From NCBI RefSeq assembly GCF_000710615.1, contig NZ_JDTH01000001.1, forward strand, positions 186,001-250,000: 64,000 bases of DNA, written 5' to 3'. Each line of letters starts with the position of its first letter. Within the stretch, counting starts at the first letter, position 1. Below are positions 1 to 64,000 of this stretch, one piece after another. Position numbers and translations under genes: made by a program. This DNA comes from Haladaptatus cibarius D43 (GTDB lineage: Archaea; Halobacteriota; Halobacteria; Halobacteriales; Haladaptataceae). The notes under the pieces were generated by a model. That model ran no database searches. It was given only the letters and a program-made list of their open reading frames with translations, and had not been told where the DNA came from.

Positions 1-418
1 GAAATCCGAACAGCAGCGGAAGGAAGACGAAGTAGGCGTAGACGACGCCGCCAGCGAACAACGCGATGGCCAGTATTCCGACGAGAAAATGCGTCTTTCG
101 TCGTCCCGGAAGCGACACTCCGCGTACTTTGAACCCCTCCCGAGAACGATACAGAATCCAGCTTCCGGCGAACAGCAAACCGGCAAAGAGGCCGATTTTC
201 GCCTGCAACAGCACCACGTCGAAGGGTGTGACCGCGACGACTATCGCCTTCGTTCCGAGCAGTTGTCCCTCCAGTTCGGGCCAGATGAACAGTCGGAGGG
301 CGTAAAACATCAGCAGAAAACCGACGACGCCGACGACGAACGCGATTCGTAGTTCAGACCGTACGCTCCTGAGCGCAGTACCCAGCACTCCCTCTAATCG
401 AAATCTCTCTTCCCCCAT
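1..418 (-). CDS. tatC: TatC family twin-arginine translocase subunit (5' part only)
   Basis: The gene runs off the left edge, so only about 139 N-terminal residues are visible. They contain a first membrane segment (about residues 24-42, ending in FYALRLFIWP), then a TPFDVVLLQAKIGLFAG stretch typical of the TatC second membrane region, and a further hydrophobic stretch VVYAYFVFLPLLFGF like the one found in TatC. TatC recognises twin-arginine signal peptides and forms the core of the Tat pore in the membrane. Haloarchaea export most secreted proteins by Tat and often carry two TatC genes side by side. Whether this is the short or the fused long form cannot be decided because the 3' part is missing. 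The chosen start gives the usual short cytoplasmic N-terminus. Confidence 0.85.
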   Translation of the reverse strand, partial: MGEERFRLEGVLGTALRSVRSELRIAFVVGVVGFLLMFYALRLFIWPELEGQLLGTKAIVVAVTPFDVVLLQAKIGLFAGLLFAGSWILYRSREGFKVRGVSLPGRRKTHFLVGILAIALFAGGVVYAYFVFLPLLFGF

Positions 419-465
419 TGGAACCCCCGCGTAATCGCACTACGTAGTATCGCTTCGCACAATCA

Positions 466-876
466 TCAACTTTCCTCGTGGATGCTCTCGATTACTCTCC
501 CCGAAAAATCCACCTCGGACAGTTCGTCTTCTTCGAGTTCCCGAAACCACTCCGCTTTCGCTCGCCAGGTACCTACCCGCTCTCCGTCGAGGTCGGTGAC
601 TTCCCCGCGAACGTCTCTCCGCTTTTCGACTAAGTCACGAACCACGTTGATGACGCGGCCGACTTCTTGATGAGGGATCACGCTCGTGTTTCCCGCTTTA
701 ATCGACTCGTACTCGATTTCGATTCGCTCTTCGTCTGCATTGAGCGATGTGACGTAGACGCCGTGGCTCATCAGTCGCGCTTCGAGTTGGTCGGGGTCAA
801 AAGTCATGACGGAGAGCGCGTCGTCTATGGGTAAAGGGATTGCGTGAGCGATACGCATCGAAGTCGCATCACTCAC
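466..876 (-). CDS. conserved haloarchaeal-type protein of unknown function
   Basis: A 136-residue acidic soluble protein with no signal peptide or membrane segment. The N-terminal half looks like alternating strands around DEERIEIEYESI, followed by a charged helical part (VVRDLVEKRRDVRGEVTDLDGERVGTW) and an acidic tail. I do not recognise a named domain. An in-frame Met at residue 7 is an alternative start. It follows the same direction as the tatC gene, about 50 bases upstream of it, so the two could be cotranscribed. Codon use and acidity match a native haloarchaeal gene. Confidence 0.7.
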   Translation of the reverse strand: MSDATSMRIAHAIPLPIDDALSVMTFDPDQLEARLMSHGVYVTSLNADEERIEIEYESIKAGNTSVIPHQEVGRVINVVRDLVEKRRDVRGEVTDLDGERVGTWRAKAEWFRELEEDELSEVDFSGRVIESIHEES

Positions 877-962
877 GAAACTCGTTCCGATTTCTCTGTT
901 TTTTTCGCCCCGTTCGATTTATTTGCGCACCACTGATATTGTTGGAGAAATAAGAGTTCGAT

Positions 963-1760
963 ATGCGCCCTCGCCCTCCTCGACTACAGGCATTCAGCAT
1001 CGCTCTCGGTGTTGTTACCGGGATCGCCGTCTTCTTTTCGCTTTTGTGGTTGTCTTCCATCCCCCTACGCTACGTCTTCGGAATCGGCTTGCTCGTCGCA
1101 GTTTTCGGCTGGATAGTCGTCGAACAGATACCTGACCAACTCGATTGGGCAGTCGTTTCTCGCCTTCACTGGTTGCTCACGCTCGCTGGCGCTCTCCCGT
1201 TCGTCGGCATTTTCGGAGCAATGGCTCTCGCCGAGTACACCCCGTCGAATGAACTCGTTCTGTACTCGTCCGTCTTCGCGCTCGTCGCCATCGTCGGAAC
1301 TGCATGTGGTACCCGGCGGAACGCAAAAATTCAGCACCGAACGCAGGCGATTCACGCCGCAGTCAGTGGCACCAAGTTACGCCGGTATTACTTCCCGCTC
1401 ACGCTCGTTTCTAGCATCATCGGGGTTGGTTTGGTTCACCTCGCAGTCGGACGGAGCCTTTCCGTCGGAACGTTCGTCGGCCAAATCATCGGTATATTCA
1501 TCGGAGTGATAATTGGGAACTCGATGGTCGATGACAGAACGGTCACACTCACTGCACTCGACGATTGTCTCCTCGTCGGCACGGACGGAACAGTCGCTGA
1601 AACTGCCGTTCCATGGCGACGAGTCCGCCGCGTTAGTATCGACGGCGACACCCTGCGAATCGTACGTCGCCTCCCGTGGCCGATGGTCTACGAGGTTGAC
1701 CTCTCACAGGTTTCGAACCGTGATACCGTTCTCGAAGCATTCCGTCCTCGACTCCGGTGA
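963..1760 (+). CDS. multi-pass membrane protein with PH-like C-terminal domain
   Basis: A 265-residue protein. About six hydrophobic segments fill residues 10-190 (for example SIALGVVTGIAVFFSLLWL near the start and IIGIFIGVIIGNSM near 185). The last 75 residues are soluble and predicted to be strand-rich (VTLTALDDCLLVGTDG, then VPWRRVRRVSIDGDTLRIVRR), the pattern of a bacterial PH (DUF304-like) domain on the cytoplasmic side. That domain call is my inference from pattern alone. It is divergent from the preceding minus-strand gene and has its own upstream region. No function is assigned. Confidence 0.75.
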   Translation: MRPRPPRLQAFSIALGVVTGIAVFFSLLWLSSIPLRYVFGIGLLVAVFGWIVVEQIPDQLDWAVVSRLHWLLTLAGALPFVGIFGAMALAEYTPSNELVLYSSVFALVAIVGTACGTRRNAKIQHRTQAIHAAVSGTKLRRYYFPLTLVSSIIGVGLVHLAVGRSLSVGTFVGQIIGIFIGVIIGNSMVDDRTVTLTALDDCLLVGTDGTVAETAVPWRRVRRVSIDGDTLRIVRRLPWPMVYEVDLSQVSNRDTVLEAFRPRLR

Positions 1761-1815
1761 CGGTTCACTCCCATACCCCTACATCTTTTGATGCCACGAT
1801 GCTTATGCCGCCTCA

Positions 1816-2859
1816 ATGAGCGAGTCAGACACCGTCGAGGAACCCTCGACGAGCAATCAGAACTCGAAGGGTTCTGATGACGGGCCGAAACAGGTAGACA
1901 ACCCGGACTACCACAACGAAAACCACACCGCAACGCAGACCTGCGGGTGGACGGCCAACGCCCTCCGTGGTGAGGGAAAATGTTATAAAAATATCTGGTA
2001 CGGCATCGAGTCCCACCGCTGTATTCAGATGACGCCAGTGGTGAAATGCAACGAACGCTGTGTTTTCTGCTGGCGCGACCACCGTGGTCATTCCTACGAA
2101 CTCGGTGACGTGGAGTGGGACGACCCCGAAGCAGTCGTTGACGCGAGTATTCGCCTTCAGCGGAAGCTCCTGTCGGGATTCGGCGGCAACGACGAAGTCC
2201 CCCGAGAAATCTTCGAGGAATCGATGGAACCGCGCCACGTCGCAATCAGCCTCGACGGTGAACCGACGCTGTATCCCTATCTGCCGGAACTCATCGAGGC
2301 GTTCCACGACCGGGACATCACCACGTTCCTCGTGAGCAACGGAACGAACCCCGAGATGTTGGCGGAGTGCGACCCGACACAACTCTACGTTAGCGTGGAC
2401 GCGCCAGACCGGGCCACCTTCGACCGCGTGGTTCGTGCGGTGGACGACGACGCGTGGAAGAACCTCATCGACACGATGGACGTGCTCGCCAAAAAGGACG
2501 ACACGAGAACTGTTCTTCGAACCACGCTCGTCGGCGGCGAGAACGTCGAAAACCCGGACTGGTACGCTGGCTTCTACGAGCGCGCCGACCCGGATTTCGT
2601 CGAACTCAAGGCCTACATGCACGTCGGGCACTCTCGCGGCCGACTCGACCGGGATGCGATGTTAGACCACGAGGAGGTCGTAGAATTTTCCGAGCGAGTG
2701 CAAGAACACATGCCGGAACACGACGTGCTAAAAGAGGTTCCTGCTTCTCGGGTCGCACTACTGTCGAAAACCAAGGATACGTGGGTTCCGAAACTGAAAA
2801 AGGATAGCGAGTTTTGGGCGCGTGATTCGGTGACTGGCGAGTGGAAAAAGACCAACTGA
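1816..2859 (+). CDS. twy1: 4-demethylwyosine synthase (TYW1/Taw1)
   Basis: A radical SAM enzyme that condenses pyruvate carbons onto N1-methylguanosine 37 of tRNA-Phe to form 4-demethylwyosine, the tricyclic core of wyosine. The CxxxCxxC radical SAM motif is at Cys78, Cys82 and Cys85. Cys43, Cys56 and Cys69, each 13 apart, match the spacing of the second [4Fe-4S] site known from Methanocaldococcus TYW1. Length (347) is typical of the archaeal form without the flavodoxin domain seen in eukaryotes. The first 30 residues are an acidic, disordered halophilic extension. It stands alone, convergent with the amylase gene, with a T-rich stop signal just after it. Confidence 0.95.
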   Translation: MSESDTVEEPSTSNQNSKGSDDGPKQVDNPDYHNENHTATQTCGWTANALRGEGKCYKNIWYGIESHRCIQMTPVVKCNERCVFCWRDHRGHSYELGDVEWDDPEAVVDASIRLQRKLLSGFGGNDEVPREIFEESMEPRHVAISLDGEPTLYPYLPELIEAFHDRDITTFLVSNGTNPEMLAECDPTQLYVSVDAPDRATFDRVVRAVDDDAWKNLIDTMDVLAKKDDTRTVLRTTLVGGENVENPDWYAGFYERADPDFVELKAYMHVGHSRGRLDRDAMLDHEEVVEFSERVQEHMPEHDVLKEVPASRVALLSKTKDTWVPKLKKDSEFWARDSVTGEWKKTN

Positions 2860-2873
2860 CTCGGATTCTCTGC

Positions 2874-2879
2874 TTTTTT
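2874..2879 (+). terminator. T-tract terminator after twy1
   Basis: Six T residues 15 bases after the twy1 stop codon, in the short convergent gap before the end of the amylase gene. T-rich tracts are the usual archaeal intrinsic stop signal. Confidence 0.4.
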
Positions 2880-2887
2880 GTTCTCTC

Positions 2888-4261
2888 TCAGTACGGCGCG
2901 TAGAACACCCACCCCTCCGCCGGAACCGTAATATCGACCCACCCATTTCCGTCGGTCGTGATGTCGCCGCCCGTTCCGCTGTAATCTTTGAGCGTCGTGT
3001 TCGTCCACGAGGTGTACACCGACTGGGTGCGGGAACCGCCACCGTTGTTGATGCCGACGAGGAGGTTGTTGTATCGCTCGTAGACGCCGAGGTCGCCGTC
3101 TGCGTGTCGCCAGTACGTTTCGCCACCTGTGAGGGTCTTTTTCACCCAAACCATGTTGTTGACCTCGCTGTCGTCCAGAATGGCGTTCGGGTAGAGGTTG
3201 TAAATCATCGGGACGCCCTCGCTGGTGAGGACGAAGGCGTGAGCGAGGTGGTATTGCGATGGGGCACCCTCGTCGTGATTTTGGACGAACGGACGGGCGT
3301 GCCACGGGTCTTGGGCCACTACGCCTGCACCTTGGAGTCGGCTCACGTCGCCCCCGGAGAACACGTCCTTCAGGATGTAGTACAGCGGATAGTCGAAGGC
3401 ATCCATTCCGGTGTCGATGTAGCCTTGAACGTAATCGACGCTTCCGTCGAACACCTCTCCGATGCGTTTCATGCCCAATTCGTCGGCCTTCGGGTTCGCG
3501 TAGTCGCTCCAATACTTCTCCTCGACGTGCTTGACCGCGTCGTAGCGGTAGCCGTCCGCACCGAAGGAGGCGATTTTCTCCATGTAGTTCATCAACTCGC
3601 CGCGGACATAGTCGGAGGAGTACGACCCGTACTGCGCGAGGTCGGGGAGTCCGAGGAGTTCGCCGTGTTCGACCTGATGGTCGTCGTTCCAGTCGTCGAT
3701 AGAACCGACGTCGTGGTGGAAATCGTCGTAGGAGAAGCGGGGGAAATCGTAGTCGTACCCGACCGCCATGTGGTTCATGACACAATCGACGTACACTTCC
3801 AGCCCTTGGTTGTGTGCCTCGTTGATGAGCGTCTGTAGTTCGGCTTCCGTCCCGAACTCGCTGTCGAACGTCGTGAAATCCACCGGTTGGTAGCCGAGTG
3901 GCGGGTCGTTCCGCCCGTTCTGGTCTGCCCACGTCAAGCCACTCTTCTGCGGTGCCTGTATCCAAACCGCGTCGTAGCCGCGGTTTGCAACCTTCGAGAG
4001 ATTGTTCGTAATCGTCGGCCACGTCTCATGGAAGTACTGGAAATGAACTGGTTCGCCAGCAGCTTCCGCCGTCCCCGAAAATCCGGATACGCCAGCACCG
4101 AGTCCGACGACGGAGAGTCCGCCGACGAATGCCCGGCGCGTCAGAGTCGAATGTCGAGAGCCATACGTGTCGTGTAGATCGGATTTTTCAGCACTCTCAG
4201 TGCCTTTCGTCCGCTGTTTTCGACCGTCGTCGCCACGCTGTGTGTCATCCTCTGTTGACAT
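2888..4261 (-). CDS. secreted alpha-amylase, GH13 family, Tat signal
   Basis: A 457-residue glycoside hydrolase predicted to cut alpha-1,4 bonds in starch-like polymers outside the cell. The Tat motif TRRAFVGG at residues 41-48 is followed by a hydrophobic stretch and Ala-rich cleavage region near 65. The four conserved GH13 regions are visible: DCVMNH (159-164), GYRYDAVKH with nucleophile Asp241, the acid Glu269 in IGEVFD, and FVQNHD with Asp330. The start used here (MSTEDD) leaves a 40-residue acidic-basic lead before the Tat motif. An upstream in-frame Met would put a second hydrophobic segment ahead of the Tat motif and lies in AT-rich promoter DNA, so I reject it. The C-terminal part is strand-like and lacks an obvious carbohydrate-binding module. 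Confidence 0.93.
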   Translation of the reverse strand: MSTEDDTQRGDDGRKQRTKGTESAEKSDLHDTYGSRHSTLTRRAFVGGLSVVGLGAGVSGFSGTAEAAGEPVHFQYFHETWPTITNNLSKVANRGYDAVWIQAPQKSGLTWADQNGRNDPPLGYQPVDFTTFDSEFGTEAELQTLINEAHNQGLEVYVDCVMNHMAVGYDYDFPRFSYDDFHHDVGSIDDWNDDHQVEHGELLGLPDLAQYGSYSSDYVRGELMNYMEKIASFGADGYRYDAVKHVEEKYWSDYANPKADELGMKRIGEVFDGSVDYVQGYIDTGMDAFDYPLYYILKDVFSGGDVSRLQGAGVVAQDPWHARPFVQNHDEGAPSQYHLAHAFVLTSEGVPMIYNLYPNAILDDSEVNNMVWVKKTLTGGETYWRHADGDLGVYERYNNLLVGINNGGGSRTQSVYTSWTNTTLKDYSGTGGDITTDGNGWVDITVPAEGWVFYAPY

Positions 4262-4475
4262 GCATTTATGATGTACTATCACTACACACATTAATCTAGT
4301 TCTCAAAATATTAAATTTCAAAATTATTTGTAAGAATATTGTGGGACGGAATCGTGGGAGATTCACTCCCCCCTGAAACCAGCAAATTTAGATGTAGTGA
4401 GGGACAAGATACTACTCCAACTACGGAATCGCGTCGTTCCCCGTCCCATTTTTGATACGCATTCCATTTTCGGTA
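4262..4475. promoter_or_regulatory. AT-rich divergent promoter region of amylase and ribK
   Basis: This spacer is clearly richer in A and T than the flanking genes (runs such as AATATTAAATTTCAAAATTA around 4308-4327), as expected for divergent promoters. A short inverted repeat (GGGAG, five-base loop, CTCCC) lies near 4358-4372. It could be an operator for the amylase gene, but nothing in the sequence shows which regulator would bind. Confidence 0.35.
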
Positions 4476-4483
4476 TGCTTAAA
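4476..4483 (+). promoter_or_regulatory. TATA-like box of ribK
   Basis: TGCTTAAA is centred about 28 bases before the ATG at 4508. This spacing is that of leaderless haloarchaeal transcripts and supports the internal Met as the true start of ribK. Confidence 0.5.
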
Positions 4484-4507
4484 CGACCGAAGCTCTCACT
4501 ATCGTGT

Positions 4508-5212
4508 ATGCCAGCGACATCGCTCGTGGTCGGGTACGACGAACTCGCCGCGCTGAAACTGCTCGCCCTCGACGGGGCGCTCGAAAGCGAGGTCAAAGTG
4601 TCGTGTGCCGACCTCGCAGACCGCCTCGATGCCTCCAATCAGACGGCATCACGTCGCCTCCAACGACTTGACGATGCGGGCCTCATTACCCGCGAAATCG
4701 TCAGCAACGGTCAGTGGATTGCCATCACCGACGACGGCGCATGGGAACTGAAACGCGAATACGAGGATTATCGACGTATCTTCGAAAATCTCTCCGGGGT
4801 TGACCTCTCGGGTACCGTTACCGGTGGAATGGGTGAAGGTCGCCACTACATCTCGCTGTCGGGCTATATGGCGCAGTTTACGGAACGCTTGGGCTACGAA
4901 CCGTTCCCCGGCACGTTGAACATCGAACTAACCACCGAAAGCGTCCGCGCTCGCTCGGCGATGGAAGCACTCGACCCGGTTCCAATCGACGGCTGGGAAG
5001 ACGGCGACCGAACGTACGGCCCTGCAGTTTGCTACCCTGCCACCGTGGAAACAGCAGATGGCGACTCCTACGAGCAGGCTCACGTCATCGCGCCCGAGCG
5101 AACCCACCACGACGAAGACCAAGTCGAACTTATCGCTCCCGCAAAACTCCGCGAGGAACTCGGACTGGACGACGACGACCACGTCACGGTTCACGTCGAG
5201 GAGGCACCATGA
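4508..5212 (+). CDS. ribK: CTP-dependent riboflavin kinase with N-terminal winged helix
   Basis: A 234-residue archaeal RibK that makes FMN from riboflavin using CTP rather than ATP. Residues about 8-85 form a winged-helix domain ([19 protein letters not shown] is the recognition part), and the catalytic domain follows, with [16 protein letters not shown] near 102-117 and PGTLNIEL near 138, the conserved nucleotide and flavin binding segments. The DNA-binding domain suggests the enzyme may also repress riboflavin genes, as proposed for related RbkR proteins; that is inference here. Start chosen from the TATA-like box spacing and because the residues before it are not conserved-looking. It overlaps ribB by four bases (ATGA). 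Confidence 0.93.
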
Positions 5213-5868
5213 GCCAAACGACTTCCGCGACAGTCGAGCAGGCAATCGAGGCGTTTCAAGCCGGGTCGCCCCTCCTCGTCCACGACGCCGAAGACCGCGA
5301 GGGCGAAACTGACCTCATTTATCCGGCGGAAGCAGTTACCTCGGAAGCAGTCTCCCGGCTTCGCAACGACGCAGGCGGCCTGATTTGCGTCGCATTCTCC
5401 CACGACGTTGCGGACGCGTTCGACCTCGCGTACATGGACGAAATAATCGACCATCCGGCGAGCGAAGGCCACGACCTCGGCTACGACTCCCGCTCTTCGT
5501 TCACCCTGACGGTGAACCACCGCGATACGTACACCGGAATCACCGACGACGACCGCGCACTGACGATTACCGAACTGGCGCACGCGGCGGGTACGGCTGA
5601 CGAACTCGACTTCGCCGACGAGTTCCGCGCGCCGGGCCACGTCCACCTTCTGCGGGCCGCACCCGGATTGCTCGACGAACGACAGGGTCACACCGAACTC
5701 GGTGTCGCGCTGGCGAACGCCGCGGAACTGTCCCCTGCCGTCGTCGTTTGCGAGATGCTGGACGACCAAACTGGCGGCGCGCTTTCTCCGGACGATGCGC
5801 GGGCATACGCGGAACGCCACGGATTCCCGTATCTCGAAGGCGCACAGATTATCGAAACGCTGGCGTAA
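5209..5868 (+). CDS. ribB: 3,4-dihydroxy-2-butanone-4-phosphate synthase
   Basis: Converts ribulose 5-phosphate into 3,4-dihydroxy-2-butanone 4-phosphate plus formate, the four-carbon precursor of riboflavin. The acidic metal-binding loop appears as [13 protein letters not shown] (residues 27-39), and the later conserved segments [12 protein letters not shown] and [12 protein letters not shown] (about 141-171) carry the substrate-binding residues. The 219-residue length fits a stand-alone RibB with no GTP cyclohydrolase II domain. Start and stop overlap with ribK show that the two riboflavin/FMN genes are cotranscribed and probably translationally coupled. Confidence 0.95.
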
Positions 5869-6005
5869 GTCGTCTTATTTCGTTTTAGCAAGAGGGCAAT
5901 TCGATTCACCGGTAACGAAATTTATCGGGCTCGATTGCGATAACGACCGAATACGTATCGTAATTATGAAAAATACTCATCTTACTACAAATCCATAATA
6001 CATGT

Positions 6006-6410
6006 GTGGACTTCAAACTCAGAGCAGTCGTATACGGAATCGTCGCAACCATCATCGTCGGCCTGTTCAGCGGGGCTGCCGTCCCGTTCACCGACATGAC
6101 GCTCCCCATCGTGGGTGCGGGACTAACCGGCATTATCGGCGGTATCGTGGCTGGATACGTCGCTGGAAGCAGACTCGGTGACGGCGCGCTCAACGGCGGC
6201 GTGGCGACTGCTGCAGGGGCTATCGTGGCGCTCGTCCTGTTGACCTTCGCAGGGCTGATGGCCGGGCCAGTTCCGGCCATTGGACTGTTCGGCTTCGGCG
6301 TGCTGTTCGTCGTCGTCGCCGCAATTCCCGGTATCATCGGCGGTGCGGTGGGTTCGTGGCTGAAAGGACGTTCGACTCGCCGCGCTACTGGACGGCCCGC
6401 GGGTCGCTGA
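6006..6410 (+). CDS. small membrane protein, DUF5518-like
   Basis: A 134-residue protein with four hydrophobic segments and Gly-rich turns (GLTGIIGGIVAGYVAGSRLGDG near 36-57), and a basic C-terminal tail. The layout resembles the haloarchaeal DUF5518 family, which has no known function. The start is a GTG giving VDFKLRAVVYG; no in-frame ATG lies close upstream, and an ATG four bases earlier is in another frame. It is single and flanked by AT-rich spacers. Confidence 0.75.
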   Translation: MDFKLRAVVYGIVATIIVGLFSGAAVPFTDMTLPIVGAGLTGIIGGIVAGYVAGSRLGDGALNGGVATAAGAIVALVLLTFAGLMAGPVPAIGLFGFGVLFVVVAAIPGIIGGAVGSWLKGRSTRRATGRPAGR

Positions 6411-6543
6411 ATCGAATCACCTTTTTCGAGCGAAAAATCGTATTCCTGACTTTCCCGAGAAGTTGTCGGCAGACGCAATTTCATGGTTACAGCTACGGGG
6501 ATAACACGTTCTTGACTGTGTCATGTTGAAATGTTCTCGATAG

Positions 6544-6554
6544 TGTATTTTATT
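6544..6554 (+). promoter_or_regulatory. TATA-like box of the SMR gene
   Basis: TGTATTTTATT is centred about 31 bases before the GTG at 6580, suitable for a leaderless transcript starting at or next to that codon. Confidence 0.4.
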
Positions 6555-6579
6555 GTCCGCTCGTGTTTCACTCTCTGTT

Positions 6580-6915
6580 GTGAAAGAATACCTATATCTC
6601 GCTGTGGCAATCACAGCCGAAATCGGTGGAACGACCGCATTGAAACTCACGGATGGCTTTACGAACGTAATTCCGAGTACCATCGTCGTTGTTGGGTATA
6701 TCGGCTCGTTTTATTTTTTGAGTCTCACGCTCGAAGAACTCCCAATCGGATTGGTGTACGCAACGTGGTCGGGTGTCGGTATCATCGGTGCGGCGGGCAT
6801 CGGTATCGTGATGTTCGAAGAAACGATAGACCTCATGGCAATCGTCGGAATATCTCTCATTATTCTCGGTGTGGTCATCCTCAATGCGTTCTCGCAGGCG
6901 TACACACCGTCATAG
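6580..6915 (+). CDS. small multidrug resistance (SMR/EmrE-like) transporter
   Basis: A 111-residue, four-helix proton-coupled exporter of the SMR family. With the GTG start chosen here, the conserved proton- and drug-binding glutamate falls at position 14 exactly as in EmrE (KEYLYLAVAITAEIGGTTALK begins the protein), and the length matches EmrE. Helix 3 contains GLVYATWSGVGIIG, the SMR signature with the Tyr and Trp that line the binding site. SMR proteins work as dimers; here it is a single gene, so a homodimer is expected. Substrate is unknown: quaternary ammonium compounds or guanidinium are known SMR cargoes. Confidence 0.9.
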   Translation: MKEYLYLAVAITAEIGGTTALKLTDGFTNVIPSTIVVVGYIGSFYFLSLTLEELPIGLVYATWSGVGIIGAAGIGIVMFEETIDLMAIVGISLIILGVVILNAFSQAYTPS

Positions 6916-7012
6916 TAACGCCGCCGTAGCAATCACTGTTTATTCTCGCCCGAATAATCCCGACCAATCGTTCGGGGACAATCGCCAAAACTGATTACCT
7001 TGGCCTTCATTG

Positions 7013-7017
7013 AGGAG
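7013..7017 (+). promoter_or_regulatory. Shine-Dalgarno of ilvE
   Basis: AGGAG five bases before the ATG at 7023. It fixes the start of ilvE and shows a leadered transcript. Confidence 0.5.
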
Positions 7018-7022
7018 AGCGT

Positions 7023-7952
7023 ATGAGCTTTGACGAGATGGATGTGGATACGATATGGATGAACGGCGAGTTCGTCGATTGGGACGACGCGAAAGTCCAC
7101 GTCCTCACGCACGGACTACACTACGGAACCGGCGTTTTCGAAGGTGTGCGGTGCTACGATACGGAAAACGGTCCTGCAATCTTCCGCTGGGAAGAACACC
7201 TTCAGCGCCTCTACGATTCCTGCAAGCCGTACGACATGGAAATCGAGTACGAACCGGAGGAACTCACGGAGGCAACCCTCGAACTCATCGACCGCCAAGA
7301 CCTCCACTCCTGTTACATTCGGCCAATCGCGTACTACGGCTACGACAGCCTCGGTGTCAGCCCCGGCGACTGTCCAACCGACGTGACCATCGCGGCATGG
7401 CCGTGGGGCGCGTACCTCGGTGACGAAGCCCTCGAAAACGGCGTCAAGGTGATGGTTTCCTCGTGGCGCAAACACTCTTCCAGCCAGATTCCGACGAACG
7501 CCAAGACGACCGGCCTGTACGTCAACAGCCTCCTCGCTGGCGAGGAAGCCCGACGCAACGGTTTCGTCGAGGCAATCGTGCTGAACAAGGAAGGTAACGT
7601 CGCGGAAGGCCCCGGCGAGAACATCTTCCTCGTGCGCGACGGCGAGATTTACACGCCCGGCCTCTCCCAGAGTATCTTAGACGGCATCACCCGCGACAGC
7701 GTCATCGAAGTTGCGCGCGAGATGGGCTACACGGTCAATGACGACGCGACCATCAGCAGGGGCGAACTCCACACCGCCGACGAACTGTTCTTCACCGGCA
7801 GCGCGGCGGAGGTCACCCCAATCCGGCAGGTGGACAACGTTGAAATCGGTAATGGAAGCCGTGGCCCCGTGACCGAGGAAATCCAGTCGAAGTTCTTCGA
7901 TCTCGTCAACCGGCGCACTGACGACCACGAAGAGTGGTTCACGTACATCTAA
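7023..7952 (+). CDS. ilvE: branched-chain amino acid aminotransferase
   Basis: A fold-type IV PLP aminotransferase (309 residues) that transfers amino groups between glutamate and the keto acids of leucine, isoleucine and valine. Visible family landmarks are GTGVFEGVRCY (37-47), the region around KTTGLYVNSLLAGEEA with the Schiff-base lysine (about 159), EAIVLNKEGNVAEGPGENIFLV in the PLP phosphate-binding part (kept in two segments here), and ELFFTGSAAEVTPI near 257-270. The start follows a good ribosome binding site. It is monocistronic and convergent with the ATP synthase D gene. Confidence 0.95.
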   Translation: MSFDEMDVDTIWMNGEFVDWDDAKVHVLTHGLHYGTGVFEGVRCYDTENGPAIFRWEEHLQRLYDSCKPYDMEIEYEPEELTEATLELIDRQDLHSCYIRPIAYYGYDSLGVSPGDCPTDVTIAAWPWGAYLGDEALENGVKVMVSSWRKHSSSQIPTNAKTTGLYVNSLLAGEEARRNGFVEAIVLNKEGNVAEGPGENIFLVRDGEIYTPGLSQSILDGITRDSVIEVAREMGYTVNDDATISRGELHTADELFFTGSAAEVTPIRQVDNVEIGNGSRGPVTEEIQSKFFDLVNRRTDDHEEWFTYI

Positions 7953-8261
7953 CCACCTTTTTTCTTCGTCGGGTATCGCGAGAGCCGATGGCTCTTGCGT
8001 ACCACTCCTCGAAAAAATCTGAACCAAAAAAACACGCGGACGAGCGGAAAGCGCGGCGCGCTTTCTGCTCGCCGCATCTTCGATTTGCTTGGGTATTTGC
8101 CGAACTCAGGGAATCACCGAAAGCCAGATAACATCCACAGTGAAGTCTCCAAACGAAAGTGCGAGAACCACTGTTCCGAGTAATCATGTCTCTTTGCAAA
8201 ACTCACAGTTGTAGCTACTACTGACCAGTTCAGAGAAAAACGAAAAGAAAATCCGCAGAGA
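7953..8261. other. gene-free stretch between ilvE and atpD with a hairpin
   Basis: About 310 bases without a convincing gene between two convergent genes. It holds a six-T tract (7958-7963) right after ilvE, likely its terminator, and a GC-rich hairpin at 8042-8070: arms AAAGCGC and GCGCTTT around a three-base loop, with an outer GAGC/GCTC pair. Short open frames here have basic compositions unlike haloarchaeal proteins, so I do not call them. Confidence 0.5.
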
Positions 8262-8954
8262 TTAGCTCGTAACGACGACTTCGCTCTCGGCAGGCTCCGG
8301 CTCGCTGGCCTCTTTTTCGGCCTTCTCTTCTTCTTCCTTCTTGGCCTTGATTTTCTTCATCCGGAAGATTTCCTCACGTTCCTGCTCTTCGAGTTTCTGC
8401 TCGATGTAGTCCTGCGCTTCGTGCAGTTCGGGGAGCAGTTTGAACTCAAGCGCGTTGACACGGCGCTTGGTCGTCTCGATTTCGGTGAGCATCTTTTTCA
8501 TCGCCGTTTCGACTTCGGCGGCGAGGATGATGCTTTCGATCAGTTCCTCGTAGGCGTCCGCCGTTTCGTCGATTCGAGCGCTCGTACCGAGGACACCGTA
8601 GCCCCGCTCGTCGAGCGATTTCTTGACCTTCGTGGATTCGATTTGCGGGACGACGACGCCCATGATGTTTTTCGATTCGGTCGTAATTTCGGGGTGTTCT
8701 TGCAGTGCGGCGGCGGCCCCACGAACCGCAACGTCGCCTTCCATCGCGCGAGCCATGTTGATGGTCTGCTGTGCGCGCTGATAATCCTCGTCCAGACCGG
8801 AGCGCACGTCCTGCGCTTGGTCGAGGATGTCCATGAACTCCATAATGAGGCCGTCACGCTTCTTTTCGAGCGTGTCGTGGCCCCGCTCGGAGAGGTCGAT
8901 GCGGTCCTCAATCGCCATGAGGTTCTTCCGAGTGGGTTTAACGTCCTTAGCCAT
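8262..8954 (-). CDS. atpD: A-type ATP synthase subunit D
   Basis: The central stalk shaft subunit that rotates inside the A3B3 head. The 230-residue protein is almost all helix: long N-terminal helix starting [18 protein letters not shown], a hydrophobic middle, and a second long helix ending in a Lys/Glu-rich tail. N- and C-terminal helices form the antiparallel coiled coil typical of subunit D. It is the last gene of the ATP synthase set but is separated from atpB by about 150 bases with a TATA-like box, so it may have its own transcript. Confidence 0.93.
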
Positions 8955-8982
8955 CTTGGTTGACCATAAAAACTGGAAGGGG

Positions 8983-8990
8983 ATAATACT
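8983..8990 (-). promoter_or_regulatory. TATA-like box of atpD
   Basis: On the minus strand AGTATTAT lies about 29-36 bases before the atpD start. The other ATP synthase genes overlap or nearly abut, so this 150-base gap with a promoter-like element stands out. Confidence 0.35.
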
Positions 8991-9107
8991 TTACAGTCGT
9001 GATTCCTTGTCTGGGGATATTCGACTGCGAATTGCCGGTCAAACAGGAGAACAAACGCTCGCCTCTCGGTACAATACTGCTGAAAAATCAAACCGCAGAA
9101 TCCCGAT

Positions 9108-10520
9108 TCAGTCAGCCGTGACTTCTTCGGCCTGCTCTTCAGGATAGTACTCTTCGATGTACTCCTCGTCGATACGGTTGAGTTCCTCTTTCGGCAGCAT
9201 CGAAAGAAGGTCCCAGCCAATCGTCAGCGTCTCTTCGATGGTTCGGTTCGTCTCGAAGCCTTGGTCGATGAACTCCTTCTCGAAGCGGTCTGCGAAGTCG
9301 AGGTACTGGTTGTCACGTTCGCTCAGTGCTTCACGACCGACGATGTTCACGAGGTCACGAAGGTCTTCACCCTGTGCGTACGCGGCGTACATCTGGTCGG
9401 ACACACCGGAGTGGTCTGCACGGGTGAGGCCCTCACCGATACCGTCGTCCATCAGGCGCGACAGCGACGGAAGCGGGTTGATTGGTGGCTGAATACCCTG
9501 CGAGTTCAGGTCACGGTCGATGTAAATCTGACCCTCGGTAATGTAACCGGTCAGGTCAGGAATCGGGTGCGTGTCGTCGTCGCCGGGCATCGTGAGAATC
9601 GGAATCTGGGTAACAGACCCTTCACGGCCTTCGATACGACCTGCGCGCTCGTACAACTGCGCAAGGTCAGTGTACATGTAACCGGGGTATCCACGACGGC
9701 CCGGAACCTCTTCACGCGCGGCACCGATTTCTCGCAGTGCCTCACAGTAGTTCGTCATGTCCGTCAGAATAACCAGCACGTGGTAATCCTTGTCGAACGC
9801 GAGGTACTCTGCCGTGGTGAGTGCGAGACGCGGCGTGACCGTCCGCTCGACTGCGGGGTCGTCCGCGAGATTCATGAAGACGACGGAGCGTTCCAGCGCA
9901 CCGGTTCGCTCGAAGTCCTCCATGAACTCGTTCGCCTCTTCGGCGGTGATTCCCATCGCGCCGAAGACAACTGCGAACTCGCTTCCTTCGTCGTCGTCGC
10001 TCTCGTCGTCTTCCGGCACACTTGCCTGTCGCGCAATCTGAAGCGCGAGTTCGTTGTGTGGCAGACCGGACGCCGAGAAGATAGGCAGTTTCTGTCCACG
10101 AACCAGCGTGTTCATGCCGTCGATGGCGGACACACCGGACTGGATGAACTCTTCGGGGTACTCGCGGGCGTACGGATTGATAGCCGCACCGACGATGTCA
10201 CGTCGTTCGTCCGGAACGATTTCCGGGCCGCCGTCGATTGGATTCCCGGAACCGTCGAGCACACGCCCAAGGAGTTCTTCCGTGACGGGCATCTTCATCG
10301 TCTCGCCGAGGAATCGAACCGAAGACTGTCGGTCGATACCTTCGGTTCCCTCGAACACCTGAATCGAGACGAGACCGTCGCTCGATTCGAGCACCTGTCC
10401 GCGCAGTGTGTCGCCTTCAGGCGTCTCGATTTCGACCATTTCGTCGTATCCGATTGGCTCGTCAACCTCGGCGAACACCAGCGGGCCGCTGATTTCCGTA
10501 ATTGTCTGGTATTCTTTCAT
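9108..10520 (-). CDS. atpB: A-type ATP synthase subunit B
   Basis: The regulatory, non-catalytic head subunit (470 residues) that alternates with subunit A in the A3B3 hexamer. It starts [20 protein letters not shown], has the [19 protein letters not shown] segment (about 139-157) where catalytic subunits carry a P-loop, and ends in an acidic tail. As expected for subunit B, no Walker A lysine motif is present. The start ATG shares its first base with the TAA stop of atpA, which supports the chosen start and coupled translation. An in-frame extension upstream would run deep into atpA and is rejected. Confidence 0.96.
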
Positions 10521-12280
10521 TAGTATTTCTCCCTGAGCTGTTCGGTCATGCTTTCTTCGACTTCGCTGATGAAGCCTTCCCACTCCTCGGCCGTTCCCAT
10601 CCGGTTCAGACGAGGTGCGGCGTCGATAGCCGTGATTTCTTCAACGGGGACGCCCGCTTCGAGTGCGGCAAACGCTTCCTCGTTGAAGGTCTGAATGGCT
10701 TCGAGCATTCGGTAAGTCTTCTCCGGCGCACAGAACATGTCCACGTCGTGGAATGCGTTCTGCTGGAGCCATCCCTCACGCAGGTAGCGTGCGACTTCGA
10801 GCGTGAGCTGCTGGTCTTCCGGTAGTGCGTCCTTACCGACGAGCTGGACAATCTCTTGGAGTTCGTCCTCCTCGTCAAGCACGTCAACTGCCCACTGGCG
10901 CTTCTCCGGGAAGTCCGGCTCGACGTTCTGTTCGTACCACGGGTCGAGCTGGTCCTTGTAAAGCGAGTACGACTCGTTCCAGTTGATCGACGGGAAGTGC
11001 CGTCGTTCTGCAAGGTCGGCGTCTAGTGCCCAGAAGGTCTTCACGATACGCAGGGTGTTCTGCGTGACCGGCTCGGAGAAGTCGCCGCCGGGTGGCGACA
11101 CTGCCCCGATAACCGACACTGAACCCTCCGTGCCGTTGATGTTCTCGAATTTGCCTGCGCGCTCGTAGAACTCTGCGAGACGGGCGGCGAGGTACGCCGG
11201 GTACCCCTCTTCGCCGGGCATCTCTTCGAGACGCGAGGAAATTTCACGCATTGCCTCTGCCCACCGCGAGGTGGAGTCGGCCATCAGCGCAACGTCGTAT
11301 CCCATGTCGCGGTAGTACTCCGCGATGGTGACTCCCGTGTAAATGCACGACTCTCGTGCGGCCACGGGCATGTTCGACGTATTCGCAATGAGGCACGTCC
11401 GCGACATCAGCGGTTTGCCGGTACGCGGGTCTTCGAGTTCCGGGAAGTCCTCGATAACTTCCGTCATCTCGTTTCCGCGCTCACCACAGCCGACGTAGAC
11501 GACGATGTCCGCGTCCGCCCACTTTGCGAGCGAGTGCTGGGTCACCGTTTTCCCGGAGCCGAACGGCCCCGGAATCGCGGCGGTACCACCCTTTGCGATT
11601 GGGAACAGGCCGTCGAGAATACGCTGACCGGACACGAGCGGCGTCCGAGGCGTCTGCTTATCGACGGATGGGCGCGGTTCACGAACCGGCCACTCCTGTT
11701 GCATCTGGACTTCTTCGCCGTTGTCGAGTTCGACGACGGTGTCCGTGACGGCGTAGTTGCCATCTTCGATGGAGACAACTTCGCCACCTTCGTAGTCCGG
11801 CGGCACCATCACTTTGTGGTCGATGCTCTCGGTTTCGGGAACGATTCCGACGACGTCGCCGGGTTCGACCTCGTCACCTGCTTTGACTTCGGGGTTGAAC
11901 TCCCAGGTCTTCTCCTGGTCGATACCGGGTGCGTCAACACCGCGGTCGAGGAACGCGCCCATTTTGTCTTCGAGCACGTCGAGCGGGCGCTGGACACCAT
12001 CGTAGATGGAGTACAGCATGCCCGGCCCGAGGTCAACGGAAAGTGGTTCGCCCGTGTTCTCGACGGGTCCGCCGGGTGCGACGTTCGAGGTTTCTTCGTA
12101 CACCTGAATCGTCGTCTGATTGCCTTCGATTTCGATAACCTCGCCCATGAGCCCTTCTTCACCGACGTACACAACGTCGTTCATCCGGGCACCGAGGTCC
12201 GTGGCGGTCACGACCGGACCACTCACGCTCTGAATGACGCCGTCCTCACGGACGACGTCGCTGTCTGTTGCCTGGCTCAT
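10520..12280 (-). CDS. atpA: A-type ATP synthase subunit A (catalytic)
   Basis: The catalytic nucleotide-binding subunit of the archaeal ATP synthase (586 residues). The P-loop GPFGSGKT is at residues 238-245, in the GPFGSGKT form typical of A/V-type enzymes. The non-homologous region specific to subunit A lies between about 115 and 200. The segment [16 protein letters not shown] near 330 is the conserved region of the nucleotide site. No intein interrupts it. Start overlaps the atpF stop by four bases. Confidence 0.97.
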
Positions 12281-12618
12281 TCGTTATCACCTTGTTCGTC
12301 TTCGTCCATAAGGTCGATACCGATTGCGCGCTTGATTTTGTCGCGGAGTCCGCCGCTTCCCGCGCCACCACCCAGCGTCACGAGGGTGGGTTCCACGCTC
12401 GTCTCGACGTCGTTCCTGACGTTTCGAGAGAGGTGTCCAAGGTCGTCGTCGTGCATCACGATGATGCCTACGTCGTCGTCAGTCAATATCTGAGAAACAG
12501 CGTCGTCCAACTCCGCGTCCTTTTCGTCGTCCGGAACGTTTGCGAACTTCCGAACCCCTGCGAGTCGGAACCCGGTCGTAAAGTCCGGACTTCCGATAAC
12601 GGCGATTTCCTGGCTCAT
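12277..12618 (-). CDS. atpF: A-type ATP synthase subunit F
   Basis: A 113-residue central stalk subunit that binds subunit D and the head. It begins [21 protein letters not shown], the typical Rossmann-like first strand of subunit F, continues with [17 protein letters not shown], and ends in a flexible acidic helix. The start was set at the Met that overlaps the atpC stop by four bases; upstream in-frame residues are Arg-rich and belong to the atpC shadow. Confidence 0.94.
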
Positions 12619-13670
12619 AGTATCACCAGTTCGTCTTCGATTTCGTCTTCGGACAGTCCTGCTTCGCGTCCGCGTGCGATGGCACGGATGTTGTCCACTT
12701 CCTTCTGTTTTGCGAGTATGTACGCGAGCACGGGACACACCGACAGCGGGAATACGTGCGACAGATGGTCGGAGTATTCGAGCAGCGCCGCGTCGAGGGC
12801 GTGCTCGAACCGGATGAGGCTGTCGGCGCGCTCCAGTTCGTCGAGTGCTTCGTCTAGGTCGCTCCCGTACGTGCTCTCTCGAACTCGGCTGATCAGTTCG
12901 TCCGTGTTCCCGGCGAGCTGTGACAGCTCCGCGGCCTTGAACAAGCGCCCGCCCGAAATGAAGTATTCCGAGGGGTCGATGTCCGCACCGCTTCGGCTGA
13001 TTCGCAGGGCGTTTCGGATGTTCCGGAAGTCGATTTCCGCTTGCAGAAATTCGACGTACAACTGGGTTGCACGGTTTTCCGTCTCCGTGACGCCTTCCAT
13101 CAGTCCTTCGTAGTACGCGCGGTCAACCGCGTTCTCCAGCGGAATCAGCAGACCGGTGGAGTCGTAATCCTCGTATGCGGCTTCGAGGTGGTCGCCGAAA
13201 ATCGTTCCGTGGAGCATTTCGACAACGTCTTCGATTGCTCCCGCGTCGGCCAATCGGTCGAGAAACGACCGTTCGAACTCGCCTGCGTGAATCAGGTCGT
13301 CACGAACCGACTGGCTGTCTGCGTCCGCGTAGATGCCGCGAAGCACCGTTTTGACGTTCCACGCGTCGAATTTTCGCAGGTATCGCGCGATAAGGGTGTA
13401 CAACTTCCCGCCGGACCAATCCAGCAGGTCGTCGAAGTGTTTGGCAAGGTTGCGATTGAGTGCGTACTCCACGAGGTCGACACCGTCGTAGCGCGCACCG
13501 AGTGCGTTAACTTCGGATTCGTACTCCGTCTCCTCCATGTAGCGGGCGATTTCACCCGGCCCCATTCGGAGCAGTTTCCGATAATCCTCGTCGTCGAACA
13601 GCGCGGCTCGTCGTGCCCGGACGCGGGCGTTGACGTACTCGTAGTTCGATGTTCCGTCTGCTGTGCTCAT
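12615..13670 (-). CDS. atpC: A-type ATP synthase subunit C
   Basis: The funnel-shaped socket (V-type subunit d homologue) that links the central shaft to the membrane c-ring; 351 residues, almost all helical. It contains YEYVNARVRARRAALF near the start and three repeated helical units, with NVKTVLRGIYADADSQSV near 116 typical of the family. The start is the Met that overlaps atpE by four bases; the residues before it in frame belong to atpE DNA. Confidence 0.94.
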   Translation of the reverse strand: MSTADGTSNYEYVNARVRARRAALFDDEDYRKLLRMGPGEIARYMEETEYESEVNALGARYDGVDLVEYALNRNLAKHFDDLLDWSGGKLYTLIARYLRKFDAWNVKTVLRGIYADADSQSVRDDLIHAGEFERSFLDRLADAGAIEDVVEMLHGTIFGDHLEAAYEDYDSTGLLIPLENAVDRAYYEGLMEGVTETENRATQLYVEFLQAEIDFRNIRNALRISRSGADIDPSEYFISGGRLFKAAELSQLAGNTDELISRVRESTYGSDLDEALDELERADSLIRFEHALDAALLEYSDHLSHVFPLSVCPVLAYILAKQKEVDNIRAIARGREAGLSEDEIEDELVIL

Positions 13671-14248
13671 TGCTCGAACAACCGCGAACTGATTGCTTGG
13701 AGGTTGTCCTCCCACACGTCTTCGAGTATCGAATCGAACGTGTTGTTCACGCGAACGCGGGACGCCTCGCTCTCGGCGACGATGCCGCCGAGGCAGTCGT
13801 ATTCGCCCGCGTACTCGAAGCCATCGTAGTCCGTAACAACGTCGGTGAGCAGTTCTTCGTCGTCGGCTCGTCCGTAGATTCGGACGGTGTTGCCGGAGTC
13901 GAACTCCTCCGCTGCCGCATCAAGCAGTGTGCGCGTCAGTTCTTCGCGGTCGTCACCGTCAAGGGTGGCGATTTCTTCTTCCACGTCGGAACGAACGTCT
14001 TGCAGGACGTCCCGGCGGGCTTCCAGTCGCTTCTGCTTGGCTTCGAGTTTCGCGCTGGAGAGCTTCTGCTCTCGTTCTCGCTCGATTTGGCTCTCGATTT
14101 CGCGCTCTTTCGCCGCGAGAATCTCCTCGGCGTCCGACTCCGCCTCAGCGATTATCTCGTCCGCGCGGGTTTCTCCTTCCGCACGAATCTGTTCCGCACG
14201 CTCGCGGGCCTCGTTTCGAATATCCTCAACTACCGTTTCCAGGCTCAT
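13667..14248 (-). CDS. atpE: A-type ATP synthase subunit E
   Basis: Peripheral stalk subunit of 193 residues. The N-terminal 105 residues are a long charged helix (many Glu, Arg and Ala, such as IRNEARERAEQIRAEG) that pairs with subunit H in the stator, and the C-terminal globular domain binds the head. Lies between atpK and atpC and overlaps atpC by four bases. Confidence 0.95.
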   Translation of the reverse strand: MSLETVVEDIRNEARERAEQIRAEGETRADEIIAEAESDAEEILAAKEREIESQIEREREQKLSSAKLEAKQKRLEARRDVLQDVRSDVEEEIATLDGDDREELTRTLLDAAAEEFDSGNTVRIYGRADDEELLTDVVTDYDGFEYAGEYDCLGGIVAESEASRVRVNNTFDSILEDVWEDNLQAISSRLFEQ

Positions 14249-14269
14249 TTGATAAGAGGGAAAGGGGGT

Positions 14270-14554
14270 TTAGTTCGGAACGACGAACACGACGACGAGC
14301 GCCAGAATGACGAGCGTCTCCGGCAGAACCGTCAAGATGAGTCCCGTACCGAACAGGTCCTGGTCTTCCGTGACAGCGCCGACCGCGGCGGCACCGATAC
14401 CACGTTCTGCGTATCCTGCGCCGAGTGCGGCCATACCGACTGCGAGTGCAGCAGCGGCCTTGTTTGGAATTGCTGGTGCATTGCCACCCTGTGCGGCGCC
14501 ATCCTGTGCAAGCAGTACAGCTGCGTCAACGAATGCGAGTATGAATTCGAACAT
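14270..14554 (-). CDS. atpK: A-type ATP synthase subunit K (c-ring)
   Basis: Membrane rotor subunit of 94 residues. Two transmembrane hairpin helices at about 33-58 and 67-92; Glu79 in VLPETLVILAL is the ion-carrying carboxylate. A hydrophobic N-terminal segment ending in a short polar, Gly/Gln-rich stretch (residues 1-25) precedes the hairpin, as in several haloarchaeal K subunits. Only one hairpin is present, so each c-ring subunit carries one ion site. It sits alone between gaps of about 194 and 21 bases, consistent with extra transcripts for this highly needed subunit. Confidence 0.94.
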   Translation of the reverse strand: MFEFILAFVDAAVLLAQDGAAQGGNAPAIPNKAAAALAVGMAALGAGYAERGIGAAAVGAVTEDQDLFGTGLILTVLPETLVILALVVVFVVPN

Positions 14555-14748
14555 TGGTTTAGTCCTTTGTGGCTCTATAGCCTAACAAGTCGTAGTTCGA
14601 GTCACTGGATTCTTAAAACTTCCCAAAGCGTTTCGTCGCATTTGCTCGTATCGCGGGCTGTACCTGCTAAATCATGGTACCAAATGCCAGTGTCGAGAGA
14701 TGACCGAGGCCGAGTCGGCCGTGAAAAACGAAAAGCGAGGTTTCAGCG

Positions 14749-16908
14749 TCAGTCCTGCGTCGTGTGCGTCCGCTCGTAGCCGAAGGGTTCGTACTCTTCG
14801 CCGCCGCCCTGATAGAACTTGCCGAAGAACTCGACGTATTCGAGACGCACGGCCTGCAGTCCTGCACTCGTGACACCGAGCGCCAGCACCAGCAGGTGAC
14901 CGACAACGAGGATGAGCAATCCGACCAGCACGCCCGCGATGCCCGAATGCATCAGACCGGGGAAGACGATGCTTGCACCCTCGTAGTGGCTCATTACGTA
15001 GTCCGCGTTGTAGGTGAGCATGAAGTGCCATTCTCCGTGGTGTTCGTACGCACCGAAGAACAGCAGGTTGATGACGAACGCCATTCCCGCCTTCGCCAGC
15101 AGCACTGCGGCGATACGAGTGTAGGAGATAACGTCCGACAGCGATTTCAGGCTCTCCAGCGCGCCGATGAGTGCACCGGGGCCGCCCAATTCGGAGACTT
15201 CACCGGCAATCATCAGCACGAAGCCGACTGCGGTGATGCCGAGTGCAATCGGTCCGACCGATGCTGGGAAGCCAGCAAAGCCGAGCGCGAACGGACTTCC
15301 GTTGAACACCTCAAACAGGAACGGGGGCTTTGGCCCCATCATCTGCTTGCTGAAAATCCACACCCAGACGCCGAGCATGAGGATAATCCACGACCCCTTG
15401 TGGAGCAGTGCATCCTTGAATCCGTGCGAGAGTTCCTCGAAAAACCCAAACAGGTAGCCGAGCGTGAGGTGTGCAAGTCCGATGAGTAGGCTCAGCACGA
15501 GCCACGTACTCGCGTACTCAGCGTTTGCGGGCTGAAGTCCCTTCTTCATCGGTGGTCCCATCTCGCCGAACACTACCTCGCCGAGGATGTGTAACCCGAA
15601 GATTTCGCCGTACAACACGCCGAAAATCGCGGTGAACAGGCCTGACCACAGCGCGATGCCACCAAGGCTTTTCAGTGCGAGACTGTCTACCTTCGTGTAG
15701 AGTGTGTATCCGAGCGCGAGGTACAGCAGTCCGTATCCGAGGTCACCGATCATGAACCCGAAGAAAATCGGGAACGTGAGGAACAGGATGACCGACGGGT
15801 CGAACTCGAAGTAGCGCGGTCGATTGATGGTTTCGACAAGCAGTTCGAACGGTTTGACTGGGCCGGGGTTGTCTTGCACGACCGGCGGTTGTTCGTCGTC
15901 GTCAACGACGTGGCCACCGTCGGTTGTCGCGACTTCTTCCGCCTCTTCAGTGACGGTGTGCGGGTGGCCTTCCTCGTAGTCGGCGCGACGGAGTTCGTCC
16001 ACTTCGACGTGGTCGCCGACCGTCGCGTCGAGGTCGCTCGCCAGTTTGTTGTACTTCTCGGTCGGAATCCATCCTTCGGCGATGAAGGCGTTTTCCGTCG
16101 TCGCAAACTGAAGCGGTGCTTCCGCCTTCTGCACCTCGATGCTGAGTTTCTCTTCCGCGGCGAGGAGGAATCCAGCACCGTCGAGTTTCACGTCGTGCAG
16201 TTCGTTTTCGACGCCATCGAGTTTCGATTCGAGCTTCTGGCGTTCGTGTCGAAGCTCCGAGACGTACTCTTCCGGACTGTCGGAGGCGTCCGGAACGTCG
16301 AACGATGCGAAATCGACGCCGACGAGCGCGTCGTCTAGCGCGTCTTCGTCCGCATCGTTCGCCGGGTACGCGAAGATGGCGACGGTTCCGCCGCCGGTGA
16401 ACAGTTCGAACTCTTGGATGTCGTCTGCATTGCGCAGCGTTTGCTCGATTTCGTCCGTGTTCCCTTCACCGACTGCGACTTGGAGGCTGTCGTAGCCCGA
16501 CAGCAGGTCTAAGTCGATGCCGAGTTCCGCGAACGGTTCCATCGAGTCGATGCGGTCTTCGACGTTTCGGAGTTCGTCCTGCAGCTCGTTTTGCTTGTCG
16601 TCGAGCGTGTTGACCTTCGTTCGGATGTCTTCCAGTTCGTCGTCTAGCGCGTCGTCGGTGACGATTCGCTGTGGCCCTGCGTCTTCGTCTTGCACATCGA
16701 GGATGCTCTCGATGGAACGAATCGTGACGAGTTTGTCGGACACCTCTTCTGCGCCCTCGGTCGGGTTGCCGGGTTCGAATCCTTTCCACGACCCATCGTA
16801 GTTCGACAGATGAACGAGATTCAGTTCGTGAATCGTCTCGATGACGTCGGACATAACGTCCCGTGACCCCGTCACCGAAACCTTGCTCATTTGCTCAGGT
16901 CTGAGCAT
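14749..16908 (-). CDS. atpI: A-type ATP synthase subunit I (a)
   Basis: The stator membrane subunit that forms the ion half-channels against the c-ring (719 residues). The first 330 residues are cytoplasmic with coiled-coil stretches (for example the NTLDDKQNELQDELRNVEDR region near 138) that contact the peripheral stalks. The second half has about eight membrane helices, including a conserved segment near SVSLSYTRIAA-type position, here SDVISYTRIAAVLLAKAG. Start overlaps the subunit H gene by 14 bases. Confidence 0.95.
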   Translation of the reverse strand: MLRPEQMSKVSVTGSRDVMSDVIETIHELNLVHLSNYDGSWKGFEPGNPTEGAEEVSDKLVTIRSIESILDVQDEDAGPQRIVTDDALDDELEDIRTKVNTLDDKQNELQDELRNVEDRIDSMEPFAELGIDLDLLSGYDSLQVAVGEGNTDEIEQTLRNADDIQEFELFTGGGTVAIFAYPANDADEDALDDALVGVDFASFDVPDASDSPEEYVSELRHERQKLESKLDGVENELHDVKLDGAGFLLAAEEKLSIEVQKAEAPLQFATTENAFIAEGWIPTEKYNKLASDLDATVGDHVEVDELRRADYEEGHPHTVTEEAEEVATTDGGHVVDDDEQPPVVQDNPGPVKPFELLVETINRPRYFEFDPSVILFLTFPIFFGFMIGDLGYGLLYLALGYTLYTKVDSLALKSLGGIALWSGLFTAIFGVLYGEIFGLHILGEVVFGEMGPPMKKGLQPANAEYASTWLVLSLLIGLAHLTLGYLFGFFEELSHGFKDALLHKGSWIILMLGVWVWIFSKQMMGPKPPFLFEVFNGSPFALGFAGFPASVGPIALGITAVGFVLMIAGEVSELGGPGALIGALESLKSLSDVISYTRIAAVLLAKAGMAFVINLLFFGAYEHHGEWHFMLTYNADYVMSHYEGASIVFPGLMHSGIAGVLVGLLILVVGHLLVLALGVTSAGLQAVRLEYVEFFGKFYQGGGEEYEPFGYERTHTTQD

Positions 16909-17227
16909 GCACCGCCTCCTTGAACCGGTCGAGGACGAACTCTTTCGTGTCCTCTACGTTCTCTTGTGCGCGCGATTCGAGTTGTTTGCGTTCTTGCTCA
17001 CCCGCCGCGAGCAGTTCTTCGCGTTCGGATTCGATTTCCGCGCGCGCCTCTTCCAAACGCTTTTCTTCCAATTCTGTGGCCTCTTTTTCGGCTTCTTCGC
17101 GGATTTCCTCAGCCGTCTTTCGCGCCTCAGAAATCCGCTGTTCGCGGTCTTCTTTGGCTTCCGCGACGATTTCGTCAGCCTCTTCTTCGGCCTCCGTTAT
17201 TCGTTCGAGAACCTCTGGCCTCGGCAT
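16895..17227 (-). CDS. ahaH: A-type ATP synthase subunit H
   Basis: A 110-residue peripheral stalk coiled coil, first gene of the ATP synthase set. The whole protein is charged heptad-like helix (ERITEAEEEADEIVAEAKED near the start), the partner of subunit E in the stator stalk. Position directly before atpI and the 14-base overlap support the call; the sequence itself is low in complexity, so position carries much of the weight. Confidence 0.88.
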   Translation of the reverse strand: MPRPEVLERITEAEEEADEIVAEAKEDREQRISEARKTAEEIREEAEKEATELEEKRLEEARAEIESEREELLAAGEQERKQLESRAQENVEDTKEFVLDRFKEAVHAQT

Positions 17228-17443
17228 ATACTGTAATCACGCGGAAGGTTACTCTGGCGGCTATAAACTACTTGCGGAACCAAGCGCACGACGAGTGAAA
17301 CGAGTCGTAAGCGATAGGCGGCCCGACTAACCGGGAGAACTGCAATCTAAACAACCCATACGAATCGGCAGGCCAATCAACCGCCAGAGGACCAGCACAC
17401 CCTCCGTGAGCGAGGAGCAACGCGACGAGCGAGCGGACCGACG

Positions 17444-17475
17444 AATCCCTCGAAGGAGCGTCGAAGACGCGACTG
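17444..17475 (+). repeat. 32-base dispersed repeat, copy 1
   Basis: Identical over 32 bases to the reverse complement of 40881-40912. Its core reads CCCTCGAAGGAGCGTCGAAG. Both copies lie in spacers upstream of a plus-strand gene. Confidence 0.85.
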
Positions 17476-17496
17476 AGGGGGTGAGGAGGTTTTTGA

Positions 17497-17577
17497 CCCA
17501 CCTTTTTCTAGGGAGTTCGACCAAAGAGTGGCGCGAATCGCGCCACTTTTCGGCTCACGACCGCAGAAAAAGGTGGG
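17497..17577 (+). repeat. nested inverted repeat (13-base outer, 10-base inner arms)
   Basis: Outer arms CCCACCTTTTTCT and AGAAAAAGGTGGG are perfect complements 55 bases apart. Inside, AGTGGCGCGA and TCGCGCCACT flank a single base. Together they could fold into a long interrupted stem in RNA or DNA. It follows the 32-base repeat by about 20 bases and may be the rest of one composite element. Confidence 0.75.
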
Positions 17578-17610
17578 GATTCATGACTTACCAGTCCCAA
17601 CCGCCGCCTA

Positions 17611-18240
17611 ATGGGTATCCTCGAAAACAAACGTCGCGCACGAATCTTCTACAAATATCTCTCGAAGGTGTACGACACGGTCAATCCGTTCATCTGGAAC
17701 GAAGAGATGCGAACCGAGGCACTGTCGATGCTCGACATCGACGAAGACGACCACGTCTTAGACGTTGGCTGTGGAACCGGTTTCGGAACCGAAGGCCTGC
17801 TCGAACACACGGACAACGTCTACGGACTCGACCAGAGCGTCCACCAACTCGAAAAGGCGTGGGCGAAAATCGGCAAATACGACCCTGTCAGCTTCTACCG
17901 CGGTGACGCAGAACGACTGCCGTTCAAAAACGACTCCTTCGATGTGGTGTGGTCGTCGGGTTCAATCGAATACTGGCCCGACCCAGTCGAAGCACTTCGA
18001 GACATTCGCCGCGTGACGAAACCCGGCGGACAAGTGCTTATCGTCGGCCCGAACTACCCTCGAACCGGCGTCATGCAGAAAGTTGCGGACTCGATAATGC
18101 TCTTTTACGACCGCGAAGAAGCCGACCGAATGTTCCGCGAAGCGGGCTACGAGGACATCCGCCACCGCGAAATGGGGCCGCAGTACGACCCCGACATCGC
18201 CATCACGACCGTCGCGCGCGTGCCTGAAGAACAAAACTGA
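17611..18240 (+). CDS. SAM-dependent methyltransferase (UbiE/MPBQ-like)
   Basis: A 209-residue class I methyltransferase with motif I HVLDVGCGTGFG at residues 48-57, the acidic end of strand 2 in VYGLDQS near 70, and DVVWSSGSIEYWPDP as motif post-II. Similarity in layout is to quinone-ring methyltransferases (2-methyl-6-phytyl-benzoquinone type), which in haloarchaea could act on menaquinone or related prenylated rings. The substrate is inference. No C-terminal membrane anchor is present. It is followed closely by the convergent pilin-like gene. Confidence 0.82.
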   Translation: MGILENKRRARIFYKYLSKVYDTVNPFIWNEEMRTEALSMLDIDEDDHVLDVGCGTGFGTEGLLEHTDNVYGLDQSVHQLEKAWAKIGKYDPVSFYRGDAERLPFKNDSFDVVWSSGSIEYWPDPVEALRDIRRVTKPGGQVLIVGPNYPRTGVMQKVADSIMLFYDREEADRMFREAGYEDIRHREMGPQYDPDIAITTVARVPEEQN

Positions 18241-18248
18241 CCGCCGTT

Positions 18249-18713
18249 TTATTCTGCCGTTGTCTCTACCTCCGTTACGACCGTATCGTCCACGGCGATT
18301 CGAACGACGACTCTGTCCCCCGTTTCGAGAAGTGGTGCGTTCGTCCCTGCAATTCCGAGGCTCGCGGTTTCGCCAGCATCCCACGTTTCGTTCGTCGCGC
18401 TGTTGAACGGCCCAGTCGGGCCGGATTGGAATCCGTGTGCTGAAAAGAACGGAACTGGCGGCTGGTGTTTCAGCGGCGTCCCATCGACGAGGACATGAAC
18501 GGACAGTGATTCGACGGCGAGCGAATCTCCCGCCCGATGAACGAACGTCAAACGGTTCGTGGCGGCATCAGCCGAAACGTCGACGACGGCATACGTCGGT
18601 TCCTGAAGCGAGGTCGATTGCACCGTAACTGCGCCAATTGTCCCCGCGAGGACGAGCGTGACGAGGAGTAAAAGAACCGTTGCGACGACAGGTGAGAGAG
18701 CGCGGTTCGACAC
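18249..18713 (-). CDS. type IV pilin-like protein
   Basis: A 154-residue surface protein. The N-terminus MSNRALSPVVATVLLLLVTL is a class III (prepilin peptidase) signal: basic residue, Ala, then a hydrophobic helix beginning LSPVVATVLLL, as in the haloarchaeal pilin N-terminal family. The mature part is a single strand-rich domain with Asn and Thr typical of glycosylated surface proteins. It is probably processed by PibD and built into a pilus or held in the membrane as a minor pilin. It lies on the same strand, 27 bases downstream of the secreted protein gene. Confidence 0.82.
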   Translation of the reverse strand: MSNRALSPVVATVLLLLVTLVLAGTIGAVTVQSTSLQEPTYAVVDVSADAATNRLTFVHRAGDSLAVESLSVHVLVDGTPLKHQPPVPFFSAHGFQSGPTGPFNSATNETWDAGETASLGIAGTNAPLLETGDRVVVRIAVDDTVVTEVETTAE

Positions 18714-18740
18714 GCACCCGAATGGTTCCGTTTCGCTATT

Positions 18741-20006
18741 TCAATGTTCGGCTGTGACGACAGATTGCGGCGTCCCACCCGATTCGTTCGATTGCGACAA
18801 TCCATACGGAGTAACGGTGACGTTGAGTGGCGCGCCTCCGTGCACGCTGGAAATAGTAACGCTCCGTCTCGGAGCGACAGTCCATAGAACGCCGTCGCTT
18901 CCGGTTCTCCCGATCTCTCGCTCGCCAATCGAGATGCGACTATCGACCGCATTGCCGTTTCCGTCGGTCGCGTTGATTCGGAGTGGGCCACCGGGATACG
19001 TTCGGTTGACGGTGAGTTGGTGGCCTATCGTGTCGTTTTGGATGGCCTCTCCGTATGGAAGGTGACTGTCGCCAGTGAGATAGCTGTACTGCGTTTCTCG
19101 GAATATTTTCTCCGTCTTTCCGTCGAGAACCGCTTCGATAACTCCCTGTTCGTGCGGGAACGTGGTCACGAAGATCCCCGTGCCAAATCTGGAGTTCGTA
19201 CTTATCTCTCCGTCGTTGTTCTCTCGTGCCCACGGATACTGTGTCTCTGTGATATTCTGGGCTTCCTGAGCGAGCAGTTGGTTCGTACCGTTTATGTCTC
19301 TGTTCTCGGAGAGATACGCCTCTCTCACGTACTGGTTGCCTTCGATACTCGATAGAACGACGCCTGTATCCGTCGTGGCTACGTATATCGTGTGCGATTC
19401 GGTTCGTCCGTTGTACTGGTTTATCGCGGACTCTCGAATGACTCCTTCCAAGGGAATGAGTTCCGCCCTGAGTCGCCACGCCCTTGGAGTGAACTGCGGA
19501 ACGTCCTGCCCGCGCTCTTCCATGTACTGTATCGAGCGCTTGACGTTCGTCGCCTTCGCGTGGAGCACCGCGAGCCGTCGTATGTACTCTTCACTGGATA
19601 TTTCTCCGTCGTTGAACTCCGTTCGAATCTCCTGTTCCGTGTACTTCAACGACGAGAGTCGTGACCCAATGTCGAATCTGTACTGCCGAAGCTCGTGGTG
19701 TCTGCTTTGGTCGTTGTTCGAATTTGATAACTTCTCGTCGAGTTCGTATATCCGACTCTCCGTCTGTACCTTGTTTCTATCCATCTCCAACGCTGCACCG
19801 AGGCTGGTCGATGGTGTGTCCGTTCCGGTGCGGTCGGGAGTGTCAAGACTCAACTGTGCGGTCGTGTTGTTGACTCCCGGTGGGGTCACTACGCTATCCG
19901 TGTCCGCTCCGGTTTGCATCGAGGTCGCAGACCCAGTTTCGAACGCAGCAGTCGGCGCGGTGAGGGCGAGAAGTACTGCGAATACGACGGGGAACACCCG
20001 GGTCAT
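18741..20006 (-). CDS. secreted haloarchaeal protein with coiled-coil middle
   Basis: A 421-residue exported protein. A Sec-type signal peptide covers residues 1-21 (VFPVVFAVLLALTAPTAAF). A Thr-rich linker follows, then a helical charged region (about 75-165, EQEIRTEFNDGEISSEEYIR) predicted as coiled coil, a strand-rich domain, and a C-terminal beta-sandwich-like part (RINATDGNGNAVDSRISIG). I know of similar architectures in haloarchaeal families of unknown function (DUF7096-type). It precedes the pilin-like gene on the same strand and may be part of a surface structure. Confidence 0.75.
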   Translation of the reverse strand: MTRVFPVVFAVLLALTAPTAAFETGSATSMQTGADTDSVVTPPGVNNTTAQLSLDTPDRTGTDTPSTSLGAALEMDRNKVQTESRIYELDEKLSNSNNDQSRHHELRQYRFDIGSRLSSLKYTEQEIRTEFNDGEISSEEYIRRLAVLHAKATNVKRSIQYMEERGQDVPQFTPRAWRLRAELIPLEGVIRESAINQYNGRTESHTIYVATTDTGVVLSSIEGNQYVREAYLSENRDINGTNQLLAQEAQNITETQYPWARENNDGEISTNSRFGTGIFVTTFPHEQGVIEAVLDGKTEKIFRETQYSYLTGDSHLPYGEAIQNDTIGHQLTVNRTYPGGPLRINATDGNGNAVDSRISIGEREIGRTGSDGVLWTVAPRRSVTISSVHGGAPLNVTVTPYGLSQSNESGGTPQSVVTAEH

Positions 20007-20160
20007 GTGAGTGCTGTACGTACCTCCACATTAAAATACGTACGGGATTTCGAAGCAGTTGTATGAACGGCTAAGAAGGACGGAAATCATTCAAATCAGT
20101 CGCTGATGTTTTATCGCACGGATGGAAAGTATTTTCTTGCCCGATTGACCACACAAGGGT

Positions 20161-21300
20161 ATGCGGTTACATTCCGCCCTCCTCGTGGTCTTCCTTACCC
20201 TCCTCGTCGTGGGTTCCGCTGTTTCCGCGGCGGATACACGACAGGTGGCTTCGACCAACCTCGATACGCCGAACGGTGTCGATGGGACGGTTGCAAGCCA
20301 ATCAACACCCGAAGAGACGACCACGAATGGAACCACGATTCGAATTACGCCACAGTCTGATGGCGATGCCCGGTGGAATGTTTCGATGGAGTTCGTCACC
20401 AGAAACGAGAACGAAACCGCCGCCTTCGAAGAACTCGGCGACGATTTCGAACGGGGTAGCACAAACGTTGGTCCCTCACAGGAGTTGTTCATTCGAATCG
20501 CAGATCAGATGGAGTCGGAGACTGGCCGCGAAATGAAAATTCTCGACGTAGAGCGGACGTACACGCCGGGGAATACGACTCACACGCTATCGCTCTCTTT
20601 CGTCTGGACGAACTTCACACAGGTTGAAGGTGACAAAATTATTTTGCGGGATGCGTTTTTGCTCGACGGCGATTCATCGACGTGGCTCGATTCGCTCACT
20701 GCTGATCAACGACTCATCATCGAATCGCCAGACGGTTATCGGATTCAGAACTCGCCGAACTACGGCCACAACAACGGAACCGTTGCGTTGGAGGGGCCGA
20801 TGTCGTTGAACCCCGAAACCCGCGAAATCGATGTCACGTACACCAAAACGGGCGACGGAGACGAAGAACCGTTTCTTTCCACGACGAACATCGTACTGCT
20901 CTTGCTCGTCGTCAGTACCGGGATTGGCGGTCTGTACGTGCTGATGCAACGGCGGGATGATGAATCGACAGATGACTCACCTTCCGGCGATCCGCCTGCG
21001 ACGGTTTCGGAACCCAGACACGATTCGGGTGGTGAAGTCGTCTCCGATTCCGAACCGGAGGACGACGAACCGGATGTCGAACTGCTGTCCGACGAAGAGC
21101 GTGTGGAACACCTGCTGAAACAGAACGGTGGCCGGATGAAGCAGGCGAAAATCGTCACGGAGACGAACTGGTCGAACGCGAAGGTGTCACAACTCCTCTC
21201 GGCGATGGACGACGACGACCGCGTGGATAAACTCAGAATCGGCCGTGAAAACCTCATCACGCTCCCGGACGAAGACATCGCTGACTTCGATAACGAGTAG
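20161..21300 (+). CDS. membrane-anchored winged-helix protein
   Basis: A 379-residue protein with three parts: a signal-like hydrophobic N-terminus (residues 4-22), an extracellular strand-rich domain (about 55-235), one transmembrane helix (about 240-260, NIVLLLLVVSTGIGGLYVLM), and a cytoplasmic tail that ends in a winged helix (LLSDEERVEHLLKQNGGRMK to ENLITLPDED, about 315-375). The layout is that of one-component receptors that sense outside and bind DNA inside; related membrane HTH proteins occur widely in haloarchaea. Divergent from the secreted and pilin-like genes, which are plausible targets, but this is inference. Confidence 0.82.
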   Translation: MRLHSALLVVFLTLLVVGSAVSAADTRQVASTNLDTPNGVDGTVASQSTPEETTTNGTTIRITPQSDGDARWNVSMEFVTRNENETAAFEELGDDFERGSTNVGPSQELFIRIADQMESETGREMKILDVERTYTPGNTTHTLSLSFVWTNFTQVEGDKIILRDAFLLDGDSSTWLDSLTADQRLIIESPDGYRIQNSPNYGHNNGTVALEGPMSLNPETREIDVTYTKTGDGDEEPFLSTTNIVLLLLVVSTGIGGLYVLMQRRDDESTDDSPSGDPPATVSEPRHDSGGEVVSDSEPEDDEPDVELLSDEERVEHLLKQNGGRMKQAKIVTETNWSNAKVSQLLSAMDDDDRVDKLRIGRENLITLPDEDIADFDNE

Positions 21301-21405
21301 TTTCTCCAAAATCCGGTTCAAACGAGTAAGAAAACCGAATAGTACTGCTCGTGCATTGTTCGCCGTTTCGAAAACGTTTACCCGCTACCCGGAAAGGAAT
21401 TGATT

Positions 21406-22197
21406 ATGAAGGTCTTGGTAACCGTAAAAGAAGTCGCCGAACTCGCGGATGACTTCGAAGTCGAAGGAACGGAGGTAGACGACCGCTACCTCGAATACGA
21501 CCTCAACGAGTGGGACGACTACGCCGTCGAAGAAGGCGTTCAGATGAACGAAGAGGGCATCGCCGACGAAGTCGTCACCGTCACCATCGGCCCGGAGCGT
21601 TCGGAAGAAACGATTCGGATGGCGCTCGCCAAAGGCGCAGACCGTTCGATTCGCGTCTGGGACGAGTCGTTCGAGGACGTTGACTTGCTCGACACCGAAG
21701 CAAAAGCAGAGATTTTCTCCGCTGTCGTCGCGGAAGAGGAACCGGACATCGTGCTGACCGGCGTGCAGGCGGGCGACGATGCGTTTGGTTCGACCGGTGT
21801 CGCGCTCGCGGACGCCATCGACTTCGAGTGGGCGGCAGTCGTGAATGCGCTCGATATGGACGCCGACGAAGGTGTCGCGCACGTCCGCCGAGAACTGGAG
21901 GGCGGTGTCGAGGAACTGACCGACGTGGAACTCCCCGCGGTGCTCACGATCCAGACTGGTATCAACGAACCACGATACGCTAGCCTGCGTGGTATTCGAC
22001 AAGCCCAGTCCAAAGAAATCGCACCCAAAACGCTCGCCGACATCGGCCTCGACGCCGACACCTTGGAGAGCGACCTGACGCTGACCGACATGTACGAACC
22101 TGAAAGCGAGAGTGACGCAGAAATCTTCGAGGGCGACGCCGGAGAAACGGCCGGGAAACTGGCTGAAGTGCTCCGCGAGAAGGGGGTGGCAGAATGA
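21406..22197 (+). CDS. etfB: electron transfer flavoprotein beta subunit
   Basis: The AMP/FAD-binding small subunit of ETF (263 residues), which carries electrons from acyl-CoA and other dehydrogenases towards the quinone pool. It starts MKVLVTVKEVAELADDFEV and has the conserved GVQAGDDAFGSTGVALAD segment (about 121-138) and AVLTIQTGINEPRYASLRGI (split here) near 182-200. The ATG used follows a GGAAAGGAAT leader; a TTG six bases earlier is in frame but less likely. Overlaps etfA by four bases. A charged ETF-specific insertion at about 20-45 is longer than in bacteria. Confidence 0.95.
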   Translation: MKVLVTVKEVAELADDFEVEGTEVDDRYLEYDLNEWDDYAVEEGVQMNEEGIADEVVTVTIGPERSEETIRMALAKGADRSIRVWDESFEDVDLLDTEAKAEIFSAVVAEEEPDIVLTGVQAGDDAFGSTGVALADAIDFEWAAVVNALDMDADEGVAHVRRELEGGVEELTDVELPAVLTIQTGINEPRYASLRGIRQAQSKEIAPKTLADIGLDADTLESDLTLTDMYEPESESDAEIFEGDAGETAGKLAEVLREKGVAE

Positions 22198-23147
22198 GCG
22201 ACGTTCTCGCCATCACGGAACACCGCCGCGGCGAACTCCGCGACGAGAGTTTCGAAATCATCTCCGCCGGGCGCGAACTCGCCGACGACGCAGGTGGCGA
22301 CCTCCACCTCGCAGTCATCAGCGGCGACGTGGATTCCTTCGCGGACAATCTGAACCGCGAAGGCGTGGACGCGATTCACACTGTCGAAAACGGCGAAGAG
22401 TTCAACCACGACGTGTACGTGCAGGCCGTAGAAGCGCTGTACAACGACCTCGCGCCGACGTTCGTTCTCATGCCGAACAGCGTGAACGGACTGGACTACG
22501 CGCCAGCAGTCGCAAACCGACTCGACCTGCCACTCGTCACCGACGTAATCGGCTTCGAGTACGACGGAACGCTCACGACGACCCGCGAAATGTACGGGTC
22601 GAAAGTCGAGACGACCGTAGACGTCGAGGGCGACCAGTTCGCCGTCACGACTCGTGGCGCAGAATGGCCGGAGGCCGAAGGCGTCGGTGACGCCGAGGTT
22701 TCCGCGTTCGACTTCGAAGTTGACGAATCCGCGGTTCGCTCGACTGTCACCGGATTCGAAGAGGTCGGCAGTGGCGACGTGGACATCAGCGAAGCGGAGT
22801 TCATCGTCAGTATCGGCCGCGGTATCGAGGAGGAAGAAAACCTCCCGCTCATCGAAGACCTCGTAGAGGCGACTGGCGCGACCCTCGCGTCTTCGCGCCC
22901 AATCGTGGACAACGGTTGGCTTCCGAAGAACCGGCAGGTCGGTCAGTCGGGTGCGCAGGTCACGCCGCAGGTGTACCTCGCAATCGGTATCTCCGGCGCG
23001 GTGCAGCACGTCGCCGGAATGAAAGGCGCGGAAACCATCATCGCGGTCAACACCGACCCGAACGCGCCAATCTTCGACATTGCGGATTACGGTGTCGTCG
23101 GCGACCTGTTCGACGTCGTGCCGGAACTCATCGAGAAGTTCAGCTAA
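22194..23147 (+). CDS. etfA: electron transfer flavoprotein alpha subunit
   Basis: The FAD-binding large subunit (317 residues). The C-terminal FAD domain is unmistakable: ATGATLASSRPIVDNGWLP at about 224-242, VTPQVYLAIGISGAVQH at about 260-276, and the closing AVNTDPNAPIFDIADYGVVG (283-302). It forms a heterodimer with EtfB, encoded just upstream with overlapping stop and start. No ETF-quinone oxidoreductase or dehydrogenase gene is next to it, so the electron partners are encoded elsewhere. Confidence 0.96.
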   Translation: MSDVLAITEHRRGELRDESFEIISAGRELADDAGGDLHLAVISGDVDSFADNLNREGVDAIHTVENGEEFNHDVYVQAVEALYNDLAPTFVLMPNSVNGLDYAPAVANRLDLPLVTDVIGFEYDGTLTTTREMYGSKVETTVDVEGDQFAVTTRGAEWPEAEGVGDAEVSAFDFEVDESAVRSTVTGFEEVGSGDVDISEAEFIVSIGRGIEEEENLPLIEDLVEATGATLASSRPIVDNGWLPKNRQVGQSGAQVTPQVYLAIGISGAVQHVAGMKGAETIIAVNTDPNAPIFDIADYGVVGDLFDVVPELIEKFS

Positions 23148-23228
23148 ACACTCGTTCGATTTTTCTGCTCTCTCTGTTTGAGCAGTTCAACTAGCGACCT
23201 TTTTCACCGTTCTTGCAGAGCGAAGTGT

Positions 23229-23951
23229 ATGACCGACGAGCGAGAGCGACCGCTGGCCCTCTCTGCCTACGAACAACTGGCCGACGATTACGCCGAACGC
23301 GCGCCGACGAAACCGTTCAACGCAGACCTCGAACGACCGACGACGCAGGGATTGCTCCCCGATATTTCCGGAATGATGGTGCTGGACGCCGGATGCGGCC
23401 CGGGAATCACGACCGAGTATTTGCTGGACGAAGATGCGAACGTAACTGGCATCGACGCAAGCCCTGCAATGCTTTCTCACGCGCGCGAGCGGGCACAGGA
23501 CGCTGAATTTCTGCGATGCGATTTCGGCGAGGATCTGCCCTTCGAGTCGAATCGGTTCGACCTCGTCTACAGTTCACTGGCGTTCGACTATGTAGAAGAG
23601 TGGGATTCGCTCTTCTCGGAACTCGCACGCGTACTCTGCGCTGACGGCCTGCTCGTCTTTTCCTCCGGTCACCCTGTCGCGGATTACTTCCATTTCGACC
23701 CGGAGAACTACTTCGAGACGGAAGTCGTGAGCGAGGTCTGGACGAGTTTCGGCGACCCGGTCGAAGTGCCAACGTATCGGCGGCCACTGTCTGCGATACT
23801 GAATCCCCTGCTCGATGCTGGATTTCGACTCGACCGCATCGAGGGAAGCCAACCGACTGAGGCGTTTCGTGAGAAAGCTCCGGAAACGTTCGAGCGCGTG
23901 TCACGCGAACCCACGTTTTTGTCGATTCGCGCCGTGATGACAGCAAACTGA
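23229..23951 (+). CDS. class I SAM-dependent methyltransferase
   Basis: A 240-residue methyltransferase. Motif I is MVLDAGCGPGITTEYL at about 48-63, followed by NVTGIDASPAMLSHARERA and the post-motif DLVYSSLAFDYVEEW. Compared with the methyltransferase at 17.6 kb it has a longer C-terminal substrate domain with HPVADYFHFDPENYFETE. The substrate is not evident; small-molecule or lipid methylation is likely from the family. The start is the internal ATG, because upstream in-frame residues are Ser/Arg-rich and fall in the etfA-distal spacer. Confidence 0.85.
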   Translation: MTDERERPLALSAYEQLADDYAERAPTKPFNADLERPTTQGLLPDISGMMVLDAGCGPGITTEYLLDEDANVTGIDASPAMLSHARERAQDAEFLRCDFGEDLPFESNRFDLVYSSLAFDYVEEWDSLFSELARVLCADGLLVFSSGHPVADYFHFDPENYFETEVVSEVWTSFGDPVEVPTYRRPLSAILNPLLDAGFRLDRIEGSQPTEAFREKAPETFERVSREPTFLSIRAVMTAN

Positions 23952-23993
23952 ACCCGTCACGTATTTGCGTCCCCCGTCCTGAAGCACAGATGA

Positions 23994-24836
23994 ATGGAGT
24001 ACCTGATGGCCCGCAGGACGCTCGTCGAAGACCGATTGGAGGAGGTCGTAGCGCGGGTCGAACCACGCGAACTGTCGGAACAACTTGCACACACCGCGCT
24101 TTCGGGTGGCAAGCGCGTTCGACCGACGGTTGCAATGCTGGTCTGTGAGGCAGCAGGCGGCGACGCCGAAGACGCCGTGGATTTCGGCGTCGGCGTCGAA
24201 CTCGTTCACGACGCATCGCTCGTCGTGGACGACATCATCGACCGCTCGGATGTGCGCCGGGGGACGCCGAGTGCGTGGGCCGAATACGGCTACGGCCCGG
24301 CAATCATCGCCAGCGACGGCATGCTCGGCGAAGCGTTCGAACTGTTTTCCTCACACCCTCGTGCGATGGAAGTCGTCGCCGAGTCGATGATAGAACTCGG
24401 CATGGGGGAAGCCTCGGAACTCGTCGATTTGCCTTCGAACCGGTCTGAGTACATGGAACTCGCGCGCCGAAAAACCGGGGCGCTGTTCCGCGCCGCCGCC
24501 GAACTCGGTGCGATTGCGGCGGGTTCAGATTCGGAAACAGTGGACGCTTTCGGCGAGTACGCAGAGCGTGTCGGCGTCGCGTTCCAGATTCGAGACGACG
24601 TGTTGGACGAAATTGCCGACCCGGACGACCTCGGAAAACCGACGGGACAGGACGAGGAAATCGGCCGCCCCTCCATTGTGCAGGTCACCGACCTCAGCGC
24701 GGACGAGGCGAACGAACTGGCCCACGAGCAGTCCGACGCGGCCCTCGCTGCGCTTGACCGAGTTGACGCGCCGGATTCCGAGGCGCTGGACTATCTGCGC
24801 GATTTCGCGGAATTCGTCGTCACGCGCGAACACTGA
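23994..24836 (+). CDS. polyprenyl (geranylgeranyl/farnesyl-type) diphosphate synthase
   Basis: An isoprenyl diphosphate synthase (280 residues) that condenses isopentenyl diphosphate with allylic diphosphates to feed archaeal lipids, carotenoids or quinones. First Asp-rich motif DDIID at about 81-85, preceded by LVHDASLVV; second motif DDVLDE near 202. SGGKRVRPT at about 37-45 is the family's substrate-binding loop. Chain length cannot be read with confidence. The first Met is used; a second Met at residue 5 is possible. Confidence 0.9.
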   Translation: MEYLMARRTLVEDRLEEVVARVEPRELSEQLAHTALSGGKRVRPTVAMLVCEAAGGDAEDAVDFGVGVELVHDASLVVDDIIDRSDVRRGTPSAWAEYGYGPAIIASDGMLGEAFELFSSHPRAMEVVAESMIELGMGEASELVDLPSNRSEYMELARRKTGALFRAAAELGAIAAGSDSETVDAFGEYAERVGVAFQIRDDVLDEIADPDDLGKPTGQDEEIGRPSIVQVTDLSADEANELAHEQSDAALAALDRVDAPDSEALDYLRDFAEFVVTREH

Positions 24837-24850
24837 GCTATCGACCGCGA

Positions 24851-25288
24851 TTACAGTTTTCTGGATATTGTCATTCCGAGGAGAAGAAGGATTTTGGCGA
24901 CGATGTTGGCGAGTGCGAACATAATTCCGTGAAATGAATGTATCGAGAGAAGAAGCACATACAGACCATAGACTCCGATAATCATCGTTATTCGGTACGT
25001 AAACGTCCGTCCGAGTCGCTTGAATCGCTCTCGGGTGTAGTGGAGATAGTTTAGTCCGCCACCGAGCAGGATACCGAGTAGAACCGAAAATGCGAGTATG
25101 AAATCATTTGGGAGATACCATCCTCCCAATTTTGCGATGTCCATCGAGATGCTAAGGTAGAAAAGTAACACGAACAGCACGGTTTGAAGCCCTATCTGCC
25201 ATAACCCGCCGAAAAATCCTCGTGCAGTCGAGGGGTCTTCCCAGTCGTCGGAAAATCGGCTAAACCATCGCTCGGAGAGACTTGTCAT
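24851..25288 (-). CDS. four-helix membrane protein of unknown function
   Basis: A 145-residue protein with four hydrophobic segments (about 33-49, 64-80, 95-115 and 122-140) and a polar N-terminus. No recognised family. The composition (many Leu, Ile, Phe, few acidic residues) is that of an integral membrane protein. It converges with the polyprenyl synthase gene, 14 bases away. Confidence 0.65.
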   Translation of the reverse strand: MTSLSERWFSRFSDDWEDPSTARGFFGGLWQIGLQTVLFVLLFYLSISMDIAKLGGWYLPNDFILAFSVLLGILLGGGLNYLHYTRERFKRLGRTFTYRITMIIGVYGLYVLLLSIHSFHGIMFALANIVAKILLLLGMTISRKL

Positions 25289-25381
25289 TGCTCCAATTAC
25301 TTCTACAAACTATTTGATTTCGATGGCTTCCGGACTCGCAATTGGTTCCTCGAATTTCCACATCCTTTAGGAAGCGCGATG

Positions 25382-25414
25382 CGGACAGTTCGCGCGCTTT
25401 GCGCGAACTGTCCG
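25382..25414 (+). repeat. perfect 14-base inverted repeat (hairpin)
   Basis: CGGACAGTTCGCGC, five-base loop GCTTT, then GCGCGAACTGTCCG. The symmetry continues outwards with one mismatch (ATGCGG against CCGTAT). A stem this long and GC-rich would be very stable in RNA. It could be a transcript end, a small RNA, or part of a dispersed element. Confidence 0.8.
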
Positions 25415-25479
25415 TATGCCCGGGGAGGGATGGGGGAGTACGAGGCAAGCGGTCTGCTTCGATTGCGAGCGCCGAGGGC

Positions 25480-25504
25480 GAGTGCGCCAGCGGTCGGCGC
25501 ACTC
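25480..25504 (+). repeat. perfect 9-base inverted repeat (hairpin)
   Basis: GAGTGCGCC, loop AGCGGTC, GGCGCACTC. It lies 66 bases after the longer hairpin in the same spacer; the two together suggest a structured transcript. Confidence 0.65.
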
Positions 25505-25669
25505 GTCCGTATGCGGTGGCGGTATTTGGAGTCGGGAACTGTCAGTCTCGTCGGTGTGATTTGCAATGCCAGCAGACGATACAGAATCTCAAAAATGTTC
25601 GGCACCTCCATCCATCTCTCCTGTTGACGACACGCTTATCCGGCAGAACCGAATACAAATCCACCAAGC

Positions 25670-26125
25670 GTGGCTATCACGGACAAAATCTACGTCAAAA
25701 ACCATCGCCAAATCTCCTCGCAGTTGGAGACGAACATCCCGAAAGGGGCGTTCAAGGGTGCGACGCTGGACATCCTGTTTCAGGGCGACGGCATGCAAAA
25801 ACTGGACGGCGCAACGCGAGACAGGGTTCTCGATTTCGCCGAGGATTTCCTCGATTGTGACTGCCAGAGCAATCCGTACTGTGGCTGTCCGGAGCGGAAG
25901 TTCATGCGCTACCTGTTAGAACTGCGCGAAGGTGGCCTCGGCCCGGATGCCATCGTGGACGTGATGACCGACGATTACATGGTGTACGCCTACTCAGGCG
26001 ACGTGCTGTCCTTTTTGGACAATTCGGTGCGGACGCTGGAAGCCGTTGAGGAACTCGCCAACGTGGAGGGCGACGATTCGGCGGAGGCGCTCGCTCGGCG
26101 GAAAAAACACTCGCTATCGGGGTAA
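25670..26125 (+). CDS. DUF5814-like conserved haloarchaeal protein
   Basis: A 151-residue acidic protein with a GTG start giving VAITDKIYVKNHRQISSQL. A cysteine cluster CDCQSNPYCGCPERKF (about 63-78) could bind a metal, possibly zinc. Similar sequences occur in haloarchaea as free-standing proteins or as tails of DEAD/DEAH-type helicases annotated as DUF5814; a role with nucleic acids is therefore possible but unproven. The GTG is the first codon of the conserved block and no in-frame ATG lies before it in a sensible place. Confidence 0.75.
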   Translation: MAITDKIYVKNHRQISSQLETNIPKGAFKGATLDILFQGDGMQKLDGATRDRVLDFAEDFLDCDCQSNPYCGCPERKFMRYLLELREGGLGPDAIVDVMTDDYMVYAYSGDVLSFLDNSVRTLEAVEELANVEGDDSAEALARRKKHSLSG

Positions 26126-26191
26126 TCTGAACGAAGGAACCCGAATAGAACCACAGCAATCGAATCGGCACAGTCAGCCGACCCGACCAAC

Positions 26192-26596
26192 TCAGCCCAG
26201 CCGAAACGGCTCGTCGTTTTCTATCTCGTCGTCCAGTTCCTCCAAGTGGATGACTTCCTCTTCGGTTTCGTCGTCCACTTTCGACTTTAGATGGCGGACG
26301 TACTGTTTGTGCTCTTGGAGTTGGTCGCGGAGATGTTCGGCCTCCAGTTCGAGGCGTTCGTGTTCGCGGACGAAACTCTTTGGCACCTCGATTTTTGGCG
26401 GGAACGAACTCTCGTTGTCGTCTTTGACCTGATTTTCGGGGACGACTTCCACCTTTCCGTCGTGGGCGACCAGCGTCTCGACGTAGTCGCGGAACACTGC
26501 CGACAGCGAAATGTCGCGCTTTTCCGCAATCTCCCGCAGGGTTTCGAAGGCGTCCTCGTTGACCCTGAAGGAGATGGTTTTGTTTTTGTTGCCCAT
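26192..26596 (-). CDS. ribbon-helix-helix (CopG-like) DNA-binding protein
   Basis: A 134-residue protein. Residues 1-45 form a ribbon-helix-helix domain: strand KTISFRV, then DAFETLREIAEKRDISLSAV for the two helices. The rest is acidic, with a predicted coiled coil (EHERLELEAEHLRDQLQEHK) that would help dimer or tetramer formation. The family usually represses its own or nearby genes. Start chosen from the TATA-like box at about 30 bases upstream; an open extension of about 100 codons runs into the neighbouring gene and is Arg/Ser-rich, so it is rejected. Confidence 0.83.
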   Translation of the reverse strand: MGNKNKTISFRVNEDAFETLREIAEKRDISLSAVFRDYVETLVAHDGKVEVVPENQVKDDNESSFPPKIEVPKSFVREHERLELEAEHLRDQLQEHKQYVRHLKSKVDDETEEEVIHLEELDDEIENDEPFRLG

Positions 26597-26622
26597 CGTT
26601 GTGTATATTGGTGGCGTACCAC

Positions 26623-26630
26623 TACTTAAG
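26623..26630 (-). promoter_or_regulatory. TATA-like box of the RHH gene
   Basis: Minus-strand CTTAAGTA, 27-34 bases before the start codon, as for a leaderless transcript. Confidence 0.45.
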
Positions 26631-26636
26631 GTTTTG

Positions 26637-27299
26637 TCAGACGGGAGTTCGGCCGCCGTAGAACGCGACCATTCCATCGACCAGTTTGTTCTCCGCGCGA
26701 CGAAGGTGTTCTTCGAACGTCCGGCGGTCAATCTCCATTTCGGCGGCAATTTCAGCGGTCGTCGTCTCCCGCGGAATCCGATAGTAGCCCGTTTCGTGTG
26801 CAGTGACGAGTGCTTCCTGCTGACGCGGCGAGAGGTCGGCAATCGCGGTTTCAGGTGTGAGCAGTGGTCTGTCACCGGGTACCCCAGCAATTTCGCGTTT
26901 CGATTCAACAGTGACGGAAAACTCGTTCACCAAATCACGGTACAGTCCGGTTAGATTGCTCGAATCCAGAGCGAGTATCCGACACCATTTTTCGCCGTCC
27001 GCGTACCGAAGCGGTGGCACGAGCAGGCAACTGTGTCGTGCCAGAAACGATTCGATAGTGTCCGTCTCGCGGTCTTTCAGGCAGGTTTCGGTCATCGCCA
27101 ATCGCTCGCAACCCTCGACTAGTAGTTCTTGTACTCCGACGAGTTCTTCGAGGTGTTCCAGTGCGGTTGCGCCTGTCTGCCCGCTGATGTGGAGGAGGTC
27201 ACAGTGGTCGTTACACCAGAGTTCGATGGTCGTCTCGGTGGCGCGAGTGGCCGCCGCGCACGCGCCGTCTCCCTCGATTCGAAGTACAACCTCGTGCAT
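26637..27299 (-). CDS. Bat-like HTH-10 family transcription regulator
   Basis: A 220-residue regulator. The C-terminal 60 residues are the haloarchaeal HTH-10 (Bat-type) domain: LSPRQQEALVTAHETGYYRIP, then TTAEIAAEMEIDRRTFEEHL as the helix-turn-helix. The N-terminal 150 residues are a sensor-like domain with five cysteines that could respond to a ligand or redox state. It is divergent from hutU, only 87 bases apart between start codons, which makes it a good candidate for the local regulator of histidine degradation; that link is inference from position. Start supported by a TATA-like box about 27 bases upstream. Confidence 0.85.
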   Translation of the reverse strand: MHEVVLRIEGDGACAAATRATETTIELWCNDHCDLLHISGQTGATALEHLEELVGVQELLVEGCERLAMTETCLKDRETDTIESFLARHSCLLVPPLRYADGEKWCRILALDSSNLTGLYRDLVNEFSVTVESKREIAGVPGDRPLLTPETAIADLSPRQQEALVTAHETGYYRIPRETTTAEIAAEMEIDRRTFEEHLRRAENKLVDGMVAFYGGRTPV

Positions 27300-27322
27300 C
27301 GTGTTTCGATTTCCGTCGAGAA

Positions 27323-27330
27323 TACTTAAA
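27323..27330. promoter_or_regulatory. TATA-like box between the Bat-like regulator and hutU
   Basis: TACTTAAA on the plus strand (TTTAAGTA on the minus). It is 24-31 bases before the regulator start, ideal for a leaderless transcript on the minus strand, and 57-64 bases before hutU. Confidence 0.45.
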
Positions 27331-27386
27331 CAGCCCTCCACGTGCGGGGCCTGAGGTATTTGCGGTTCGCGCGCGTATGACATACA

Positions 27387-29180
27387 ATGAGCGAGCAATC
27401 CGAAACGAACGACGGAACCGAGACGCATGGCGTCGGCGAACCGAGCGCCCAGTGGCACGACTATCAGGGCGCGCCGACTGGAACCGACATCGAATGTAAG
27501 GGCTGGCGGCAGGAGGCAGCCCTGCGCATGCTGAACAACAACCTCGACCCGGACGTCGGCGAGAAACCCGAAGACCTCGTCGTCTACGGTGGTACCGGCC
27601 GCGCGGCCCGCAGTTGGGACGCCTACGACGCTATTCTGGCCGAATTGCGCGAACTGGACGACGACGAAACCTTGCTGGTTCAGTCCGGCAAACCAGTCGG
27701 GCGCTTTCGAACTCACGAGCGCGCTCCGCGCGTTCTCATCGCCAACTCGAACATCGTCGGCAAATGGGACGACTGGGAGCATTTCCACGAACTCGAAGCG
27801 AAAGGTCTCATCATGTACGGCCAGATGACCGCGGGGTCGTGGGCGTACATCGGCACGCAGGGTATCATTCAGGGAACCTACGAAACACTGGCCGCGCTTG
27901 CGGACGAACACTTTGCGGGCGACCTGCGCGGGAAAATCGTCGTCACGGGTGGCCTCGGTGGAATGGGCGGCGCGCAACCCCTCTCGGTCACGATGAACCA
28001 CGGCGTCTGTATCGCGGCGGAAGTCGATGAATCCCGAATCGACCGCCGAATCGAGACGGGGTACTGCATGGAGAAGACGGACGATTTGGACGAAGCCATC
28101 GAAAACGCCAAAGAGGCCGCAGAAGCGGGCGAACCGTATTCGGTCGGTGTCCACATCAACGCGGCAGACATGCTAGAGGGCATGCTCGACAGGGATTTCG
28201 TTCCGGACGTCATCACCGACCAGACGAGCGCGCACGACGAACTAGAAGGCTACTACCCCTCTGGGTACTCCGTTTCCGAGGCCGACGAACTTCGCGCCGA
28301 GAATCCAGAAAAGTACGTCGAGCAGAGTCTGGACACGATGGCCCGCCACGTTCAGGGACTCCTCGACATACAGGACGCAGGCGCAATCGCCTTCGAGTAC
28401 GGCAACAACATCCGCGGACAGGTGAAAGAACACCGGGGGATGGAACACGCCTTCGACTTCCCCGGTTTCGTTCCGGCGTATATCCGGCCCCTGTTCTGTC
28501 AAGGAAAGGGGCCGTTTCGCTGGGCCGCGCTTTCGGGCAATCCGGAGGACATCCACCGAACCGACGAGGCAGTGGTCGAACTGTTCCCCGAAAAGGAGCA
28601 ACTCCACCGCTGGATTGACCTCGCACAGGAGCAGGTCGAATTTCAGGGACTCCCATCCCGAGTTTGCTGGTTGGGCTACGATACGGACGATGTTTCGGAG
28701 GAACATCGAAACAGAGGCGGCGACGCCGCCGGAGATGATGAGGGACTCACGGAACGTGCACGGTTCGCCCTTCGAATCAACGAACTCGTCGCGGACGGCG
28801 AAATCGAGGCACCAATCGTCGTCACCCGCGACCACCTCGATGCGGGGTCGGTCGCCAGTCCGAACCGAGAAACGGAAGCCATGCGCGACGGTTCGGACGC
28901 CGTCGCGGACTGGCCGATTCTCAACGCCCTGCTCAACTGCGCGGCGGGTGCGGACATCGTCTCCGTCCACGACGGCGGCGGCGTCGGCATCGGCAACGCA
29001 CTTCACACGAACAACCACGTCGTGCTGGACGGTTCCGACCTCGCAGCCGAAAAAGCCCGTCGCGTCTTCACGACTGACCCCGGAATGGGCGTGATTCGCC
29101 ACGCCGACGCGGGCTACGACGTTGCACTTGACCAAGCAGAACAATCAAACGTCTCGATTCCGATGCGTGATAGCGAATGA
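27387..29180 (+). CDS. hutU: urocanate hydratase
   Basis: Second enzyme of histidine degradation: urocanate plus water gives imidazolone propionate, using tightly bound NAD+. The 597-residue protein shows the family signature around [18 protein letters not shown] (about 66-83), [20 protein letters not shown] in the NAD-binding domain (split here, about 182-201) and [20 protein letters not shown] near 532. The first 40 residues are an acidic lead with Ser and Thr. It is the first gene of a plus-strand operon and overlaps hutG by four bases. Confidence 0.97.
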
Positions 29181-30121
29181 GCGACTTTATCCACACTTTC
29201 GACTGGGAGGGCACGTCTACCGACCCGAACGACGAGCAGTTCGGCGACGTGGTCGAACCTGCAACGACCGACACTGCGAACGAGTTCGATGCTGTCCTCG
29301 TCGGTGAACCGTACGACGGGGCGATTATCGGCAGGAAAGGCGCGAGCGGAGGGCCGTCGGCACTCCGCGAGCAACTCTCGGGAATCAAAACCCATCACTT
29401 CGACGCCGGGCCAATCGAATCGCTTGGTGACCTCGGCGACGTTGCCAACCTCGAAAACGCCGAATGGGTGGAAGAAGCCCAATCGCTCGCCCACACTGCG
29501 GCCAGCAAAATCCACGACGAATCGGTGTTCCCGGTTTTCCTCGGCGGCGACAACTCGCTCACCTATGCGAATGCAGTTCATCTGCTGACGGAAGACGCCT
29601 CGCTCGGCGTCATCAACTTCGACGCCCACCTCGACGTGCGCGAAGTTCGGGAGTCCCCGACTAGCGGAACACCCTACCGCCAACTGTTCGACTCCGACCT
29701 TGGCGGCGGCCTCGCTTCCTACGCCTGCGTCGGCGTTCGTCACTTCGAGACGAGCACCGACTACGCCGAGTTCGTCCGCGAGGAAGGTGGCGAAATCGTC
29801 ACCGCGGAAGAAGTCGGCGAGGATTCCGTTTCCGCAATCGACACCGCGCTGAAGTCAATGGGCGACGTGGATACCGTCTACGTCAGCGTCGATTTGGACG
29901 TGCTGGACGCCGCGTTTGCGCCGGGTGTCAGCGCCCCGACTCCGGGCGGAATCACGACCCGGGAACTGTTCCGGATGCTCCGATTGGTCGCCAGCGACCC
30001 GCGGGTCGCTGGCTTCGAAATTGTGGAATGTGCCCCATCGCTGGACGAAAACGAACTGACGGCGAAGGCCGGTGCGCGAGCAATCGCGCACTTCCTCTCT
30101 ACACTTGGAGGTGGCAGATGA
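29177..30121 (+). CDS. hutG: formimidoylglutamase (arginase family)
   Basis: Hydrolyses N-formimidoyl-glutamate to glutamate and formamide, the last step of the four-enzyme hut route. A 314-residue ureohydrolase with the metal motifs GGDN (123-126), NFDAHLDVR with Asp149, His151 and Asp153, and [14 protein letters not shown] near 236-249. The usual first-metal histidine of GGDHS is Asn126 here. An Asn at this place is known in some formimidoylglutamases, so this fits the assignment rather than loss of function. It overlaps both neighbours (hutU and hutI) by four bases. Confidence 0.93.
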
Positions 30122-31374
30122 GCGCTCCAAATTCGGAACCCGACCGCGAAGACGCAGAACTCACCGCTGTCGTTCACGACGCGGCGGAAATCGTAACTAT
30201 CGAAGCGGACGGATCGCTCGGCATCTATGAAGACGCCGCAATCGCGGTGGTCGATGGTGAAGTCGCACGAATCGGGGCGACTGGCCCAGTGACCCGCGAA
30301 TATTCGCCTGAGGATGCACAGTTCGCGGTTGACGCTACCGGCAAAGCTGTGATTCCGGGCTTCATCGACCCGCACACCCACGCCCTGTTTGCAGGCGACC
30401 GCTCGGACGAGTTCGAGGCGAAACTGCAGGGAAAGACGTATCAGGAAATCCTCGCGGAGGGCGGCGGCATTCTCCGAACCGTCCGCGCAGTCCGGGAGGC
30501 AAGCGACGAGGAACTGCTGTCCAATCTGCTCTCGCACCTCGACACGATGCTCGCTCACGGGACGACCACCGTCGAAATAAAATCCGGCTACGGACTCGAC
30601 ACCGAAACCGAACTCCAGATGCTGGACGTCATCGCCCGCGCCGACGACCAGCACCCCGTAGAGGTGATTCCGACGTTCATGGGCGCACACGCCATCCCCG
30701 AGGGTCGGGACGCGGACGACTACGTTGACGAAGTCGTAGAAGAACAGATTCCCGCAGTCGCAGAACAGGGTATCGCGCAGTTCTGCGACGTGTTCTGCGA
30801 GGAGGGCGTCTTCTCCGTCGAGCAGTCCCGTCGCGTGCTGGAAGCGGGCAAGGAACACGGCATGACGCCGAAAGTTCACGCCGAGGAACTCGCCCACATC
30901 GGCGGAACACAACTCGCTGCGGAACTGGATGCGACCAGCGCAGACCATTTGCTCTACGCCACGCAGGAGGACATTGACGCAGTTGTCGAGTCGGGCGTCG
31001 TGCCCGTCCTCCTTCCCGGCACCGCCTTCGGTTTGGGTGCCGAGTTCGCCGACGCGCGGGCGTTCCTTGACGCGGATGCGCCCGTCGCAATTGCCACGGA
31101 TTTCAATCCAAACTGTTACTCACAGAGTATGGGCTTCGCCGCGTCTCTGTCCTGCGTCGAAATGGGCATAACGCCCAAGGAATCGCTGGTCGCGGGCACG
31201 AAACACGCCGGAATGGCGCTGGATATGGCGGATGGCGCGGGGACGCTTCAGCCCGGTACCGCGGGCGATATTGCCGTTCTCGATGCTCCGAGCTACGTCC
31301 ACGTTCCGTACAACTTCGGCGTGAACACGGTCGAGACTGTGTTGAAAAATGGTCAGGTGGTACATCGTGCTTGA
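30118..31374 (+). CDS. hutI: imidazolonepropionase
   Basis: Third enzyme of histidine degradation; opens the imidazolone ring to give N-formimidoyl-glutamate. An amidohydrolase-fold protein of 418 residues with the metal motif IDPHTHALFAGDRSDEF near 82-98, EIKSGYGLDTETE near 155-167, HAEEL near 260 and ATDFNPNC near 327, all as expected of HutI. The start overlaps hutG's stop by four bases; an in-frame extension further upstream lies inside hutG. Followed by a 405-base gap before hutH. Confidence 0.96.
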   Translation: MSAPNSEPDREDAELTAVVHDAAEIVTIEADGSLGIYEDAAIAVVDGEVARIGATGPVTREYSPEDAQFAVDATGKAVIPGFIDPHTHALFAGDRSDEFEAKLQGKTYQEILAEGGGILRTVRAVREASDEELLSNLLSHLDTMLAHGTTTVEIKSGYGLDTETELQMLDVIARADDQHPVEVIPTFMGAHAIPEGRDADDYVDEVVEEQIPAVAEQGIAQFCDVFCEEGVFSVEQSRRVLEAGKEHGMTPKVHAEELAHIGGTQLAAELDATSADHLLYATQEDIDAVVESGVVPVLLPGTAFGLGAEFADARAFLDADAPVAIATDFNPNCYSQSMGFAASLSCVEMGITPKESLVAGTKHAGMALDMADGAGTLQPGTAGDIAVLDAPSYVHVPYNFGVNTVETVLKNGQVVHRA

Positions 31375-31779
31375 ACGCGAAAGTTGGAAGAGCGAATTTT
31401 GGTTTACGGTTGGTTCGTTCGCAGTGCGTGATTCATCAGTCGATTTGTCGTTGGCAGTTGCCGACTTCAATGAAACCGCAACCGCTCCGCAATCGCCCGC
31501 AGACCACCCCAACCGACTCCCTTCGATCGTCCACCGGACGACGTCCCTGCTCACTGCGTTGCGCGGGCATGTGACTTCCGAGCCTTCCGTCGCACGGAAA
31601 GAGACACGCTCTTTCCTGTTCTCGTTCGCTTCGCTCACGAGAACTCCGCTCGGAAGACCTCGCGCGGGCGAACCTCCGATTCGCCTTCGCGCGTCACCGT
31701 GGATAAAAGTTCACGAATGCCAACGATACATCGACTCAGAACCGATTTACAACCACTCCACTACAAAGGTGAACTCTCT
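31375..31779. other. 405-base spacer with nested inverted repeats between hutI and hutH
   Basis: No convincing gene. Bases about 31574-31660 hold CTTCCGAGC and GCTCGGAAG (9-base arms) enclosing GTTCTCGT and ACGAGAAC (8-base arms). Another pair GGCGAA/TTCGCC follows near 31668-31686. The motif CTCGTTCGCT-n-TCACGAGAAC resembles one at about 40821-40850. An AAGGTGA ribosome-binding-like stretch sits about 8 bases before hutH. Confidence 0.55.
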
Positions 31780-33351
31780 ATGACCGAAATCCGACTCGAT
31801 GGCGAATCGCTCACGCCGAAAGACGTAGAAAAAGTGGCGCGGGACGACGCAACCGTCTTCGTCTCCGACGAAGCCCGCGAACGGGTCAGAACTGCCCGAG
31901 AACGCGTCGAACAGGTGGTCGAAAGCGGCGAGGCAGTGTACGGTGTTAACACCGGATTCGGCGAACTCGTGGACGAACGAATCCCGCCGGAGGACATCGA
32001 AACGCTCCAAACCAACCTCGTCAGAAGCCACGCCGCCGGAGCAGGCAGAGAACTGACCCGGGAGGAGGTTCGCGCGATGATGCTCGGGCGAATCAATGCC
32101 CTCGTTAAGGGCTACTCCGGTATCCGCGAACTCGTCGTTGACCAACTCGTGACGATGCTGAACGAGGGCGTTCACCCCGTCGTCAAATCCCGCGGAAGCC
32201 TCGGCGCGAGCGGCGACTTGGCTCCCCTCGCACATCTCGCGCTGGTTCTGATGGGCGAGGGAACTGCAACCGTCGATGGGGAGAAAATGTCCGGCACGGA
32301 CGCGCTCGAAACCGCCGGACTCGAACCGGTGACGCTCGCGGCAAAGGAAGGGTTGGCGCTCATCAATGGCACGCAACTTTCGGTCGGACTCGCCGCCCTC
32401 GCGGTTCGGGACGCAGAACGCGCGATTCGGGCGGCGGACGTTGCGGGCGCGCTGACGACAGAAGTGACGATGGGAACGACTGCGTCGGCAGATCCCGTTA
32501 TCGCGAATATTCGTCCCCACGACGGCCACGCGAAAACTGCACGAAACGTCAAACGACTCACCGAAAACTCCGAAATCGTCGAGTCGCATCGCAACTGCGA
32601 CCGGGTGCAGGACGCCTACTCGCTTCGCTGTCTCCCGCAGGTTCACGGCGCGGTTCGGGACGCTGTTTCTCACCTCCGTGAAGCGGTGGAGGTCGAACTC
32701 AACAGCGCGACCGACAACCCGCTCATCTTCCCTGCCGACGCGGTGAACAGTAGAGCTAGCGGGACGGGCGACGCCGCAGTCCTCTCCGGCGGCAACTTCC
32801 ACGGTGACCCACTTGCACTTCCGCTGGACTACCTGACTAACGCGATTACGGAACTTGCGGCCATCTCGGAACGCCGCGTTGACCGTATGCTCAATCCGAA
32901 TATCCAAGAACCGCACCTCCCACCGTTTCTCACCGAACACAGCGGTCTGCGCTCCGGCTACATGATTGCCCAGTATACCGCCGCGGCACTGCTGAACGAA
33001 AATCGGTCGATTGGCCGCGCCTCGATGGACAACACGCCAGTCAGCGGTAATCAGGAAGACCACGTCAGCATGAGCGCCCAGAGCGCGTACAACGCTCGTC
33101 GCGCAGTCGAAAACACGCTCGCCATCGTCGGCATCGAACTCGTCTGTGGCGCGCAGGCGAGCGAATTTATTTCCGGTGACCTCGCACATGGCGTCGGAAC
33201 TGGCGCGGCCTACGACGCGGTTCGGGAGGTCGTTCCGCCGCTGACCGACGACCGCCCGATTCACGAGGATATTTCGGCCGCCGAAACGCTCGTCTGGTCT
33301 GGCCTCCTCGAATCGCGCGTCGAGGACGCGCTGGATGAATCGCTGGACTGA
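31780..33351 (+). CDS. hutH: histidine ammonia-lyase
   Basis: First enzyme of histidine degradation: removes ammonia from histidine to give urocanate. The 523-residue protein carries the Ala143-Ser144-Gly145 triplet (SRGSLGASGDLAPL) that cyclises into the MIO electrophile, and Tyr54 in YGVNTGFG, the catalytic base. ATDNPLIF near 308 and PVSGNQEDHVSM near 424 are further active-site segments. The start at MTEIRLDG is preceded by a ribosome-binding-like AAGGTGA; an upstream in-frame Met gives a non-conserved lead. It follows hutUGI in the same direction but after a structured 405-base gap. Confidence 0.97.
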   Translation: MTEIRLDGESLTPKDVEKVARDDATVFVSDEARERVRTARERVEQVVESGEAVYGVNTGFGELVDERIPPEDIETLQTNLVRSHAAGAGRELTREEVRAMMLGRINALVKGYSGIRELVVDQLVTMLNEGVHPVVKSRGSLGASGDLAPLAHLALVLMGEGTATVDGEKMSGTDALETAGLEPVTLAAKEGLALINGTQLSVGLAALAVRDAERAIRAADVAGALTTEVTMGTTASADPVIANIRPHDGHAKTARNVKRLTENSEIVESHRNCDRVQDAYSLRCLPQVHGAVRDAVSHLREAVEVELNSATDNPLIFPADAVNSRASGTGDAAVLSGGNFHGDPLALPLDYLTNAITELAAISERRVDRMLNPNIQEPHLPPFLTEHSGLRSGYMIAQYTAAALLNENRSIGRASMDNTPVSGNQEDHVSMSAQSAYNARRAVENTLAIVGIELVCGAQASEFISGDLAHGVGTGAAYDAVREVVPPLTDDRPIHEDISAAETLVWSGLLESRVEDALDESLD

Positions 33352-33373
33352 CCACCCGACTATTCTATCCGTA

Positions 33374-33601
33374 TCAGTCGGCGTTTAGCCGTTTCGGATT
33401 GGTGCCTATTCGTGGCGTTCCCGTCCTGTCGAGTGCCCAGACGCCGTGTTCTTCGCACTCGAACACGCGCCGGAAGATGCGCCTCGATTCCACTCCGCAG
33501 TCGGGACAGGGGTTGACCGGTGCTTCCGCGGACGTCTCTGACTCCATCGCGTCGTACACGTCCTGCCATCCACTGCTCGGTGATGTCCGCTCGTCTGTCA
33601 T
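33374..33601 (-). CDS. small CPxCG-type zinc-finger protein
   Basis: A 75-residue protein with CPDCG (about 32-36) and a second CEEHG (about 49-53), a likely C-C-C-H zinc site. Haloarchaea encode many such single zinc-finger small proteins, several of which affect motility or biofilm formation in Haloferax; no specific role can be assigned here. It lies between hutH (convergent) and the RPA-associated gene on the same strand. Confidence 0.72.
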   Translation of the reverse strand: MTDERTSPSSGWQDVYDAMESETSAEAPVNPCPDCGVESRRIFRRVFECEEHGVWALDRTGTPRIGTNPKRLNAD

Positions 33602-33716
33602 CTTGGTGATTTTGCTCGTTTGGCGGCTTTAGCCGCCAAACTGTTCGATAGACGATTCTCTGTTCGACAAAACCCTCGCCCGACTACGACTGCTCCGAAA
33701 GATAAGCGGCGTCTGG

Positions 33717-34394
33717 CTACTGCATCGGCGTTTCGCTTTCCCCGTCTGCCTCCTCGCTTACTCCGCCATCGCTCATTTCGTCGCCCTCTTTCGTTTGGCT
33801 GTTTGCTCCGCCGTCCGATTTGCCGTCCGTATCGAGGCTTTCGAGCGCTCGAATCGCGTTGTCTCGGTACGTATCGACCGGTCGGTCGTACTCTTCTCTC
33901 ACCATGGCCGCGTAGCGGTTCGTTTCGTCGTCGAACGTCGAAATTCGTTCGAGAGTTCGCTCGGCGGTTTCAACCACCCAGCGGTCGCGCGTCGAATCAT
34001 CGACCACGGTGATGGATTCCGGTCGGAGCGAGACGTTCACGGTTCCGTCGTCCATCTCGTAGGTTCGCGGCTTTCCGGCGATGGCGACGTACTCCGGGGC
34101 TTCGAGTTCGCGGAGCATGGCCGCGGCGTCTGGTTGGTACTGCCCGGCGTACACGAAGAATGTGTCGCCGTTCGGGTCAACGACCCGGCCACGCCAGTAC
34201 TCGCTATCTTCGCCGACGTCTTCTTTCTCGGTCAGCGTCCCGACGACGAAGACGCGGTTCGCTCGCTCGCCCGTGGGGAGGAGCAAGTAAACCGGTGCTC
34301 GCTCGTCGTCCGATTCCTTGAATGTGTAACTCGCGTCGTTGAACTCCGCCGCGAACGTCCTGCGTGCGACTTCTCTGGTAGGTGCTCCACTCAT
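33717..34394 (-). CDS. rpap3: RPA-associated protein (COG3390 family)
   Basis: A 225-residue protein encoded directly after the RPA gene (one base between start and stop). It has an OB-fold-like domain in the first 140 residues (ANRVFVVGTLTEKEDVGED, then FFVYAGQYQPDAA), a helical middle and an acidic, Gly-rich tail. In Haloferax volcanii each of two RPA genes is paired with such a partner, and genetic work shows that the partners act only with their own RPA. The number 3 is given by analogy with the shorter RPA; I am less sure of it than of the family. Confidence 0.88.
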   Translation of the reverse strand: MSGAPTREVARRTFAAEFNDASYTFKESDDERAPVYLLLPTGERANRVFVVGTLTEKEDVGEDSEYWRGRVVDPNGDTFFVYAGQYQPDAAAMLRELEAPEYVAIAGKPRTYEMDDGTVNVSLRPESITVVDDSTRDRWVVETAERTLERISTFDDETNRYAAMVREEYDRPVDTYRDNAIRALESLDTDGKSDGGANSQTKEGDEMSDGGVSEEADGESETPMQ

Positions 34395-34395
34395 G

Positions 34396-35325
34396 TTACA
34401 TCGACCTCGCTTTGATTAGCGCCGCTTCTGCATCCACTGGCCCGGACAGTTGTTCGACATCGTTCGCCAACACGTATCGACCCATGGTCGGGCCGGACAC
34501 GCGGTAGTAGTAGCCGAGCGTTTTTGCGCGCATTTCGTCGGCTACGACGGTGGTGTCGAGTGCGTCCATCGCCATCTGCTTGGCTTCTTCCAGTTCGATG
34601 CCGGTCAGGTTCTGGGTCGCCTCCTCGTTGAAGATGACTTCGTGAACGTCCATTCCGTCGTCCACGACGCCTTTGATTCGGAGGTCGAACTCGCCTTCCT
34701 GTTCGCCGTGTTCGGAACAGCGTCCGTTCTGCAGGACGCGGGTACAGTCCTCTTTCGGACATCGCTTGATGAGGCCACTGCCGGACTGGATGTCAATCAG
34801 TGCGCCCTCGACTTCGGTCGCGTTGTCGCCGACTTCGATGTCGGCGTCGAGTTCCTCGACGTTCGTCGTTCGGTTGAGTTTCACCGAGTATCGACCCTGA
34901 TACTCGTCGGTGACGACGTTGCCGAGTTGGTAGACCGTGCCTTCTTCGAGTTCGGGGAGGTCGGATTTGGCCCACTTCGTGAACTTGATAGTGCCCGTCT
35001 CGTCTCCAAGCAGACCGACTTGGCCAACCGAATCGCTTCGCGGTTCCCAGAGGTCAACGACCTTGGTCGTGAGGTTCACCCACTGCTCGTCGGTTTCGAT
35101 GTCTTCGACTTGTACGTCGCTGGTTCCGCCAGTTCGGATGTCGTCGCGTTCGAGTCCGGCCTCGTCCAGATAATGGCTGGTGACGCTTCGTCGTGCCTCT
35201 TCCATGGGCACCTTGTATTCGTTGACGAGGCTGTCGAGACGCGATGCTACGTCGTCTACAGTTACGTCGAGATGGTCGGAGAACTGTTCGTGTATTTCTT
35301 CCGCATGCTGTCGCACATCGGTCAT
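34396..35325 (-). CDS. rpa3: replication protein A (single-stranded DNA-binding)
   Basis: A 309-residue ssDNA-binding protein for replication and repair. An N-terminal helical region (1-60), one clear OB fold (about 75-160, with GLLGDETGTIKFTKWAK), then a second domain with a zinc finger of Cys189, Cys194, Cys203 and His206. Length and the neighbouring rpap gene match the RPA3 type of haloarchaea rather than the longer RPA1. Start selected at MTDVRQHAEE, with a GGAG-containing leader. Confidence 0.9.
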   Translation of the reverse strand: MTDVRQHAEEIHEQFSDHLDVTVDDVASRLDSLVNEYKVPMEEARRSVTSHYLDEAGLERDDIRTGGTSDVQVEDIETDEQWVNLTTKVVDLWEPRSDSVGQVGLLGDETGTIKFTKWAKSDLPELEEGTVYQLGNVVTDEYQGRYSVKLNRTTNVEELDADIEVGDNATEVEGALIDIQSGSGLIKRCPKEDCTRVLQNGRCSEHGEQEGEFDLRIKGVVDDGMDVHEVIFNEEATQNLTGIELEEAKQMAMDALDTTVVADEMRAKTLGYYYRVSGPTMGRYVLANDVEQLSGPVDAEAALIKARSM

Positions 35326-35382
35326 GGTTGTTCCGTCTCCACTTCGTTTTCTATGGGAGACATACGGTGGTTGGTTCGCAAT

Positions 35383-35392
35383 AGTATAAAAG
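35383..35392. promoter_or_regulatory. TATA-like box of the RPA operon
   Basis: AGTATAAAAG-like sequence, which reads TTTTATACT on the minus strand about 60 bases before rpa3. It implies a leader of about 35 bases, in keeping with the GGAG just before the start. Confidence 0.45.
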
Positions 35393-35573
35393 GTTACGTG
35401 GAGCCTGAGTGGAAGTGAAAACCGCTGTCTCGGGCGGGTTTGCGGCGTTTCTGTGCAAACTCGGTTCTCCGACTGCCGAACTGTTTACCGGTACGATAGC
35501 GCCGATTCGGGCGGACGACTCCGTGAGAACCGCATCGGGGAAACCTTTCATTCCCTCACCACCAACGTGCGGT

Positions 35574-35885
35574 ATGGACGACCGTCTCGAACGCTTCCTT
35601 CGTATCAAACTCAGGGAAGTGGGCAAGAAGTATGCCGAAACGCGGGAGTCGGCAGACAAGCAGGTGGAGGAGGCAAAGGAAGCCTACCGGAACGCCCGCG
35701 ACACCACGCTCGCGGATTTGCCGCAGGACGAACACGGACGGGCGAAAATCGTCTGTCGGCGATACGCCGAACGTCGCGCGGTGCGACTCGATAAGGAAGG
35801 TCGTCCGGCCTGTTTCGACGCGGAACATCCGGCCTGTGAGGGGTGTGTGGAGGACATTCGGGAACGAACCATCGAAACGTGGTAA
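35574..35885 (+). CDS. small conserved haloarchaeal protein (DUF7091-like)
   Basis: A 103-residue, highly charged helical protein (RLERFLRIKLREVGKKYAET at the start; a long helix to residue 45) with a C-terminal cysteine pair in CEGCVEDI plus Cys65 and Cys83-like residues. Family naming is tentative. The start at MDDRLER is chosen because the 55 residues before it in frame are low in charge and unlike the rest; the true promoter probably lies just before it. Confidence 0.68.
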   Translation: MDDRLERFLRIKLREVGKKYAETRESADKQVEEAKEAYRNARDTTLADLPQDEHGRAKIVCRRYAERRAVRLDKEGRPACFDAEHPACEGCVEDIRERTIETW

Positions 35886-36167
35886 CTGCGAAATGAATGA
35901 CTACTCTTTGACTATTTATTTTAGCGTTCGAACCGAATAGCGGTTCGGCAATCTCAAATCTGGCTTTGCCAACATACTCATCAATTGGACATTCAAAATT
36001 TAGGTTCTGTCTGTGTACTGTCGTAGGCTCTCCAATCGGATTTCAAGCAACAGAGCTGTTCTCGACTATGAATTTCTCACAAAGTGGTCTGCTATCCGGA
36101 ATTTTCTTCAAATAATAGATATAATTTATAATCTTGGCTAGCCTACACGACACTCGGGGACATAACA

Positions 36168-36764
36168 ATGAGTACGAAATCAGAGAGCGGTGTTGACGTG
36201 GTATCCAGCACTGCCGAAACATCGTGGCGAGCCTCGATGGGTGCGGGGGCAATCATCGCCGTCGTTGGCGTTCTTGCCATCCTTTCGCCGTTCGTGGCGG
36301 GTGTGTCGCTGTCGATTTTACTGGGCGCGCTACTGGTCGTCGGTGCGCTGGTGCACGTCGCACACGCCTTTTCGGGTGGGTGGAAACGGTTCTTCATCCA
36401 AGGACTGCTCGCGGTCGTGTACGCCATCGCCGGTATCGCACTGCTGTCGAACCCCGTCATCGGACTGACGACGTTGACCATCCTGCTGGTCGCGTTCCTG
36501 CTCGCGGAAGGTATCCTCGAAATCGTGATGGGATTCCAAGCCCGCAGTGAGAAAGGCTGGGCCGCGCTCGTCGTGAGCGGCGTTCTCGCGTTGGCCGTGG
36601 CCGGACTCATCTGGGCCGGATTCCCAACCAGCGCGCTCTGGGCAGTCGGACTCCTGTTCGGCGTGAACCTACTCGTCAGCGGCGTCTCGATGATGTTCAT
36701 GGCACAGGGAAGCAGAACCGAGGCCCGCGAAACCGCTCGCTCGGACACAGCACGCGGTGCCTGA
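36168..36764 (+). CDS. HdeD/DUF308 family membrane protein
   Basis: A 198-residue protein with six membrane segments in two similar halves (for example MGAGAIIAVVGVLAILSPFV near 21 and GWAALVVSGVLALAVAGLIW near 130), the internal duplication typical of HdeD-type proteins. In Escherichia coli HdeD is linked to acid resistance; the function in haloarchaea is unknown. A polar N-terminus of about 20 residues and an Arg-rich tail are cytoplasmic. Upstream lies AT-rich DNA with a TATAATTTATAATC-like element about 40 bases before the start. Confidence 0.83.
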   Translation: MSTKSESGVDVVSSTAETSWRASMGAGAIIAVVGVLAILSPFVAGVSLSILLGALLVVGALVHVAHAFSGGWKRFFIQGLLAVVYAIAGIALLSNPVIGLTTLTILLVAFLLAEGILEIVMGFQARSEKGWAALVVSGVLALAVAGLIWAGFPTSALWAVGLLFGVNLLVSGVSMMFMAQGSRTEARETARSDTARGA

Positions 36765-36863
36765 GGAACGAACCACGACAACCACATTCATTTTCGTCCA
36801 GTCGATTAGCTGAGCGAGAGCCGGATAGACCGATTTTTGAAACCGCCACTCGTCATTTGTTCC

Positions 36864-37853
36864 ATGACTCGCCCGCTCGTCGCCCTCATCATGGCTGGTG
36901 GAACCGGAACGCGATTATATCCCGCGAGCAGAAGCGACCGCCCGAAGCAGTTCCTCTCGCTCCTCGGGGACGATTCCCTACTCGCCGAAACCGTCGAACG
37001 CGCCGGGTTCGCCGACGAAATTTTCGTCTGTACCGGGGACGACCACGCCGACCTCGTGCGCGAACACGTCCCTGAAGTCGGCGTGCTGGTCGAACCCGAA
37101 CCCAAAGACACCGGCCCTGCGCTCGCCTACGCCGCCCACCGAATCCGCGAACAGGTCGGTGACTGCGTTCTGTTGTGCATGCCGAGTGACCACCACATCG
37201 CTGGCGATTTCGAAACGACCGCCCGCCGTGCCGCCTCGATTGCAGTGGAAACCGAGGGGGTCGTAACTGTGGGAATCGAACCCACTCGACCCGCGACCGG
37301 ATACGGCTACATCGAACCCGGAACAGACTACGGAGGCCATTTCTGTGTCGATCAATTCCGCGAAAAACCGGACGCTGAAACCGCAGAGCAGTTCGTGAAG
37401 GACGGCTTCTACTGGAACGCAGGACTGTTCGCGTGGACGCCGGAGGCCTTCCTGCGGGAGGCGCGTGATTCCCCGCTTTCTCCTCTCGTCTCGGCACTCG
37501 AAGAAGGTAATTTAAAACACGGCTTCGACCGCGTCGAATCCGTGAGCGTCGATTACGCCGTGATGGAGCGTACCGACGAAGCCTCCGTCGTTCCCGCCGA
37601 TTTCGAGTGGGACGACTTGGGTTCGTGGGATGCACTCGAACGACTCGTTCCCGGCGAAAATACGGTTCTCGGCGACGTGCTGACCATCGACGCAACCGGC
37701 AACGTCGTCGCCAGCGACAAACACGTGAGCCTCGTCGGGGTAGACGATTTGGTCGTCACATCGTACGACGACCGCGTCCTCGTCGTCCCGAAGTCCGAGG
37801 CTCAGCGCGTGCGCGAAGTAGTCTCGGAACTGCGAACGGAAGACCGATTCTGA
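36864..37853 (+). CDS. manC: mannose-1-phosphate guanylyltransferase
   Basis: Makes GDP-mannose from mannose 1-phosphate and GTP, used for glycan and exopolysaccharide building. The 329-residue protein begins with the nucleotidyltransferase signature MAGGTGTRLYPASRSDRPKQ (about 9-28; here with PASR in place of PLSR) and continues with MPSDHHIAGDF, ATGYGYIEPG and FREKPDAETAEQFV. Length fits the mono-functional form without the phosphomannose isomerase domain. The ATG after the longer in-frame lead is preferred because it sits right before the conserved strand. Confidence 0.92.
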   Translation: MTRPLVALIMAGGTGTRLYPASRSDRPKQFLSLLGDDSLLAETVERAGFADEIFVCTGDDHADLVREHVPEVGVLVEPEPKDTGPALAYAAHRIREQVGDCVLLCMPSDHHIAGDFETTARRAASIAVETEGVVTVGIEPTRPATGYGYIEPGTDYGGHFCVDQFREKPDAETAEQFVKDGFYWNAGLFAWTPEAFLREARDSPLSPLVSALEEGNLKHGFDRVESVSVDYAVMERTDEASVVPADFEWDDLGSWDALERLVPGENTVLGDVLTIDATGNVVASDKHVSLVGVDDLVVTSYDDRVLVVPKSEAQRVREVVSELRTEDRF

Positions 37854-37916
37854 GGGCTGTCGCTTACTCTGATTAGCCACCACTTTTCTTACTCTGCCTC
37901 TCGTACCTCAGACGCC

Positions 37917-38186
37917 ATGACCGACACGCCAGCCATCCAGTCGGTCGAAACGGAAGACGAATACATTCACGTCCGGTTTCGCAACCCCGACGAGTTCGAC
38001 ACGATTCGGACGCCGGACTGGGCAGAACACGCCGCCCAAGACGTATCTCAGGGTGCAGAGGTCAGAACCGGAAAACGAAAGCAGAACGATGATTGGGTGG
38101 TTCAGAGCGTCCTCATCAAAAAGCAAGCAGGAGAGGGCAAAGCCCGCGACGAGGCGAAACAGATACTCGAGAAAATCGAATCCTAA
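37917..38186 (+). CDS. small acidic conserved protein of unknown function
   Basis: An 89-residue acidic soluble protein: strand-rich first half (YIHVRFRNPDEFDTIRTPDW) and a C-terminal helix (AGEGKARDEAKQILEKIE). I do not recognise a named domain. Located 63 bases after manC in the same direction; it may be a native haloarchaeal gene since its composition and codon use match its neighbours. Confidence 0.65.
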   Translation: MTDTPAIQSVETEDEYIHVRFRNPDEFDTIRTPDWAEHAAQDVSQGAEVRTGKRKQNDDWVVQSVLIKKQAGEGKARDEAKQILEKIES

Positions 38187-38268
38187 AAAAGAGCGTAGAA
38201 GAAGTGGGAAACTTCGCCGAATCGGTGCGATTCGTGTCGATTCGTCCCCACTGCAAGGTCGATTTCCC

Positions 38269-38958
38269 CTACCACAAATCGCAGTAGTGGAACTTGCCGT
38301 CACCCACTTCGCGTGTAACGACCTCGCCGGTTTCGACCGAAACCGGCGCGTCGAAAATCGGGCCATCCCAGACGAACGTGTGGAACTCGCCGTTCTCACC
38401 ACAAGGGTCAATATTTTCGGGCAAATCCGCGAGAAACGCAGAATCGAGTTCTCTCCCCGCGAACGCCAAATCGAGCAGTGAGCCGTCCACCGCCACGACA
38501 GTCGCGCGAAATCCGGCGTCGAGAAACGCCTCGATTTGTTCGTCGGTGTCTCGATTCCAGACCGGCCAATAGCCATCGATATTCGTTTCCGCAAGCTGAT
38601 TTTCACGGTACTCTCGTATCTCTTCCAAAAACAGGTCTGCGAAGGCAACGCGCTCGATGCCGAGCGATTCGTACTCTGCCATCACGTCGGCCATCCGCGA
38701 TTCGTACTCTTCGTTCGAACATTCCTGTGGGAGTTCCACGAATCGAATGGGCAGACCGATGCTTTCAGCTTGTTTCTCGTACAATTTCTGGCGCACGCCG
38801 TGCATGCTACTGCGCCCGTTTTCCGAAATCGTCGTGAGCAGTTCGGTCACGTCATCGGTTCCGAGTTCGAAGAGGGCGTAGGCGGCGTCTTTCCCGCCGC
38901 TCCACGACAGAACCGTCCTCGATTCGGTCGATTCTGCCGATGTGCTTTGCTCTGCCAT
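38269..38958 (-). CDS. dph6: diphthine-ammonia ligase-like ATP pyrophosphatase
   Basis: A 229-residue PP-loop enzyme. The ATP-binding motif SWSGGKDAAYALFEL is at about 18-32 (the last residue of SGGKDS is Ala here), and the C-terminal signature DPCGENGEFHTFVWDG (about 187-202) is that of the Dph6/DUF71 family. Dph6 amidates diphthine to diphthamide on the translation factor EF-2 in eukaryotes; archaeal members are assigned by homology. Its stop and start overlap the SDR gene by one base, so the two are cotranscribed. Confidence 0.87.
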   Translation of the reverse strand: MAEQSTSAESTESRTVLSWSGGKDAAYALFELGTDDVTELLTTISENGRSSMHGVRQKLYEKQAESIGLPIRFVELPQECSNEEYESRMADVMAEYESLGIERVAFADLFLEEIREYRENQLAETNIDGYWPVWNRDTDEQIEAFLDAGFRATVVAVDGSLLDLAFAGRELDSAFLADLPENIDPCGENGEFHTFVWDGPIFDAPVSVETGEVVTREVGDGKFHYCDLW

Positions 38959-39743
38959 TAGCTTCTCAGTCTGCCGCCGTCTATCGGAAGGGCGACACCG
39001 TTTACGAAACTCGTCCGGTCGCTGGACAAGAACGCGACTGTGTCGCCGAGTTCCATCGGGTCGCCGACGCGGTTCATCGGGATGTCGTTCGCCCAGTCCG
39101 CGAGCCCCTCCTCGTAGCTGTCGTACTCCCCGCGTTCGAGCGCGGCCTCTACGAGTTCCTGAATTCGCGGCGTTTCGTGTGCACCCGGTAGAACCGCGTT
39201 GACTCGCACGTCGGGGGCGAATTCGCGGGCTTGGGTCTTCATCAGACCGATGACTCCCCGACGAACTGCGTTCGAAAGGACGAGTCCGTCGATTGCTTCC
39301 CGAACGCTGGTCGAAGTGATGTTGACGACGGTTCCGGCGTCACTCTCTGCGAGATGCGGATGGGCGCGCTTGGTCAACCAGACTGCGCTCATCACGAGCA
39401 AATCGTAGGCGGCGTACCAGTCGCGTTCAGTGGTGTCGAGAAACGGCCCACTCGGCGGCCCACCTGCCGAGGTAACGAGGTGGTCGAGTCCGCCGAACTC
39501 CTTCACGGTCGCCTCGACCAGCGTCTCGATTTCGTCCGGGTCGGTGATGTCCGTCGGTACCGAGAGAACGTCGCCGCCGTCTACCGCCTCGATTTTCCGT
39601 TTTGCGTCGGCCAATCCGTCCTCACTCCGGGCACAGATGACGACGTTCGCTCCTTCTCGGGCCAATGCTTTCGCACTCGCCAATCCCAGTCCGCTCGAAC
39701 TCGCCGTTACCAGCGCCGTGTTGCCCTCCAAATCGAGGTTCAT
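38958..39743 (-). CDS. SDR family oxidoreductase with atypical active site
   Basis: A 261-residue short-chain dehydrogenase. The nucleotide-binding TASSSGLGLASAK is at about 13-25 and the conserved ITSTS serine region near 146, but the YxxxK catalytic pair is missing: the corresponding stretch reads LVLSNAVRRG. A related SDR subgroup with an LSN-x2-R pattern in this place is known from other genomes. Substrate unknown. An insertion after residue 185 (MNRVGDPMELGDTVAFLSSD near the end) is the normal SDR C-terminus. Confidence 0.88.
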   Translation of the reverse strand: MNLDLEGNTALVTASSSGLGLASAKALAREGANVVICARSEDGLADAKRKIEAVDGGDVLSVPTDITDPDEIETLVEATVKEFGGLDHLVTSAGGPPSGPFLDTTERDWYAAYDLLVMSAVWLTKRAHPHLAESDAGTVVNITSTSVREAIDGLVLSNAVRRGVIGLMKTQAREFAPDVRVNAVLPGAHETPRIQELVEAALERGEYDSYEEGLADWANDIPMNRVGDPMELGDTVAFLSSDRTSFVNGVALPIDGGRLRS

Positions 39744-39765
39744 ACTTCGAACTCCGCGCGAATCG

Positions 39766-40242
39766 CTAAAACTCCTCGGGGGACGGTTGCCGAACCGTCA
39801 CTTCGCCGTCGTGTGTCACACCGATGAGCAGGGGCGTGCGAACCGCCCGACCCTCAATGGCGTCACCCGCATCGTCGCTGATCCGTTTCATCAGTTCGGG
39901 AGCGGCGTGGTTCACCTTCACACCTGCTTCGTCACAGGCGTCGTAGACTCTCGACGGAACGTCGTAGAGGTCAGTTTCCGGTTCGACTTCGATACGAACC
40001 GGTGCCCGAAGTGCTTTTGCGAACGCAACCGTCTCTCGCGCCTTACTGATGTTTTCGCGCGCGCTGGCTTCGACGCTGGAGACGTTCGCCCGCGAGGTAC
40101 CCAGTCGTCCTGCGATGTCGGCCTGTGCGACCCCACGCTCGCGGAGCACCAACACCTCTGCTTGTCGCTGGGTGAGGACGCTCGTCTCCGCGGAAAATCC
40201 CGCTCGGCGAAGAATCTCGTCTACGTCTGCTTCGTCGCTCAT
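39766..40242 (-). CDS. Tfx family transcription regulator
   Basis: A 158-residue protein with an N-terminal helix-turn-helix: LTQRQAEVLVLRERGVAQAD, then LGTSRANVSSVEASARENI (about 23-65), the archaeal Tfx pattern first seen in a Methanothermobacter regulator of molybdoenzyme genes. The C-terminal 90 residues are a conserved companion domain (FAKALRAPVRIEVEPETDLY). The gene precedes the SDR-dph6 pair on the same strand by 22 bases, so it may regulate or be cotranscribed with them. The start chosen excludes a long Arg-rich in-frame lead. Confidence 0.87.
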   Translation of the reverse strand: MSDEADVDEILRRAGFSAETSVLTQRQAEVLVLRERGVAQADIAGRLGTSRANVSSVEASARENISKARETVAFAKALRAPVRIEVEPETDLYDVPSRVYDACDEAGVKVNHAAPELMKRISDDAGDAIEGRAVRTPLLIGVTHDGEVTVRQPSPEEF

Positions 40243-40318
40243 ATCGCCTTTCCTCCGACTTCTTCCGGCATGTTCGTCCCTACATGCCCGACCCGCAAAG
40301 GACTGTCCACTCGGCAGG

Positions 40319-40768
40319 TTATCCGCCCCAGAAGTTGTCTCGACTTCCGAGGCGCTCACGACGTTTTCGCTTGTTACTGCGAGTCGTCTCGGACGCTTCC
40401 GTGTCGTCCTCGCTTTCGTCTTCGTCCTCCGGTTCCATCGGAAGACGCTCGATGGGGTCGGCAATCGCGTGGTTGCCTTTGACGTTCGTGATTTTCACCT
40501 TGGCGCGGGCGTCAGGTAGAATGCCATCCACGAGGACGATGAACCCATTGTCGGTTCGACCGACGCCGGAACCGCTCTCGTGGATGTCGTCGATTTCCAC
40601 GACGACTTCCTCGCCCGGTTGGACGGGTGCGGTTTTCAGCTCGCGGATTGGCTGGTTGTAGTGGTTGCACCACTCCGCGCCGCCGCGGTCGCCGTAGTGG
40701 TGACAGCCCATTCCACTGATTCGCTCTTCGAAACTGGGGCAGCTATCTGCCAGTGGACAGTCCGGCAT
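40319..40768 (-). CDS. TRAM domain protein with N-terminal cysteine cluster
   Basis: A 149-residue RNA-binding-type protein. Cys4, Cys10, Cys22, His23 and Cys34 in the first 35 residues could bind zinc or a cluster. A TRAM domain follows (about 52-110; VVVEIDDIHESGSGVGRTDN, then ILPDARAKVKITNV), and the tail is acidic then basic. Free-standing TRAM proteins in archaea are reported as RNA chaperones, so a role with tRNA or rRNA is plausible. Start is the Met directly before the first cysteine. Confidence 0.87.
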   Translation of the reverse strand: MPDCPLADSCPSFEERISGMGCHHYGDRGGAEWCNHYNQPIRELKTAPVQPGEEVVVEIDDIHESGSGVGRTDNGFIVLVDGILPDARAKVKITNVKGNHAIADPIERLPMEPEDEDESEDDTEASETTRSNKRKRRERLGSRDNFWGG

Positions 40769-40880
40769 GAGTGAGAATTTTGTGGCACTCGCCTAAACAC
40801 TTCCGCAACCTTTTCCGTGCTCTCGTTCGCTCCGTTGTCACTCACGAGAACTTCGCTCACGAAGACACGCCTCACTCCCA

Positions 40881-40912
40881 CAGTCGCGTCTTCGACGCTC
40901 CTTCGAGGGATT
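40881..40912 (-). repeat. 32-base dispersed repeat, copy 2
   Basis: Exact reverse complement of 17444-17475. It lies in the divergent spacer between the TRAM gene and a small membrane protein gene. Next to it, at about 40821-40850, is a CTCGTTCGCT...TCACGAGAAC motif also seen at about 31620-31645. Confidence 0.85.
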
Positions 40913-41003
40913 GTCGGCTCGAAAAAATCTTCGGCTTTTCGGTGAGCAGTTCACCGGCGGTCTACTGCTTTGCGTCTACTACGCTTTTCATCAGAATTCG
41001 GAA

Positions 41004-41011
41004 GATAAAAA
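41004..41011 (+). promoter_or_regulatory. TATA-like box of the 59-residue membrane protein gene
   Basis: GATAAAAA is centred about 28 bases before the ATG at 41036, as expected for a leaderless start. It supports this small frame being a real gene. Confidence 0.5.
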
Positions 41012-41035
41012 TGTCGGAGATGGGAGTAATACCCG

Positions 41036-41215
41036 ATGAACCGAATCGTCGCTGTCGTCGGCCTGTTCGTGCTGTCCGGCCTGCTCATGGTGATCGGGGT
41101 CGGTAGCTTGCTAATCGGGTTCGCGCTCGCACCCGAATTTATCATCTTTGGTGCACTGTTAGCACTGCTTAGCACGATTCTCGGTGCAATCGTCTTCGCG
41201 CTGGAAGAGACGTAA
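41036..41215 (+). CDS. 59-residue membrane protein
   Basis: A small open frame: starts MNRIVAVVGLFVLSGLLMVI and ends IVFALEET. It has two hydrophobic helices (about 4-30 and 36-55) with short charged ends (Asn-Arg at the front, Glu-Glu-Thr at the end), a believable membrane hairpin. A TATA-like box at the right distance supports expression. No family is recognised. It is shorter than common gene-finding limits and could be missed. Confidence 0.65.
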   Translation: MNRIVAVVGLFVLSGLLMVIGVGSLLIGFALAPEFIIFGALLALLSTILGAIVFALEET

Positions 41216-41286
41216 ACTGAAAACCAACTCAAACACCTCCACCTCACTTCTTTGCCCACTCACTCTTCCGTCGCTCGCGGTGGGGG

Positions 41287-42282
41287 TTACGCCAACGGCG
41301 TCCGTTCCACAACTTGTCCGTCGTAGGTTGGATACTGCTCTACGATTTCGCCTTTGCTCACGTCTCCTTCTTCTATCATCTCTTCTAGCAACCACCACGC
41401 AACTTCGATGTGGTCGGATTTGACGGTGTAGAACTCTTCCGGAACACCGAGTTCCGCAAATCGCTCTTCCGCGGCCCACGTCTTGCCGTAAATGAGCGTG
41501 CCGTCGTCGGTCACGTCGTCGAACTCCCGGCGAATCTGGCGGGCCATGCGTTTCAGGCGATTCCGGTGCTGGGCGGCATCCTTGAACACCGAGGTGCAGA
41601 AGTAAACGCGCTCGTGGTTGCCCATCACGTCCAGAATTTCTTCCTTTGAGCCATCGACGGCGGACATGTGGCCCTCTTGGAGTTCGTACCCTTCTTCTTG
41701 CATTCTACGGTAGTTCCCCTGACTCATCTCGAACTCGTTGACGTTACAAAACTCCGCCGCGTCTTCGTCCAAAAATTCGAGGAACTCCTCTTCGGCGCGA
41801 ATGCCCGGAATCTCGAACGAGGGTGTGATGCCCTCTTCGCGGGCGATGTAGAGAATTTCTTCCCACTCGGTTCCGTGCATGTCGCCCCAGAGTTCGTAGG
41901 GCGGATGGAATCGAATCTCGTCCAGTCCCGCGTCCGCGAGTCGGCGCATGTTCTCACGGCCGCCCGTGATTCCGGTGTAGAGATGCGTGTGGTGGTCGTC
42001 GCCGAACTCGTCTTTCAACATCGAGATGTAGCGACAGGTCTTCGCCATCGCCTCTTGCGGTTCGCCGCCCGTGATGGACGTGCCGAGGGCGTCCATCCGC
42101 TTTGCCTCGGTGATGATGTCCTCGTCGTTCTCGATTTTTCGCTCGTTGGCGTACACGTCGGTGACGTTCTTCCGGTTCTCTCCGAGCGGGCAGTAAAAGC
42201 AGTCACGCTGGTCGCAGTACCCGTAAACGAAGAGCACCATCTTACCCCCCATGGCGCACTGTTCACAGCCCTTGGAAATCAT
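41287..42282 (-). CDS. radical SAM protein (COG2108-like)
   Basis: A 331-residue radical SAM enzyme. The cluster-binding cysteines are in YGYCDQRDCFYCPLGENR (CxxxxCxxC rather than the usual CxxxCxxC), preceded by another pair CEQC at 6-9. GTSITGGEPQEAM (the GGE motif) and FHPPYELWGDM follow. This fits an archaeal family grouped as uncharacterised radical SAM proteins that I associate with COG2108; its product is unknown. It stands alone between two unrelated genes. The first Met is used, as CEQC would otherwise be lost. Confidence 0.85.
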   Translation of the reverse strand: MISKGCEQCAMGGKMVLFVYGYCDQRDCFYCPLGENRKNVTDVYANERKIENDEDIITEAKRMDALGTSITGGEPQEAMAKTCRYISMLKDEFGDDHHTHLYTGITGGRENMRRLADAGLDEIRFHPPYELWGDMHGTEWEEILYIAREEGITPSFEIPGIRAEEEFLEFLDEDAAEFCNVNEFEMSQGNYRRMQEEGYELQEGHMSAVDGSKEEILDVMGNHERVYFCTSVFKDAAQHRNRLKRMARQIRREFDDVTDDGTLIYGKTWAAEERFAELGVPEEFYTVKSDHIEVAWWLLEEMIEEGDVSKGEIVEQYPTYDGQVVERTPLA

Positions 42283-42361
42283 TGGTTATTCCCGTTTTAC
42301 CCGTGGAGCCTCAAAAAGCGTGCGAATTAGGCCCTGTTCGAACACCAACAGCACAGGTGTG

Positions 42362-43006
42362 TTAACTACTTTCCCGGATGTGCTCTCGAATAAGTGCCGC
42401 CAATTCGCGTGTCGAATGTTCTACTGTACCATCATTTTCGTACGTCACGATTCGCTCGCTGTGAACCGCTACCTGCCGACGATATCGCTGTTCTCGCCCG
42501 CTAAGAAGGCGCTCATCTACCGACTCGATGTCGTCTCCACGTTCCCGTAACCGACGCAGTTGTTGCTCGCGCGGAACGGTGAGATACACTGTCAAATCGG
42601 GCACGATGGGCGTTAGTGTCTCAACCGAATCTATGTATGCCTGCGCCGAATCGCCGAAATCGTACTGTTTCTGGATAATCGGCGGTTCACAAGCTTGTAA
42701 CGTTTCGAGATATCTATCTTTAAGAACCGTTTTACCCTCCGCGAGTAACGGTCTTATTTCATTTTCTATCTGATAGAAATGGTCTGCGACAATCGTCGAA
42801 ACGACGGTCAGCGCGTTTTTCTCAACCTCAAAATATTGGTCTTCGGTCAGTAACCGACGCAGTTCGTCGCCGAGCGGACTGCGAGAGAACTCTCCGACTG
42901 TGGCAACGTTCGACCCGAACTCCGATTCGAGTCGAGAAATCAGGGTAGACTTACCGGTTCCGTCCGTCCCTTCGAACGTCACGAGCGTTCCTCGTTTCTC
43001 TGTCAT
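42362..43006 (-). CDS. thymidylate kinase-like P-loop nucleotide kinase
   Basis: A 214-residue kinase. P-loop GTDGTGKST at about 14-22; DRYLETLQACEP near 96-107 resembles the substrate-binding DR(Y/H) motif of thymidylate kinases; RLRERGDDIESVDERLLSGREQRY near 150-175 resembles the LID region. It is divergent: the sequence is less haloarchaea-like and the LID lacks the usual RxRG spacing. As the last gene of an aminotransferase-dehydrogenase operon it may phosphorylate a sugar or modified nucleoside rather than dTMP. A true housekeeping tmk would be expected elsewhere in the genome. Confidence 0.72.
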   Translation of the reverse strand: MTEKRGTLVTFEGTDGTGKSTLISRLESEFGSNVATVGEFSRSPLGDELRRLLTEDQYFEVEKNALTVVSTIVADHFYQIENEIRPLLAEGKTVLKDRYLETLQACEPPIIQKQYDFGDSAQAYIDSVETLTPIVPDLTVYLTVPREQQLRRLRERGDDIESVDERLLSGREQRYRRQVAVHSERIVTYENDGTVEHSTRELAALIREHIRESS

Positions 43007-43302
43007 TCTCCGGAGCCGACACTACCGCTCTCGCCGAGACGCGCTCGATATTTTTCCAGGCTCGTTTCCAGTGCTTCGTCGGGGTCGATACCAACTTCGT
43101 GTGCGAACGAAAGCAAGCAGTAGTACACATCACCGAACTCGTCCACCATTTCGTCGGTCAATTCGAACTCCGACTCACCGTACTCCTGTGTCACAAGCAC
43201 GGTTTTCGAAAGCTCGCCGGTTTCCGAAACGAGGTCTAACATTCGCAGTTCTGGGTCGAGGTGCAGATCAAGCTCCTCGTTTAGTTCTCCAACCTCGGTC
43301 AT
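43003..43302 (-). CDS. MazG-like nucleotide pyrophosphohydrolase
   Basis: A 99-residue all-helical protein with the MazG metal motif: ETGE at about 27-30 and EFGD at about 55-58 (ExxE and ExxD). MazG-type enzymes split nucleoside triphosphates into monophosphates and pyrophosphate and often clear unusual nucleotides. It overlaps the aminotransferase gene and the kinase gene by four bases on each side, which ties it to the same pathway. Confidence 0.83.
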   Translation of the reverse strand: MTEVGELNEELDLHLDPELRMLDLVSETGELSKTVLVTQEYGESEFELTDEMVDEFGDVYYCLLSFAHEVGIDPDEALETSLEKYRARLGESGSVGSGE

Positions 43303-44576
43303 CTTTTTTCCCAGTTCTCAGCTACCTTTCGGAAGCCGTCGATGTACTCGTCTACGAGGTCGAACCCTTTCCCGTGGAAGGTCGGGAGACTAAGACGTGG
43401 TCGATAATACTGTTCCGCACGCGGCAGATCGCCGTCCTCGTAGATGTGTTTTAGGCTCTTCCATCGCTCGTTGTCGTGATGACGACCGAAGTAACCGTCA
43501 TCGTACGTTTGGAAGAACTCCAGCGTGTGAAGTGGTTTCGACCCTGGCTTTTTTACTTTCATTCCTTCGGACTGTAGCGCATCGATATACTCGTGAACGG
43601 AGATGTCGTCGTTGAAGTCCTCCGAAACAAAAGCGGGTTTGTAGCCGTAGTATGCTCCCCGATGGACATTGTCGTGTGTGGTTGGTGGCTCGATGCCGGG
43701 AACGTCTTCGAGCTTTTCGGTGAGGTAGTCGAGTTTTTGGTTTCGCTCTTCGATCCATTCGTCGAGGTAGTCGAACTGTTTGTCAGCCATCACAACGCCG
43801 AGCGGATGGGCGCGATAGTTCTGACCGTATCCGACATCGGTAAACTGCTCGTAATAATCGGTTTCGACGGCGTCGAACGAGCGATTACGGAAGTGACCGA
43901 GCATCGTCGCCCGTTCGTACATCTCTTCATTATTCGTCATCATTATCCCACATTCACCGCCGCTGACGAGCTTGGTCGAACCGAGGCTGAAACAAGAAAC
44001 ATCGCCGAAAGTACCGACGAGCTGACCGTTGTACGTCGCCCCGTGTGCGTGCGAGCAGTCCTCGATGACCGCAAGGTCGTGCTCTTCGGCAATTTCGAGA
44101 ATCGAATCCATATCGACCGGGTGTCCCCACATATGCGTGACGACGATAGCTTCTGTTCGGTCGCTCACCTGTTCTCTGACCGATTCCGGGTCGATGTTAC
44201 CGGTATCGGTCTTCGCGTCCGCGAGCACCGGGTAGCCACGTTGCTGGAAAATCGGCATGACCGTCGCCAGAAACGTGTACGTCGGGGCAATGACTTCGTC
44301 GCCGGGTTCGAGTCCGACCGCGAAAAATGCCGAATTGAGGGCACTCGTGCCTGAACTTTGGACGACGGCGTACTCCATGTCGTGGTAATCGAGAAAACGA
44401 TTCTCGAAGTTTTGGAGGAGTTCCGAATGTCCGTAAATGGCTTTTTGACCTCCTGATTCTAAATAGTCTCTGACGGCTTCGATTTCCTCATCAATAGTGT
44501 TCGGGAGTTCGTCGTGGGGCTTCGGTGTCCGTACAGCGCTCTCTCCGCCATTGATTGCGAGCTTTTGGTTCGTCAT
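43299..44576 (-). CDS. DegT/DnrJ/EryC1/StrS-type PLP aminotransferase
   Basis: A 425-residue PLP enzyme that transfers an amino group onto a keto-sugar or keto-cyclitol. SSGTSALNSAF near 74-84 binds the PLP phosphate; IEDCSHAHGA (171-180, Asp173) holds the ring nitrogen; Lys202 in GSTKLVSGGECG is the Schiff-base lysine. The DCSHAHG form is closest in my memory to aminotransferases acting on cyclitols such as scyllo-inosose (StsC-type), but the sugar-type members also vary here. Coupled by overlaps to a dehydrogenase upstream that could supply its keto substrate. Confidence 0.9.
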   Translation of the reverse strand: MTNQKLAINGGESAVRTPKPHDELPNTIDEEIEAVRDYLESGGQKAIYGHSELLQNFENRFLDYHDMEYAVVQSSGTSALNSAFFAVGLEPGDEVIAPTYTFLATVMPIFQQRGYPVLADAKTDTGNIDPESVREQVSDRTEAIVVTHMWGHPVDMDSILEIAEEHDLAVIEDCSHAHGATYNGQLVGTFGDVSCFSLGSTKLVSGGECGIMMTNNEEMYERATMLGHFRNRSFDAVETDYYEQFTDVGYGQNYRAHPLGVVMADKQFDYLDEWIEERNQKLDYLTEKLEDVPGIEPPTTHDNVHRGAYYGYKPAFVSEDFNDDISVHEYIDALQSEGMKVKKPGSKPLHTLEFFQTYDDGYFGRHHDNERWKSLKHIYEDGDLPRAEQYYRPRLSLPTFHGKGFDLVDEYIDGFRKVAENWEKR

Positions 44577-45571
44577 TTTATATCACACTCATCGTATATC
44601 TCTTGAGTTATTTCAATTGATTTCGTCCATTGTCTTATATTCACTGGAACACTATCGTCACTAGTCAGCGTCGAGAGAAACAGGTCGGTTGGTCCCAAAT
44701 ACTCCCTACTCATCAGTTCGACATCCTGTCCCTCGGCGTCTTCGTCGTACAGTTTGACTCCTTCTTTCGTGATTTCAAATGATGCCTCTGACCCCGATAC
44801 GTAGAACCTCTCGATAGACGGTTTTCCATACGCATGTAAGGAGAGACTGTACGGAATTTCGTCCCCGAGAACACCAACGATGTCGGCGTACACCTCCATA
44901 TTCGCGCCTTTTCGAGATGCGAGTACTCCTTCGCTATCGTTCGGCGAGCGTTCGGTAAGCCAGAGAATGAGGTCTAACATGTGGTTCCCGATGTCGAACA
45001 GTTGTCCACCACCGGAGACGGCTTCTACCGCGCGCCATTCGTCTCGATATGGTGATTCGGTGTGCTTCACTCGGGTTGCCGTAATGCTCTCTATCTCTCC
45101 TATCGTTCCCGTCTCGATGAGACGCTTTGCAGTATAATACCGCGGCTTGTACCGTTTCTGATAGCTAACACGCAACGACGCATCGGATTTTTCGAGTGCT
45201 TGTTCGATGCGTTCTGTCTCCTCTATTGAAACGGCGAGTGGCTTTTCGACCAGTACGTCTGTGTCGTGTTCGAGCGCGATTAGGATTTGTTCGAAGTGGT
45301 ACTTGTGGGGTGTCGCAATGATAACTCCGTCAAGTGCACTGTAGTCGATGCTAGACGCAATATCGTAAAACGCAGTTTCCTCGGCAAGTACGCCAGAATT
45401 TGCAGCCAATTCTCGTGAAATGTCCCGAGCGTCCGGGTCGATATCACATATCGCAGACAGCTTTGCATCCACAGACGATTCTTCTATGTATCTAATATGC
45501 TTTTTTCCTGCATATCCTCCCCCAATTAGCCCAATATGAACTTCTTTTATTCTATCTACACTCTTACTCAT
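44573..45571 (-). CDS. Gfo/Idh/MocA family dehydrogenase
   Basis: A 332-residue NAD(P)-dependent oxidoreductase. Nucleotide-binding GLIGGGYAGKKH is at about 14-25, the family's EKPLAVSIEE near 108-117, and GGQLFDIGNHMLDLILWL near 187-204 contains the conserved Asp and His of the active site. Relatives oxidise a hydroxyl of inositol, glucose or glucose 6-phosphate to a ketone, the substrate type needed by the aminotransferase encoded next. First gene of a four-gene set with four-base overlaps; its base composition is visibly more AT-rich than neighbouring regions. Confidence 0.9.
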   Translation of the reverse strand: MSKSVDRIKEVHIGLIGGGYAGKKHIRYIEESSVDAKLSAICDIDPDARDISRELAANSGVLAEETAFYDIASSIDYSALDGVIIATPHKYHFEQILIALEHDTDVLVEKPLAVSIEETERIEQALEKSDASLRVSYQKRYKPRYYTAKRLIETGTIGEIESITATRVKHTESPYRDEWRAVEAVSGGGQLFDIGNHMLDLILWLTERSPNDSEGVLASRKGANMEVYADIVGVLGDEIPYSLSLHAYGKPSIERFYVSGSEASFEITKEGVKLYDEDAEGQDVELMSREYLGPTDLFLSTLTSDDSVPVNIRQWTKSIEITQEIYDECDIK

Positions 45572-45758
45572 GTATTAAACAATAAGATACTGTCTAATAT
45601 ATTCTTTTGATTTGTATCCTACATAATTGGATTCCCTCTCCATGCATATTATTTTTGCTCCTTAAACAATCAGAAAGTATTTTTACCACCGTTTGTATAT
45701 CAATTGTATACATAATACCGGAATCTAAAAGACACTAAATTAATATATTTATAGTATC
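45572..45758. promoter_or_regulatory. AT-rich divergent promoter between amino-sugar-type operon and MFS gene
   Basis: This 187-base spacer is strikingly AT-rich for this genome (for example TTAATATATTTATAG at 45740-45754) and must contain the promoters of both divergent units. A TATA-like run directly before the MFS start is too close for a leaderless promoter, so the real box is further upstream. AT-rich DNA here is also consistent with horizontally acquired DNA. Confidence 0.5.
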
Positions 45759-47012
45759 ATGTCAAGTTTGCCATCGAAAACCATCTTCAAGTACTACTGC
45801 TATAAAGCAACGACCTCCCCCGGATTTATGTGGCCAGTTTATACGCTATTTCTACTGTTACGTGGGTTGTCGTTTACGCAAATCGGAATTACTGGAACCG
45901 CGACAGCACTTGCTGCAATCATTGGTGAGATTCCAACGGGGTACGTCGGTGACCGTATCGGTCGCCGAAACAGCCTCATCATCAGCCAGTTGCTGTTCGC
46001 GTCTGTTCCCGCGGGACTTGTGATTTCACACAGCTTTCCTGCATTTCTTCTCGTCTTTTCCCTACTCGGAATTGCAGAAACGTTCCAAACGGGGAGTGGT
46101 GACGCTTGGCTGTACGACACACTGGACGATAAGGAGAAAACGGAACTCTTCACTCACATTCGTGGGCGCGGTGGTGCAATTCGAAAATGGGTCGGCGCAG
46201 GGACGATGATAGCCGGCGGAGTTCTCTACACGGTTGAGCCGACCTATCCGTTCATCGCCGCAACGATTCTTAGCACCTTCGGCGCAGTCGTCTTGGTGAC
46301 GCTGCCGAAGAGTTCGAACTATGCCAGTGATGAGGATACCGCGGCATTTCGGACAGTTGATGCGTTCGTCGCGGTTCGAAAGCAACTCTCTCAACCACCT
46401 CTTCGTTCGTTTGTCATCTATATCAGCCTTCTATTTGCAGTTATTCGCGCATCGGAGGAGTTTATTCAGCCGATTACCGCTAACGCTATTGACGGCTATC
46501 TAACTTCGAACGTGTTCTTCGGATACATGCTTCCAGAAGAGGTCGCCCTCGGTGTGATGTATGCCGCGTTTACCGTCGTATCCGCCGTAGCAAGCGACTA
46601 CGCGAGTAACGCTCGCCAACTCTTGGGCCTTCGCCGAGTCGTCCTTGCTGTTCCGATAGTCACCTCTCTCCTCATGCTTTTCCCAATAATCGTTCCCGTG
46701 TTCGTCGTTCCAGTGTTTTTCGTTATGCAGTCGGCGAAGTCGCTAATGAGGCCGATAACGAATCAGTACATCAACGACAATGCTCAATCCTTCGGCCGTG
46801 CAACGGTACTGAGCGCGGTCAGTATGGTTTACGCACTCATGACGATTCCGTTCATGCTTCTGGGTGGTGTTGCGGCTGATACATGGGAACCTGTCGTTGC
46901 AGTAACTGCGATAGGTGTTCTGTTTCTGGCCGCTGCAGCACTGTCTTACGTGTGGGAATCGCCTATCTCTAAATCCACGACTGACACATCTGTGGATAAA
47001 TCTACGAACTGA
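45759..47012 (+). CDS. MFS transporter
   Basis: A 417-residue major facilitator protein with about 12 membrane helices. The loop 2-3 signature GYVGDRIGRRNSL is at about 67-79 (G-x3-D-x2-G-R-R), followed by a large central loop. A second, weaker version follows helix 8. The conserved Asp and Arg residues point to a proton-coupled carrier; drug- or metabolite-export members have this form. It is divergent from the dehydrogenase-aminotransferase operon and could export or import its product or precursor. The Met at 45759 is the first in the frame. Confidence 0.87.
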   Translation: MSSLPSKTIFKYYCYKATTSPGFMWPVYTLFLLLRGLSFTQIGITGTATALAAIIGEIPTGYVGDRIGRRNSLIISQLLFASVPAGLVISHSFPAFLLVFSLLGIAETFQTGSGDAWLYDTLDDKEKTELFTHIRGRGGAIRKWVGAGTMIAGGVLYTVEPTYPFIAATILSTFGAVVLVTLPKSSNYASDEDTAAFRTVDAFVAVRKQLSQPPLRSFVIYISLLFAVIRASEEFIQPITANAIDGYLTSNVFFGYMLPEEVALGVMYAAFTVVSAVASDYASNARQLLGLRRVVLAVPIVTSLLMLFPIIVPVFVVPVFFVMQSAKSLMRPITNQYINDNAQSFGRATVLSAVSMVYALMTIPFMLLGGVAADTWEPVVAVTAIGVLFLAAAALSYVWESPISKSTTDTSVDKSTN

Positions 47013-47089
47013 GTTTCGACTAACTGCCCCGAATCGGCCGTCGAATATTTTGTTCCGTACTTCTGCTTGGCGCAGTAGAATACCGAACA

Positions 47090-47950
47090 TCACCGTCCAC
47101 AGACTGTCCCGAGGAAATGAAATACGAGATTCATCATGTGGTCGCCCGCTCTCCCATCTTCGAAGACTGCTTGTCCATGGGCCGACCCGGATAATTTCTC
47201 AAGTCGTTTCTGACCGGATGCATTCTCGTGCATCTGCTCCGTTGCCTGGACGAACCGGTCGTTATCGTTTTGACTCACGACGAATAACGACCAACCCTGA
47301 ATCTCGGCGGCATCTGCTGGCCCCTCAGCGGAGAGAATCAAATTGCCGTCGATAGTTCCTGACTTGGCCCGTGCATTCGTTTTGACGACCGCATCCGCTC
47401 CTGTGCCCGCTCCGAACAGCACGACTTTGGTTACGCCTGCGCGCTCACGGAGGTATCGAATTGCGGCGAGAAGATACTCCGACGTCGTGCTTCGGTCGTC
47501 AAAATTCAGATCCACGGAGAGACAAGCGTACCCCTTGTTTGCCACCGTTTCCATCTGCGGACGCCAGTCTCGTCGATTGAATTTATCACCGTGAGCGAAA
47601 ACGACACCACACGACCCATCGCCGAGAAGTGTTCCTTGTACCGTCGTACCCTTGCTGGTCGTAAACTGCACGTCTCCACCACCTTCCTGTGGTTCTGTTC
47701 CGCCCGTCGTCTCCTCGGTCGTTTCGTCGGTAGTTTTGCCAGTCGTCTCATCCGCGGTTTCATCCCCACCACTCGTCGTGCTACTTCCCGTCGTAGAACC
47801 TGTTCCTGCTGTCGTCGCATCTGTGATTCCCTGCCCGGTTGTTCCAGTGGCCGTTTCGTCGTCGCTGTCCGACGAACAACCAGCGAGGCTAACCACCGTG
47901 GCGGTTCCGACCGCTTGAAGAACGCGGCGCCGTGTTGGTGTTTGCGTCAT
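47090..47950 (-). CDS. Tat lipoprotein with alpha/beta-hydrolase fold lacking the nucleophile
   Basis: A 286-residue exported lipoprotein. TRRRVLQ at about 5-11 with a hydrophobic stretch and lipobox LAGC (Cys25) indicates Tat export and lipid anchoring. A Thr/Gly/Glu-rich linker (about 30-95) leads to an alpha/beta-hydrolase domain (VVFAHGDKFNRRDW, then YACLSVDLNFDD). The nucleophile elbow reads LFGAGTGAD, that is G-A-G-T-G where G-x-S-x-G is expected, so the serine is absent. A late histidine (GSAHGQAVF) is kept. It may be a binding protein or use another residue. Confidence 0.8.
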   Translation of the reverse strand: MTQTPTRRRVLQAVGTATVVSLAGCSSDSDDETATGTTGQGITDATTAGTGSTTGSSTTSGGDETADETTGKTTDETTEETTGGTEPQEGGGDVQFTTSKGTTVQGTLLGDGSCGVVFAHGDKFNRRDWRPQMETVANKGYACLSVDLNFDDRSTTSEYLLAAIRYLRERAGVTKVVLFGAGTGADAVVKTNARAKSGTIDGNLILSAEGPADAAEIQGWSLFVVSQNDNDRFVQATEQMHENASGQKRLEKLSGSAHGQAVFEDGRAGDHMMNLVFHFLGTVCGR

Positions 47951-48215
47951 GGTCGGGGAACTTGCGCATATCTCTATTATTATAAGCAACCTAATGTCGC
48001 GTGAACAACTCTCTCTGTATCGTTCATCACGCTTTGGCTTCGTTTACGGTTGTTTTTGTTCGCTCGCGGTTCGTTGTCACTCACCGCTCGTTGTTTCGAG
48101 CCAGACCACTTGCCTCGTTTTCCGCAGTTCGTTGTCACTCACCGCTCGATTTGCGAAATGTCTCCACCTCGTTTCTCCCGAAAACAGTTAAACGTCCCCC
48201 GCGTACCTGCGAACA
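47951..48215. other. spacer with a 22-base direct repeat
   Basis: A 265-base region between the lipoprotein and DUF373 genes. A 22-base sequence with core TTCGTTGTCACTCACCGCTC is present at 48069-48090 and again at 48127-48148, a spacing of 58 bases. Similar CGTTGTCACTCAC text is also found at about 40830. No gene is called here. Confidence 0.6.
48069..48148 (+). repeat. 22-base direct repeat, two copies 58 bases apart
   Basis: Copies at 48069-48090 and 48127-48148 are identical. Between them is a GTTTCGAGCC segment. The repeats are in the spacer upstream of the DUF373 gene and could be a short interspersed element or paired protein sites. Confidence 0.75.
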
Positions 48216-49313
48216 ATGCTGTTGGTGCTGTGTGTTGACCTCGACGACGACCTCGGCCGAAAGACCGACTTCGAAACTCCGGTTATCGGTCGAGACAACG
48301 TCGAGGCCGCCGCGGTCGCGCTCGCAACCGCAGACCCCGAGGATAGCGACGTGAACGTCATGTTCGAGGGCGTCCATCTGTACGACCGCATCGACGCGGA
48401 CGAGAGCGTCGAAGTCGCGGTCGTCACCGGAAACGAAGGAAGTGACATCAGCGCAAACCGGGAAGTCGGCGAGGAAGTGGACACCGTCCTTGCAAGCATC
48501 AGCACGAGCGAGGAGATTACCACCGTCATCGTCACCGACGGCGCGCAGGACGAAAGTGTCGTCCCGGTCATCCGCTCTCGGATTCCCGTCGATGGCGTCC
48601 GCCGCGTCGTCGTCCGACAGGCGCAGGATTTGGAGTCGATGTACTACACCATCAAACAGGTGTTGAACGACCCCGAAACGCGCGGAACGCTCCTCGTGCC
48701 GCTCGGCATCCTCCTGCTTATCTACCCGCTCGCGCTTCTCGCAGACCGGATCGGAATGCCGGGTGCGGTTCTCGGCGGCACCTCCGCACTGCTTGGATTA
48801 TACATTCTGTTTCGCGGACTCGGACTGGAGCGCTCGGTTGACCACGTCGCAGAAAAGACCCGGAACAGCCTGTATTCCGGCCGAGTGACGCTCATCACCT
48901 ACGTCGTGGCCGCGGCTCTGCTCGTCGTTGGCGGCGTCAGCGGCGTCGAAACCCTCGAAATGGTGCGCGCCGAGCGTGGCGGTGCCGACCTCGGCGCGCT
49001 TCGGGTACTCGCCTCCCTCGTTTACGGCGCAGTCGTGTGGTTTTCCGCGGCGGGAATCACCTCCAGCCTCGGCCAAATCACCGACGAATACCTCGACGAC
49101 GAGTTCGAATGGCGCTACCTGAATGCGCCCTTCTACGTCCTCTCCATCGGTGGGGTGCTGTACGCCGTCAGTGCCTACTTCCTCAGCCGAGTTTCGCTTG
49201 AGTTCCTCGCTGGAATGCTGACCGCGGGAACCCTGCTCGGACTCACCAGTACGCTCATCTTCGCCATCGCAGAGTCGCGGTACTCTCGCTCCGGTCGGGC
49301 GCGGGTGAGTTAA
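48216..49313 (+). CDS. DUF373 family membrane protein
   Basis: A 365-residue protein. The first 145 residues are a soluble Rossmann-like domain (MLLVLCVDLDDDLGRK at the start, VIGRDNVEAAAVALATADPE next), and the remainder has about seven membrane helices. This two-part layout is characteristic of archaeal DUF373 proteins, whose function is unknown. The Asp-rich VDLDDDLG loop could bind a metal or phosphate. It converges with the PolD large subunit gene. Confidence 0.9.
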   Translation: MLLVLCVDLDDDLGRKTDFETPVIGRDNVEAAAVALATADPEDSDVNVMFEGVHLYDRIDADESVEVAVVTGNEGSDISANREVGEEVDTVLASISTSEEITTVIVTDGAQDESVVPVIRSRIPVDGVRRVVVRQAQDLESMYYTIKQVLNDPETRGTLLVPLGILLLIYPLALLADRIGMPGAVLGGTSALLGLYILFRGLGLERSVDHVAEKTRNSLYSGRVTLITYVVAAALLVVGGVSGVETLEMVRAERGGADLGALRVLASLVYGAVVWFSAAGITSSLGQITDEYLDDEFEWRYLNAPFYVLSIGGVLYAVSAYFLSRVSLEFLAGMLTAGTLLGLTSTLIFAIAESRYSRSGRARVS

Positions 49314-49354
49314 ACCGTAAAACTTCCCACTCGCTCCTTCGTCGCTCGCGGAAA

Positions 49355-52300
49355 TCACATAAAGTCCGCAATTCCGGACTGCTTGTTCTTGTCGTTTTCA
49401 AACACGCTCTCCAGTGACCTATCCAGAATTTGAAGTCGCTGTTTCGTGTACTCCCGACAGTCGTACTCGTCGGCCACCTGAATTGCGGTGTCCATGTACT
49501 TGTTCACCGACCCCTGATGCACCGTCAGGTTCACCCGGCCACCGCACTCCCGGCAGTCACCCGAAAGGGGCATCCTGCGGTATTTCACGCCGCAGTCCAG
49601 ACACCGGGTTTCCTGCCGCGAGAAGGCGCGAAGGTTTCCGATGAGGTCTGGGAGGAAGTGCCCCTCGATGACGCGCTCCGCCACGTCGGTTTGGTCTACC
49701 GCTCGCGTTTTTCTGGCCAGTTCCAACTGCGCGTTCATCTTGTCCATCATCGACCCGAGGGTTTTGTAGGCCGAAAGGTCGGGGCCGAGTGCGATGTTCG
49801 AGGTGTCGTGGGTGTGCCGGAAGTTGGTGTACTCCTCGTCGGTGCCGAGGTAGTCCTCCGCGATGGTGATGTCCACGTCCTCCGGGTCGGCCATCTCCAG
49901 CGTGGCTTCGTAGAACTCCCGTGAGTATTGCTCCACGATGTCCATGTTGTGCGCCTCGTCGTCGATTTCCGAGGGGTCGATACGCGAGGACATCACCAGC
50001 GGGGCGTCCATCTGGCCGCCCCGCTTGTCCGGCAGGAACTCCTTCGAGAAGTTGAGCAGGCCGTCCATGAGGAGCATTACGCAGTCTTCGTCGCCGTCGC
50101 ACTGACCGACGTAGAGGTCGTTTGCGACGAGTGTGTGGGTGTCCGAGACTGTGACTGAATAGGTTTGCTCGGTATTGCTTTCGACAATCTCTACTGATTC
50201 CACCTCGTCAAGCCAAAGGTCACCACCATCTCCGAAAAGACGCTGAGTTCTGACTGCAATCGAGTCAATCGCATTCTCCAATGTTTTTGCTTTTCTATCG
50301 AGGTCAAATCCGATTTTATCCGCAAACCGAACTGCGTTTTCGGACGTTATTTTGAGAACCCACGATTCAAACTCGGGAACTGGATCATCACCGTAGAACT
50401 CGGCAACTGCTCCGGTCGATGGCCGACGAATTTCAGTGTAGAGTTTACTCGTAATTCCGAACCGCTTCAACGCCGCGACGAGGTCATTCTTCAATTCGTC
50501 ACTTACCGTGTGCGCTCGAATATCGACTCTGTCACTCGCGGTACTCCCATCTCCACTGAAGTATCCACGTAGATATTCTCGGAGAATTTGTTGTGGTGAG
50601 TTGAGGATACTTTGTGGAACTCGTTTTTCCGCCGCAGTCGAACCAGCATTTAGAATTTCACTGAAGAGAAGCGTAACGAGACGACTTGATGTCGTGACTT
50701 TCCACTCACTTTCCTCATACGGGGTCACTGAAAGATTAACTTCCAGTGTTTTGATGATGTGTTGTCGAGGCTTCTCATCAGGAATACAAATGGTGGTTTG
50801 ATAGAACTCTCCTTCTTTAGACCGAGTGAATCCCTCAGCAGTGTAGTACCCCAAGACTCGTGCCATGTCTTCATCGACCCTCAGCTTCCGATTGACAGAT
50901 GCAGTGTCTCGGCAAACGCCAAGTACAATATTGTCTGGAAGGTGGCCGATTAGTTGCTCTTTTCCAAATAACTCCACCAAAACAGATGCAGGAATGCTGT
51001 CTCGGTTCACCCAGTTATATACCGAAGATTGGCTTTTTCCAAGTTTCTCACCTACTGGTTTCAGATACCCTTGCTGGTTGGTTGCCGAGTCCAAGAGTGA
51101 TTTGATTCGGTCTTCTCCTAGTCCACGAATCATCAACTCGTCGTTGGAGAGTGAATCTAATTGTAGGAACTCTTCTAAAAGGTCAAACTCTGCAATGTCT
51201 CCCTCAAACTCGATTTCTTTTGGGGTCGGTATTTCGTCGCCAGTCTCGGTTTCTCGCGCTTCTATCTCTTCTATCCCGTCCGGCGTCCACCGTCTCATCG
51301 AGTGGTCGGGTGTCACAGTTATTTCCCGCCCACTCTGCGTCTCTATTTCGACCAGATGCTCCGGCGCAGGATGCTTCGAAACTGCTTCGATTGGTTTCCG
51401 AACAACGTTTCCATTTTCGTCCACCGACGGAACCAGAATCTCACAATCTAATTCTTCTACCAATGCACCGAAATCGTCCTCTTTCGGATTCTCCAGTCGT
51501 TCTTCGACCAACCGCTGAATCTCGTCGTATCGCCACGTCTCACCCTCGTCCCGATACCAAACCTTGGTTTCCGGATGGAAACAGTTCCGCCGCTTCGCCG
51601 CGTGAAAATACGGATGCGCATACCCAACCGCAGCACTCGTGAACCCGATAATCCGCCCGACAACTGCGGCAGAGGTGTGCGGGGCCATCCCGAAGACGAG
51701 TTCGCCGACAAGTTCCTCGCGTTCGTCCATCTCGTAGAACGGGTCGAGTCCGTAATAGTCGGTGAGCAGGTTGTCCACGAAATCGGCGGTTTTGAGCAGG
51801 TGTTCCGCCGCGCCGTCGGAGAGGACGATGTCCTGCACCCGTAGTTCCACGAGTTGGTCGTCGTGCCGGAACGGTTCGCCATGAATGTCCTCGTCGTAGC
51901 CCAGTGCGCGGAGTTGGTCGGCGCTCACGTCCAGTTCGGATGGACGAACCGCGGTCACGGGCAGGTCGGTCATGTCGTAGCGAATCGTCCCGTCCTTGAA
52001 CGCGCTGACGCCGTGTTTCGCGCGAAGGATTCCCTTTTCGATTGGTTCGGGCGTCTTGTGCGCCGAGGTCAATCCTTTGATGCCTTTCAGCGTGTCGAAG
52101 ACGTTTTCGCGCTCGCCGACCGATTCGAGCGCGCCTCTGTATTCGTCGTTCAAGTTGACGGTCTGTGGTTCGACGCTCGTTGCGAGGATTTCACAGCGTG
52201 GACACTCCGCGCGCCCGGACTGGTCTGGTTCGACCGTCGTGCCACAGTCGGGACATTCGTAATCCGGGTAGGTGTTGCCGCCGCAGTCCGGGCAGTTACA

Positions 52301-54409
52301 TTTGAACGTGAGATTTCCGCAGTCCTCACACTCCCTGCGACCGATTCGAAGTTCCGCTTGTCCGCGCACACCCGACATGCCTTCCGTATGCTTCGCGGCC
52401 TTCGCCACGTCGCGTTGGTCGCCGCCTGCTTCGCCGAGCGGGAACAGCGTGTGAACTGCCGGACTGAGTTCGCGTTTTTCCGACTTTTCGGGCCGTCCCA
52501 TTCGGTTCCCGATTCGCGTCGGCGCGCGTTCTCGGACTGTGAACGGCGCGACTTCGTTTACAGCTTTGATTGCATTTGTACCGCCATTTTCGTCGGCAGC
52601 TTCGCCGTCCTCGCCTTCTGTTTTCCCCCATTCGCGCGCTTTCCGGGACAGGTCGTCAGTGTCTTCCCACTCCCTGCTTAGGTCGTCATCGAACCCGAGA
52701 GAGCGAACGAACGGTTTCCACGTGGCAATCTCGATTTCTTCTCCCTGCCAGTGCTGAACGAGAAGGTGTTCGAGCGCGACTCGAACAGCGTCCGAGTTCT
52801 CGACATGGAGTCGTCCGTCCCGAATTTCTCCTGCTTCCACAGCATCCGCAAGCAGGCCGAACTCGGCCACCGAAATATCGTGCCAGAGGTGGGTACAACT
52901 CGGATGCAGTGGTGCATCGTACTCGACTGCCCAGTCGAGCGCCTCCTCGACGGTCGGATTTTTGAGGTCGATGTGCGGGTTGTCGCGCATGGCCTGCACG
53001 TCTGCCCCCGAATGTTCGAAGTCCTGCACCCACCATTCGAACGTGTAGGAAGCGGGTGCGAGCGGATGGTTGTTCTCCACGAATTCGCCGTAGTTGACGA
53101 GGTATTCACCGAGGTCGAGAATCCGCTTGACGCCGTTTCTCACCTCTATGGCTTCCTCGATGTCGTCGATTCGCCGAACGTCCCCGTTTGCGAGTCGCAC
53201 CGTCGGCCCTTCGATAGTGTCCACCGGGATGACGCCTGCCGCCTTCCCGGGGCGCTCGGTTTTGATTTGCGTTCCTGTTGCGAGAAAGTCGTCCACGAGG
53301 TGCATCGTCGCAGGATGGACGCCCGCGGTTGCGAACCCGTGGTTCCGTGCTCTCCCGTATCTGAGACGGAATCCGCCCGCTTCGCTCGGGTGGGTAAACA
53401 CGGGCCTCCCGGCGATGAGGTCGCGGAGGAACTTCGTCGCAGGTTCGACGCGTAGTGGGCCATCGGGTTCGTCGTCGGCCTCTGCTTTCCCATCCGACTC
53501 GTCTTCTCCCTCGTCGCCACTTTCGGAATCGTCGGCTTCCGCCGTCGATTCCTCGTTTTCGTCGTCCTTACCGATGGTGCCGTCGATGAGGTCTTGTAGC
53601 CACGGCCAGTCGATTTCGTCCAGATTTCGCGTGTATCGCTGAATCTTGGGCGCTTTGAGTGCAATCCCCTCCGCGAGAACCAGACACATCCCACCGCGGG
53701 CGCTGTTGGTATCGACGCGCTCCAAGTCACGAAAGCCGGAAACTTCCTCGTCGCCAGTCGCTTCGCCGTCCAGCATGACGGGGATGTTTTCCGCGATGAA
53801 TTTCGATTCCTTGTCCTTCGGCGAGTACTGCAATCCGGTTTCGGAATCGTAGAGGTTGATTTCTTCGGCGTATCGCTCTATTTCGTCGTCTCTAGCTTTG
53901 AACTCGTCCAAGCCGATGAGCGCGCGGGTGTAGTCTGCGACGAGCACCGACAGCGCTTGTGCAGTCCCACCCGCGGAGCGAATCGGCCCGGCGTAGTAGA
54001 CGTTGACGAACTCGGTGCCGTCGTCGTTCGTGAGGATTTCCACGCGGTCGATTCCCTCGATTGGTGCGGCGACCACACCTTCTGTCAGAAGGGCGACTGC
54101 GGTTCTGACCGCACCTTCGACCTTGCCGTCACGGGTGTCGTAATCTCCGACGTTCCCCTCCGCGAAGTCTTCCGCCAGTTCGAGTGCGGCCTCCTCACGG
54201 GACATCTGCCCTTCGAGTTCTCGGACGCGCTCTGCAACACCTTCGATGCCGAGGATGTTCTCGACACGGTCGGCCATGTCTTTGGCGACCGGAATCTCGA
54301 CTTCCGGTTGCGGGTCGCCGCTGTTTTCGCGGGCGGCCTCGGCGACGTCGAACGCTTCGTCCAACTGCGACTCCAGTCGCTCGAAATACTGCCGGTCTTC
54401 TTCTCGCAT
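49355..54409 (-). CDS. polC: DNA polymerase D large subunit (DP2) with intein
   Basis: Catalytic subunit of the archaeal replicative polymerase PolD. The precursor has 1684 residues; removal of a 494-residue intein (residues 943-1436) leaves 1190, normal for a haloarchaeal DP2. An acidic low-complexity insert lies near 280-320, a set of CxxC zinc fingers (CEDCGNLTFKCNCPDCGG and following) precedes the polymerase core, and two more Cys pairs (CLDCG, CRECG) lie near the C-terminus. The catalytic motif CDGDED (1437-1442, Asp1438 and Asp1440) directly follows the intein. Works with the DP1 exonuclease subunit, encoded elsewhere. Overlaps nothing; 1 base separates it from the PPC-domain gene. Confidence 0.96.
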   Translation of the reverse strand: MREEDRQYFERLESQLDEAFDVAEAARENSGDPQPEVEIPVAKDMADRVENILGIEGVAERVRELEGQMSREEAALELAEDFAEGNVGDYDTRDGKVEGAVRTAVALLTEGVVAAPIEGIDRVEILTNDDGTEFVNVYYAGPIRSAGGTAQALSVLVADYTRALIGLDEFKARDDEIERYAEEINLYDSETGLQYSPKDKESKFIAENIPVMLDGEATGDEEVSGFRDLERVDTNSARGGMCLVLAEGIALKAPKIQRYTRNLDEIDWPWLQDLIDGTIGKDDENEESTAEADDSESGDEGEDESDGKAEADDEPDGPLRVEPATKFLRDLIAGRPVFTHPSEAGGFRLRYGRARNHGFATAGVHPATMHLVDDFLATGTQIKTERPGKAAGVIPVDTIEGPTVRLANGDVRRIDDIEEAIEVRNGVKRILDLGEYLVNYGEFVENNHPLAPASYTFEWWVQDFEHSGADVQAMRDNPHIDLKNPTVEEALDWAVEYDAPLHPSCTHLWHDISVAEFGLLADAVEAGEIRDGRLHVENSDAVRVALEHLLVQHWQGEEIEIATWKPFVRSLGFDDDLSREWEDTDDLSRKAREWGKTEGEDGEAADENGGTNAIKAVNEVAPFTVRERAPTRIGNRMGRPEKSEKRELSPAVHTLFPLGEAGGDQRDVAKAAKHTEGMSGVRGQAELRIGRRECEDCGNLTFKCNCPDCGGNTYPDYECPDCGTTVEPDQSGRAECPRCEILATSVEPQTVNLNDEYRGALESVGERENVFDTLKGIKGLTSAHKTPEPIEKGILRAKHGVSAFKDGTIRYDMTDLPVTAVRPSELDVSADQLRALGYDEDIHGEPFRHDDQLVELRVQDIVLSDGAAEHLLKTADFVDNLLTDYYGLDPFYEMDEREELVGELVFGMAPHTSAAVVGRIIGFTSAAVGYAHPYFHAAKRRNCFHPETKVWYRDEGETWRYDEIQRLVEERLENPKEDDFGALVEELDCEILVPSVDENGNVVRKPIEAVSKHPAPEHLVEIETQSGREITVTPDHSMRRWTPDGIEEIEARETETGDEIPTPKEIEFEGDIAEFDLLEEFLQLDSLSNDELMIRGLGEDRIKSLLDSATNQQGYLKPVGEKLGKSQSSVYNWVNRDSIPASVLVELFGKEQLIGHLPDNIVLGVCRDTASVNRKLRVDEDMARVLGYYTAEGFTRSKEGEFYQTTICIPDEKPRQHIIKTLEVNLSVTPYEESEWKVTTSSRLVTLLFSEILNAGSTAAEKRVPQSILNSPQQILREYLRGYFSGDGSTASDRVDIRAHTVSDELKNDLVAALKRFGITSKLYTEIRRPSTGAVAEFYGDDPVPEFESWVLKITSENAVRFADKIGFDLDRKAKTLENAIDSIAVRTQRLFGDGGDLWLDEVESVEIVESNTEQTYSVTVSDTHTLVANDLYVGQCDGDEDCVMLLMDGLLNFSKEFLPDKRGGQMDAPLVMSSRIDPSEIDDEAHNMDIVEQYSREFYEATLEMADPEDVDITIAEDYLGTDEEYTNFRHTHDTSNIALGPDLSAYKTLGSMMDKMNAQLELARKTRAVDQTDVAERVIEGHFLPDLIGNLRAFSRQETRCLDCGVKYRRMPLSGDCRECGGRVNLTVHQGSVNKYMDTAIQVADEYDCREYTKQRLQILDRSLESVFENDKNKQSGIADFM
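50102..51583 (-). mobile_element. PolD intein with LAGLIDADG homing endonuclease
   Basis: A 494-residue in-frame insertion. It starts with Cys (CFHPETKVWYRDE, splicing block A), has the block B ITVTPDHSMRRW, and ends TLVANDLYVGQ before Cys+1 of the C-extein. The last residue is Gln and the one before it Gly, not the common His-Asn. LGYYTAEG and LRGYFSGDG are the two LAGLIDADG motifs. A helix-turn-helix-like segment (LGKSQSSVYNWVNRDSIPAS) lies before them. The DNA is visibly more AT-rich than the flanking exteins, as expected of a mobile element. Confidence 0.92.
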
Positions 54410-54410
54410 G

Positions 54411-54830
54411 TTAGAGCCAGAGGTCTAACTCGGTCGCCTCGTCGTGTTCCCGAACCAGCGACTCCTCGAACGTTCGCATGTACAACTCTCCCGCAAACAC
54501 GGTTGCCGAATCGAGGTGCCCCGCGATTGCTTGGCCCGATCGACGTGAAAGAACGACGTGCGTGTGTGCGAACGGTTCCCCATCGAGGAGCGAGACGTTG
54601 CCGACGCAGGAGGCAACTTCGAGCGGTTCGTCGAAACTCACTTCTCGATACTCCTTTTCGTCTTGGTCGTAAAACCATACGTCCGCGTCCTGTACCGCGC
54701 CCATGGCGACGAACCACGCGGAATCGACATCCTCGTCTTCTGCCAGCGATTCGATTTCGGCGCGCCAATCCGCGCCATGTCCGAGCCGGGCGACAAACTC
54801 CTGTTTCCCGGTGACCTCCCGATAGTTCAT
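54411..54830 (-). CDS. PPC/DUF296 domain DNA-binding-type protein
   Basis: A 139-residue single-domain protein of the PPC (plants and prokaryotes conserved, DUF296) family. FVARLGHGADWRAEIESLA near 12-30 opens the fold, and the conserved HTHVVLS (about 91-97) followed by GHL carries the metal-type histidines. In plants this domain sits next to AT-hooks; free-standing archaeal members form trimers and have no settled function. The Met chosen follows a TTCATG-type context; an in-frame lead of 33 residues is rejected as non-conserved. Same strand and immediately upstream of the PolD gene, so probably cotranscribed. Confidence 0.85.
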   Translation of the reverse strand: MNYREVTGKQEFVARLGHGADWRAEIESLAEDEDVDSAWFVAMGAVQDADVWFYDQDEKEYREVSFDEPLEVASCVGNVSLLDGEPFAHTHVVLSRRSGQAIAGHLDSATVFAGELYMRTFEESLVREHDEATELDLWL

Positions 54831-55034
54831 GTCTGCATGGAACCGCACCGAGGGCAAAAAAGGTTCAGTATTGCGTTGTTTCCCCGCTATCGTGTTCGTC
54901 AAGGTGAACGTTCTCTGGATGGCTTCCATTTCCAGTCACAATCCAAACAGGAATGCGTGGTCACTTCTCGAACGGGAAAGAAAACAAAATGCGTTGTGGG
55001 GGGCTGTTCGGAGAACGAAACGAGTTATCGGGGA

Positions 55035-55208
55035 CTATCGCCAGTCCGGTAGCGAGGTTGTGTCTTCTACGCGCATGGAAATCCATGCACCCTCGCATGA
55101 GATGTCTGCGATGACGAGTCGCTTCGTGTTCCCGTCATCGTCCACCGAGGCCATGACCTCGGAGTCATCTGCAACCGACACCGACACTGCTGCCGTATCC
55201 GGCGTCAT
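55035..55208 (-). CDS. 57-residue conserved haloarchaeal-type protein
   Basis: A small acidic protein beginning MTPDTAAVSVSVADDSEVMA and ending in SLPDWR. It is strand-rich (RLVIADISCEGAWISMRVED) and looks like a compact beta fold. It resembles a small haloarchaeal family I recall only vaguely (DUF7556-like). A TATA-like stretch upstream (about 55225-55240 on the minus strand) is possible. An in-frame Met 11 codons earlier is an alternative start. Confidence 0.65.
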   Translation of the reverse strand: MTPDTAAVSVSVADDSEVMASVDDDGNTKRLVIADISCEGAWISMRVEDTTSLPDWR

Positions 55209-55450
55209 ACTTTGAGAAAGTGTACCAAAGGATATAAGCACACCGAAACGCTGGCACTCAGTCTAGCTACTGACAGCATTCTGTCTCAAAAATGGACAAA
55301 AACGGAAGAAACCACGTATTTCACGAAAGTATTGCATGGTTTCTCGGCTTCTGTCTTGCACTCTGGTCGCTACTTTCCCCTCACATCTCGCTCCACGAAT
55401 GGCGAAATAATTCGTTGTCAATCGATACCTAAACTTGACTCCCTCTGCAA

Positions 55451-55466
55451 TTAAACAGCTGTTTAA
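55451..55466 (+). promoter_or_regulatory. 16-base perfect palindrome, candidate operator of the dpp operon
   Basis: TTAAACAGCTGTTTAA is its own reverse complement. It lies about 31 bases before the TATA-like box and 64 bases before the substrate-binding protein start, in the place where haloarchaeal activators bind. The regulator is unknown. Confidence 0.55.
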
Positions 55467-55496
55467 GACCGTAAGGGTGCCAATCCCAAGCGGTAA

Positions 55497-55504
55497 GTTT
55501 ATCC
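55497..55504 (+). promoter_or_regulatory. TATA-like box of the dpp operon
   Basis: GTTTATCC is centred about 30 bases before the ATG at 55530, suitable for a leaderless or nearly leaderless mRNA. Confidence 0.45.
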
Positions 55505-55529
55505 GCCGTGACACACAAGCCGTTGATGG

Positions 55530-57374
55530 ATGACAGATACTGACAACCTGACCCGTCGGCGGTTTTTGAAAGCGACTGGGGGTGCGGCAACGGCTGCCGC
55601 GCTCGCTGGCTGTACTGGCGGTGGCGACGGTGATGGCGACGGTAACGGAAACGGCGACAGTAGTGGGAAGAAACTCCAGCTTATCAACTCGACGATGACC
55701 ACGCTGGACCCGGTCAAGGCGACCGACACAGCATCCGGAACGGTCATTCAGCAGATTTTCGACCCGCTGATGAACTATCCGAACGGGGAAATTGCCGTCG
55801 AGAACCTGCTCGTCGAGAGTCACGAGGTTGCCGACGACCAGCGGACGTACACCTTCAAACTTAAGGAAGGCGTCGAATTCCACAACGGAAACGAAGTCAC
55901 GGCAAGCGACGTCGTCTACTCGTGGCGACGCCTCGCCGAATCGACGAACTCCCGCCGTTCGTACTTCATCCTCGACTCTATCGGCGTCGAGCACGAATCC
56001 ACGACGAAGACGTACACGAACGAAGAGGGTGAGGAAGAGGAACTCACCGTCGCAAAGTCCGACTCGCTGTCGCTCAAAGCGACGGGCGACTACGAACTGG
56101 AAATGACGCTCACCGAGCCGTTCCATTCCACGCTGGAGATGCTCGCCTACACCTCCTTCGCGGTCATCCCAGAGGGAATCGTCGGCGACATCAAAGGCTA
56201 TGACGGCAAAAAAGACCACAGCACGTTCGCGACGGAAGACCCCGTCGGTGCCGGGCCGTTCAAGTTCAAGTCGTGGACGAGCGACGACTCCGCGGAAGTC
56301 ACGAAGTACGAGAACTACCACGGTGAGAAGGCGAAGGTAGACGGCATCCACTGGATGATTTCGTCCGACGCCAACGCACGACACACCTACGGTATCATCA
56401 ACAAGAACGCGGACATCCTCTACAGCGGGAGCCTTCCAACGTCCAAATACAGTCAGGACAAAGTCAAGGACACCAGCACGGACGACCAGGGCCGTACCGT
56501 CGGCAAGTACGGTTCGACTGCGGGCGGTGCGACGATGGACTACCTCGGCGTTTCCACCATCAGTTCGTACTACATGGGCTTCAACACGGAAGCCGTCCCG
56601 AAGGCCGTTCGACAGGCCTGTGCGTACCTGATGAATCAGGAGCGCCTCGTCAACGAAGTGTTCAAAGGTCGCGGCGAAGCGTCCCACCACTTCACCCCGC
56701 CGATGATTTACCCCGGCGGTGCGAAGGAGTACAAATCCCACGCCGAGAACAACTACCCGTACGGGTACAACACGAATCAGCGTGACAAAGCAGAGCAGGT
56801 GTTGAACGAGGCTGGCTACGGCCCGGGCAACGAGAACTTCAGCTTCACGTTCACGGTCTACAAGTCTTCGACCACGTGGCCCAAAGTGGGCAACATCCTC
56901 CGCGACCAACTCAAATCGGTCAACGTCGACATGGAAGTCGAGACGGCACCGTTTAACACGCTCCTTTCGCGTGGTCGCAAGGGTAACCTCGAAGCGTACT
57001 CGCTCGGGTGGGTTATGGACTGGCCAGCACCGGACAACTTCCTCGGCCTGCTCTACCCGCCGCTGACGGACACCTCGAAATCGTCACCGCAGGCGTACAC
57101 GAACTGGTCGGGTACCGATGCCGCAAACCAGGCGACGAGCGCGTGGGAGAAAATCCAAAGCAACCGTGGCCCAACGGACGAAGCGCAGACCGCCCGTAAC
57201 GAGGCCTACGTCACTATGGAAGAGGCCAACTGGGAAGACGTCGTGTTCCTCCCGACCTACCACAACCTAGAAGAGCGGTTCTCCTACGAATGGGTTGACG
57301 TGCCCAAATACGGTGGCGCTGGTTACAGCCGCCAGATGTACAACAACGTCGAAATTGGCGAACGTACCAATTAA
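55530..57374 (+). CDS. dppA: ABC transporter substrate-binding lipoprotein (family 5)
   Basis: The 614-residue peptide- or oligopeptide-binding protein of an importer. Signal: TRRRFLKATGG (twin Arg at 9-10) and lipobox LAGC with Cys28, giving a Tat-exported, lipid-anchored protein. A Gly/Asp linker (29-48) precedes the family 5 domain: TLDPVKATDTASGTVIQQIF near 57-76, KEGVEFHNGNEVTASDVVYS near 113-132, and YLGVSTISSYYMGFNTE near 338. Peptides, nickel or other solutes are possible cargoes in the family; peptide is most likely from the paired permeases. First gene of dppABCDF-like operon, but a 195-base gap with a T-tract separates it from dppB. Confidence 0.94.
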   Translation: MTDTDNLTRRRFLKATGGAATAAALAGCTGGGDGDGDGNGNGDSSGKKLQLINSTMTTLDPVKATDTASGTVIQQIFDPLMNYPNGEIAVENLLVESHEVADDQRTYTFKLKEGVEFHNGNEVTASDVVYSWRRLAESTNSRRSYFILDSIGVEHESTTKTYTNEEGEEEELTVAKSDSLSLKATGDYELEMTLTEPFHSTLEMLAYTSFAVIPEGIVGDIKGYDGKKDHSTFATEDPVGAGPFKFKSWTSDDSAEVTKYENYHGEKAKVDGIHWMISSDANARHTYGIINKNADILYSGSLPTSKYSQDKVKDTSTDDQGRTVGKYGSTAGGATMDYLGVSTISSYYMGFNTEAVPKAVRQACAYLMNQERLVNEVFKGRGEASHHFTPPMIYPGGAKEYKSHAENNYPYGYNTNQRDKAEQVLNEAGYGPGNENFSFTFTVYKSSTTWPKVGNILRDQLKSVNVDMEVETAPFNTLLSRGRKGNLEAYSLGWVMDWPAPDNFLGLLYPPLTDTSKSSPQAYTNWSGTDAANQATSAWEKIQSNRGPTDEAQTARNEAYVTMEEANWEDVVFLPTYHNLEERFSYEWVDVPKYGGAGYSRQMYNNVEIGERTN

Positions 57375-57393
57375 CGACCTGTCGTCGTTTATT

Positions 57394-57399
57394 TTTTGA
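57394..57399 (+). terminator. T-tract after dppA
   Basis: Six T residues 20 bases after the dppA stop codon. It could give partial termination so that the binding protein is made in excess over the membrane part, a usual need of ABC importers. Confidence 0.4.
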
Positions 57400-57413
57400 C
57401 GCAGGCTCCGTGA

Positions 57414-57431
57414 CAGATATGTATCTGTCCA
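57414..57431 (+). repeat. inverted repeat GACAGATA-TG-TATCTGTC
   Basis: Perfect 8-base arms around two bases, in the spacer between dppA and dppB, 15 bases after the T-tract. Candidate regulator site for the permease genes or a small stem in the mRNA. Confidence 0.5.
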
Positions 57432-57551
57432 AATTTACGATGATGTTATCGCAAGACATAATGAGTGGAGCGCAAAATACGGGTATGTATCAGCCATGAA
57501 CGCGGTTACCATAGGGTGCAACCTACCGCACGACACGCTTAACAAAAATCA

Positions 57552-57559
57552 GGAGGTGA
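57552..57559 (+). promoter_or_regulatory. strong Shine-Dalgarno of dppB
   Basis: GGAGGTGA, fully complementary to the usual 3' end of haloarchaeal 16S rRNA, 10 bases before the ATG. Confidence 0.6.
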
Positions 57560-57569
57560 GCGGAGAATC

Positions 57570-58586
57570 ATGAGTCGATGGCGCTACTTCGCTCGTCGCC
57601 TCCTACTGTCCATTCCCATCTTGCTATTCGGGACGACGATAACGTTCGTCGTCATCCGGATGGGACCGCTTGACCCCGTCGGGGCAATTCTCGGCCCGAC
57701 AGGGGACCCCCAAGCGTACAAACAAATCGAAAACCAACTCGGATTGAACCAACCACTCTGGCAACAGTATATTGATTACATGACTAACATGCTTACCCTG
57801 CAGTTGGGTAATTCGTGGGTGCTTCAGCCAGACACCAGCGTGTATTCGATGATAATGCAATACGCCCCAGTTACGCTGTGGCTGGGATTCTGGTCTGTGC
57901 TTATCGCCCTTTTCATCGGTATTCCGCTCGGCTTTTACGCCGGGCTTAACCCGAACACGTGGAGCGACTACACCGCCTCGTTCGGTGGTATCGTCTGGCG
58001 TGCCATGCCGAACTTCTGGTTGGCAGTGATTCTGATGCAGGTTCTCTCACAGTCTGAGGGTATCCTGTTCGGATTCGACTGGATGAACTGGATCGTTCCG
58101 GTCGGCGTCGTCGGTCGTCCGGATTTGACCAATTTGACGAACTTAGATCAGTTCCTCGCCGCTCTCAAGAAAATCGCACCGGCGGCGCTCGTTCTCGGTT
58201 CCGCGTCGATGGGGAACGAGATGCGTATTGGCCGAACCGCCGTGTTGGAAACGGTCAATTCCAACTTCATCGAAACTGCACGAGCGAAGGGGGTTCCACC
58301 CCGTTCGCTCGTCTGGAAGCATATCTTCCGGAACGCGCTCATCCCGCTCGTCCCGATTATTACGGGTGAGGCGTATCTGCTTATTGGTGGTTCCGTGCTC
58401 GTCGAGACGGTGTTCAGCCTCAACGGAATCGGCTACCTGTTCTTCACCGCAGTCATGCAAGGGGACTTACCGCTAGTCGGTTCGTTGATGTTCATATTCA
58501 TCCTCCTCGTCGTGATAATAAACATCTTACAGGACTTCCTGTACACCATCATCGACCCCCGTGTCGGATACGATGGAGGTGCCTGA
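57570..58586 (+). CDS. dppB: ABC transporter permease, DppB type
   Basis: Membrane subunit 1 of the importer (338 residues). It has the typical short cytoplasmic start SRWRYFARRLLLSIPILLFG, six membrane helices, and the EAA loop around VLETVNSNFIETARAKGVPP (about 225-244) that docks the ATPases. YAPVTLWLGFWSVLIALFIG near 91-110 is helix 2. A strong Shine-Dalgarno precedes it. Forms a heterodimer with the DppC-type permease encoded next. Confidence 0.95.
   Translation: MSRWRYFARRLLLSIPILLFGTTITFVVIRMGPLDPVGAILGPTGDPQAYKQIENQLGLNQPLWQQYIDYMTNMLTLQLGNSWVLQPDTSVYSMIMQYAPVTLWLGFWSVLIALFIGIPLGFYAGLNPNTWSDYTASFGGIVWRAMPNFWLAVILMQVLSQSEGILFGFDWMNWIVPVGVVGRPDLTNLTNLDQFLAALKKIAPAALVLGSASMGNEMRIGRTAVLETVNSNFIETARAKGVPPRSLVWKHIFRNALIPLVPIITGEAYLLIGGSVLVETVFSLNGIGYLFFTAVMQGDLPLVGSLMFIFILLVVIINILQDFLYTIIDPRVGYDGGA
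58575..58581 (+). promoter_or_regulatory. Shine-Dalgarno deciding the dppC start
   Basis: GGAGGTG ends six bases before the ATG at 58588. It lies inside the end of dppB and favours this ATG over two in-frame starts further upstream. Confidence 0.6.
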
Positions 58587-58587
58587 A

Positions 58588-60057
58588 ATGAGTCGTACTC
58601 CTAACGCTGAAAACGAACGACCGATTCGAGAACGTATCACAGACAACCCACGCCCGGCGATGCTTTGGTTCGCCGGATTCGCCCTTCTCGTCGCGCTCGA
58701 ATTCGGCGCGCTGGCGAGTACCGTAATGTCGATGCCGTGGGAGTTGCTGATGGACAAACTGCCGTCGTTCTTGACGTCCATCGCCGCGCCGTTCGCCACT
58801 GTCGGTGACGCACTCGCGGATATTCCGACGTTGCTGTCGAGGAATATTTTCGACAATTCCGGATGGCGACTGCCCGGTGGCGGATGGGGCGGAACGTTCC
58901 TCGGACTGTCTCCGGCAATCGTCTGGGCACTTCGCGTCGTGCTCGTCTACACATATGCTCTCGTCTTCCTGTACTGGCTCTGGCGCGGCTACCTGACGTT
59001 CCGCGAGCACTACCGCTACGCAGATTGGACGCCGCGTGACGACATGGTCAACCGATTCCGCGGTCACTCGTGGGGAATATTCGGCTTCATCGTCGTTTTC
59101 ATGTTCGTCGTGATGGCGGTTTTCGCCCCGGCGCTCGGTACGACGACGGTGGAGCGAACCATCGACAATCCGTTCTCCTACGAAACCAAATATCTGGACA
59201 AGGAAACGGGGCAAGTCGAGACTACTCTCATCGGTGAGGCAAACCGCGGGTCGGGCTCGGAAGGTGCCGGTGCCAACGTAGCTCCGATGACCTACGACGC
59301 CTTCGACCGATGGCATCCGTTCGGTACCATGCCGTCCGGGAAGGACATGTTCACATTCATGGTACACGGTGCGCGTATTTCGCTGTTCATCGGTGTCGTC
59401 GCTATCGGCCTCAGCGGACTCATTGCGGCAGGCTTCGCCCTGCTGACGGCGTACTACAAAGGTCTCGTTGACCTCGCTGTCGTCATCGTGGGTGATTCCA
59501 TCATGTCGCTTCCGAGACTGTTGTTCCTCATCTTACTATCCTTTGTCCTCCAAGGGACGTGGATAGCTGGCGTTTACAATGGCGGGCTCCTCTTGGCGTT
59601 GCTGTTCGCCGCTACCGGGTGGCCGTTCTTGTGGCGTGCCGTCCGTGGTCCCGCGTTCCAAGTTGCGGAACAGGAGTGGATTGACGCAGCGAGAAGCTTC
59701 GGACAGAAACCGCGCGTGACGATGCAAAAACACATGGCACCATACATCCTCGGCTACCTACTCGTGTACGCTTCAATGACGCTCGGTGGTATCATCATCG
59801 CCGTTGCGGGGCTGTCGTTCCTCGGACTCGGTGTCCAAGCGCCGACGCCGGAATGGGGTCGGGCAGTGGACGTCGGGCAGGACTTCGTGGCAACGCAGTC
59901 ATGGCACATCTCGTTCATTCCGGGTGTGCTTATCGTACTGGTCGTGACCGCGTTCAACGCGCTCGGTGATGGCATCCGTGACGCCATCGACCCACAGAGT
60001 GACTCCGGTGAAGACGGCAGTTCCGAAGTCGCCGCGGCAGGAGGGAGTGGTGCATAA
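58588..60057 (+). CDS. dppC: ABC transporter permease, DppC type
   Basis: Membrane subunit 2, about 489 residues, much longer than the 280-300 of bacterial DppC. The extra length is in the first 270 residues: two additional hydrophobic segments and a long soluble loop between the first membrane helices (FSYETKYLDKETGQVETTLI). The C-terminal half is standard, with MVHGARISLFIGVVAIGLSG and the EAA loop AEQEWIDAARSFGQKPRVTM. Large extra parts occur in haloarchaeal family members. Stop and next start share one base (TAATG). Confidence 0.93.
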   Translation: MSRTPNAENERPIRERITDNPRPAMLWFAGFALLVALEFGALASTVMSMPWELLMDKLPSFLTSIAAPFATVGDALADIPTLLSRNIFDNSGWRLPGGGWGGTFLGLSPAIVWALRVVLVYTYALVFLYWLWRGYLTFREHYRYADWTPRDDMVNRFRGHSWGIFGFIVVFMFVVMAVFAPALGTTTVERTIDNPFSYETKYLDKETGQVETTLIGEANRGSGSEGAGANVAPMTYDAFDRWHPFGTMPSGKDMFTFMVHGARISLFIGVVAIGLSGLIAAGFALLTAYYKGLVDLAVVIVGDSIMSLPRLLFLILLSFVLQGTWIAGVYNGGLLLALLFAATGWPFLWRAVRGPAFQVAEQEWIDAARSFGQKPRVTMQKHMAPYILGYLLVYASMTLGGIIIAVAGLSFLGLGVQAPTPEWGRAVDVGQDFVATQSWHISFIPGVLIVLVVTAFNALGDGIRDAIDPQSDSGEDGSSEVAAAGGSGA

Positions 60058-61133
60058 TGGCGTCGAGCCAATACTCCACGTCGAAAACCAGTGAGGACGC
60101 AATCTTGCAGGTGGAGAACCTCCAAACCGCGTTCTTCACCGACAAGGAAGTCATCCGCGCCTGCGACGGTGTCTCGTTCGACATCAAGCGCGGTGAGACG
60201 GTCGGTATCGTCGGCGAGTCCGGTTCTGGAAAGAGCGTGACCGCACGCTCCATCATGGGACTTGTCGATTCGCCGGGACGGATTCTCGGCGGCAGTATCA
60301 AATTCAGGGGCGAGGAACTGACCTCGAAGTCGGAAAAACAGTACCGGAAACTTCGCGGCGGGGACATCGCAATGGTGTTCCAAGACCCGTTGACGAGTTT
60401 GAACCCCGTCTACAGCGTCGGGAACCAAATCAAAGAGGCGCTGAAACTCCATCAGGACATCAGCGGAACGGAGGCGACGAAGGAAGCCATCAGCCTGCTC
60501 GAAGCTGTCGGGATTCCGGACGCCTCCCGTCGGGTCAAAGAGTATCCACACGAGTTCTCGGGTGGAATGCGTCAGCGTGCCGTCATCGCGATGGCGCTGG
60601 CCTGTGACCCCGAACTGCTAATCTGTGACGAACCGACGACCGCGCTGGACGTGACGATTCAGGCGCAAATCCTCGAACTCCTCGATGAACTTCAGGAAGA
60701 GCGCGACCTCGCAATCATGTTCATCACGCACGACATGGGCGTTATCGCCGAAATTGCAGACCGCGTCAACGTGATGTACGCGGGCGAAATCATCGAAAGT
60801 GCTCCCGTCGTCGAACTGTTCGAGAATCCACGGCATCCCTACACGCAGGGGCTTCTGCGGAGCATTCCCGGCAGTAATCTGGATGCAACGCGCCTCGAGA
60901 CCATCGAGGGCGACGTGCCGACGCCGAACGAACCGGCGACCTACTGCCGGTTTGCTCCCCGGTGTCCCAAAGCGTTCGCAGAGTGTGACAAAGTCCATCC
61001 CGTACCGCTTTCGGTCAACGAGGATGCGGAAAACCACACGTCCGCGTGCCTGCTGTATCCGGAGGACGTGTCACAGTCAGACGCTGTCGAGATGCATCGC
61101 AACGCCGAAACAGAAAGTGAGGAAGAACTATGA
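60057..61133 (+). CDS. dppD: ABC transporter ATP-binding protein, DppD type
   Basis: One of the two ATPases (358 residues). Walker A GESGSGKS at about 53-60, Q-loop [12 protein letters not shown] near 108, signature [16 protein letters not shown] near 166-181, Walker [13 protein letters not shown] near 188-199. The C-terminal extension has the cysteine pattern [14 protein letters not shown] plus a later Cys; this motif is common in peptide ATPases and an iron-sulfur cluster has been reported there in a mycobacterial DppD. Overlaps dppF by four bases. Confidence 0.95.
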
Positions 61134-62467
61134 GCAAGGTACAGCAAACCGAATCTGAATCAGTCAGCGTCTCGGAAGGCGAAACGCTCGTACAGGTCAA
61201 CAATTTGAAGACCTACTACGGCGAGGGCGGACTCGTCGGGTCGAACCCCGTCAAAGCCGTTGACGGTGTTTCGCTGAACATCAAACGCGGCGAAACGCTC
61301 GGACTGGTCGGTGAATCCGGCTGTGGTAAATCGACGCTCGGCCGAACGCTCATCCAGTTGGAGAATGCGACGGACGGCGAAGTGCTGTTCGACGGCACTG
61401 ACATCACCGAACTCTCCGGCACGGAACTCAAAAACTGGCGGCGGAACAGCCAGATGGTGTTCCAAGATCCGGAATCCAGCCTCAACGACCGGATGACTGT
61501 CGGTGAAATCGTCCGCGAACCGCTAGACGTCCACGACTGGAAGACGCCGCGTGAGCGCAGACAGCACGTCCGCGAACTGCTCGACGTAGTCGGGCTTCAA
61601 CCGGAACACTACTACCGCTATCCGCACCAGTTTTCCGGCGGTCAGCGCCAGCGTATCGGTATCGCCCGTGCGCTCGCACTCGAACCCGAGTTCATCGTGC
61701 TGGACGAACCGGTGTCGGCACTGGACGTGTCCGTGCAGGCCCAGATTCTCAACCTGCTCGAAGATTTGCAGGAGGAGTTCGGCCTCACCTACCTGTTCAT
61801 CGCGCACGACCTCTCCGTGGTTCGCCACATCTGTGACCGCGTCGCGGTGATGTATCTCGGTCACATCATGGAACTCGGTGGGGCAGAAGAGCTGTTCGAA
61901 AATCCGAAAAATCCGTACACCATTTCGCTGTTGTCCGCGATTCCCGACCCCGACCCGACGGCGAAAGGCGACCGAATTACCCTTCGTGGGACGCCACCAA
62001 GTCCGCGCGACCCGCCGAAAGGCTGTCCGTTCAGTACGCGCTGTCCGATGAAAATTCGCCCGGAGGAGTTCCAGCACATCGACGACGACCTGTGGGTCGC
62101 CGTCGAAGTGTTCCGCGAAGTCGTGCGCGAACGCTCGCGGGCAGAGCGGTCGATGACCGACCAAGTGAAAGAAATCCTCGGAATGGAGACGCGCTTTTCG
62201 GACATCGGCGAGATTCGTCAGGAACTGTTCGCCGAGTTCGACGTGCCGCGAGAGGTGGAAAAACACATCGACGAGGCCGCGGGGTACATCGAAAACAACA
62301 GCGACAAGCAGGCTCGTAACTACCTCCGCGACGTGTTCGGAAGCGTTTGTGACGCCGAAAACCCGGACGACAATGTCGTGAGCAACACCGGTCGCTTCAG
62401 TCATTGTCACCGACATCTGGACGACTACGAAGAGCCGGACGAGTTCACGCCCTACACGATGCGGTAA
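61130..62467 (+). CDS. dppF: ABC transporter ATP-binding protein, DppF type, with long C-terminus
   Basis: Second ATPase, 445 residues against about 330 in bacteria. Walker A GESGCGKS near 63-70, signature [16 protein letters not shown] near 168-183, Walker [13 protein letters not shown] near 188-199. The extra part lies between CPFSTRCP (about 301-308) and the last Cys in [12 protein letters not shown]: about 110 residues of charged helix ([20 protein letters not shown]). The insertion separates the Cys residues that are close together in DppD. Stop codon shares a base with the next gene. Confidence 0.95.
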
Positions 62468-62919
62468 TGGTCGATGCGAACCAGTCCCCACGGCGGTTTC
62501 GACAGCTGCTTGACGCGCTCGTCTACGCAGTCGCGGTGGCTGGCTTCGCGTTCGTCGTCGGCGTCGTGGTGAGCTTTTTGTTCGGTTCCGACCTCGTCGG
62601 AGTGAAATACTCCCTCTTTCTCATCGGATTCTTGCTTTTCGGCTACGCGACATTGTTGATGCTTCCGTCCGCACCGTGGGACGTCAATAAAACCGACGAC
62701 GGTGGCGTCGAAATCGTACGAAACAAAGAGCGAAGCGAAGTTATCGGGTCGCGCGAGGAGACGCGATTCCAAGCGACGGTACAGCGAATTCCGCCGCTGT
62801 CCCACTATTCGATTCCACCAGAAGAACGACTTTCGTCCTCGACGAAGCTATTCGTCGCCAGTATCGCGGTGCTCGCCACGTCCTACATCATGGAAGCTGT
62901 GTTCGGCGTAGGGTTGTAA
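62467..62919 (+). CDS. membrane protein attached to the dpp operon
   Basis: A 150-residue protein with membrane segments at about 16-42, 46-66 and 126-146 and a charged cytoplasmic loop with DDGGVEIVRNKERSEVIGSR. I recall similar haloarchaeal proteins named DUF7555-like without a known role. Its ATG overlaps the dppF stop by one base, so it is translated with the transporter genes and may be an accessory part of them; this is inference. Confidence 0.75.
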   Translation: MVDANQSPRRFRQLLDALVYAVAVAGFAFVVGVVVSFLFGSDLVGVKYSLFLIGFLLFGYATLLMLPSAPWDVNKTDDGGVEIVRNKERSEVIGSREETRFQATVQRIPPLSHYSIPPEERLSSSTKLFVASIAVLATSYIMEAVFGVGL

Positions 62920-62956
62920 CAACAGTTTTTACCGCTTCGACGCCTGACATGGCTGT

Positions 62957-63529
62957 ATGCCAGAAATCGGTGACGAGGATGTAAACTACGCCGACCGTAT
63001 TGCGGCCAATGCAGATGTCGAGAAGGGGGCGTGGAAGCGGACGCTTGACGATATGGAAGCGATGGCTGAAGAACTCGAAGAGGAGGGATGGAATGTCATC
63101 GACATTCCGGCCAGTCATACCGCGCCCGAAAATCCGGATGCGGGACGAACCGACCGGTTCGGATTCGTGTACGTCATTCCGGACAACTACGCCGACGAGT
63201 TCAGCGAGGCAGTCGAAGCGGGAACCTTCCCGTCCTATCAGGTGTTCCGTCAGGAGATGTCCTCCCGCGTGTTCATGCTGACGCAGTATCTCGACCCTGA
63301 CACGGAAACCGCGATTCTCATCGCCGGAACGTACGAGATGATGCACGCGCCAGCACTCGTCAAAGCCGCAATGCGGGAAGAGGAGATGTTCAGCCACGTC
63401 CAAACCATCGATGGCACGGTTCTCGGGTCATTCCGCCACGACGATTACACGAAATTCTTCCCGAATCCGGAGAAGTACGAAAACTACGTCGTCGAACCGA
63501 ACGTTGGCGATCACCACGACGAGGAGTAA
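62957..63529 (+). CDS. conserved haloarchaeal protein (DUF7529-like)
   Basis: A 190-residue acidic soluble protein. It starts MPEIGDEDVNYADRIAANAD, then has a helix (TLDDMEAMAEELEEEGW) and a mixed alpha-beta body with VYVIPDNYADEFSEAVEAG and QVFRQEMSSRVFMLTQYLDP. The family name is tentative and the function unknown. It is 37 bases after the membrane protein gene; cotranscription with the dpp operon is possible. Confidence 0.75.
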   Translation: MPEIGDEDVNYADRIAANADVEKGAWKRTLDDMEAMAEELEEEGWNVIDIPASHTAPENPDAGRTDRFGFVYVIPDNYADEFSEAVEAGTFPSYQVFRQEMSSRVFMLTQYLDPDTETAILIAGTYEMMHAPALVKAAMREEEMFSHVQTIDGTVLGSFRHDDYTKFFPNPEKYENYVVEPNVGDHHDEE

Positions 63530-63686
63530 CTTCTCGCTCGCCGATTTCTGTTCGGTCGCTTATTCCTTGTTTGTCCGTTCTGCTGGTTGATTTCGATTCA
63601 ACCGTTCTTCTAGTATATAAACTCTGACGCCAGAAGCACTGCATGCTTCGCAGGGTACAAGAAGGGTGAAACCGTATCCGGCGCGT

Positions 63687-64000
63687 ATGAACGTTGCCGA
63701 AGCGATGACGCCCCGGTCAGACGTGGTTACCGTCGAGCTTCCGGGCACGCGCGATGACGTGCTCGAATATCTCCAAGAACGCTCGTTTTCCTCCGTTCCG
63801 GTCGTCAAACAGACTGACGACGGCGAGCAGTACCGTGGCCTCATCTCCCGTGACGACCTCATCGAAAACCCCGACGAAGACCAACTCGCGCTGTTGATGC
63901 GCGAGGTAGCGACGACGACGCAGGACGCAACCATCGAGGAAGTCGCCAACCTGATGCTGGACGAAGGCACGCGCCGCGTCCCAGTCGTGGACGGCGAACT
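63687..64000 (+). CDS. CBS domain protein (5' part only)
   Basis: Runs off the right edge; 104 residues visible. It opens directly with a CBS motif: MNVAEAMTPRSDVVTVELPG, then VPVVKQTDDGEQYRGLISRD closes the first CBS unit, and MREVATTTQDATIEEVANLM begins the second. CBS pairs bind adenosine nucleotides such as AMP, ATP or SAM and regulate attached or partner proteins. Which effector domain follows cannot be seen. Confidence 0.85.
   Translation, partial: MNVAEAMTPRSDVVTVELPGTRDDVLEYLQERSFSSVPVVKQTDDGEQYRGLISRDDLIENPDEDQLALLMREVATTTQDATIEEVANLMLDEGTRRVPVVDGE

Follow-up and report, generated by a model that had tools for sequence, protein, structure and literature searches.

A candidate aminonucleotide biosynthesis operon in the haloarchaeon Haladaptatus cibarius

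What does a haloarchaeon make with a dehydrogenase, an aminotransferase, a MazG-type pyrophosphohydrolase and a thymidylate kinase-like enzyme encoded in one unit next to a transporter gene? The question is raised by a single archaeal genome, that of Haladaptatus cibarius D43, in a 64,000-nt stretch of contig NZ_JDTH01000001.1 (the window). Aminonucleoside biosynthesis is known from few bacteria, in the form of puromycin, A201A, cystocin and ADG, and in a literature search of limited coverage we came across no archaeal case. The operon is apparently a new variant of aminonucleotide biosynthesis and, if this is true and within the reach of our searches, the first pathway of this type recognized in archaea. 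It would be a small and testable one, with a kinase where the known pathways have a phosphatase.

Gene content and genomic setting

The four-gene order, the four-base overlaps, the divergent MFS gene and the AT-rich spacer described in the original prediction are all borne out by the open reading frames, the Pfam matches and the GC content (Table 1). By open reading frame coordinates, the overlaps among the dehydrogenase, aminotransferase, MazG and kinase genes are exactly 4 bases in 3/3 cases. The spacer between the dehydrogenase and MFS genes is 187 bp long, and the GC content of the 600-bp steps covering it is 39-41%, as against 55-62% in the flanks.

Table 1. Features of the locus, in window coordinates
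Feature	Position	Strand	Length	Basis or remark
TMPK-like kinase	42362-43006	-	214 aa	Pfam Thymidylate_kin, 5e-17
MazG	43003-43302	-	99 aa	Pfam MazG, 6e-06, over cut-off
Aminotransferase	43299-44576	-	425 aa	Pfam DegT_DnrJ_EryC1, 5e-76
Gfo/Idh/MocA dehydrogenase	44573-45571	-	332 aa	Pfam GFO_IDH_MocA, 1e-19
Divergent intergenic region, AT-rich	45572-45758			Presumed shared promoter region
MFS transporter	45759-47012	+	417 aa	Pfam MFS_1, 1.5e-24
Inserted block, exactly five genes	about 42330-47089			Breakpoints versus congeners

In an alignment to eight congeneric genomes, identity ends at about 42329 and picks up again at about 47092, and the five-gene block of ~4.76 kb is absent from the same site in 8/8. 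The block sits between a radical-SAM gene (41287-42282, found at the same site in the congeners without the block) and a fast-evolving secreted-protein gene, which are directly adjacent in all eight congeners with an intergenic gap of roughly 12-80 bp. The interval singled out originally, 42362-47012, is essentially the entire inserted block. Since all five genes are missing at the site in every congener, the MFS gene was gained (or lost) together with the operon, as had been suspected, and the block appears to be a single insertion that was recently gained here or lost in the congeners. The four-base overlaps and the single insertion argue for one shared function. Inspection of the block borders found no flanking repeats, target duplications, mobile-element ends or mobile-element genes.

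Aminotransferase and dehydrogenase

The aminotransferase is a PLP enzyme of the DegT/StrS fold, with K202 as the likely PLP lysine. The DCSHAHG motif noted originally lies at residues 173-179; every sequence in the family alignments keeps its D and S-H-A-H-G. In our trees, which hold no StsC or NtdA sequences, the enzyme falls into a supported clade (99/94 in a tree from which the L010 row was left out; 97* in another tree) with Pur4-type and ADG-like aminotransferases, namely those of PAC-gene clusters of the puromycin type (L054, L071, L076, L081) and of the adgB-E-like plasmid clusters L013 and L014; such stand-ins, chosen via gene content and PAC, take the place of the adg genes of Photorhabdus and the pur genes of S. 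alboniger. PseC, WecE, a GnnB-like sugar aminotransferase and two paralogues of the same genome are left outside. The enzyme itself lies outside the Pur4-type and ADG-like subclades proper, and the shared clade also takes in aminotransferases of other contexts.

Among ~85,000 genomes the closest aminotransferases are those of L019 and L020 (52% and 51% identity), each followed by a Nudix gene. Because the next-closest, at 40-45% identity, have cytidylyltransferase, APH or radical-SAM genes next to them, and the four puromycin-type enzymes are just 37-39% identical over the full length, the aminotransferase by itself cannot fix the substrate. The nearest solved aminotransferase, Fic25, holds a small amino-acid-type adduct and no nucleotide in its structure. 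We also considered a phage origin or a phage hypermodification set, which was rejected with best phage aminotransferase matches of 25-32% identity and of sugar or unknown type. Likewise rejected as haloarchaeal homologues of the operon were G175/L010, G046/L158 and the plasmid loci L015 and L016, in which the aminotransferase belongs to another subclade or stands beside an epimerase gene, with no MazG or kinase.

The dehydrogenase is a Gfo/Idh/MocA protein, predicted to be NAD(P)-dependent, that is ~20-30% identical to Pur10-like enzymes, 37% identical over half its length to that of L011, and leans to haloarchaeal Gfo proteins (89/42, not starred). Orthology with Pur10 is not supported. The enzyme lies outside the Pur10-like clade, and forced inclusion gave a p-AU of 0.037, a marginal value on a long branch.

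Could these two enzymes aminate a sugar or cyclitol, yielding an amino sugar or aminocyclitol, with MazG and the kinase incidental or supplying a nucleotide-activated form? Gfo/Idh and DegT enzymes are the classic pair for it, the PDB matches to the aminotransferase include BtrR and other sugar/cyclitol aminotransferases, the NCBIfam models closest to the dehydrogenase, none of which reaches its cut-off, describe inositol and UDP-GlcNAc dehydrogenases, and the aminotransferases at 40-45% identity occur in non-nucleotide contexts. However, the haloarchaeal sugar-type aminotransferases, that is, L126, which adjoins a Gfo and a nucleotide-sugar dehydrogenase, and the genome's own L005 and L006, are placed outside the clade with 100/99 support. 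None of the block's five genes encodes a glycosyltransferase, a glycan or NDP-sugar enzyme or a cyclitol synthase, and this reading does not account for MazG, for the kinase or for the repeated association of both with such a pair in bacteria. We therefore regard sugar or cyclitol amination as rather unlikely, and amination of a nucleotide as the best reading. The kanosamine and scyllo-inosamine routes named in the original prediction are not supported, while its proposal of a hydroxyl-to-amine enzyme pair with a nucleotide-linked product is retained.

MazG, kinase and transporter

The metal-binding EXXE..EXXD residues of MazG are intact (E27, E30, E55, D58), and the protein is 41% identical to a MazG encoded directly after Gfo and aminotransferase genes in the Komeilibacteria locus L048. 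The kinase has a TMPK fold with a P-loop, the nearest fold match being S. aureus TMK, and carries an EFS motif where dTMP kinases have REP (haloarchaeal TMPKs have REP or CEP). The same motif is common to seven bacterial kinases of related modules (L044, L046, L059, L060, L087, L089, L090). The best relative of the archaeal kinase is that of L060 (36%, 105 bits), with the genome's own TMPK at 61 bits, and a profile search of 394 genomes of the class gave 256 bits at the window and <=116 bits elsewhere. The concern, raised with the original prediction, that this could be the sole dTMP kinase of the organism is removed by a canonical copy at G000:C1:591819 (127 vs 61 bits). We propose that the operon's kinase belongs to an EFS subfamily of NMP kinases with the TMPK fold and would act on an amino-NMP. 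The MFS protein, whose relatives are frequent on haloarchaeal plasmids (with identities of up to 44%), presumably exports the product or its nucleoside.

Related bacterial loci

Gfo, aminotransferase and Nudix or MazG genes recur together across bacteria, in Patescibacteria, Actinomycetota and others, and the TMPK-like EFS kinase joins them in seven loci. A Nudix, MazG or TMPK-like gene lies within 2.5 kb in 31 of 80 related aminotransferase loci; Gfo is present in 27 of these 31, versus 9 of the remaining 49. In L048, whose aminotransferase is inside the Pur4 subclade, MazG takes the Nudix position right after the aminotransferase. Five loci (L046, L059, L060, L087, L090) have all four activities, including the EFS kinase, and differ from the archaeal block in having Nudix for MazG and no relative of the archaeal MFS protein within the fetched stretch. 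No second case of the exact set with both MazG and kinase was found, so that the worry that the four genes are rarely together holds for the exact set but not for these Nudix equivalents. We know of no name for the bacterial Gfo-aminotransferase-Nudix-kinase loci. The archaeal operon shares three features with them, that is, adjacent Gfo and clade aminotransferase genes, an NTP pyrophosphohydrolase and an EFS kinase, and this recurrence supports the original view that MazG and a kinase point to a nucleotide-linked product.

Genes with GreA/GreB domains occur in 5/31 loci with Nudix, MazG or TMPK-like genes and in 0/49 others (Fisher p 0.007), adjoining some loci related to the five above, which suggests a product that terminates RNA chains. 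Gre-like proteins are encoded at L019 and L044, for example. L093 was considered as a sixth such locus, and Pfam gave no confirmation. No Gre/TFS gene, an optional companion of these modules, was found near the archaeal operon; the genome's two TFS-type matches lie elsewhere.

Proposed pathway and its alternatives

On the gene content and family relationships, the block probably makes an amino-deoxynucleotide or nucleoside via oxidation and amination of a nucleotide, most likely with a 3'-amino-3'-deoxy product; the substrate, the 3' position, the order of steps, export and the biological role are what we infer from sequence. The Gfo/Idh enzyme would act on a nucleotide and oxidize one of its ribose hydroxyls, in the way that Pur10 oxidizes ATP, and the PLP enzyme would convert the ketone to an amine, the role held for Pur4. 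MazG, in place of the Nudix enzyme Pur7, would then release pyrophosphate, be it as one of the steps of the pathway or as a means of limiting the toxic triphosphate. The EFS kinase might phosphorylate the amino-NMP or control its level, before the product is dephosphorylated and exported by the MFS protein. With a 3'-NH2 in place of the 3'-OH, the triphosphate form would be expected to stop RNA chains.

The same chemistry could serve intracellular defence, with amino-NTPs stopping viral RNA or DNA synthesis as a functional analogue of viperin and CMPK2. CMPK2 adjoins viperin and raises ddhCTP (PMC10058120), a likeness in principle, with a 3'-modified nucleotide and a partner nucleotide kinase, although viperin is an unrelated main enzyme that uses radical SAM chemistry, and no radical-SAM viperin is in the block. 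Since the unit has a kinase and not a phosphatase (no Pur3/AdgE-type monophosphatase is in the block), the end product would be phosphorylated, to which can be added the NDK-like genes after the aminotransferase in L046 and L088 (that of L046 has a VHGS motif and matches Pfam weakly), the bacterial Gre-domain genes, and the patchy distribution as a single block. The kinase also matches PADLOC candidate families, but weakly and without a canonical-TMPK control, and a known defence system was rejected. The block's MFS gene points to export, no genes of a defence island were noted nearby, and some related loci have phosphatases; a defence role is accordingly quite doubtful. Detoxification or salvage, in which the transporter, kinase and MazG handle foreign nucleosides and the dehydrogenase-aminotransferase pair belongs to unrelated metabolism, is highly improbable: MazG-family enzymes are house-cleaners and relatives of the MFS protein occur on haloarchaeal plasmids without such an operon, but the overlapping genes in one insertion imply a single function and bacteria repeatedly combine the pair with pyrophosphohydrolases and kinases.

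Returning to nucleotide amination, the comparison reveals a family of related bacterial loci, some beside Gre-domain genes, and makes it testable whether their products are RNA chain terminators and whether Gre protects the maker. One could go further and imagine, as a rather improbable extension, a widespread unnamed class in which dehydrogenase, aminotransferase, Nudix or MazG and EFS kinase, sometimes with an NDK-like protein, would make amino-NTPs that stop RNA synthesis of foreign elements or competitors, with bacterial Gre factors giving self-protection via transcript cleavage and the archaeal block as its first archaeal case.

Comparison with known systems

The puromycin cluster (pur10/pur4/pur7/pur3/pur8; compared through the four PAC-bearing loci) shares with the archaeal block the aminotransferase clade, the oxidation-amination logic and an efflux gene, whereas the block is without peptide-adding, methyltransferase, PAC, Nudix and phosphatase genes. 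In the adgA-E operon of Photorhabdus luminescens, adgB-E are homologues of pur10/4/7/3; in E. coli they yield 3'-amino-3'-deoxyguanosine, and RNA extension is blocked by ADG-TP (PMC9239236). Compared via the gene-content equivalents L013 and L014, adgA-E has a pur7-type Nudix and a pur3-type phosphatase where the block has MazG and a kinase, and its dehydrogenase is of the Pur10 type whereas the archaeal one comes from another Gfo lineage. Both combine MFS, dehydrogenase, aminotransferase and NTP pyrophosphohydrolase genes, and both are compact and lower in GC than their surroundings.

Genomic setting

The original prediction had four overlapping genes divergent from an MFS carrier, an arrangement borne out by the ORF positions and Pfam families of all five. 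Neighbouring minus-strand genes overlap by exactly 4 bases, an AT-rich spacer of 187 bp separates the Gfo/Idh/MocA dehydrogenase (Gfo) and MFS genes, and none of the five proteins reaches an NCBIfam equivalog cut-off.

Features of the window and of related aminotransferase (AT) loci (L-numbers, each with its own coordinates)
Locus	Feature	Position	Strand	Evidence
Window	TMPK-like kinase	42362-43006	-	ORF call; Pfam family confirmed
Window	MazG	43003-43302	-	ORF call; Pfam family confirmed
Window	AT	43299-44576	-	ORF call; Pfam family confirmed
Window	Gfo/Idh dehydrogenase	44573-45571	-	ORF call; Pfam family confirmed
Window	MFS gene	45759-47012	+	ORF call; Pfam family confirmed
L019	GreA/GreB-domain gene	8702-9217		Pfam
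L041	GreA/GreB-domain gene	8745-9206	-	Pfam
L044	GreA/GreB-domain gene	9634-10545		Pfam
L059	GreA/GreB-domain gene	9428-9886	-	Pfam
L088	GreA/GreB-domain gene	10624-11148		Pfam

Each of the other eight genomes of the genus has the flanking radical-SAM gene (90-99% identical) and the counterpart of the 47090-47989 gene side by side, ~12 to 80 bp apart; here the two are separated by ~4.76 kb, exactly the five block genes. The block was therefore gained once, and recently, as a unit, or lost in all sampled congeners, and the MFS gene is part of it; the carrier does travel with the operon, as one insertion absent at the same site in 8/8 congeners. Identity with the congeners ends at ~42329, and neither repeats nor mobile-element genes were found at the borders. 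The right border can be placed only approximately, since its gene, encoding a secreted-type protein, is only 46-57% identical in congeners (82-99% for its neighbours), a contrast that suggests unusually rapid change or replacement. Further along, 49355-54409 encodes the large subunit of an archaeal DNA polymerase D, interrupted in frame by an intein whose LAGLIDADG and splicing domains span residues ~980-1430, coincident with a local GC dip at 50300-51500.

The kinase-family profile scores 256 bits in this genome; across 393 others of the class the score never exceeds 116 bits, and those of the listed best matches that were inspected there are ordinary dTMP kinases. The AT-family profile (E <= 1e-100, 394 genomes of the phylum) matched only one other genome, rejected as an operon relative, its AT being epimerase-linked and of a different subclade.

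Related loci and phylogeny

A single scan of ~85,000 genomes gathered 80 AT loci. The nearest ATs, from L019 (a MAG, 52% identity) and L020 (Shimazuella kribbensis, 51%), are both immediately followed by a Nudix gene. Nudix, MazG or a TMPK-like kinase lies within 2.5 kb of the AT in 31 of the 80 (module loci), and Gfo is present in 27 of these versus 9 of the remaining 49. All four activities occur together in L046, L059, L060, L087 and L090, and L048 has the order Gfo-AT-MazG, with a MazG 41% identical to the window's.

Puromycin and 3'-amino-3'-deoxyguanosine (ADG) pathways have pur10/pur4/pur7/pur3-type genes in common, and E. coli expressing adgB-E produces ADG, with further RNA extension blocked by ADG-TP (PMC9239236; PMC11641026). 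Four Streptomyces loci served as stand-ins for puromycin clusters because each has a homologue of puromycin N-acetyltransferase (66-93% identity); the Gfo-AT-Nudix-IMPase set of adgB-E also occurs on two plasmids of stinkbug symbionts (L013, L014). In a careful tree, the puromycin-type, L013/L014, bacterial four-activity and window ATs lie in one clade (branch supports 99/94); outside it are L126, a GnnB-like sugar AT from a haloarchaeon, and two paralogous ATs of the window's genome, and in a larger quick tree WecE and PseC fall outside as well. Within the clade, the window's AT is inside neither the Pur4 nor the ADG-like subclade, and groups with L020 (84/50), close to L019. Because ATs of other gene contexts share this region of the tree, clade membership is only suggestive.

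The dehydrogenase is the weakest link of the pathway reading. The Pur10-like clade (34 rows, 98/97) does not take in the window's Gfo, and the best tree forcing it there is marginally rejected (p-AU 0.037); its long branch leans to haloarchaeal Gfo proteins (89/42), and it may be a local enzyme that was recruited or one that evolves fast. In L019 a radical-SAM gene takes the usual Gfo place, which suggests that different enzymes may perform the oxidation; GreA/GreB-domain and CYTH genes lie downstream.

Since the Nudix and phosphatase of puromycin/ADG clusters are missing from the block and its dehydrogenase is of another lineage, we set aside its assignment to that type; by analogy, it would work like one. 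Bacterial loci that appear to be without an existing name have the gene set of the block, and their ATs and kinases belong to the same clade and subfamily, respectively, as its own.

Kinase and proposed function

The predicted kinase structure (pLDDT 85) has thymidylate kinases as its closest folds. An EFS motif is found in this kinase and in seven beside bacterial AT loci, the best relative being that of L060 (Patescibacteria, 36%); at this site the haloarchaeal dTMP kinases checked, including the genome's own, have REP, and one has CEP. The EFS kinase may thus accept a monophosphate other than that of dTMP kinases.

Most likely, a nucleotide ribose hydroxyl would be oxidised and then transaminated, MazG would release pyrophosphate, the kinase would control phosphorylation and the MFS protein would act as exporter. 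The end product would be either an exported nucleoside, given the MFS gene, or an intracellular triphosphate, given that a kinase replaces the phosphatase; viperin partnered with CMPK2 (PMC10058120) sets a precedent for the triphosphate, though only in principle.

A GreA/GreB-domain gene is near the AT in 5 of the 31 module loci and 0 of the 49 others (Fisher p 0.007), a hint that bacterial module products may target RNA polymerase; such genes could possibly confer self-immunity against an RNA chain terminator. At the GreA-tip acidic pair, L019 and L088 align D/D, L044 D/E, and L041 and L059 T and D. The window's block contains no Gre or TFS gene.

Other loci

A divergent NDK-like protein is encoded directly 3' of the AT at L046:8190-8639 and L088:8192-8680; that of L046 (weak Pfam NDK match, VHGS motif) is followed by Nudix and EFS kinase genes. 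In Nonomuraea (L036:3754-5123), nucleoside phosphorylase and MazG genes lie upstream of a related AT, possibly another nucleoside pathway. On a Streptomyces plasmid (L011:6944-10633), Gfo, a related AT and a "thymidine phosphorylase" are consecutive, with glycosyltransferases and ABC transporters alongside, possibly a nucleoside antibiotic cluster of unrecognised kind. The Streptomyces sp. 769 plasmid (L012:2426-9718) carries Gfo-AT-Nudix with 4-base overlaps and, close by, an alanyl-tRNA synthetase that might serve as a resistant version of the target. Near-identical Gfo-AT-Nudix-Nudix loci in MAGs labelled Thiotrichaceae and Moraniibacteriota (L066, L082) reflect either recent transfer or a mis-binned contig.
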